A stretch of DNA of 33,284 nt from an uncultured Campylobacterales bacterium (GCA_903885085.1 CAISHH010000130.1:1-33284); one strand, 5' to 3'. Counted from the stretch's first letter, positions 1 through 33,284 are shown. Notes: generated by a model not told the origin, from the sequence alone. Numbers and translations: made by a program.

Positions 1-3000
1 ATTAATATCAAGTTTTGTCTTAACCTCTTTTGTCGTCTCTTGCGTTGCTTGTACTGGAGCAAATATGATTCGAGTTGGATCTATTTTTTGTTTGACTACT
101 AGATACTCAGAGATCACTTTTGCTCTTGAAGCAGCAAGCGTTTTTAACTCATCTTCACTCACGGGCATAAAACTACTGTCCTCAACTGCGAGTTTTGCCG
201 TATACTCTTCATTGAACTCTTTAATATCTTTATACTGCTCTTTAAATTTATTTTTTATATTGTTTAAATTATCACGTGTTGAGTTTTTAAGAAAGATCCC
301 CTCAAGCATCTCTGCATTTAAAGCATTTCTTCGCTCTTCCTCATTTGTCGCACCACTTTTTTTCACGATCAAGTCGATCAATTTTTGTGTTTGAATCGCT
401 TTTTTATCTGTATTTGTATCATAAGTAACTCCAACACTCAGAGATATACTGAGACGTTTTTGCAAAGCTTTTGTAATGTTATCCAGTTTTTCAATCTCAG
501 GAGGGAGTAAAACTGTCTTACCCGGCTCAAAATCTATCGATTGTAAGTTATCCCCGTTAAATCCTAGCATTGACCCTAAAAGTCTAAAAGGGGCGGTAAC
601 GGCTTTTGTGACTAAATTACCAAGAACTTTCCAAACCATCGCTCCATATCTAAAATCAGGATTATTAAGATCGCCTTTGATAGGCAGATCGATATCTATA
701 ACGCCATCACTATCTTCTAAAAGAGCAACTGCGAGGCGAAGCGGCCAAACAGTAATACTTGGATCTTTAACGGTTTCACCAAGCTTAATATGCTTAATAA
801 CAACGCTATTTGCAGCATCAAGTTTGCCATCATTTATTTTATATCCGAGCTTAACAAAAAGTTTGCCATCATCTATTTTATACCCTGCAAATGTTGCCGA
901 GTAGGCTGTAAGGTTATTAAGAGCTAAATTACTAAAATTCACATTCATATCTGTATATTTTTTAGGATTTGCCGCATTGATGGAACCTTGGATTTTTGCA
1001 GAACCATATTGGTCTACAACACCGTCAAGATCGATATTACTTGTCTCATTTGGTTGAGAAGAAACCCCATAAATTTTTCCATTAAGATCATGGATGTGTG
1101 TTTTAAATACATAAAAAAGAGATTGATCCATAAAATCTGCGCTCCCATTTTTCACTGTAATATCCATAATCTTTATCGGAAACGGTTCTGATTTTTTGGC
1201 TGTTTGTTTTGAGGCCATAGATGTGTTGTGATCGACTTTTGCGGGTTTCATGAGTTTCGCAAAGTTGATCGTTTTATTTTGATCAATCATTGTGTTTGCG
1301 TAGAGTGAATCTATAAGGACTTTATCAATATAAAGCCTGTTTGGTGCATAATCAAAAGTATATCCAAGATCAAGTTTATTAAATGATGTTATTAGTGTAT
1401 GATCTCTGCTATCTTTCAATATTATTTTTTCAAGTCCAAAGTTCCCCTTCGCGTTCATTTTCGGCGATTTTGAAACGCTGTTAAAACTCTCTTTACCATT
1501 GACACTTAAAGCACCATCTTCTATGCTTAGATAGGTGTAAGGGTTGATATATGGATTTAAAAACTTTAATCCAAACGTGTTTATAGCAAACTCTCCTTCT
1601 TGTCTGAGTGGCTCACGCTGAAGTTTTCCAGCCAAGCTAATCGAGCCTGTTTGATTGATATGTGTACGGATATCATACTTAAACCAGCTTTTTGCATCCA
1701 AGTCAAAATCGCTTACATGTAAGAGGAAATTGTTAAGCTTTATCGTTTGATTTGGCTTGATGTTTGTATCTGTCAAAGCAAGAGCCGAGCTGTTTACATC
1801 AAAGTTTTTGAGTAGAAATTTTGGCTTACTTGTTTTGGATGTTGCCTCAGCTGCGCTAAAACTCTCCGAGCCACTCAAACTTAAAGCTCCATCAGCTTTG
1901 ATGGGAGCAGTATATTTTGCAATATATGGGTTTAAAAATTTGGATGTAAGGTTTGTGATGGAAAATTCACCCTCTTGTTTGAGCGGCTTTAACTGTACTT
2001 TACCACTTGCTCCAAGAGCTGTCTCATGGTTAAGATCAGTGTGAAAATCGTAACTTAACCAACCATCTTTTCCAAGGACGAGATCGCTTACATGTAAAGA
2101 TACATTTTCAAGAGCGATAAGCTGTGATGGCGTAAGCATCGTGTCGTTAAGAATTATTTTCGAACTCTCTAAAGCGAGTTTATCGAGAGTGACCTTCCAC
2201 GGTTTTGTTTCATTTTTATCTTCTGCTTCAGGCTTATCTGAAGTTTTATTGACTTTTATATACTCTTGCCAATCGATTTTATTGCCTGCGAGTCTTTGCG
2301 CTTTAAGATCCACTCCGTTAATCGTAACAGCTTCTACATGCACCTCTTGTTGTAAGGGTAAAGCGCTAATTTTATTCACTTGTAATGTTGCGATACTTAA
2401 AATATCTGATGGTTTATTTTTAGCTTTTATTCTCAACCCTGAAAGACTCACTGAACTATTATCGATTTTTAGATTTTTGAGCTCATCGAGATCGACATGA
2501 TATTGGACGTAAGTGCTAAGTTTGCCATCTGCGATTTCGATATTGAGCATATCTTTTATATATTTCCATCCAGAGTAGAGCGTAACTGATTTTAAATCTA
2601 GAGTTCCATCAACAACAAAGGGAGAGATAGATTTTATACTGTTTACAAGCTCAAAGCTACCTCCATTATTAAAATCAAATTGCAACACAGAAGAGCCTAC
2701 TTTTGTACTCTTCTTTCCAGTATCAATATTTTTGATCTTAAATTCTAGATCATTGAGAGCCATTTTATATGGAGAGGTTTTTGTATAATCTTCATAAGCG
2801 ATTGTTCCATCTGTCACTGCCAAATCATCAAGAATGAAACGAAAATCTTTTTTTGAAGCAGTTTTGTTTTGATCTTTTGAAGGTTTTGCAATGTTGAGAA
2901 GATTAAGCTTTTTATCTTTTGCATATACAACATCCAAAAAAGGCTCTTGAAGTTCTACACTTTTTACATGTATCGTTTTATCTAAAAGAGCCAATACTTG

Positions 3001-3249
3001 CAGATTGACATTAAGCTCACGAAATGAAAATATCTTCTTTTTCTCAGTCGAATCAAGCTCTACTGAGCCCAATTTCACTCGAAAAGTATATGGATTAAAG
3101 CTAGCTGTTGCGATAGAAAGCTTCCCGTTGATCTTTTCATTGGCGATTTCAATAACTTTCGTTTTGATAAGATAGGGGACTAAAAAAAAGCCAGCTAAAG
3201 TATAAAGTGCCACTAAAATATAAACTGATCTTCTAAAAAATTTCATCAT
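1..3249 (-). CDS. AsmA-like / DUF748 envelope protein (3' end outside window)
   Basis: An open frame on the minus strand runs from 3249 through the left edge (1083 codons seen, no stop). It opens MMKFFRRSVYILVALYTL, a single N-terminal membrane anchor at about residues 7-27, followed by a very long beta-rich, Asn/Ser/Lys-rich periplasmic region. Around residues 797-890 lies the signature I associate with DUF748: a KINDGKL...IKHIKLGE stretch, then PLRLAVALLED and DLPIKGDLNNPDFRYG. The last part resembles an OmpA-like tail (LAASRAKVISEYL, DPTRI). AsmA-type proteins act between inner and outer membrane in lipid transport or envelope homeostasis; the exact role here is inference. Two internal copies of a roughly 125-residue module are visible (FLNPYI at about residues 438 and 563). 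A GAGGTGAG ribosome site precedes two adjacent ATG codons (3249, 3246); the second has the better spacing. Confidence 0.85.
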   Translation of the reverse strand, partial: MMKFFRRSVYILVALYTLAGFFLVPYLIKTKVIEIANEKINGKLSIATASFNPYTFRVKLGSVELDSTEKKKIFSFRELNVNLQVLALLDKTIHVKSVELQEPFLDVVYAKDKKLNLLNIAKPSKDQNKTASKKDFRFILDDLAVTDGTIAYEDYTKTSPYKMALNDLEFKIKNIDTGKKSTKVGSSVLQFDFNNGGSFELVNSIKSISPFVVDGTLDLKSVTLYSGWKYIKDMLNIEIADGKLSTYVQYHVDLDELKNLKIDNSSVSLSGLRIKAKNKPSDILSIATLQVNKISALPLQQEVHVEAVTINGVDLKAQRLAGNKIDWQEYIKVNKTSDKPEAEDKNETKPWKVTLDKLALESSKIILNDTMLTPSQLIALENVSLHVSDLVLGKDGWLSYDFHTDLNHETALGASGKVQLKPLKQEGEFSITNLTSKFLNPYIAKYTAPIKADGALSLSGSESFSAAEATSKTSKPKFLLKNFDVNSSALALTDTNIKPNQTIKLNNFLLHVSDFDLDAKSWFKYDIRTHINQTGSISLAGKLQREPLRQEGEFAINTFGLKFLNPYINPYTYLSIEDGALSVNGKESFNSVSKSPKMNAKGNFGLEKIILKDSRDHTLITSFNKLDLGYTFDYAPNRLYIDKVLIDSLYANTMIDQNKTINFAKLMKPAKVDHNTSMASKQTAKKSEPFPIKIMDITVKNGSADFMDQSLFYVFKTHIHDLNGKIYGVSSQPNETSNIDLDGVVDQYGSAKIQGSINAANPKKYTDMNVNFSNLALNNLTAYSATFAGYKIDDGKLFVKLGYKINDGKLDAANSVVIKHIKLGETVKDPSITVWPLRLAVALLEDSDGVIDIDLPIKGDLNNPDFRYGAMVWKVLGNLVTKAVTAPFRLLGSMLGFNGDNLQSIDFEPGKTVLLPPEIEKLDNITKALQKRLSISLSVGVTYDTNTDKKAIQTQKLIDLIVKKSGATNEEERRNALNAEMLEGIFLKNSTRDNLNNIKNKFKEQYKDIKEFNEEYTAKLAVEDSSFMPVSEDELKTLAASRAKVISEYLVVKQKIDPTRIIFAPVQATQETTKEVKTKLDIN
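1712..1723. repeat. CTTACATGTAAG palindrome, perfect copy
   Basis: Perfect 12-base palindrome inside the DUF748 gene, read on the minus strand as LHVS at about residues 510-513. It sits at the same place in the second internal module as the copy at 2087-2098 does in the first, exactly 125 codons apart, so these two copies probably duplicated with the module. Confidence 0.85.
2087..2098. repeat. CTTACATGTAAG family, 11/12 copy
   Basis: Reads CTTACATGTAAA on the plus strand; the 10-base core TTACATGTAA is intact. Coding as LHVS at about residues 385-388 of the DUF748 protein. Another variant with a 9/10 core lies at 2964-2973 (IHVK) in the same gene. Confidence 0.8.
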
Positions 3250-3344
3250 AACTCACCTCAGTTTTTATAACATTTTATCCAATAAAGAGTGAAGTATACA
3301 TGTAAAAGGGGATTTTTCGCCATTTCTGACAAAATGAAGTGTTC

Positions 3345-3364
3345 AGCATAGGAAAACCTATGCT
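3345..3364 (-). terminator. Hairpin downstream of infC
   Basis: AGCATAGG (3345-3352), loop AAAA, CCTATGCT (3357-3364): a perfect 8-bp stem between the infC stop and the next minus-strand gene. The flank on the minus strand is only weakly U-rich, so it may be a weak intrinsic terminator or an mRNA 3'-end stabiliser for the thrS-infC transcript. Confidence 0.5.
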
Positions 3365-3385
3365 TTATTTAAAGAGTTTTACCTT

Positions 3386-3904
3386 CTATTTGATCGGGAG
3401 AAGGTACATATTATAATAACGACCTTCGAAAATAGGCGGTTTTTCCATTGTTGCTACATCTTCAAGCATTGGCCATACACGAAGTAAAACTTCTTTACCA
3501 GCTTCTGGATGCGCCATTTCACGACCGCGAAGGAAAACGCGAAATTTCACATGTTTGCCCTCTGCTAAAAATTCTCTTGCATGTTTTACTTTGTAAGAGA
3601 TATCATTTTCAGCGATTTTTACAGAAAGTTTGATCTCTTTAACATCGATCTTCGTCTGGTTCTTGCGCTGTTCTTTGAGTTTTTTCTCTTCTTGGTATTT
3701 GAACTTACCGTAGTCCATAATTTTCGCGACCGGTGGTTTAGCAGTCGGAGCGATAAGAACTAAATCAAGTCCCATTTGATTCGCTTTTTCCATAGCTTCA
3801 TCAGTAGATATAATACCTAAAGACTCACCACCATCTACGTTACAACGTACTTCAGGGACTCTGATATCGTCATTCATTATGACACGGTCTTGTTTTTTGA
3901 TCAA
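3386..3904 (-). CDS. infC: Translation initiation factor IF-3
   Basis: IF-3 binds the 30S subunit, keeps 50S off and proofreads the start codon-initiator tRNA pairing. The 172-residue protein shows both domains: N-terminal [11 protein letters not shown] and the [20 protein letters not shown] stretch, a Lys-rich helical linker ([17 protein letters not shown]), and the C-terminal [29 protein letters not shown] and [15 protein letters not shown]. The start is TTG at 3904, whose last bases form TTGA with the thrS stop (4-base overlap); a GAGGT site six bases upstream supports it. A later ATG (9 codons in) is possible. IF-3 genes commonly use non-AUG starts, which permits self-control of translation; a TTG here fits that rule. 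No rpmI-rplT pair follows, unlike the layout in many bacteria. Confidence 0.97.
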
Positions 3905-5724
3905 AAATTTACCTCGTTTATTTTAGTTTGTATAAGCGCAACAAATTCTGCTTCGCTTAGATTGTATTGTTCACGCGTTCTTCTGTCTCTTATGGCAATC
4001 GTTTTGTTTGCGACCTCTTCGTCACCTAACACGATTATCATAGGAACACGCGCCTTCTCAGCTGTACGGATACGTTTGTTCAAACTATCATTTTTACTGT
4101 AGATCTCACTGTCCGCACCGATATCAAGCAGTTTATCTGCCAACTCTTTAGCATATGCGTTATGAGTTTCTGCAATTGGAACGATCGCAACCTGCGTAGG
4201 TGCGACGAACATTGGAAACTCCCCAGCATAGTGTTCCGTCAATATACCAACAAAACGCTCAAAAGAACCTAAAATTGCTCTATGAATCATAACAGGTTGA
4301 ATTTTATCGTTATCATCTCCTGTATATTCAAGCTCAAATCTCTGTGGCAAGTTAAAGTCTAACTGGATAGTTCCACACTGCCACTCACGCCCGATAGCAT
4401 CGGTTATCTTGATATCAATTTTTGGTCCGTAAAATGCTCCGCCGCCCTCATCTATCTCATAAGCAAGACTGTGTTTGTCCATCGCATTTTTTAGCGCCTG
4501 TGTAGATATTTCCCACACAGCATCATCGCCCACGGCTTTTTCGGGTTTTGTAGAGATCATCATTTTATAATCAAAATTAAAAGTTGTCATAATTTTATCG
4601 ACAAAATCCACAACTTCTATAATTTGCTCTTCAACTTGTGCCGCTGTACAGAAAATATGCGCATCATCTTGAGTAAATTCACGAACACGAAAAAGCCCGT
4701 GAAGTGCACCTGTCATCTCATGACGGTGAACAACACCATATTCAAAATATTTTAGAGGAAGATCGCGGTATGAACGAAGATCCTCTTCATATACTTTAAT
4801 ATGTCCGACACAGTTCATCGGTTTGATACCAAACTCGATTTTTTTGTCTTCTGACTCTTCTATCTGAGTGAAGTACATATTTTCGCCGTAGTTTTGGTAA
4901 TGTCCTGAAACTTTCCAAAGATCACTTTTAAGCATCTCAGGTCCGCGAACCGGCTCATAACCACGTTTTCTGTGTGCCTTAAAGAGCAGTTGCTCCAAAC
5001 GGCTTCTAAGACGCGCGCCAGCAGGAAGCCAGAGTGCAAAACCAGAACCTACCTCTTCACGAAAAGAGAAAAGTTTCATCTCCGCACCGATCTTTCTATG
5101 GTCACGTTTTTCAGCTTCTGCCATCATATCAAGATAGTTTTTGAGTGCTTCTTTATCTGCAAATGCAATTCCGTAAATACGAGTAAGCACCTCATTTTTA
5201 GAGTCTCCACCAAGATATGCGCCAGCGATTTTCATCAGTTTAAAGTATCTGATAAATCCAACATTTGGCAAGTGAGGTCCACGGCAAAGATCTTCAAAAT
5301 CACCTTGTTTATAGATAGAAACCGTCTCACTTGGAATGCGTTTCATAACTTCAAGCTTCAAATGGTCGTTTGCAAATTTAACTTTTGCTTCATCCATAGA
5401 GATATCATATTTTTCTATCTCTGTTTTTTTCTTTGCAAGATTAAGCATCTCTTTTTCTATCGTTTTAAGATCAGATTCTCCGATAGTCGCAGAGGTTTTA
5501 AAATCATAATAAAATCCCTCTTTTACAACCGGCCCGACATAAAACTCAGCGTCAGGATAGAGTGATTTGATAGCTTGTGCCATTAAGTGCGCCGTCGAGT
5601 GACGTAAAACTTCTAATGACTCTTTTGAGTTATCTAGTTCTATCGCCTCACCCTCTATACCAAGCACTTTTGCAGTCTGCAGGTCAACAATTTCATCATT
5701 GTATTTCAATGCGATTCTATTCAC
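3901..5724 (-). CDS. thrS: Threonyl-tRNA synthetase
   Basis: Charges tRNA-Thr with threonine in the cytoplasm. The editing domain has RHSTAH (His42 and His46) and the [10 protein letters not shown] cysteine site; the class II core has motif 2 around [18 protein letters not shown] and motif 3 [18 protein letters not shown]; the C-terminal anticodon domain ends [17 protein letters not shown] choose GTG at 5724 ([10 protein letters not shown], 607 residues) because AGGA lies eight bases upstream; the frame stays open to 5751, but that extension (MVCFNRIIF) has no support. The editing His lies only about 42 residues in, compared with about 73 in E. coli, so the N-terminal TGS domain is shortened, as I recall for Campylobacter ThrRS. 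Coupled to infC by a 4-base overlap. Confidence 0.97.
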
Positions 5725-5742
5725 GAATATTATCCTATTAAA

Positions 5743-5763
5743 GCATACCAAAAGTGGGTATGC
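5743..5763 (-). promoter_or_regulatory. Hairpin in the thrS leader
   Basis: GCATACC (5743-5749), 7-base loop, GGTATGC (5757-5763): a perfect 7-bp stem directly upstream of the thrS ribosome site (AGGATAAT on the minus strand, about 5729-5736). Its position could affect ribosome access. Function is inference. Confidence 0.4.
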
Positions 5764-5826
5764 CGATTTTTAAAATTTTTGCATTATGCCTAAATATTGC
5801 TTTATATCGGATGAATTTTAGAAAGA

Positions 5827-5846
5827 AACCCTTATATGCAAGGGTT
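5827..5846 (-). terminator. Hairpin downstream of aroC
   Basis: AACCCTT (5827-5833), 6-base loop, AAGGGTT (5840-5846), followed on the minus strand by TTCTTTCT. It lies ten bases after the aroC stop and before thrS, so it fits an intrinsic terminator closing the lapB-like-rnhA-rnc-aroC operon. Confidence 0.6.
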
Positions 5847-5856
5847 GTGCAGTAGC

Positions 5857-6930
5857 TTATTTATAGTAATTTTTAACGCCACTCATCGTTCTACCCATAT
5901 TAAGCAAAACCATATCAGCGACCACGATTGCGGCCATCGCTTCACACACGATAGTTCCGCGGATTGCGACACATGGATCATGACGTCCTTTAAGTGAAAA
6001 ATCAACCTCTTCATTGTTACATGTAAGCGTATGTTGCTCTTGAAAGATTGATGGTGTCGGTTTGAAATAGACGTTTAAAATAATATCTTCGCCATTTGTG
6101 ATACCGCCTAAAATTCCGCCTGCATGATTGCTAAGAAATCCATTTGCACGAATCTGGTCATTATTCTCTGAACCTTTTTTTGTTGCGCTCACAATGCCAT
6201 CGCCGATCTCTACGGCTTTGACGGCATTGATGCCCATCATCGCGTCTGCTAAGAGAGCATCCATTTTGTAGTACATCGGTTCGCCAAGGCCTAACGGCGC
6301 ATTTTTGATTACAACACGAGATACACCACCGACGGAATCATGAGCATCTTTTGCCTTGAGTACAGCTTCTTTTTGAGCCTCTTCAACAGAAGCATCAAGA
6401 GCATAAATGATACTTTCTTTTGCATATTCATAATCAAAATTAGTCGCTTGTATGCCATCAATCGCACAGATTCCGCTTACTATTTCAACACCCAACTCTT
6501 GTAACATCAGTTTTGCAACAGCTCCAGCGGCAACGCGAGCGGCTGTTTCTCTTGCCGATGAACGCCCGCCGCCTCGATAATCACGAATACCGTATTTATG
6601 AAAGTAAGTAAAATCCGCATGTCCAGGACGAAACACATCTTTGATGTTTGAGTAGTCTTTTGATTTTTGATCTGTATTGTAGATCACCATCGCGATGGGT
6701 GTTCCAGTTGAAAGACCTTCAAAAATACCGCTGAGGATTTCAACTTTATCATCTTCTTTACGTGCTGTTTCAAACTTGCTTTTTCCCGGCTTCCGGCGAT
6801 CGAGTTCACTTTGGATAAATGCTTCATCTATAAGAAGTCCAGCAGGAACACCATCTACGACACAACCAAGCGCTTTTCCGTGAGATTCTCCAAAAGTTGT
6901 GAAACTAAATCTTTGTCCAAAGCGGTTCAT
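5857..6930 (-). CDS. aroC: Chorismate synthase
   Basis: Last step of the shikimate pathway: converts 5-enolpyruvylshikimate-3-phosphate to chorismate with reduced FMN. The 357-residue length is normal. Family signatures are visible: [18 protein letters not shown] at the N-terminus, [40 protein letters not shown], and the C-terminal [22 protein letters not shown] at 6930 overlaps the rnc stop by four bases, with AAGGA just upstream, so it is translationally coupled to rnc. A copy of the TTACATGTAA core (6017-6026) lies inside the gene, here in a different frame (TCN rather than LHV). Confidence 0.98.
6016..6027. repeat. CTTACATGTAAG family, 11/12 copy
   Basis: Reads GTTACATGTAAG; the 10-base core is intact. 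Located within aroC and read there as LTCNN, one of the copies not in the LHV frame. Confidence 0.75.
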
Positions 6931-7598
6931 ACATGTTCCTTTTGTAAAATCTCTATCGCAGTAAATGCTGCTTCTTGTTGTGCGGCTTTTTTACTTTTGC
7001 CCAGCGCTCTTGCATACTCTTTACCCTCGATGATAACAGCGACTTCAAACTCTTTTTTATGATCAGGGCCGCTGCTGCCTACAAGGCGATACTCTGGAGT
7101 TTCACTAAATCTTGCTTGTGTGAGTTCCTGAAGTGTTGTTTTATAATCACGAAAAAGTGAATCAAGAGAGATCTCTTCATAATTTTCTTCAAGCAAAGAG
7201 ATCATAATCTCTTGAACTTTATGCAATCCTGCTTCAAGATAGATTGCGCCCATCAACGCTTCAAAGGCATTGGATAAAAGTGAAGGTTTTGTTCGCCCTT
7301 CATTGTTTTCCTCAGCATTGGACAAAAAGATATGTTCTCCTAGTCCAAGTACATTTGCAAGCTTATTGAAGCCGTTTTCATTGACAAGTGACGCGCGGAT
7401 CTTAGAGAGTTTTCCCTCATCTGAAGTTGGAAAGTTTTTGTACAGATACTCACCGACGATGAGATCTAAAACTGCATCTCCCAAAAATTCAAGACGCTCA
7501 TTATCGTAGGGCTGTTTATAGCTTTTATGTGTCAGCGCTTCGATAAGGAGCTGTTTGTTTTTAAATGTATACCCAAGTTGTTTCTCTAAAGAATCCAT
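6927..7598 (-). CDS. rnc: Ribonuclease III
   Basis: Cuts double-stranded RNA in rRNA maturation and mRNA decay. 223 residues, the usual size. The catalytic signature [13 protein letters not shown] (residues about 34-46) and the second acidic site [13 protein letters not shown] are present; the C-terminal double-stranded-RNA-binding domain starts near [11 protein letters not shown] and ends [22 protein letters not shown] at 7598 is preceded by AGGAAGAGG with good spacing. Overlaps aroC by four bases and follows rnhA by 14 bases, so two RNA-degrading enzymes sit side by side in one operon. Confidence 0.98.
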
Positions 7599-7612
7599 AG
7601 TGCCCTCTTCCT

Positions 7613-8044
7613 TTATTTTAATTGATCTTTTTGCTTTTGCGCTTGCTCTTTTGCAAGTAGATCACATTTTTCATTTTCATCATGTCCATTATGCCCACGA
7701 ACCCAAGTTGCTTTTATCTTATGCGGTTTTGAGACTTCAAGATAATCAGTCCACAAATCTGGATTTTTTACCTTTTTAAAATCTCTTGCAATCCATCCGC
7801 CGAGCCATTCATTGATCCCTTTGACTACATAAGAAGAGTCAGAGATTACCTCGACTTGACAAGGCTCTTTCAGTGCACGAAGCCCTTCAATAACGCCAAG
7901 AAGCTCCATACGGTTATTTGTCGTATGAGCTTCTCCGCCGCTTATGATCCGTTCTTTGTCGTTATAACGGAGGATAGCTCCATATCCGCCTGGTCCAGGG
8001 TTGCCAAGCGCACTTCCATCACTGAAAAGAGTTATTGTTTTCAC
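7613..8044 (-). CDS. rnhA: Ribonuclease HI
   Basis: Removes RNA from RNA:DNA hybrids. 143 residues. Catalytic residues can be placed by comparison with E. coli: Asp9 ([15 protein letters not shown]), Glu47 ([10 protein letters not shown]), Asp69 (ISDSSYV), with His121 and Asp128 in [16 protein letters not shown]. The basic substrate-binding region ([15 protein letters not shown]) is kept. ATG at 8044 lies inside the end of the upstream TPR gene (26-base overlap), so the two are read from one transcript. Confidence 0.98.
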
Positions 8045-9062
8045 TGTATTCCTTCGAGATAATCGGTTCGCTCATCACTGAATCTATCGCATGACATGAG
8101 GGACATCGCTGAAACGCAAAAGGGTAAATCTGCTTACACTCTTTGCAGATATACTCAAAATTCAGTGTCGCACCTTTATAATCAGTTTTTCGAAGATTGA
8201 TAAGAAGATCAAACTCAAAGACTGAACTGCTTTTTTCTAAGGCGACAAAACCTTTTGCACTGAAAAGTTCACGCAAATAGACATTTTGTGAAATTATATC
8301 AAAATCGATAGCATCAGGAGAAAGATTCCATAAGAGATCACTCACTCTTTCACATTGAGACTGGTCGAGATTTTGCCATGCTAATTTTGGATGCTTTCTA
8401 AATAAATATTCAAAAATAAGGTAAGTTAATCTTCTATGCTCTTTATATAAAGCTAAAAGTTTCTGCGTTTTTTCATTTTCATCTATCGTATAATCATTTA
8501 AGAGTAAAATCGCTTCAAGATAGATCTTATCACTTTTCACATCTTCGCCAAGTTCATCTAAAGGCTCTAAAACACTAAGCGCCGATTTATAATCTCGAAG
8601 ATGCTCATAGATAAGAAGAAGGTAGCGCAAAGCTTGCGGGGTTCTTGGATTTGCTTTGAGTATCTCCAAAAAAACGTTTTTGCTGCGTTCTAAAAAACCA
8701 GCTTTAAAGTAGGTTCTTCCAAGTAAAAACATAATCTCTTTTTTATTGATATCTTCTTGCTTATTTGCCAAAAGTCCATAATAGATCTCTATACTTTTTT
8801 CATATTGACCATTTTTAGAATACGAATCCGCAAGTAAAAGCCAAGACTTGGATGATATTTTAGAAGAAGACAGTAGCTCTTTTAGCTCTGTTTCGGAGGG
8901 TGCTGTTTTAAACTGACGTAAAAATCTGTCCAAATGTTGGTGATCATCTTTTGTTTTAAAACGTCCCCACCAGTAGCTAAACAAGGCGATCACAAAGACC
9001 AAAACAAAAAAAACGATGATCCCAAACAAAGGGTCTCTATATTCTATAAACAGACTATTCAT
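8019..9062 (-). CDS. LapB/YciM-like TPR protein with C-terminal rubredoxin-type metal site
   Basis: 347 residues from ATG 9062. One N-terminal transmembrane helix (LFGIIVFFVLVFVIALFSYWWG), then tetratricopeptide-like helical repeats (SWLLLADSYSKNGQYEKSIE, IMFLLGRTYFKAGFLERSKN, ALRYLLLIYEHLRDYKSAL), and at the C-terminus a four-cysteine knuckle, CKEC...CPSC. That order (anchor, TPRs, rubredoxin-like domain) is the architecture of LapB, which in E. coli regulates LpxC turnover and hence LPS amount; equivalence here is inference. First gene of an operon with rnhA, rnc and aroC. No ribosome site is visible, but a TATAAT hexamer ends seven bases before the ATG, so the mRNA may be leaderless. The frame is also open to a TTG at 9083. 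Confidence 0.75.
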   Translation of the reverse strand: MNSLFIEYRDPLFGIIVFFVLVFVIALFSYWWGRFKTKDDHQHLDRFLRQFKTAPSETELKELLSSSKISSKSWLLLADSYSKNGQYEKSIEIYYGLLANKQEDINKKEIMFLLGRTYFKAGFLERSKNVFLEILKANPRTPQALRYLLLIYEHLRDYKSALSVLEPLDELGEDVKSDKIYLEAILLLNDYTIDENEKTQKLLALYKEHRRLTYLIFEYLFRKHPKLAWQNLDQSQCERVSDLLWNLSPDAIDFDIISQNVYLRELFSAKGFVALEKSSSVFEFDLLINLRKTDYKGATLNFEYICKECKQIYPFAFQRCPSCHAIDSVMSEPIISKEYSENNNSFQ

Positions 9063-9069
9063 AAATGCG

Positions 9070-9075
9070 ATTATA
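9070..9075 (-). promoter_or_regulatory. -10 element seven bases before the LapB-like start codon
   Basis: TATAAT on the minus strand, ending seven bases upstream of ATG 9062. A start of transcription at the usual distance would fall on or next to the A of the ATG, and no Shine-Dalgarno sequence lies in between. Suggests a leaderless mRNA. Confidence 0.45.
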
Positions 9076-9125
9076 TCAAACAAAAATATAAAGAACTCAT
9101 CTTGACGAAAAAAACATTTTTTTTA

Positions 9126-9155
9126 TTGACTTTATACGTCAAAAAACACTATAAT
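9126..9155 (+). promoter_or_regulatory. Sigma-70 type promoter with overlapping inverted repeat
   Basis: -35 TTGACT (9126-9131), 18-base spacer, -10 TATAAT (9150-9155). An inverted repeat TTGAC-N7-GTCAA (9126-9142) covers the -35 box and half of the spacer, with a further TTGAC at 9102-9106 upstream. The repeat is a good candidate operator for the recombinase-like regulator encoded immediately downstream, or for another factor. The predicted transcript start (about 9162) rules out the ATGs at 9154 and 9160 as start codons. Confidence 0.65.
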
Positions 9156-9195
9156 GACGATGAAACTAAAAGTCAAGAGGAGTTTTAACGCTATT

Positions 9196-9840
9196 ATGAT
9201 TCACACTTATATTCGTTCAGACAAAAATTTTGAAACTGCATATGAACAACTAAAGTTCATAAGTTTATATGCTAATAAAAAAGGGATAGTTGTAGACGAA
9301 GAATTCATAGACCAAAAATCTCAGAACAAACGCTTAGATGAAAGAGATGAAGTTGCTTCATACTTTAAACATGGAGCAGGCGGGACTCTTTTAGTTTATG
9401 ATACTTGGGTTTTGAGTACAAATATGGAAGATGCTGTTCAGATGTTTAGCTGTCTTCTTAAGAACTCTTATGAAGTCCACTTTGTAAAACAATCTGTTAT
9501 AATTACCCGCGAGAGTGATGTAATGCTTGTTTTAGGCCTTATCGACGAGCTACGACAAACTCTTCAGGATAACTCAAAGAAGTCTATAGGTAGACCTAAA
9601 GGGAGCCGATCATCATCAAAATTCGATCAATATCATAATGAGATTTTATCTCTTATAAAGTCAAATAAAACCGTAAGCGAAATCGCTCGGGTCTTACATG
9701 TAAGCCGCAGTTCTTTGAAGGATTACATAGAATCACGTGAGCTAAAAAATTTCGCTTCAGGTTACACAGTTCACGAAACACCAGTAAATGCCGAGGAAAT
9801 GGTGATAAACAAAATCACTTGCCCTCAAACAACCAAATAA
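9196..9840 (+). CDS. Serine-recombinase-fold protein with HTH, apparently catalytically dead; possible regulator
   Basis: 214 residues from ATG 9196 (AAGAGGAG thirteen bases upstream). The N-terminal half aligns by eye with the resolvase catalytic domain: TYIRSDKN for the YARVS region, LDERDEV for the first arginine region, TLLVYDTWVLSTNMEDA for the LDRLGR region, and IDELRQTL before the C-terminal part. The nucleophilic Ser position reads Asp by this alignment and both arginines of DRLGR are replaced, so strand exchange is unlikely. The C-terminal half has a GRPKGS basic patch and a helix-turn-helix (VSEIARVLHVSRSSLKDYI), as in Hin/resolvase DNA-binding domains. Lying nine bases before ccoG and behind a promoter with an inverted repeat, it looks like a recombinase turned transcription factor. 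That role is inference. Confidence 0.7.
   Translation: MIHTYIRSDKNFETAYEQLKFISLYANKKGIVVDEEFIDQKSQNKRLDERDEVASYFKHGAGGTLLVYDTWVLSTNMEDAVQMFSCLLKNSYEVHFVKQSVIITRESDVMLVLGLIDELRQTLQDNSKKSIGRPKGSRSSSKFDQYHNEILSLIKSNKTVSEIARVLHVSRSSLKDYIESRELKNFASGYTVHETPVNAEEMVINKITCPQTTK
9693..9704. repeat. CTTACATGTAAG palindrome, perfect copy
   Basis: Perfect copy within the helix-turn-helix region of the recombinase-like gene, read as LHVS in RVLHVSRSS. Confidence 0.85.
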
Positions 9841-9849
9841 GGAGAAACA

Positions 9850-11307
9850 ATGGCTACTATTGAAAAGCCCTTAAAAAAAGAAAAAGCTACCCCTTGGAGA
9901 ATGATGAGATACGTTGGATTTGGTATCGCAACGATCATCTCTCTTTCGATTCCATGGATCACGATGGATGGAAATCATCTATTTTTACTAAGTTTTGACA
10001 AACTCAAGCTTCACCTTGGATTTGTACAGTTTGATATGCAAGAGATGTATCTTATGCCATTTCTGCTGATGATTATGTTCCTTGGCGTCTTTGGTCTTAC
10101 AGTTCTTGGCGGACGTGTTTTTTGTGGATGGATCTGTCCTCAAACCGTATTTCGCGTTATCTACCGTGACTTAATCGAAACAAAAATCTTAGGTCTTCGC
10201 AAACGCATCAAAAATAAACAGCAAGAACCTGACATGAGTAAACCAGAAAACAAAGTCAAAAAGTTGATCGCTGTTCTCATCTGGATAGTTCTTGCAACTC
10301 TTGCAGCAGCTGACTTTATGTGGTTTTTCGTACCGCCTGAAGACTTTTTTGTTTATATGCAACATCCGAGTGATCACATGGTCGTTGTTGGCTTTTTGGC
10401 TGGTGTCGTCGCATTTTTAGTCTATGACATCATCTTCTTAAAAGAAAACTTTTGTGTTTATGTTTGTCCATACTCAAGAATCCAGTCGGTTCTTTACGAT
10501 GACGATACAGTTATGGCCATCTACAATCCTCACCGTGGAGGCGACATCTATAATGACGACAAAGAAAAACAGTTTACAAAACAAAAAGACCTTTTAGCAG
10601 TAAACCCAACGGCTGAGTGTACTGCGTGTGAAAGTTGTGTAACTGTTTGTCCTACACATATCGATATCCGTAAAGGTCTACAACTTGAATGTATCAACTG
10701 TCTTGAGTGTGTTGATGCATGTACAACGGTAATGGGAAATCTTGGAAAAGAGAGTCTAGTTGTTTGGTCAAGTGAGCATGAGATCTATGATCAAGGTAAA
10801 ACAAGATACTTCAGACCAAAGATCATTGGTTATGCTGTTATTTTGGTATTGCTTGCGGTCATCGTCGGAGTTATGGGAAGTAAAAAAGAGCATATGCTTT
10901 TAAATATCAATAAAGAAACTCGTCTTTACTCTGTAGAAAAAACTGTTGATGGAAAATATGATGTTAAAAACTCATATATATTCCTGTTGCAAAATACTCA
11001 AGATCAAAAGTACAAATTTTTCTTTGATATCATCCCGCCAAAAGGTATGGAAGGCAAAATCAAACTTGAACAACCTACAGGTCCGTTTGAAGTTTCACCT
11101 GACGTGAAAAAGAAAAAGATCGTCACACTGCATACAACTGACGAACTCGTAGATGATAAAACAAAAGATACTGTTATCCCTATCACTATCAAAGCATACG
11201 CTTTAGATAAAGATGGCAAGATCATAGATAAAATAGTTGTTTTCAGACAAGCAACATTTACTTACCCTCGTGAAGATATGCTCGTAAAAGAAACAGAAGG
11301 GAAGTAA
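9850..11307 (+). CDS. ccoG: Cytochrome c oxidase accessory protein CcoG
   Basis: Membrane iron-sulphur protein needed to assemble cbb3-type cytochrome oxidase (copper delivery/reduction is the proposed role). 485 residues with N-terminal hydrophobic helices, the CcoG/NapH-like motif GGRVFCGWICPQTVF, a second NFCVYVCPYSRIQS, then two 4Fe-4S sites: CTACESCVTVCP and CINCLECVDACT. The C-terminal third is the periplasmic Ig-like tail typical of CcoG, after another helix (IIGYAVILVLLAVIVGVMG). AAGGAG overlaps the stop of the preceding gene and sets the ATG at 9850. Its partner oxidase genes are not in this window. Confidence 0.95.
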   Translation: MATIEKPLKKEKATPWRMMRYVGFGIATIISLSIPWITMDGNHLFLLSFDKLKLHLGFVQFDMQEMYLMPFLLMIMFLGVFGLTVLGGRVFCGWICPQTVFRVIYRDLIETKILGLRKRIKNKQQEPDMSKPENKVKKLIAVLIWIVLATLAAADFMWFFVPPEDFFVYMQHPSDHMVVVGFLAGVVAFLVYDIIFLKENFCVYVCPYSRIQSVLYDDDTVMAIYNPHRGGDIYNDDKEKQFTKQKDLLAVNPTAECTACESCVTVCPTHIDIRKGLQLECINCLECVDACTTVMGNLGKESLVVWSSEHEIYDQGKTRYFRPKIIGYAVILVLLAVIVGVMGSKKEHMLLNINKETRLYSVEKTVDGKYDVKNSYIFLLQNTQDQKYKFFFDIIPPKGMEGKIKLEQPTGPFEVSPDVKKKKIVTLHTTDELVDDKTKDTVIPITIKAYALDKDGKIIDKIVVFRQATFTYPREDMLVKETEGK

Positions 11308-11314
11308 CCCTTCT
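11295..11314 (+). terminator. Hairpin overlapping the ccoG stop codon
   Basis: AGAAGGG (11295-11301), loop AAGTAA holding the stop codon, CCCTTCT (11308-11314), then CTTCTTTG. A short stem with a modest pyrimidine tail between convergent genes; probably a weak terminator. Confidence 0.45.
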
Positions 11315-11357
11315 CTTCTTTGTAGTGCTTTTTAGGAAAGGTGCATACTAAAAATAC

Positions 11358-13067
11358 TTACGCTTCTAACTTTCCCGCCAACTTTTTATAGCTCTGCGAA
11401 TTTTCCAATAATTCTTGATGTGTTCCACTTGCAACTATCTGACCAGCTTGAAATACAAGTATCTTGTCTGCATCTATTATAGTGCTGAGTCTATGTGCGA
11501 TGGTAATGGTGATCTTATCTTTTGCATAGTTTTTAAGCGCGTTTTGTATCCGTTTTTCACTCTCATTATCAAGTGCGGAAGTTGCTTCATCAAACAGTAA
11601 AAGTGAAGCATGTTTGTAGATGGCACGAGCGATGGCGATTCTCTGACGCTGACCGCCTGAGAGGTTTGCACCAAACTCTTCCATCATCGTGTCTATACCG
11701 TTTTCAAGCTTTGAAGTGAACTCCCATGCATCAGCAAGGCGAAGCGCTTCTTCTACTCTTTCTCGCTCTATCTCTTGCCCATACGCAACATTTGCTGCGA
11801 GTGAATCTTGAAAGATATACACACGTTGAGAGACTAGTGAGATGTGATGGCGAAGCGACTTCTGCGTATACTCTTTGATATCTCTGCCATTGATGCGAAT
11901 CTCTCCACTTGATGTCTCATAAAAACGAAGTATAAGATTTATAAGTGTACTTTTCCCGCCTCCACTATCGCCGACAAGTGCGATGTTTTGCCCATCTTTT
12001 GCACTAAAGTTTATATCTTTAAGCGCCTCTTTATTTCCATAAGAAAGGCTTACATGTAAGCCCTCTATGGAAGTGATATCTTCCTCTAAAACTAATTCGC
12101 CATCTTTGATCGCATTATCAATATCGAGCACTTCAAACACGCGCTCACTCGCAGCCACTGCATCTTGGATCTTTGAGTAAATAGAACCAATACGGCGAAT
12201 CGGCTGAAATACAAGCCCCACAGCCGTTAAAAATGCCGTAAACTCTCCTACTGTCATATGGTTGTTATACACTTCATGTCCACCTACGAAGATGACCGCC
12301 GCAAGTCCTCCGGCACCTATGACTTCCATGATAGGAGAGACAAGTTCACCCACATACACTGACTTCATATTTATCTTAAAAAAGTTCCAATTTTCCAAAG
12401 AAAAGCGCTTCATCTCATACGCTTCTGTTGCGTTTGCTTTTATGATCTCGCTGTTATTAAAAACCTCTGTCAGTCTTGTCATAACATCGGCATTTTTCGC
12501 TTGTGAACGGTGGGAATACTTTTTCAGCTTTCTAGTAACTGCCATTAAAGGATAGATAATCAGAGGAACCAATATAAGCGAGTAAAAGGCAAGTTTTGGA
12601 TTCAAATAGATCACATATCCGATGAGAGCAATAACGGTAATACCCTCACGAAAGAGTTCAGGAAGCATATTTGAGACAAAATACTGAATACGACCAATAT
12701 CATTTGTCACGCGAGAGATAAGCTCTCCACTGCGATTGAGATATAAAAAACTCATATCCATTGAGATGATCTTTTCTAAAAGAATCTCTCTAAAACGGCT
12801 CACAATATGCATCCCAATATAGTCCATATACACTGATTGTACATACCGTCCTAAAGCTTTTATGACATATATACTAAGCATTCCAAGTGGAATAAAATAG
12901 AGCATACTCTCATCGCGTTTAATAAACATATCATCCATCAAAGGCTTCATAATCTGTGCTGTTGCCGTTGTTGCGACAACTGTCAAAATGATGCCTATGA
13001 GTACATAAATATATTGGAGTTTGTACTCTTTGATATAGGGTAAATAACGCTTATAGATTTTTTTCAA
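11358..13067 (-). CDS. msbA: MsbA-type ABC transporter (lipid A / lipid-linked glycan flippase)
   Basis: 569-residue half-transporter: six-helix membrane domain at residues about 15-310, then an ATPase domain with Walker A (GDSGGGKSTL), Q-loop (LVSQRVYIFQDS), signature LSGGQRQRIAIARAI, Walker B (LLLFDEATSALD) and the switch histidine (IAHRLSTI). MsbA flips lipid A-core across the inner membrane as a homodimer; the setting among LPS genes supports that, though substrate cannot be proved from sequence. The start is TTG at 13067 with AAAGG upstream. It lies nine bases after the MdoB/LTA-synthase-like gene and is probably in its operon. A perfect CTTACATGTAAG copy (12049) codes LHVS at the entry to the ATPase domain. 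Confidence 0.88.
   Translation of the reverse strand: MKKIYKRYLPYIKEYKLQYIYVLIGIILTVVATTATAQIMKPLMDDMFIKRDESMLYFIPLGMLSIYVIKALGRYVQSVYMDYIGMHIVSRFREILLEKIISMDMSFLYLNRSGELISRVTNDIGRIQYFVSNMLPELFREGITVIALIGYVIYLNPKLAFYSLILVPLIIYPLMAVTRKLKKYSHRSQAKNADVMTRLTEVFNNSEIIKANATEAYEMKRFSLENWNFFKINMKSVYVGELVSPIMEVIGAGGLAAVIFVGGHEVYNNHMTVGEFTAFLTAVGLVFQPIRRIGSIYSKIQDAVAASERVFEVLDIDNAIKDGELVLEEDITSIEGLHVSLSYGNKEALKDINFSAKDGQNIALVGDSGGGKSTLINLILRFYETSSGEIRINGRDIKEYTQKSLRHHISLVSQRVYIFQDSLAANVAYGQEIERERVEEALRLADAWEFTSKLENGIDTMMEEFGANLSGGQRQRIAIARAIYKHASLLLFDEATSALDNESEKRIQNALKNYAKDKITITIAHRLSTIIDADKILVFQAGQIVASGTHQELLENSQSYKKLAGKLEA
12049..12060. repeat. CTTACATGTAAG palindrome, perfect copy
   Basis: Perfect copy in the msbA-type gene, read on the minus strand as LHVS (EGLHVSLSYG), just before the first strand of the ATPase domain. 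Confidence 0.85.
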
Positions 13068-13076
13068 ACTTTGCCT

Positions 13077-15065
13077 TTATTTTTGCGATTTTATTAAGTA
13101 TTCCGTCACTGCCAAAGCAGCTTTATACTGCGTGTCACACTCTTTTTGCAAGGCAGTTTTTGGCTGAGTCGCTTTAAATCCACCATCATTTGCAATAAGC
13201 ACTCCTTCATCATTAAATCCGCAGTGAAGTCTGCTCTTATCTAAAAGATTTGTTCCTATGGCTGTATATTTTGCATTTGAAAGTGTAAGATTATACAGAG
13301 TTGGGAAGATGTCCTTATCTGAACCTGCCACTTTCATATCTGCTCCATCCATTTTATGCTTCAAAGTAGGTGGCAAATAGAGATAAAAAGGAATTCGTTT
13401 CGTTTGCGTATAATAATCATCATAATGCATAGCGCCTTCAACAGTGTTGTTATCGCCCGTAATGGCTACAACGGTGTTATCTTTAAGCGGTGAAGATTTG
13501 ATAGCATCCATAAACTGTCCAACCATATCTAGCGCATACTGATAATCCTGAAATCTTTGATGATTCAAAGCAAGATCGCCGACAAGATGTTTTTTCAGAT
13601 CATCTGAAAATGTCAAATTCTTACTCGGATAATTCACATCCAACTTATATGGAGGATGATTATTTGTAGTCATTACTACGATCAAGAGCGGTTTTTTTGC
13701 TTCTTTGAGTTTTGCTAACACAAACTGGTGCAGATATTTATCATATACACCCCAATCGTGTGAGACCTTTGTCTCATCTAGATGCAGTGTTGCTATGATA
13801 TTAGCTTTACCATACACATGGTCAAACCCTTGGCGAGCGAAAAATGCTCCCACATTTCTCCAAGAAAGATCTCCGCCATAGATAAACATCGTTTCATATC
13901 CGGCTTTTTGGTATACCTTTGCACTTGCCTGAGAAAAAGAGGTGTTAAGATAGCTACTTTGTCCAAAAGGAGTAGAGTTTGGACGTGCTGTGATGTTAAG
14001 CATCAAAGGTTCTAAATCGACAATAGTTCCATTTGAAGTGGAGATAAAATTTGAGAAAAGATAATCTGCATCAAAATGTTTTTTTAAAGCACGCATAATG
14101 TCAAAACTCTCACTTTGATACGCCAAAATCGGCATCCCAAAACTCTCCACAACTTGAAGCACCACATTTGGATGATTTTTTTCTAGGTATGCATCATGAG
14201 GTGTTTCATAGACGATATTTGATAAAAGATCTTTTTCATTGATCACTTTTTTACCCGTTTGCACTCTAAAAGCTTCTGGCATTTTGCCGCTGTAACCGCT
14301 CATCTTTATAAGGTCATAATTACCGCTTTTACTTTTTTCGTACTGATCCTCAGCTTTTATCATTGCATGCACAGCGTTTTGCGGGAGTTTATTTATCACA
14401 GGATCGGTTGAAACTTCTGGAATATACACAGCCAAAGGAAAAAGCCCGATAGAACCTCGCACCGCTAAAAACACGACCAAGAAAAGCGCTACAAAGAAAC
14501 CACTTTGTTTAAAAAAATGCCAATCTTTTTGTTTTACATCTTTTGTATCTTTTATAAATTTATGAATTGCGTAGTATCCAACTCCAATATATAAGGTTGT
14601 AAAAATTCCATATAACCAAAGGTTGTAATTTTTTTGTGCTATCTCAAAAAGTGCTTTTGTATCATCATCAAAAACACCAAATACCATCAAAGTAAGGTGA
14701 TCGCCAAAAAATGAAAAGTAGCTAACATCTGTCATAATAAGTGCAGAAAGAATTACAAAGATCAGAAAAAAGTAAAACTTAAAAAAGCTATTTACAAGGG
14801 TGTTTAAAAACCGAAGCCGAAAAATCCACAAAAGAAAAAGTACAAGTACGGGCATAGCAAAGGTGTAGCCCAAAGCACTTACATCAAGACGAAAACCTAA
14901 AAAAAATGCATCAAAAAGCTCTGTTGCACTGTATTTTGCATCCATGCCATAACGTACAAAAAAGTAAACGCGAACCAAGGTTAACATCAATAAAAAAAGA
15001 AGTTCGACCTTCAAAAACAGCTTCAACTGATGAAGCAAAAATGAGAAATGTTGAGTTTTATTCAT
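13077..15065 (-). CDS. LTA synthase / MdoB-like phosphoglycerol (or phosphoethanolamine) transferase
   Basis: 662 residues from ATG 15065 (MNKTQHFSF). Five or so N-terminal transmembrane helices (to about residue 215) are followed by a periplasmic alkaline-phosphatase-fold sulfatase domain: VVLQVVESFGMP (first metal site), STSNGTIVDLEPLML (region of the nucleophilic Thr), FIYGGDLSW, TTNNHPPY and VVAITGDNNT (second metal site with DN). This is the COG1368 family, which moves phosphoglycerol or related head groups from phospholipid to a glycan; in Gram-negatives the acceptor may be periplasmic glucan or LPS. The frame is open up to 15137, but the extension includes no plausible ribosome site. 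Upstream of msbA in the same direction. Substrate uncertain. Confidence 0.82.
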   Translation of the reverse strand: MNKTQHFSFLLHQLKLFLKVELLFLLMLTLVRVYFFVRYGMDAKYSATELFDAFFLGFRLDVSALGYTFAMPVLVLFLLWIFRLRFLNTLVNSFFKFYFFLIFVILSALIMTDVSYFSFFGDHLTLMVFGVFDDDTKALFEIAQKNYNLWLYGIFTTLYIGVGYYAIHKFIKDTKDVKQKDWHFFKQSGFFVALFLVVFLAVRGSIGLFPLAVYIPEVSTDPVINKLPQNAVHAMIKAEDQYEKSKSGNYDLIKMSGYSGKMPEAFRVQTGKKVINEKDLLSNIVYETPHDAYLEKNHPNVVLQVVESFGMPILAYQSESFDIMRALKKHFDADYLFSNFISTSNGTIVDLEPLMLNITARPNSTPFGQSSYLNTSFSQASAKVYQKAGYETMFIYGGDLSWRNVGAFFARQGFDHVYGKANIIATLHLDETKVSHDWGVYDKYLHQFVLAKLKEAKKPLLIVVMTTNNHPPYKLDVNYPSKNLTFSDDLKKHLVGDLALNHQRFQDYQYALDMVGQFMDAIKSSPLKDNTVVAITGDNNTVEGAMHYDDYYTQTKRIPFYLYLPPTLKHKMDGADMKVAGSDKDIFPTLYNLTLSNAKYTAIGTNLLDKSRLHCGFNDEGVLIANDGGFKATQPKTALQKECDTQYKAALAVTEYLIKSQK

Positions 15066-15092
15066 ACGCAATTCTATCCTAAAGATGATTTG

Positions 15093-15104
15093 CTTACATG
15101 TAAG
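15093..15104. repeat. CTTACATGTAAG palindrome, perfect copy, intergenic
   Basis: The only perfect copy that lies between genes: it is in the 100-base divergent gap between the MdoB-like gene and the antitoxin gene, 28 bases upstream of the former start. Confidence 0.85.
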
Positions 15105-15165
15105 CGATTTAAAAATTTTATCTGAATTTAGATACAATTTTACGAATATAGTGCAAAGGATTACG

Positions 15166-15465
15166 ATGCAAACGATTAGATTGGAAGTTGAAGATTCAAA
15201 ACTTGAAACAGTTTTAAATATAATTCAAAATCTCAAAGAGAGTCTCATTACAAAGTATGAAATTTCAAATGATGGACAAGAGTTTAGCGAGGATATAGTA
15301 AACAATTCAGAAGATAGTATCTATGACAAATTTTTACAAATCAGTAAAAATGAAGCTGCTGCTCGAGTCACTCAGGCAGTCGAAGAAGTAAAAAGTAACA
15401 AAGCCACTCTTTTCAATCAAGAAGAGTATGACAATGATATGAATAAGTTTATGAAGAGTCTTTAG
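15166..15465 (+). CDS. Antitoxin of a RelE/ParE-type toxin-antitoxin pair
   Basis: 99-residue acidic protein (MQTIRLEVEDSKLETVLNII), with AAGGA five bases before ATG 15166 and a TACAAT-like -10 around 15133. The N-terminal beta strand plus helix followed by an acidic, flexible tail with many Glu/Asp/Asn is the usual build of small antitoxins that both bind operator DNA and wrap the toxin. The TAG stop abuts the toxin GTG with no gap, so the two are translated together. Family name is not certain from sequence; the assignment rests on the partner and the layout. Confidence 0.75.
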   Translation: MQTIRLEVEDSKLETVLNIIQNLKESLITKYEISNDGQEFSEDIVNNSEDSIYDKFLQISKNEAAARVTQAVEEVKSNKATLFNQEEYDNDMNKFMKSL

Positions 15466-15744
15466 GTGACGATACAAAGAAGACAAGAGTATTTAAGTGC
15501 ATTAAAAGCTATAATTTTCTTTATTTCAAAAGATAGTAAAAATAAAGCTCTCAATTTTAAAAATCAATTAGACAATAAAATAGGGGAATTGATCCATTTT
15601 CCTTATAAATTTCAGCAATCAAAAAATCATAATGATGCAGATGTAAGAGATATGACTTTTAAAGGCTACACCATTACATATCTGGTCGAACATCAAAAAG
15701 ATAGAATTGTAATTCTTGATATTTATAAATGGATCGACAAATAA
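15466..15744 (+). CDS. RelE/ParE-family toxin
   Basis: 92 residues starting at GTG 15466. Pattern of the RelE/ParE fold: N-terminal helices (YLSALKAIIFFISKDSKNKALNFKNQLDNKI), the PYKFQQS linker, then RDMTFKGYTITYLVEHQKDRIVILDIYKW, matching the strand series with conserved Arg and a hydrophobic-Tyr end. Such toxins cut mRNA on the ribosome or poison gyrase; which applies here is not visible. Basic and immediately downstream of its antitoxin. The pair sits where the msbA/MdoB-like block changes to the glycan cluster, a common place for small mobile additions. Confidence 0.82.
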   Translation: MTIQRRQEYLSALKAIIFFISKDSKNKALNFKNQLDNKIGELIHFPYKFQQSKNHNDADVRDMTFKGYTITYLVEHQKDRIVILDIYKWIDK

Positions 15745-15768
15745 ATTTATTTCAAAAAAAGAGAGAAA

Positions 15769-16635
15769 ATGAAGAAAAAGATATTAGTCACCGGTGGAGC
15801 TGGATTTGTTGGAAGCCATCTTTGTGAAAGATTGGCTCAGGATGAAAACAATGAGGTTTACTCTCTTGACAATTACTTTACTGGTAGTAAAGCGAATCAT
15901 GTCCCAAATGTCACCTATATCGAGGGGCTAACAGCAGACATTGCAGAACTTATCACTTTTACTCCAGATATGGTCTATCATTTGGGAGAATACTCAAGAG
16001 TTGAGCAGAGTTTTGATGACATCGAAAAAGTTTGGAAATTTAACAAAGATGGTATTTTCGCTGTTTTAGAGTTTGTGCGCCGTGCTGGCTGTAAGATCCT
16101 CTACGCAGGAAGCTCTACAAAGTTTGGTGATGGCGGACTAGGACGTAGTGCTTCTCCATACGCTTGGACAAAAGCGACAAACACAGAACTTGTCATGAAC
16201 TACGGAAACTGGTTCAATGTCCCTTATGCAATCACCTATTTCTATAATGTCTATGGACCTCGCGAGATCCAAACTGGCAAGTATGCAACCCTCATCGCTC
16301 TTTTTAAAGAGAAGATGAAAAATGGCGAACCACTTACAATTGTAAGCCCAGGAAATCAAAAAAGAAACTTCACGCATATAGATGATATCATCAACGGTTT
16401 GATTCTTGTGGGAGAAAATGGTTATGGCGATGAGTTTGGTATAGGAAGTCCTGAAGCGTACAGCATCAAAGAGATCGCTGAGATGTTTGGCGCCAATATT
16501 GAGATGCTTCCAGAACGTGCTGGAAACCGCATGACAGCTGATGTCATGACTGCTAAAACAGAAGCACTTGGATGGAAGCCGACACGTACTATTGGAAAGT
16601 ATATAGAAGAGTTAAGAATGAAAGAGTGGAGATAG
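15769..16635 (+). CDS. NAD-dependent sugar-nucleotide epimerase/dehydratase (extended SDR)
   Basis: 288 residues. Rossmann motif GGAGFVGSHL, cofactor-binding SLDNYFTG, then LYAGSSTKFGDG with Ser, the catalytic pair YAWTK, and FYNVYGPRE. C-terminal part (RNFTHIDDIINGLIL, YSIKEIAEMFG, LGWKPTRTIGKYIEEL) binds the sugar nucleotide, as in UDP-glucose 4-epimerase and UDP-glucuronate decarboxylase relatives. It makes a precursor for the glycan assembled by the following transferases. It is at the short end of the family, so the exact reaction is not assigned. ATG 15769 follows a purine-rich AAGAGAGAAA leader similar to that before the O-antigen ligase. Confidence 0.88.
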   Translation: MKKKILVTGGAGFVGSHLCERLAQDENNEVYSLDNYFTGSKANHVPNVTYIEGLTADIAELITFTPDMVYHLGEYSRVEQSFDDIEKVWKFNKDGIFAVLEFVRRAGCKILYAGSSTKFGDGGLGRSASPYAWTKATNTELVMNYGNWFNVPYAITYFYNVYGPREIQTGKYATLIALFKEKMKNGEPLTIVSPGNQKRNFTHIDDIINGLILVGENGYGDEFGIGSPEAYSIKEIAEMFGANIEMLPERAGNRMTADVMTAKTEALGWKPTRTIGKYIEELRMKEWR

Positions 16636-16646
16636 CGAGTATAGAT

Positions 16647-16953
16647 GTGAGAGGTTTTACGAAGGTGGTTGAGAGTGAAAAGATAAAGAGGCAATAATCC
16701 AGCTTGCAAAAAAAGCATCAAAACGAATAATAAAATTTTAGCTTTTGGAAGCAGAGTCAACGGTCAAGCGCACGAAACGAGTGATCTTGACCTTGTCGTA
16801 GTTGCAAATGATAAAAAGAAGATAGCCTAGGATGATCTTTTGGATTTTAAGGAAAGCTTGCAAAACTCAAATATTTTAATCATCGTACAAGTTTTTGACT
16901 GGTATAAAATAATTCACAAGAGAGAAAATGAAAAACATAATCAATCAGTTTAA
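16647..16953 (+). pseudogene. Broken MNT-type nucleotidyltransferase
   Basis: Three successive frames together read like one small nucleotidyltransferase: VRGFTKVVESEKIKRQ from GTG 16647, then EAIIQLAKKASKRIIK from 16688, then LAFGSRVNGQAHETSDLDLV from 16738, interrupted by TAG at 16828-16830 and resuming with DDLLDFKESLQNSNILIIVQ, VFDW. The GS...DLDL motif is that of the MNT family, usually half of a HEPN/MNT toxin-antitoxin pair. Two frame changes (around 16688 and within 16731-16740) and one nonsense codon make it a clear remnant. No HEPN partner is visible. Its tail runs into the start of the O-antigen ligase gene. This remnant fills the 292-base gap between the epimerase and ligase genes. 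Confidence 0.75.
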
Positions 16954-18184
16954 AACTATCAATTTAGACAAAATTTTCTTTTATAGTCTCATCCTTTTTG
17001 CATTTACTATGCCATTATCTCGGGCAGCTATTAGCTTTTTTGGGATTCTCTTTATCGTTTTATATATAATTGAAGGCAACTTCAGAGAAAAATTTCTTTT
17101 TATTAAAAATTCGTCGGCTTTAAAAGGCATTTTATTCTTTATACTTTTTGAATCGCTTACATTTTTTTATTCGCAAGATCAAGCGCAAGCAGTGAAAGTA
17201 TTGCAAGATTATTTTTTTTGGCTTCCTGTTTTAGCGTTGAGCTACAAGATTAAGAAAGAGCATATACAGCCTATTATTACCTCATTTTTATTTGGTATGT
17301 TTGTGAGTGAAATACTCGCATATATTATCTTTTTTGACATCTACCCTTTCAATGGAAGGACTCCTGATTATCCAAGTCCTTTTATGTTCCACATCGACTA
17401 CAGTGTATTTTTGGCTTTCACATCTATCTTACTTCTCAATAGACTTTTCTCTAAAGCCTACACAAACAAAGAAAAGTTTTTTATTTTGATCTTCTTTTCA
17501 ACAGTTACGCTCAATCTTATGATATCCGTCGGAAGGACTGGACAACTTGCATATTTGATTGCATTATTTGTCTTAAGCATCTTACATTATAGGATTTCAT
17601 TCAAATCGTTATTTGTTTTTATGTCGATCTCATTTTTACTATTTTTTAGTGCTTACAAAATATTACCTATATTTGAAAACCGTGTAAATATGGCAAAATC
17701 CGACCTCGTACAACTCTCGCACAGTAACTTTAACACATCTTGGGGACTACGCGCTGCGTTTTGGATCATAACGTATGATGCCCTGAAAGAAAACCCACTT
17801 TTTGGTGTTGGCATAGGCGACTACAAACTAGAAGCTGCTCGTATAGTAAAAGAGCGAGTACCAAATACTATAAACTTTAGCCAAGCCACGAAAGAATGGA
17901 TTACGGATAACCACTACCATAACCAATACCTTATGATTTTAGTCCAATCTGGAATTGTTGGCTTTTTTCTTATGTTTTTTATGTTTTACACTTTATTTCA
18001 AATGAAAATTGAAGATAAAGAGATGAATGATCTCAAAATAGTCTTTTTGACTATCTTTCTAGTCTCATTTATAGCAGAACCTCTATGGATGAAGCAATTT
18101 ACAATGGCATTGTTTGTACTTTATCTAGGTATGTTTATTTCTCAGAAAAATGAACAATTAGAACACAATAATATTCGACAATAA
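16928..18184 (+). CDS. O-antigen ligase / Wzy-type membrane protein
   Basis: 418 residues, about ten to twelve hydrophobic helices. The long periplasmic loop in the second half has the conserved Wzy_C features: NTSWGLRAAFWIITYDALKE, NPLFGVGIGDYK and NHYHNQYLMILVQSGIVGF, the last with the essential His. Ligases of this family move the undecaprenyl-linked O-chain onto lipid A-core in the periplasm; a polymerase (Wzy) reading is possible because the two share the fold. Position after an epimerase and before glycosyltransferases supports ligase. ATG 16928 follows AAGAGAGAAA. Confidence 0.87.
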   Translation: MKNIINQFKTINLDKIFFYSLILFAFTMPLSRAAISFFGILFIVLYIIEGNFREKFLFIKNSSALKGILFFILFESLTFFYSQDQAQAVKVLQDYFFWLPVLALSYKIKKEHIQPIITSFLFGMFVSEILAYIIFFDIYPFNGRTPDYPSPFMFHIDYSVFLAFTSILLLNRLFSKAYTNKEKFFILIFFSTVTLNLMISVGRTGQLAYLIALFVLSILHYRISFKSLFVFMSISFLLFFSAYKILPIFENRVNMAKSDLVQLSHSNFNTSWGLRAAFWIITYDALKENPLFGVGIGDYKLEAARIVKERVPNTINFSQATKEWITDNHYHNQYLMILVQSGIVGFFLMFFMFYTLFQMKIEDKEMNDLKIVFLTIFLVSFIAEPLWMKQFTMALFVLYLGMFISQKNEQLEHNNIRQ

Positions 18185-18291
18185 GAGATTCAACATGACA
18201 ACAAGTATTATAATTTCAGCAACTAAAGATGTTGTTGTACAGAAATCTAAAAGAAAAAATCTTATAATTTATTATCTAAAAGGAGTTAGCC

Positions 18292-19131
18292 TTGTCAAAA
18301 GTTTATGATTGTTTTACATTTTTTAATGAGATTGAACTATTAGAGATTCGTCTCAATGAGTTAGATAACGTTGTAGATTACTTTGTAATCGTCGAATCTA
18401 CACGCACTTTTCAAAAAAAAGACAAACCTTTATACTTAAATTTAGATGATGAACGTATCATCAAATTTAAAGATAAAATTATTCATGTGGTTGTAGATGA
18501 TTTTCCAAACTTTTTTACACACTGGCGAATTCCAAAAACATGGGACTATGAAAATCACCAGCGAAATGCTATCAGTAGAGGCTTAGTGAATGCAATGCCT
18601 GATGATATTATTATAATTTCTGATGTTGATGAAATTCCAAATGTAGATAAGTTGACTGAAAATTTAAAGTTAAATAAGCCAATTGTGTTTGAACAACGAT
18701 TTTTTTATTACTTTTTAAATTATATGATTACTAAAGCTGCTCCCGAAACATGTATTGTTAAAAAAAACAATTTAATTTTTTGGAGAGGTTCAGTAATGAT
18801 CAGATATAGAGATTTTACAAGTGCTCAGAAAGTTCGTAATCTTAGAAATGATCTAACAATAGCTGGAATAGAAGAGGGAGGATGGCATTTCAGCTATATA
18901 GGTGGTATTGATACAATCATAAGTAAAGTACAGTCATTTTCTCATGCCAAAGAGGCTAAACAGATACTTAATAATACAAATGATGAAGAAAAAATATCTA
19001 AAATAATAGCTGAGGGCAATGATCTGTTTGATAGAGACATGTCCTTTAGAGCAATCCCATTCAGTGAACCGTTTCCAAAATATCTTACAAATAATCTACA
19101 AAAATATGATAGATTATTATACAAAATTTAA
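18292..19131 (+). CDS. Family GT17-like glycosyltransferase
   Basis: 279 residues. The opening VYDCFTFFNEIELLEIRL, VDYFVIVESTRTFQ and the DDIIIISDVDEIPN stretch (DVD metal site) are characteristic of the GT17 family, known from beta-1,4-N-acetylglucosaminyltransferases and found in bacterial glycan clusters. RGGW-like HFSYIGG lies near the C-terminus (GGWHFSYIGG). The start is TTG 18292, six bases after AAAGGAG. Donor and acceptor are unknown. This gene and the next are visibly richer in A/T than msbA or ccoG, which suggests recent acquisition. Confidence 0.85.
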   Translation: MSKVYDCFTFFNEIELLEIRLNELDNVVDYFVIVESTRTFQKKDKPLYLNLDDERIIKFKDKIIHVVVDDFPNFFTHWRIPKTWDYENHQRNAISRGLVNAMPDDIIIISDVDEIPNVDKLTENLKLNKPIVFEQRFFYYFLNYMITKAAPETCIVKKNNLIFWRGSVMIRYRDFTSAQKVRNLRNDLTIAGIEEGGWHFSYIGGIDTIISKVQSFSHAKEAKQILNNTNDEEKISKIIAEGNDLFDRDMSFRAIPFSEPFPKYLTNNLQKYDRLLYKI

Positions 19132-19146
19132 AGTGTGGATTTTACC

Positions 19147-20034
19147 ATGAAAGATTCTATTAGTATTATTCTTCCAAACTATAACGGAAGAAATTTACTT
19201 TTAGAGAATTTGCCGAGTATTGTGAATTCTCTAGAAAATGCCAAAAGTGATTTTGAAATAATTGTCGTCGATGACTGTTCAACAGATGATAGTGTGAATA
19301 TGTTGAAAAAAGAGTTTCCAATTGTTAAAATTATTATAAATGAAGTAAACCAAGGTTTTTCTGCTACATGTAATAGAGGTATTCATGCTGCAAAAAATGA
19401 CTTACTTTGTTTAATCAATACTGATGTAACAGTGGATATAAATTATTTTAAAAATGCATTTCAATATTTTGACAACGATAATCTTTTTGCTATTAAAGGG
19501 GATATCATAAACTATGACACAACTTTTGACAATGTTATTGATGTCCAAAAAACCTCCCAATTGTACATAAAAAGAGGATTTTTAAAATCAAATCAGAAAA
19601 TCGAACATATTGCTCAAGAATTGAGTGGTGCTATAGGTGGTCAATTGGTTTATTTAGGCTGTGTATTTATCTGTGATAGAGTCAAAATGTTGCAGTTAAA
19701 TGGATTCGATGAAATTTTTTCACCTTACTATTGGGAAGATTTTGATTTAGGACTCCGTGCGTTAAGACATGGTTATGATGTTGTATATGCTCCGGAATGT
19801 TTCGCTTATCATAAAACGAGTTCAACACTATCTAAATATGTATCAAAAACTAAAAAAAAGCTTGTTTCTACTAGAAATAAATTTCTTTTTAGCTGGAAAC
19901 ATTTACAGGGTCTTCAGCAGTGGTCTGCACACATTTTTTTCACGATTATAGGACTCTTCACACGATGGATCTTATTAGACTGGAAATATTATTTTGGATT
20001 CTTTAGCGCACTATATAGAAAAATACAAAATTAA
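19147..20034 (+). CDS. Family GT2 glycosyltransferase
   Basis: 295 residues from ATG 19147 (MKDSISIILPNYNG); the frame is open to a GTG at 19135. Nucleotide-binding IVVDDCSTDDS, NQGFSATCNRGI, the donor/metal site CLINTDVTV, and the acceptor region YWEDFDLGLRALRHGYDVVYAPECFAYH are those of rhamnosyl/N-acetylglucosaminyl-type GT2 enzymes. The ED in the WED motif would be the catalytic base. A hydrophobic C-terminal segment may sit on the membrane. Follows the GT17 gene closely and ends facing the minus-strand GT4 gene. Sugar specificity is unknown. Confidence 0.9.
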   Translation: MKDSISIILPNYNGRNLLLENLPSIVNSLENAKSDFEIIVVDDCSTDDSVNMLKKEFPIVKIIINEVNQGFSATCNRGIHAAKNDLLCLINTDVTVDINYFKNAFQYFDNDNLFAIKGDIINYDTTFDNVIDVQKTSQLYIKRGFLKSNQKIEHIAQELSGAIGGQLVYLGCVFICDRVKMLQLNGFDEIFSPYYWEDFDLGLRALRHGYDVVYAPECFAYHKTSSTLSKYVSKTKKKLVSTRNKFLFSWKHLQGLQQWSAHIFFTIIGLFTRWILLDWKYYFGFFSALYRKIQN

Positions 20035-20063
20035 CATATTGTTAGACGTAATAACACTCCACG

Positions 20064-21185
20064 TTAAGCTCGTATATAATTTAAATTTTCCAAAATAGTA
20101 TAAAGTTTTTCAAACTGCTTTTCACTATCAAACATCTCTTTTGCCTTTAGCTTTCCTGCTTGGGCAAGGTTGTGTTTTAAACTTTCATCTTTAGCTAAAA
20201 GCTCTATTTTTTTTGCCAAATCACCACTATTTCCTTGCTCAAACAAAAGCCCATTTTTTGCCTCATCTATGATCTCAAGAGGTCCAGCGTTGTTGGTGCC
20301 TATGGTACAGATTTCACATGCCATCGCTTCTATAAGCACCAAACCAAAAGTCTCTCTATCTGTTGCTAACACCAGACAATCAAAAATCTGCATCAGTTTT
20401 TGGGCTTCTCGTGTAAACCCGCTAAAAATGATCTTATCTTCTAGATGATCTTTTTTGATGCCATCTTTTAAACTCTCCAGATAACGCTCATTCATCGCAT
20501 GTCCAACGATAAGTGCTTGTACATGTAAGCCCTCCCCGAGAAGTTTCTTCACCGCATCTATCACTAGATACTGCCCTTTTCCCTCTTCGATACGTCCAAC
20601 GATTCCAACCGTAAAAGCATCGCTTAGTCCATATTGCTTTTTGAGAGTTTCTTTTTCTTCGTCTGTTGCTAGCTCGGGCATCTCTGCACCCATATAAAGC
20701 ACTTCCACTTTTGGACAGATATCTTGAGGAACGAAACGCTCGATCTGCTCTTTTACCTGATGCGTCACAGCCAGCATCATATTCATATTTTTATAGAGCC
20801 ATCGATGATAAAAATCATCTTTAAAACGGGTCATCGTCATGTTTCTTGTCTGAACTAGTTTTGGCTTACATGTAGAGAGTTTTTTTGCTAGTACCGCTAC
20901 GGGGATATCTTTTGTCCAGTGCAAATGAACGATATCGATTTTATTTTTATCTATGATGCGGGCTAATCTTTTTGCGCTCAAAAAAGAGGAGATCGTTGAG
21001 GATCTTTTTATCTTTTCATATCTGTATGAACTGTTTTTGTAATACTGTTCAAGTTTTCCGTTCACATTTATAACACTTATAACATCTGTTTTTTTATGCA
21101 AAAATTGTGAAGCTCTGACCATATAAAGTTCAAGCCCTCCTAAATCCTGGGAGAGACAGAGTTCTAAAATCTTTTTATTTTGCAT
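20064..21185 (-). CDS. Family GT4 glycosyltransferase
   Basis: 373 residues with GT-B fold signs: N-terminal LSQDLGGLELYMVRASQFL (glycine-rich acceptor loop), HLHWTKDIPVAVLAKKL, and in the C-terminal domain VGIVGRIEEGKGQ, IIFSGFTREAQ and the nucleotide-sugar site EAMACEICTIGTNNAGPLEI. GT4 enzymes are retaining transferases common in LPS core and O-chain synthesis. ATG 21185 overlaps the end of the broken GT9 gene by 11 bases, so they share a transcript. Two near copies of the ACATGTA palindrome (20519-20528, read LHVQ; 20865-20876) lie inside. Confidence 0.92.
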   Translation of the reverse strand: MQNKKILELCLSQDLGGLELYMVRASQFLHKKTDVISVINVNGKLEQYYKNSSYRYEKIKRSSTISSFLSAKRLARIIDKNKIDIVHLHWTKDIPVAVLAKKLSTCKPKLVQTRNMTMTRFKDDFYHRWLYKNMNMMLAVTHQVKEQIERFVPQDICPKVEVLYMGAEMPELATDEEKETLKKQYGLSDAFTVGIVGRIEEGKGQYLVIDAVKKLLGEGLHVQALIVGHAMNERYLESLKDGIKKDHLEDKIIFSGFTREAQKLMQIFDCLVLATDRETFGLVLIEAMACEICTIGTNNAGPLEIIDEAKNGLLFEQGNSGDLAKKIELLAKDESLKHNLAQAGKLKAKEMFDSEKQFEKLYTILENLNYIRA

Positions 21186-22204
21186 AGATTTTATCTATAA
21201 GTGCAACCGTAGAGAGATATACACTTTCTATATTCGGACTTGTATGGTCGGGATTAAAAACACAGTCATGTTTTCCGTCCCGCGGCCAATATCTAAAAGC
21301 TCCTGTCATGAAAAATATCCCTACTGTCGGTGTTTCAACTGCAATCGCCATATTTCTAAGACCTGTATCATTTGCAATAACACATTTGCTGTTAGATAAA
21401 AACTGCATTGCTTCATCTAAAGGCATCGCTTTTTGAAGAAGAACATTTGTTCTTTCTTTCAATGATTCATATAAATCTAAAAACTTTTCACTTGCATTTA
21501 CGCCCTGTAAGATTATATGTTTGTCACTTGGATATCTATCAGAAAGTTTTTCAATCAAACTTTTAAACTTCTCCTGCTCCCAACATTTAAAGTTTGCAGA
21601 TGCACCTGCGAAATAAACAATCTGATTGACAACATTTTTCGGATACTTCTCTTCAAATCCATATCTTAAAGGAGCATTGTTTTTATAGCCAAGCATATTT
21701 AACATATGCTGTACAGAATCGGCTTCTAAGACATATTCACTTCTTAATGTAGCCATATCATAAAAGTATCTTCTTATTGATCTATACGGATACCCCACTT
21801 TTAATTTAGCCCCTGAAAGAAACGTGATCCATAATGATAAAGTACTGTCAGTAAGATCAAAAATAATATCTTGTTGTTTTAATGTTTTTGCTTGTCTTAT
21901 TCTGTAAAAAAGTCCCGTTTTTTTTACTTTTGTCTTTAGGACAAACCTTATCCATTACATGAATTTCATCGACGAGGTCTTGCGGCAGACCGTACACTGC
22001 ACTGCTGTTGACGCTAAGAGTGATCTTTGCATTAGGGAAAAATTCCCTCATACCTATCAAAAAAGGACGAATATTCATAAAGTCACCAATTGCCGCATGT
22101 CGTATTACTGCAATATTTTTTATATCTTCTGGATTTTTGTCTTTTAAATATACTTTGGCTTTTTTTGAAGCAAATGCACTCACTGGTCTAAAGTTTAATC
22201 TCAT
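21175..22204 (-). pseudogene. GT9 heptosyltransferase-like gene, frameshifted at an A8 tract
   Basis: Two frames make one protein. The upstream frame from ATG 22204 (AAAGGTG before it) gives IKNIAVIRHAAIGDFMNIRP, the GT9 N-terminus, and runs into nonsense after PKDKSKKN. Removing one base from the eight T (A on the minus strand) at 21918-21925 restores PKDKSKKTGLFYRIRQ, then QQDIIFDLTDSTLSL and on to VGYPYRSIRRYF, NQIVYFAGASANFKCWEQEKF, CVIANDTGLRNMAIAVETPTVG. Intact it would have about 342 residues and add heptose or a similar sugar to the LPS core. Whether this is true decay, phase variation by slippage, or a base-calling error in a homopolymer cannot be told from one sequence. Confidence 0.85.
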
Positions 22205-22309
22205 TTATGCACCTTTATATCAATTAAAATATTTTTCAAATTACGACACCCTTTAAAATTTACAAAATAGTAACATTTTTTTCTTTAAAGGGCATCTTTA
22301 GAATTTAGC

Positions 22310-22315
22310 TATAAT
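22310..22315 (+). promoter_or_regulatory. -10 element seven bases before the kinase start codon
   Basis: TATAAT ends seven bases before ATG 22323 and no ribosome site lies between. Same arrangement as upstream of the LapB-like gene and the PAP2 gene at 31478. Supports a leaderless transcript. Confidence 0.45.
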
Positions 22316-22322
22316 TTTGCCC

Positions 22323-23066
22323 ATGAAAAAATATAAAATTAATCCAGACTATGAAACTACTTTTAAAGATTTCACACTCAATATAAAAAACTATTTTTAT
22401 AACAATGCAAACACCATCCATAAGGCTAGAAATGAACTTAAAATCATTTCTCACAATGCCCTTGAAACCGTTGTAAAATCATTTCGAGTTCCAAATATTT
22501 TTAACCAAATTGTTTACTCATTTTTTAGAGAATCCAAGGCAAAAAAATCTTATGATTATTCCCTCAAGATTGGACATTTCGCACCAAAACCAATCTCTTA
22601 CATAGAGTTTTACCACTTTTTTCTTTTAAAAGAGAGCTACTTTATCAGTGAAAAATTCGATTATGATTTTACGATTCGAGAGCCTTTGCTTGATGACACT
22701 TTTGAAGATAAAGAAGCTATATTTAAAGCCTTTGCACGCTTTAGTCTAGAACTTCACAACAGCAATATTTTTCATAATGATTACTCACCGGGAAATATTC
22801 TCATCAAAAAAGAGAACTCCACCTACATTTTTAAAATAGTTGATGTTAACCGTATGAAGTTTTTTGAACTCAGCCAAAGAGATCGTGCGAAAAACTTCTC
22901 CAAGCTTTGGGCGAGCGATGCCATCTTAAGAGTTATAGCAGAAGAATATGCAAAAGATTATCAGTGCGATGCAGATTTCACAAACCAAGTTTTGATGTTC
23001 TCAAATAAAAATAAAAAGATAAAAAACTTCAAAAAAAGACTCAAAGGCAAACCTGTCAATGACTAG
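22323..23066 (+). CDS. LPS-core-kinase-like protein (protein-kinase fold, WaaP/InaA type)
   Basis: 247 residues from ATG 22323. The sequence HNDYSPGNIL (residues 151-160) is the catalytic loop of kinase-fold sugar kinases, with Asp153 and Asn158; IVDVNRMKF supplies the metal-binding Asp. These enzymes phosphorylate heptose or Kdo in the LPS core. The N-terminal lobe (IGHFAPKPISYIEFYHFFLLKESYFISEKFDYDFTI) is consistent but short of a clear glycine loop. Overlaps the next glycosyltransferase by eight bases. Divergent from the GT9/GT4 pair. Substrate is inferred from context. Confidence 0.78.
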   Translation: MKKYKINPDYETTFKDFTLNIKNYFYNNANTIHKARNELKIISHNALETVVKSFRVPNIFNQIVYSFFRESKAKKSYDYSLKIGHFAPKPISYIEFYHFFLLKESYFISEKFDYDFTIREPLLDDTFEDKEAIFKAFARFSLELHNSNIFHNDYSPGNILIKKENSTYIFKIVDVNRMKFFELSQRDRAKNFSKLWASDAILRVIAEEYAKDYQCDADFTNQVLMFSNKNKKIKNFKKRLKGKPVND

Positions 23067-23814
23067 AATTACAGATATTTCCTGCGTTATCATCGCCAAA
23101 AATGCGCAAGAGACACTCGGTACTACACTAGATTCTTTAAAAGATTTCGATGATGTTGTCGTTTATAGCAATAACTCAAACGACAATACCGATATTATCG
23201 CCAAAAGCTACCCAAACGTACAACTCATTCAAGGTGAATTTTTAGGCTTTGGACCGACAAAAAATGCAGCTTCAAAGTATGCAAAACATGAATGGATATT
23301 CTCGCTAGATGCGGATGAAGTTTTATCTCTAGAGTTTGTACAACAACTCTTACATGTAAGCCTAAATAGTGCCAATGTATATGCCATCAAAAGAATAAAT
23401 TTCTATAAATCTACGCAGATCAAACACTGTTGGGGAGATGATATTATCGTGCGTCTTTACAACAAAAATACAACCTCTTTTACAAACAGTAAAGTTCATG
23501 AAAAGATTGTTGATGAGGGCTTACATGTAAAAACCCTTGATGGAGATGTTCAACACTTTCCCTATGCTTCCATCAGCGATTTTATCGTAAAACTTGATCG
23601 ATACTCTACAATCTTTGCTCAAGACAACGTAGGTAAAAAAAGCTCTTCACCCACAAAAGCGTTTTTCAATGGACTCTTCTCATTTTTCAAAACCTACTTC
23701 ATCAAAAAAGGTTTTTTAGACGGCTACGCAGGTCTTGTGATAGCTTTTTCACACATGGCAACAAATTTTTATAAATATATAAAACTCTATGAACTCAATA
23801 AGGAGCAAAACTAA
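23059..23814 (+). CDS. WaaE/KdtX-type GT2 glycosyltransferase
   Basis: 251 residues. ISCVIIAKNAQETLGTTLDS, VVVYSNNSNDNTDIIAKSY, GFGPTKNAASKYA and WIFSLDADEVLS (DAD metal site), then VHEKIVDEG, match the family of LPS core beta-1,4-glucosyltransferases (WaaE/KdtX), which are inverting cytoplasmic enzymes. Overlaps the upstream kinase gene and abuts the MBOAT gene, so all are one operon. Carries a perfect CTTACATGTAAG copy (23349) and an 11/12 copy (23520), read as LHVS and LHVK. Confidence 0.92.
   Translation: MTRITDISCVIIAKNAQETLGTTLDSLKDFDDVVVYSNNSNDNTDIIAKSYPNVQLIQGEFLGFGPTKNAASKYAKHEWIFSLDADEVLSLEFVQQLLHVSLNSANVYAIKRINFYKSTQIKHCWGDDIIVRLYNKNTTSFTNSKVHEKIVDEGLHVKTLDGDVQHFPYASISDFIVKLDRYSTIFAQDNVGKKSSSPTKAFFNGLFSFFKTYFIKKGFLDGYAGLVIAFSHMATNFYKYIKLYELNKEQN
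23349..23360. repeat. CTTACATGTAAG palindrome, perfect copy
   Basis: Inside the WaaE-like gene, read as LHVS (QLLHVSLNS). Confidence 0.85.
23520..23531. repeat. CTTACATGTAAG family, 11/12 copy
   Basis: CTTACATGTAAA inside the same WaaE-like gene, read as LHVK (EGLHVKTLDG), 171 bases after the perfect copy. Confidence 0.8.
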
Positions 23815-25213
23815 ATGCTCTTCAACTCCTACTCATTCATCTTCGCATTTTTACCACTAACCTTTTTTATCTACTTTTATCTCAACTCAAAAAGATTGAC
23901 GGTCGCGGCTAAAGGGTTTTTAGTCTTTGCTTCACTCTTTTTTTATAGTTATTGGAATATTGTTTATCTTCCTCTTATCTTAGGGAGTATTTTATTTAAC
24001 TTCATGGTGGGAAGTGGGTTAAGTAAAGAGAGCAAATTTTCTAAGAAGTCTGTTTTAATATTTGGTATTGTTGCCAATGTTGCTTTGCTTGGATATTTTA
24101 AATATAGTGACTTTTTTATAACAAATTTCAATCTCGCGATGGGCTTATACCCAAAGGGCACTTCGCATGTAGAGCTTTTACATCTCTTGCTTCCTCTAGG
24201 TATCTCATTTTTTACTTTCACACAAATAGCATTTTTAGTAGATGCCTACAAAGGAAAAGTAAAAGAGTATGACTTTTTAAACTATGCACTGTTTGTGACT
24301 TTCTTTCCTCACCTTCTTGCCGGACCTATCATCCATCATGCCGATATGATGCCGCAGTTTGCTTCACGCTGGAATATGGCTATTCGTTATAGAAATGTAG
24401 CAGCCGGTCTGTTTTTATTTTCCATAGGGCTTTTTAAAAAGGTAGTGATTGCTGATACCTTTGCCACTTGGGCAAATAATGGATTTGATGTCGCAACCTC
24501 ACTTAATCTCATCGAAGCATGGGCAACAAGTCTAAGCTATACCTTTCAGCTCTACTTTGACTTCTCGGGCTATACCGAATATGGCAATCGGTGTGAGTTT
24601 GATGTTAAACATCAAGCTTCCTGCAAACTTTAACTCGCCCTATAAAGCAAAAGATATTCAAGACTTTTGGAGAAGATGGCATATTACTCTTTCTAAGTTT
24701 TTAAGAGATTATATTTATATACCTCTTGGAGGTAATCGAGTCTCTAGTTATCGTAACTCTTTTAATCTTTTTAGTGTTTTTCTCATCGGTGGGCTTTGGC
24801 ATGGAGCGAGTTGGATGTTTGTTCTTTGGGGAGCCTTGCATGGTGTGGCAATGGTGATACACCGCATCTGGAAAGATATGGGCTTTAAGATGAACAGTTT
24901 ATTAGCATGGTTTATTACTTTTAACTTCATTAACATCACTTGGGTCTTCTTTAGAGCTAAGCATTGGGATGATGCTTTGAAGGTTTTGGGTGGGATGAGT
25001 TCATTTGGAAGTTTTTCATTTTCTTTATTCAACAACGATATTTATTGGCAACTCATAGTTATGCTTATTTTAGTTGTGACGCTTAAAAACTCAATGCAAA
25101 AACTGGAAGGCTTTAAACTTAACACGCTACATTTAGTCTTCAGCATAAGTATACTTTTAATAGCACTATCAGTTCAAAATAGTGTATCTGAATTTTTGTA
25201 TTTTAATTTTTAG
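23815..25213 (+). pseudogene. MBOAT O-acyltransferase (AlgI/DltB-like), frameshifted
   Basis: The first frame (ATG 23815) gives typical AlgI N-terminal sequence: LFNSYSFIFAFLPLTFFIYF, LPLGISFFTFTQIAFLVDAY, FFPHLLAGPIIHHADMMPQF, YTFQLYFDFSGYT, then ends wrongly. Reading GAATATGG at 24577-24584 as GATATGG, one A less, restores GYTDMAIGVSLMLNIKLP, NFWRRWHITLS-like QDFWRRWHITLSKFLRDY and the active-site His in GLWHGASWMFVLWGALHG. Repaired length is about 465 residues, normal for the family. MBOAT proteins bring acyl (usually acetyl) groups across the membrane for glycan O-acylation, with the SGNH protein encoded next. It also holds the insert YPKGTSHV, from the long repeat form at 24145-24172. 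Confidence 0.88.
24145..24172 (+). repeat. Long form of the palindrome family, encoding PKGTSHV
   Basis: Half-sites TTATA (24145-24149) and TGTAG (24168-24172) flank 18 bases, CCCAAAGGGCACTTCGCA. In the MBOAT frame this reads YPKGTSHV between GL and ELLHLLLPLG, where AlgI relatives, as I recall them, have only a short hydrophilic link. The 18 bases match the minus-strand copy at 26623-26650 at 17 of 18 positions. Confidence 0.8.
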
Positions 25214-25220
25214 GATTCTT

Positions 25221-26267
25221 ATGACAGCAAAAAGATATCTCCAAATATTCTTCACTATATTACTACTCTTTATACTCTTTCATTTTACGATATGGCATTT
25301 GTATACAAAACAATTATTTCAAAATAATGATAATACTCATGTTGGTGATTTAGGAAGAATGTCATATCATAATGACTCTTTAATTTTTAAAGAAAATAGA
25401 GTAAATTTGCCAAAAAAACATATTGACTTTACAAAAATTGAAAAAGTAGATGTTATCACAATTGGAGACTCGTTTTCTAATGGAGGAGCGGGAGGATTAA
25501 ATCCATTTTACCAAGACTATATTGCTTCATTTTATAATTTTAAAGTATTAAATTTAGAACCTTCAAAGGAAGGATGGGTAGAATCAATCTTGCGTTTAAA
25601 TAGCAGTGGAATTTTAGATAAACTACATCCAAAAGTGATTATTTTAGAATCTATAGAAAGGGGTTGTGTTGACCGATTGTCAAAAAAAATCGATTGGAAT
25701 CTCACCGCAGATGAAAAAACAGTTATTCAAGATATGAAAAAAAGATATCCAACTCAAAAAGAAAAAACATCATTTATAAACAATTTGAACTATAACGCTT
25801 TGCTTTACAATCTTTTATACAAATTTAACGACCATGCCTACTCTTCCAAAGTCTATATCGCTCCAATCTCAAAACAGCTCTTTTCATCTCAAAATCCTAA
25901 GGAACTACTTTTTTATTTTGAAGATATTAAGAATCTGAAAAAATCAAACCAAAAATCGATCGCCTTACTCAATGAAAATCTTAATCATCTCCAAGAGATA
26001 TTAAAGAAGAAAAACATACACCTATATTTTATGCCAACACCCGATAAATATGATATTTATTCCAAATACATCATCAATAATCAATATGAGCAAAGCCACT
26101 TCTTTGAATTGCTACGTGGTCTAAAAAAAGAGTATACCTTCATAGATACAAAAGCTATTATAAAACAACTTATAGACGACAATGAAAAAGATGTTTACTA
26201 TCCTGATGATACACACTGGAGCTATAAAGCGAGTGCAAAAATATTTGAAGAGACTAAATTTAACTAA
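25221..26267 (+). CDS. SGNH-hydrolase-like, AlgJ/AlgX-type protein for glycan O-acetylation
   Basis: 348 residues from ATG 25221 (AGGA six bases upstream; the frame is open to 25182). N-terminal membrane anchor (YLQIFFTILLLFILFHFTIW), then a periplasmic domain with VITIGDSFSNG (putative nucleophile Ser84) and near the C-terminus YPDDTHWSYKAS (Asp329, His332), the GDS and DxxH parts of the catalytic triad. Proteins of this type act with an MBOAT partner to transfer acetyl groups to exported polysaccharide, as AlgJ/AlgX do for alginate. Follows the MBOAT gene by seven bases and meets the minus-strand GT9 gene tail to tail with a four-base overlap. Visibly A/T-rich. Confidence 0.83.
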   Translation: MTAKRYLQIFFTILLLFILFHFTIWHLYTKQLFQNNDNTHVGDLGRMSYHNDSLIFKENRVNLPKKHIDFTKIEKVDVITIGDSFSNGGAGGLNPFYQDYIASFYNFKVLNLEPSKEGWVESILRLNSSGILDKLHPKVIILESIERGCVDRLSKKIDWNLTADEKTVIQDMKKRYPTQKEKTSFINNLNYNALLYNLLYKFNDHAYSSKVYIAPISKQLFSSQNPKELLFYFEDIKNLKKSNQKSIALLNENLNHLQEILKKKNIHLYFMPTPDKYDIYSKYIINNQYEQSHFFELLRGLKKEYTFIDTKAIIKQLIDDNEKDVYYPDDTHWSYKASAKIFEETKFN

Positions 26268-27247
26268 AGCAGCTGAATTGTTTTAGCTACTTCCTCAAAC
26301 ATCTCACTTCTTTTCCTCTCATCATGAGGGATCATATAGTGTTTTTGCATTGATTCGTCGCTAATACTTTTCCAGCGTTTTCCACTCGCAAAAAGTGAGT
26401 CTCCAAAGAAGGTCATCGTTGGAGTTCCGACAAGTGCGGCTAAATGATACGTGCCTGTAGAGGTTGAGATGAAGAGTTTGAAGTTGCTTATAAGTTTTGC
26501 AAAATTGACAAGCCCATCTTTTGAGATATAAAACACGACATCCGCGTTTTGAAGTGCATTTTTGCAATATTCATAAAGAGTTTGCTCATCAGGTCCAAAG
26601 GTCATCACGACTTGATAACTGTTTACATGCGAAGTACCCTTTGGGTGTAAGGCATTTTTTACCAACTCGATATACTCATCAATACTCCAGTTAGCATCAC
26701 TTGAACCGCCAAATCCCGGGTGAAAAGCGATCACCTCTTTTTTGATGCTATTCTCTTTGCAAAAACTCTCATACATCTCTTGCGCATCATCAAACTTTAA
26801 AAGCGGCTTTTCAAAATGCAAATCCATCTTAGGAAATAACACTTTTGCAAGCTCTAAATTGTACTCAAACTCCGTCATCTTCACTTCACTGCGTCTTTGC
26901 TTGACTCTCTTGGTGTAAAAGATTTGGGCTATCTTTGTAGCCGGTGCTATGCGCTTTGAAATGCCCGCTAAAAACTGCGCAATTGCTACACGGGTGTTTG
27001 AAAAGAGGGTAAGTGAAACATCTGCTTTGGCTTTGCGAAGCTTTTGTGCAAGCTCCCACACCGAGCTCTTGCCATCATCGACAATCACCTCATCGATAAA
27101 ATCACACGCACGAGCCAAACTCTCATTTAATGGTGCCACGCAGACTATGATGTGGTTACGCGGATCATACTGTTTTAAAACCTTACATGTAGGCAATGCT
27201 GTGATAAAATCTCCGAGTTTATCGGTACGAACAACAAGAATGTTCAA
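26264..27247 (-). CDS. GT9 (ADP-heptose:LPS heptosyltransferase-like) glycosyltransferase
   Basis: 327 residues starting at TTG 27247. N-terminal MNILVVRTDKLGDFITALPT with the glycosyl-acceptor Asp, VAFHPGFGGSSDANWS-like VIAFHPGFGGSSDANWS, and LFISTSTGTYHLAALVGTPT, the nucleotide-binding end, are those of family GT9. It would add heptose or a relative to the LPS core. Start codon and the ligase stop overlap as TTGA, so the gene is coupled to the ligase. It carries the long repeat form (26623-26650), inserting HPKGTSHV between two predicted strands (ALHPKGTSHVNSYQVVMTF). Intact, unlike the other GT9 gene in the window. Confidence 0.92.
   Translation of the reverse strand: MNILVVRTDKLGDFITALPTCKVLKQYDPRNHIIVCVAPLNESLARACDFIDEVIVDDGKSSVWELAQKLRKAKADVSLTLFSNTRVAIAQFLAGISKRIAPATKIAQIFYTKRVKQRRSEVKMTEFEYNLELAKVLFPKMDLHFEKPLLKFDDAQEMYESFCKENSIKKEVIAFHPGFGGSSDANWSIDEYIELVKNALHPKGTSHVNSYQVVMTFGPDEQTLYEYCKNALQNADVVFYISKDGLVNFAKLISNFKLFISTSTGTYHLAALVGTPTMTFFGDSLFASGKRWKSISDESMQKHYMIPHDERKRSEMFEEVAKTIQLL
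26623..26650 (-). repeat. Long form of the palindrome family, perfect half-sites, encoding PKGTSHV
   Basis: TTACA (26623-26627), 18 bases TGCGAAGTACCCTTTGGG, TGTAA (26646-26650): exactly the two halves of TTACATGTAA separated by 18 bases. Read on the minus strand it encodes HPKGTSHV in the GT9 protein. 18 is a multiple of three, so the reading frame is kept. Confidence 0.85.
27182..27193. repeat. CTTACATGTAAG family, 10/12 copy
   Basis: CTTACATGTAGG near the start of the GT9 gene, read as PTCKV, so not in the LHV frame. Other 10-11/12 copies on the right side are at 30154-30165 and 30850-30861, each read as YMY. Confidence 0.6.
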
Positions 27248-28053
27248 TCTTTTCTCACATGCATAAATGAGGCAAATCTTGGTTTGCCCTTCTTTGTAAA
27301 GCCAAAATATTTAAAAGTGATGATGGAACCAAGTGCTGGAGGATTTTTTCTATTCTCTTGACTAAAACCAGATCCTATGAAAAGGTGTGTACCGTTTTCA
27401 AGTTCCACTTCCAGACTTCCCATCAAGCCACTATTCTTGCCAACGCCTTTTTTATAGCCGATAACTTTTCCTTCCATATCTTGAGCCAGTTTGACCTTTA
27501 AAACAGAATCGCTTCTGCCATCAAAATAACCTCTTGAGCCCTCTTTTATGACCGCTCCTTCTCCCCGTTTTTTCACCACTTCATGCAAAAATACCTTCAA
27601 CTCTTTTGAATTGTGACAGATTTTTTGTTCTACGATTCTTACATGTAAGAGGTGATGTGCATCAATGTAATCTTGCGCTTTTTGAAGTCGTTGCGTGAAA
27701 TTTCCCTCAGCGTTTGGCACTTCAAAGATATTGTAAGTGATCTCTTTCCATTTTTCGCTTGGCTTGTCATCCATCACAATCGACTGGATATTTTCAAAAT
27801 CCGCGCGCGCAGTCCAAAGCTCGCCATCAAGTGCAAACGGAGGTAGATCTTTTATAAACCATGCAGGAGCGTTTATAGGTTTATTTTGACGAGAGAGAAG
27901 TTGTTTTCCATCCCAATATCCACGGATGCCATCAAGTTTCTCAGACATCATCCAGCCGGAGATATTTTGATCAGTGTAGATATTTGGTTTTTGCAGAGTT
28001 AATGCGCTTACATGTAAGGCAAATAGAAATAAAACTGCAAAAACCTTGAACAT
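27244..28053 (-). CDS. Secreted ATP-dependent DNA ligase (LigE-type)
   Basis: 269 residues. Signal peptide MFKVFAVLFLFALHVSALT, then a minimal adenylation plus OB-fold ligase: motif I SEKLDGIRG with AMP-binding Lys39, motif III FALDGELW, motif IV GEGAVIK, motif V VLKVKL, and an OB domain (MEGKVIGYKKGVGKNSGLMG, FIGSGFS, FKYFGFT). Such small ligases with an export signal are found in Gram-negative bacteria, and a periplasmic role in joining nicks in incoming or extracellular DNA has been proposed. The gene lies two bases after ugd and overlaps the GT9 gene by four bases, an unexpected place among LPS genes. Two perfect palindrome copies lie within, one coding LHVS in the signal peptide. Confidence 0.9.
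   Translation of the reverse strand: MFKVFAVLFLFALHVSALTLQKPNIYTDQNISGWMMSEKLDGIRGYWDGKQLLSRQNKPINAPAWFIKDLPPFALDGELWTARADFENIQSIVMDDKPSEKWKEITYNIFEVPNAEGNFTQRLQKAQDYIDAHHLLHVRIVEQKICHNSKELKVFLHEVVKKRGEGAVIKEGSRGYFDGRSDSVLKVKLAQDMEGKVIGYKKGVGKNSGLMGSLEVELENGTHLFIGSGFSQENRKNPPALGSIITFKYFGFTKKGKPRFASFMHVRKD
27638..27649. repeat. CTTACATGTAAG palindrome, perfect copy
   Basis: Inside the ligase gene, read on the minus strand as LHVR (HHLLHVRIVEQ). Confidence 0.85.
28007..28018. repeat. CTTACATGTAAG palindrome, perfect copy
   Basis: Inside the signal-peptide coding part of the ligase gene, read on the minus strand as LHVS at residues 13-16. Confidence 0.85.
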
Positions 28054-28055
28054 TT

Positions 28056-29381
28056 TTAATTCACACCGATCTGGAAATATTCAAATCCCATCTTCGCCAT
28101 TTTCTCTTTTGCAAACTGATTACGTCCATCAAAAAATATTGGAGTTTTGAGTAATTTTTTTATCTCATCAAAATCAGGACTTCTAAACTCTTGCCATTCG
28201 GTTACAAGGATTACCGCGTCAGCGTCTTTGAGAGCATCATATTTACTATCGACATAACTTACTTTATCATTGCCTTTAAGATAATGAGTCTGGGCTTCAT
28301 GACGTGCTTTTGGGTCATACGCTATAATATTTGCGCCACGTGAAGTGAGCTCGTTGATGATAGTAATCGCACTTGCCTCGCGCATATCATCCGTCTCAGG
28401 CTTAAAGCTCAGTCCCCAAACTCCAAAAGTTTTGCCCTCTAAGTTTTCGCCAAATCTTGTGATCACTTTATTTGAGATCACATATTTTTGTGCATAGTTG
28501 ACAGCTTCAACAGCATCCAAGATACGAGGTGTATAGCCAAAATCTTTTGCGGTTTTTGCTAATGCTTGCACATCTTTTGGAAAACAGCTTCCACCATATC
28601 CGCAACCCGGATAGATAAAACTGTAACCGATGCGGCTGTCGCTTCCTATGCCGTTTCTTACTTTGTTGATGTCCGCTCCCACGCGCTCACAAATCTGGCT
28701 CATCTCATTCATAAAAGAAATTTTCGTCGCAAGCATCGCGTTTGCCGCGTATTTTGTCATCTCTGCTGATTTGATATCCATCGCTATAAATCTATCATGA
28801 TGCTTCATAAAAGGAGCGTAGAGTTCACGCATAACCTCTAATGCTTTTTCACTCTCCGCACCGATAACCACGCGGTCAGGATGCATAAAGTCATTGATTG
28901 CAGCGCCCTCTTTTAAAAACTCAGGATTACTAACAACATCAAACGTAATACTAACACCGCGTTTGTCAAGCTCTTCTTGAATGGTCGCTCTTACTTTTTC
29001 AGCCGTTCCTACAGGAACAGTCGATTTGTCCACGACGACGATATAATCTTGCATACTTTGCCCAATTTTTTTAGCAACAGCTAAAACATATTGAAGATCG
29101 GCACTTCCATCTTGACCCATCGGAGTTCCCACGGCGATAAAAGAGATAAGCGATGAAGCAATCGCTTCAGTCGCGTTTGTCGTGAACTTTAATGTCCCTT
29201 TTTTATAGTTTTCAAGCGTCATATCCTCTAAACCCGGTTCATAAATCGGGATGATTCCCTTTTCTAGTTTTGCTATTTTGTTTTCATCTATGTCGACGCA
29301 AGTGACTTTGTTTCCCATCTGAGCAAAACATACACCGCTTACTAATCCAACATAACCTGTTCCGATAACTGATATTTTCAT
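28056..29381 (-). CDS. ugd: UDP-glucose 6-dehydrogenase
   Basis: Oxidises UDP-glucose to UDP-glucuronate with two NAD+, supplying glucuronate-type sugars for LPS or capsule. 441 residues. NAD site [26 protein letters not shown]-like [43 protein letters not shown], and the catalytic cysteine in [17 protein letters not shown]-terminal [16 protein letters not shown] and [11 protein letters not shown] 29381 has AGGA eight bases upstream. It heads a minus-strand operon with the secreted ligase and the GT9 gene and is divergent from the lipoprotein gene. Confidence 0.96.
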
Positions 29382-29429
29382 AAATAAATTCCTATATTCT
29401 TAATATCTATGATTTTACATTAAAAAGGA

Positions 29430-29435
29430 TATAAT
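29430..29435 (+). promoter_or_regulatory. -10 element before the PAP2-like lipoprotein gene
   Basis: TATAAT at 29430-29435 in the 81-base divergent gap between ugd and the lipoprotein gene, giving a leader of about 20 bases with a weak GAGAAAG ribosome site. No convincing -35 box. Confidence 0.4.
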
Positions 29436-29462
29436 TTGACTTATTCCCTATGAGAAAGTCTT

Positions 29463-30182
29463 ATGAAACATATAATTTTAACTCTCTTCTTATTTTTATT
29501 TCTTGGTTGCAGTCAAACTAGTCTGCAAACAGCGTGGACAAGGACTAAAGATGCTTCCTACTCAGCAGTAACAGATCCCGTCACTTGGGCTCCTATGGCC
29601 GTGGGCATTACACTTTATGCGACAAACACAGATCAGAGAATATCAAAAGATATCATGAATCATCCTCCCTTTTATCTGGCAAATGATGATATGTATAGAG
29701 AGATCAATGGAGCCGAAACTTATCTTACGGCTCTCATGATTGATGATAATGATTCAGTAACAAAACTCAAACGTGTTGCCGTAGAAGCTACTGGCTTTGC
29801 CGTTGCAAGAACTGTGACAGATACATTGAGTTACTCAATTGAAAAAGAAAATCCTTCACATACAAGAGATGATGCCATCGGCTCGCATCATGCCATTGAC
29901 ACATTTACGGGTTCTGCTATGAACAGACGCAATGTCGACCAGCTTGATATCCCAGAGTGGGGGAAATATACCCTTAATGGTATTAGTTACTTCACAGCAT
30001 CTGCTAGTGCTTTTGCCCGTGTACAAGAGGGTGGACACTCGCTCGGAGATCAATTCATACATGCATCTATAGGCAATTTTCTAGGTCTCTTTATTCATGA
30101 TCTTTTTATGAAAGAGGACACACATATAGAACTCTCAGTTGCAAATGATGCCGCTTACATGTACACCAACTGGAAATTTTAA
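29463..30182 (+). CDS. Lipoprotein with a PAP2-like phosphatase domain
   Basis: 239 residues with a lipobox signal (ILTLFLFLFLGCSQ; Cys16 would be lipidated). The body carries the three motifs of PAP2 phosphatases in altered form: EKENPSHTRDD for KxxxxxxRP, IGSHHA for PSGH, and ARVQEGGHSLGDQ for SRxxxxxHxxxD, with the catalytic His and Asp of the third motif present. Hydrophobic stretches flank them. It may act on a lipid phosphate, for example polyprenyl or phosphatidylglycerol phosphate, at the membrane surface; activity with the changed first motif is uncertain. First gene of a plus-strand cluster with the glycosidase-like gene, a classical PAP2 gene and an MdoB-like gene. Confidence 0.75.
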   Translation: MKHIILTLFLFLFLGCSQTSLQTAWTRTKDASYSAVTDPVTWAPMAVGITLYATNTDQRISKDIMNHPPFYLANDDMYREINGAETYLTALMIDDNDSVTKLKRVAVEATGFAVARTVTDTLSYSIEKENPSHTRDDAIGSHHAIDTFTGSAMNRRNVDQLDIPEWGKYTLNGISYFTASASAFARVQEGGHSLGDQFIHASIGNFLGLFIHDLFMKEDTHIELSVANDAAYMYTNWKF

Positions 30183-30203
30183 ACGAGTGGCTATAAAACT
30201 CAA

Positions 30204-31469
30204 ATGGATAAAACTTTGAAAGAACCTTTTATCTGGGATAAATTCTCAGATCAGCCTTATCAACTCAAAGATAGAAAATTTAAAAAGATGATGCGTCGGC
30301 GTGAGCTAGTATCAAATCTCAAAACCTTTTTTATCGCTCTTTTCATCCTTCCACTTTCAATGTTGCTCATCCCTTTTGTGCCTCGAAAAAATGTGGACAG
30401 TGATAACTTTTTTGCGATGAGTGTCAATCTTGAGAAAGAGCCTTCTATGACTCCTGAACTTTTAGAGGAGTTGGGAGTTGATCATATTTTAGTGCGCTGT
30501 AAGCTTTGGGAGATGGATAAACTTCAAGAACTATACGATTTTATCCTTTCTTGCCAAGCAAAAGAGGTTACACTAAACATCCTTCAAGACCGCGAACATA
30601 TTGAAGATCTTGAGCTTTTAAAGAGAGATCTTCGCACGATATTTTCAATTCCTCAAATCAGAAGATTTCAGATCGGTTCTACTATCAATCGCGCGAAATG
30701 GGGTTTTTTCAGCGTGGATGAATACAACAAGTTTTACAAAGTAGCTTACGATTTGAAGCTTCATGAGTTTCCCGATATTATTCTCATCGGCAGTGGAGTG
30801 ATCGACTTTGAGTACCACTTTACAGCGCATACGCTTTTTAACTTTTTCCCTTACATGTACGACGGCGTTGCCTCACTTTTATATGTCGATAGACGCGGAG
30901 CACCTGAAAATACACAGATGGGATTTAATCTTTTAGATAAGATCGCACTGCTTAGTACGATGGTCTCTCTGAGCCCAAAAAGTAGGAACCGCCTTTACAT
31001 CACAGAGACAAACTGGCCCATCTCAAACACCGCACCATATGCACCCACAAGTGAACATGAGTGTGTGGATGAAGAGAGTTATGCGAACTTTTTAGTACGC
31101 TATTATCTTCTCGCATTTGCTTCACAACAAGTCGATGCCGTGCTCTGGCATCAGCTCATCGCTCCGGGATACGGACTCATAGACAATCGCAAGGAAGTGA
31201 GAAAACGTAGCGCATTTTATGCGTTTAAAACAATGCTTGTATTTTTAAAAGGTTCACAATTTTTACGCCTTGATATAAAAAGAGGTTATCATATTCTCCA
31301 ATGTCTTAAAGAAAACAAACTCATACAAGTTCACTGGTCTTTGAATGAACAAATCATTAAAAATGAAGACTACTTTGATGCTTATTCTCGAGATGGAGAG
31401 CTCATAACAAGCAATGAAATAAAAATTTTTAATGCCCCTATTTATTTACAAATCAAGGATAAGTTATAA
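30204..31469 (+). CDS. Membrane-anchored glycoside-hydrolase-like (clan GH-A type) protein
   Basis: 421 residues. A short cytoplasmic N-terminus rich in Lys/Arg, one transmembrane helix (LKTFFIALFILPLSMLLIPF), then a domain that looks like a TIM barrel: alternating strands and helices such as HILVRCKLWEMDKLQELYDF, FQIGSTINRAKWGFFS, PDIILIGSGVIDFEYHF, LYITETNWPISN and AVLWHQLIAPGYGL. TETNWP resembles the strand-7 nucleophile Glu of GH-A enzymes such as GH39; the usual acid/base Asn-Glu pair after strand 4 is not clear (STINRAKWG). It could trim or bind periplasmic glycan. I do not recognise a characterised homologue. Lies between two PAP2-type genes. Confidence 0.55.
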   Translation: MDKTLKEPFIWDKFSDQPYQLKDRKFKKMMRRRELVSNLKTFFIALFILPLSMLLIPFVPRKNVDSDNFFAMSVNLEKEPSMTPELLEELGVDHILVRCKLWEMDKLQELYDFILSCQAKEVTLNILQDREHIEDLELLKRDLRTIFSIPQIRRFQIGSTINRAKWGFFSVDEYNKFYKVAYDLKLHEFPDIILIGSGVIDFEYHFTAHTLFNFFPYMYDGVASLLYVDRRGAPENTQMGFNLLDKIALLSTMVSLSPKSRNRLYITETNWPISNTAPYAPTSEHECVDEESYANFLVRYYLLAFASQQVDAVLWHQLIAPGYGLIDNRKEVRKRSAFYAFKTMLVFLKGSQFLRLDIKRGYHILQCLKENKLIQVHWSLNEQIIKNEDYFDAYSRDGELITSNEIKIFNAPIYLQIKDKL

Positions 31470-31470
31470 T
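31465..31470 (+). promoter_or_regulatory. TATAAT seven bases before the PAP2 phosphatase start codon
   Basis: TATAAT overlaps the stop of the upstream gene and ends seven bases before ATG 31478; the nearest AAGGA is 18 bases away, too far to act. Could give a leaderless internal transcript, but the match is partly forced by the Leu-stop codons TTA TAA. Confidence 0.3.
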
Positions 31471-31477
31471 TTCATCT

Positions 31478-32152
31478 ATGAATAAAAAAATAATCAATGT
31501 CCCGCTGTATGTATGGATAGCATTTCTCCTCACTTCACTCATTTTTGTCCTTTTCCCGCAGATCGATATTTTTGTAAGCTCTCTTTTTTACTCTAAAGAA
31601 AGCGGTTTCTTTACAAATAACACTTGGTATGAACCAATTTTATACAATTCGATACAACCTGTTGTCACTCTAGCCATCATTTTGCCTATGCTTGTATGGC
31701 TTTATAATATTGCAGCAAAAAAAGATCTCTATCATGTAAATAGAAAAGTGATTCTCTATCTTTTGTTAATCATCGCTATTGGTCCAGGTCTCATCGTGAA
31801 CAGTACTCTTAAAGATCATTGGGGGCGCGCTCGCCCAGCTGAGACAATACTATTTGGAGGAACGAAAGAGTTCACTCCAGCTTTTATCATCAGCGATCAA
31901 GGCGGTTACTCTTTTAGCTGTGGTCACGCTGCTGGAGCATTTTTTCTCATCGCTCTTGCTCTGCTTGCTCAAAAAAGACGTATGTTATGGATGAGTCTCG
32001 CAGTTGGTTATGGGATTGCTATCAGCTATATTCGTATCGCCGCAGGTGGACACTTTTTTAGCGATACCGTAGTCTCATTTTTCATCGTTTATATCACGAC
32101 ACTCATCTTTTATGGACTCTTTTTCAAGGAAAAAACTAATGAAATTTCGTAA
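31478..32152 (+). CDS. PAP2-family membrane phosphatase
   Basis: 224 residues, about five transmembrane helices. All three PAP2 motifs are intact: KDHWGRARP, SFSCGHAAG, and SYIRIAAGGHFFSD. Relatives remove phosphate from lipid A (LpxE), undecaprenyl diphosphate or phosphatidylglycerol phosphate at the outer face of the inner membrane. The gene overlaps the following MdoB-like gene by 14 bases; a phosphatase next to a transferase that turns phosphatidylglycerol into diacylglycerol fits either lipid recycling or lipid A modification. The specific substrate is not visible in sequence. Confidence 0.9.
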   Translation: MNKKIINVPLYVWIAFLLTSLIFVLFPQIDIFVSSLFYSKESGFFTNNTWYEPILYNSIQPVVTLAIILPMLVWLYNIAAKKDLYHVNRKVILYLLLIIAIGPGLIVNSTLKDHWGRARPAETILFGGTKEFTPAFIISDQGGYSFSCGHAAGAFFLIALALLAQKRRMLWMSLAVGYGIAISYIRIAAGGHFFSDTVVSFFIVYITTLIFYGLFFKEKTNEIS

Positions 32153-33284
32153 TCAACTCACACAGATTCTTTCACTCATTCTTTTTAGCTTCGTTGTTTT
32201 GATGGCAATCAGGCTCTCTCTTTATGAATTTTATAAAACTGATTTTTCTAACCTCACTACTAGTGAGTTTTATGCATCACTTTTGATGGGATTTCGTGTT
32301 GACATGATTACTATTTTCACGTTTTCCTCAGTCTTTGTCCTTTTGCTTCTCTTTGTCAAATCGCCAAGAACAAGAGGACTTATCGGGATTGTATGGGCGC
32401 TCATCTTAACGACTATTTTTATTCTCAGTTTCAGCGATGTTCTTTACTATGACTATATCCATAGACATATGTCAAATGAGCTATTTAACCTCGGTAGTGA
32501 TACCGACATTATCACTGGAATGGCATTTGGTTCTATGCTTCCTTATACGCTAGGCGCATTTATTTTATCTGCTATATTTTTATATGTCGTTTATAAAATT
32601 TTTACACATAGACCAAGACATTTTATCTCAGGTAAACAACTCTTCATCACGACTTTAGTTGTTGTCTTAGTTCTTTTTATTGGAATACGCAACAACTTTT
32701 CAGGTAAAGGTTTTGGTACAAGTGATGCCTATGCTGTTGATAAAGTAAGCAGTGGAAACCTCGCGCTTAACAGATTTTTTACCATGTATAGAACCGCTAA
32801 ATCTCCTGCAAAACACCATCTTATGAAACTAGATAAAGCAATAGAGATCACACGTTCACAACTTGCCTCACCAAATACACCTTTTCTGGATGACAAATAT
32901 CCACTCGAACGTGAATATAAAGCAAAAGAAACCCCAAAATACAATGTCGTTATCGTACTCTTAGAATCTTTTGGAGCTGAACATTTGGATGGTTTTACTC
33001 ACTACAAAGAGTTGGGTATCACACCATATTTTAAACAACTGAGCAATGAAGGGCTGAAATTCACTAACTTTTATTCAAACGGTTATCGCTCTATTTTTGG
33101 AATCACCTCTATCTTTACAGGTATCACGATCCCTTCAGGATTCGAGTATCTTGGACATGGACTTGAGCTCTCAAATCTCAGCTATCTGGGCAGAGTTGCA
33201 AAACAAAACGGTTACTCAACCCTCTCGATGCAAGCGGCGAACAAGCGTTCATATCGAGTCGATGCAGTGAGTGGACTTGCAGGA
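32139..33284 (+). CDS. Second LTA synthase / MdoB-like transferase (3' end outside window)
   Basis: ATG 32139, with AAGGA eight bases upstream, opens a frame of 382 codons to the right edge. Four to five N-terminal helices (LTQILSLILFSFVVLMAIRL through LFITTLVVVLVLFIGI) are followed by the start of a sulfatase-type domain: NVVIVLLESFGAEHL (first metal site, Glu), YFKQLSNEGLKFTNFYSNG, RSIFGITSIFTG (region of the catalytic Thr/Ser) and NGYSTLSMQAAN. Same family as the gene at 13077-15065 but clearly a different member. Probably a phosphoglycerol or phosphoethanolamine transferase acting in the periplasm. Last gene of the plus-strand cluster in view. Confidence 0.85.
   Translation, partial: MKFRNQLTQILSLILFSFVVLMAIRLSLYEFYKTDFSNLTTSEFYASLLMGFRVDMITIFTFSSVFVLLLLFVKSPRTRGLIGIVWALILTTIFILSFSDVLYYDYIHRHMSNELFNLGSDTDIITGMAFGSMLPYTLGAFILSAIFLYVVYKIFTHRPRHFISGKQLFITTLVVVLVLFIGIRNNFSGKGFGTSDAYAVDKVSSGNLALNRFFTMYRTAKSPAKHHLMKLDKAIEITRSQLASPNTPFLDDKYPLEREYKAKETPKYNVVIVLLESFGAEHLDGFTHYKELGITPYFKQLSNEGLKFTNFYSNGYRSIFGITSIFTGITIPSGFEYLGHGLELSNLSYLGRVAKQNGYSTLSMQAANKRSYRVDAVSGLAG

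Follow-up and report, generated by a model that had tools for sequence, protein, structure and literature searches.

The LpxE, LpxF and EptA proteins of Helicobacter pylori are one precedent for such a set of phosphatases and a transferase (PMC3245313), and the lpxE-eptA operon of Capnocytophaga canimorsus is a precedent for the pairing of a PAP2 phosphatase with a transferase (PMC4730577). Free-living members of the Campylobacterota abound in sulfidic and vent habitats. No paper on their LOS decoration was found in the literature searched, and searches on Sulfurimonas LPS and on MdoB-type lipid A modification returned nothing useful. We analysed a stretch of DNA of 33,284 nucleotides (hereafter the window) from an uncultured Campylobacterales bacterium, which forms a single contig (C130) of a 2.34 Mb genome in 172 contigs and whose closest match among named DNA is a contig of a Sulfurimonadaceae MAG (L078; 95% identity in gene 2). 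The four-gene cluster at its end is a variable cassette, a modular part of an LOS/LPS-core locus and no free-standing periplasmic-glycan system.

A four-gene cassette in an LOS-core locus

ORF calling in the window bore out the original prediction of four plus-strand genes at 29463–33284, all co-directional and nearly gapless (gaps of 21 nt between genes 1 and 2 and of 8 nt between genes 2 and 3, genes 3 and 4 overlapping), a spacing that would fit an operon. One correction applies, as gene 4 is truncated where the window and the contig end. Contig C126, from the same assembly, extends the gene: it shares the last ~270 bases of C130, with a protein differing at few positions, and supplies the missing part of gene 4 and, after it, waaF (heptosyltransferase II). 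The assembly break inside gene 4 was probably caused by strain variation. On its other side the cluster has as divergent neighbour a UDP-glucose dehydrogenase-like gene (ugd; 28056–29381, minus strand), after which come a DNA ligase gene and then a heptosyltransferase-family (GT9) gene of the LOS locus (26264–27247, minus strand). An MsbA-like exporter, glycosyltransferase-like ORFs and an LPS-kinase-like gene elsewhere in the window identify it as an LOS locus.

Across the order, waaF is usually found right after gene 2, with hldE, gmhA, waaC, htrB and LPS kinase genes nearby; in an alternative arrangement gene 2 is followed by a PAP2/MdoB insert and then by waaF. Neighbourhood conservation had been proposed as a check on the cluster, and the genes are not scattered: the order glycosidase-like gene, PAP2, MdoB, waaF is conserved within the genus and across many Sulfurimonas genomes, and the cluster goes beyond chance in that the order of genes 2, 3 and 4 recurs in many genomes. 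Among 80 complete loci of the bacterial family, 29 have a PAP2 gene between gene 2 and waaF, 20 an MdoB-type gene and 18 both (Fisher 1e-8), 11 of the 29 PAP2 loci being without MdoB, and the PAP2 variant of the cluster is linked to ugd (Fisher 1.6e-8, family loci). Independent pairs on the gene 2 tree gave just five supported contrasts, which lean the expected way nearly always where informative and are too few for significance. A strict linkage of PAP2 to ugd or MdoB beyond ancestry was not retained, since the raw Fisher values of ~1e-8 stand against non-significant contrasts and shared ancestry is a possible cause.

On the gene 2 tree PAP2 switches between present and absent at least 12 times, so the cassette seems to be gained and lost repeatedly. 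Gene 2 and waaF form a near-constant core in the Sulfurimonas family, and genes 1, 3 and 4 are optional extras tending to co-occur. The idea of all four genes as one system therefore goes too far, gene 2 being near-constant regardless of the others, the PAP2 and MdoB genes being variably present and gene 1 being sporadic.

The orphan glycosidase-like protein

Gene 2 (30204–31469, plus strand; 421 amino acids) encodes an orphan protein for which the window copy has no Pfam or NCBIfam match; no convincing Pfam match was obtained with any of 20 diverse family members, and the family profile returned only noise against PDB sequences. Homologues occur in 52 of 200 sampled genomes of the order, including every family genome listed, and in 36 of 249 genomes of the phylum, and none were found on plasmids. 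Structure prediction, also proposed as a check, gave an AlphaFold model (pLDDT 91, pTM 0.91) of eight alternating strands and helices followed by a C-terminal beta domain, with GH39 (5jvk, E 3.5e-16, TM 0.64), GH30 and GH51 structures as best Foldseek matches. These three families belong to clan GH-A. The matches justify the label ‘glycosidase-like’, and the predicted fold is a clan GH-A-like (beta/alpha)8 barrel.

Strand 7 of the model (264–268) ends at E268, which is invariant in 69 family and 41 order-wide sequences and, as modelled, occupies the place of the clan GH-A nucleophile at the end of that strand. Clan A enzymes carry Asn-Glu, with the Glu as acid/base, at the end of strand 4. In the model, strand 4 (154–157) is followed by G-S/N/T-T/A/V-I-N-R without the acid/base Glu, and the letters counted at positions 159/160 in the same 69 and 41 sequences include no Glu or Asp. 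A GH39 relative for catalytic-residue alignment was sought in 200 genomes across the phylum and none was found. Other invariant residues are N162, R163, K165, W166, D201, E203, D229, W315 and H316, a pattern suggestive of a conserved, basic site to which sugars bearing phosphate or carboxylate might bind. A single hydrophobic segment (~35–62) follows a basic N-terminus, and from this charge distribution the segment probably anchors the protein in the inner membrane, with the barrel on the periplasmic side; the nearly invariant N-terminal motif WDxxSDQP was assigned to the cytosolic side. In one locus (L053) the gene 2 protein carries a YrbL-type kinase fused to its N-terminus.

Gene 2 is thus, on its predicted fold, a conserved and unnamed LPS-locus family with an incomplete catalytic pair, and the more novel item of the cluster. 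Culturable Sulfurimonas or Arcobacter relatives would allow these conserved LPS-core proteins to be tested.

Phosphatases, transferase and their counterparts in other genera

Gene 3 (31478–32152, plus strand; 224 amino acids) matches PF01569 (63.7 bits), as expected of the PAP2 phosphatase that it had been taken for, here an integral-membrane one. Its best curated family is the lipid A 4′-phosphatase LpxF (NF045633), at 117.6 bits over residues 16–215 of 224 and below the curated cut-off of 400 bits; its match to PgpB is weak (26 bits), and none of the PAP2 paralogues tested from the same genome matched LpxF. The PAP2 motifs KxxxxxxRP (K112/R119-P120), SGH (S147/G149-H150) and RxxxxxHxxxD (R186/H192/D196) are invariant in 15 sequences.

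The ORF of gene 4 opens at 32112, the start at 32139 being more likely from homologues (32139 to beyond 33284, plus strand; >380 amino acids). The window copy contains PF00884 only, and EptA_B_N (PF08019) is absent from it, from its full-length relative and from all seven genus genomes searched. That relative (L078) scores 65 bits with LtaS and 55 bits with OpgB, both far below cut-offs (for the NCBIfam OpgB models, 55.0 versus 574 in PRK03776 and 24.1 versus 572 in PRK12363). Aligned with VP1736 and LtaS, gene 4 shows the family's catalytic residues (Glu, Ser/Thr, His and Asp-His), all invariant in an alignment of gene 4 relatives. Gene 4 was classed as an MdoB/LtaS-type transferase of the alkaline-phosphatase superfamily. 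Likeness to OpgB and LtaS makes phosphatidylglycerol (PG) the presumed donor, a headgroup not being readable from sequence.

Gene 1 (29463–30182, plus strand; 239 amino acids) has a lipobox (LGC/S) and itself matches no Pfam family, PF01569 included. Its relatives match PAP2 weakly (E 0.0035–0.05, 13.8–17.5 bits), a distant homologue (in L239) exceeds the PAP2 cut-off (57.1 bits), and the invariant residues of motifs C2 (GSHHA; general form GSxHA) and C3 (RxxxxxHxxxD) are kept, so the label ‘PAP2 lipoprotein’ is probably correct, C1 being degenerate and retaining the Lys alone. A profile comparison with gene 3 agreed in the C2–C3 region with a probability of just 66%, and an AlphaFold model built from five sequences reached a pLDDT of 54. 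A single-sequence search found the gene in 2 of 200 order genomes, a profile search in 11 of 61 genomes of the family. Full-length relatives adjoin gene 2 in three genus genomes and in L086, L096, L101 and L103; within the genus gene 1, where present, precedes gene 2, and in other genera its homologue is located apart from gene 2 and once adjoins an LpxR gene. The slot of gene 1 in most relatives is empty or occupied by a second MdoB-like gene with full-length homology to gene 4.

MdoG/OpgG (PF04349) was found in none of 61 family genomes, with a positive E. coli control, which makes OpgG-dependent glucans unlikely targets. EptA is encoded in 22 of these genomes (none of the seven genus members) and gene 3 orthologues (E <1e-60) in 21, with no overlap (0/61, P 9e-6); among 18 genera, nine have gene 3 orthologues, six EptA and none both (P 0.009), the exclusion being partly confounded with genus. 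A lipid A-phosphatase-like PAP2 gene follows eptA in EptA genomes, beside motAB-fliP in two of three inspected cases, and several other genera have a gene 3 orthologue beside motAB-fliP, in this same place, often adjoining an ArnT-like PMT_2 transferase and an LPG-synthase-TM protein. Separate pairs of PAP2 and MdoB-type genes are also present elsewhere, in L222 and L213. The exclusion of EptA, the common place beside motAB-fliP and these separate pairs together point to interchangeable LOS sets, each of a phosphatase and a decorating transferase.

Proposed role and comparison with known systems

The reading that we favour, with moderate confidence, is that the cassette remodels lipid A or the inner core at the periplasmic face of the inner membrane, by phosphate removal and then redecoration. 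The LpxF-like gene 3 would take off a phosphate from lipid A (or the core), and gene 4 would move a phospho-headgroup, probably phosphoglycerol from phosphatidylglycerol, to the freed or a neighbouring hydroxyl, so that both would stand in for the PAP2/EptA pair of sister genera. For gene 2, anchored by a single helix, the probable target is the inner core, rich in phosphate, that is built with waaF; there it may serve as a glycosidase or transglycosidase that uses a non-canonical acid, or may bind sugars. Gene 1 may be a lipoprotein phosphatase of the outer membrane that the pathway includes optionally. The original prediction had proposed a compact system that decorates and trims a periplasmic glycan or LPS; it guessed the compartment and one target well, LPS agreeing with an LOS-core locus that adjoins waaF and a periplasmic glucan disagreeing with the absence of MdoG/OpgG.

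Modification of a periplasmic glucan, with gene 4 as an OpgB-like phosphoglycerol transferase, gene 2 trimming the glucan and the PAP2 proteins recycling lipid, would draw on the OpgB/LtaS resemblance of gene 4 and the GH-A fold of gene 2, but it is highly improbable given genes embedded in an LOS-core locus and family genomes without OpgG, which leave it only OpgG-independent cyclic glucans. If gene 3 were instead a PgpB-like phosphatidylglycerophosphatase making the PG that gene 4 spends in decorating the LOS core, the repeated pairing of PAP2 and MdoB-type genes would follow and the weak PgpB match would have a meaning; the far better LpxF match, the PAP2 loci that have no MdoB and the gene 3 orthologues beside an ArnT-like transferase or at the eptA place, neither partner using PG, make such a lipid supply unlikely. 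It is doubtful, too, that gene 2 is a pseudo-glycosidase unrelated to genes 3 and 4, an assembly or scaffold protein of the core locus, with PAP2 and MdoB merely parked there. The many loci in which gene 2 accompanies waaF alone, the absence, from all sequences compared, of a carboxylate where the strand-4 acid/base would be and the kinase fusion would suit a scaffold, but the invariant active-site-like residues (E268, N162, R163, K165, W166, D201, E203, W315 and H316) argue for a kept active site, and PAP2 and MdoB insert repeatedly at exactly this spot.

Under the favoured remodelling of lipid A or core, the data suggest that sister genera carry out the same step of removing a phosphate and adding a group with alternative transferases (EptA, ArnT-like or MdoB-like). 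A bolder and rather unlikely proposal is that gene 2 would found a new class of LPS-core enzyme, a tethered clan GH-A barrel without canonical acid/base that performs transglycosylation or core trimming on phosphorylated heptose or Kdo, and that an LpxF-type phosphatase and an MdoB-type enzyme would put phosphoglycerol on lipid A or core. If true, phosphoglycerol would join P-EtN and aminosugar/uronic-acid decoration as a third option.

Compared with the clan GH-A enzymes of families GH39, GH30 and GH51 (5jvk, 3kl3 and 6d25), gene 2 shares, in its model, the (beta/alpha)8 barrel, the side beta domain and the Glu at the end of strand 7, but has no sequence match to them, no strand-4 Glu, a predicted N-terminal membrane anchor and an LOS-locus context. 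The phosphoglycerol transferases OpgB/MdoB and LtaS resemble gene 4 in combining a transmembrane region with PF00884 and in aligned catalytic positions, whereas gene 4 scores far below their curated cut-offs and its bacterial family has no OpgG. LpxF of H. pylori (NF045633) is matched by gene 3 over nearly its full length, at a score far under the 400-bit cut-off. The LpxE-EptA pair of the lipid A 1-position (H. pylori and C. canimorsus; PMC3245313, PMC4730577) is alike in that a PAP2 phosphatase adjoins an alkaline-phosphatase-superfamily transferase in an LPS context, and sister genera of the window bacterium have a true eptA-PAP2 pair of this kind. The present cassette differs in its LpxF-like PAP2 protein, its MdoB/LtaS-type transferase without EptA_B_N and its place in an LOS-core locus with a glycosidase-like protein; by analogy, its phosphatase-transferase half likely follows the logic of LpxE-EptA with a different transferase.

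MdoB-type and PAP2 genes in other settings

The window encodes a further MdoB/LtaS-like protein (686 amino acids; 13077-15137, minus strand), whose gene directly adjoins that of an MsbA-like lipid A exporter. Two other pairings of a PAP2 gene with an MdoB-type gene were detected in DNA from relatives (L222, 7820-10478; L213, 7761-11059); a two-component system adjoins one pair and a dual-specificity phosphatase separates the partners of the other. In L240 (5956-8087), also from a relative, the gene for a gene-1-like PAP2 protein adjoins one for an LpxR lipid A deacylase (PF09982, 154 bits). The window's own genome carries three similar PAP2 paralogues on separate contigs (L002, L003 and L004), each overlapping a 189-amino-acid gene, and these smaller genes are nearly identical.

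The gene 2 barrel and YrbL-type kinases

In L053 (9284-10933, minus strand), a YrbL-type kinase is fused to the N-terminus of the predicted gene 2 barrel; the two are separate neighbouring genes in L042, L045, L047, L050 and L073.

Other genes of the LOS locus

Two ORFs of the window appear split: a heptosyltransferase-like ORF, apparently in two parts (207 and 115 amino acids; 21175-22204, minus strand), possibly through a frameshift or assembly error, and an MBOAT-type acyltransferase-like ORF in two overlapping parts (272 and 218 amino acids; 23815-25213, plus strand), possibly frameshifted. The LOS locus encodes an ATP-dependent DNA ligase (27244-28053, minus strand; NCBIfam PRK09125, 343.8 bits) whose N-terminus is signal-like; synteny of the ligase gene with ugd (UDP-glucose dehydrogenase-like) and a heptosyltransferase gene is kept in many Sulfurimonas genomes.
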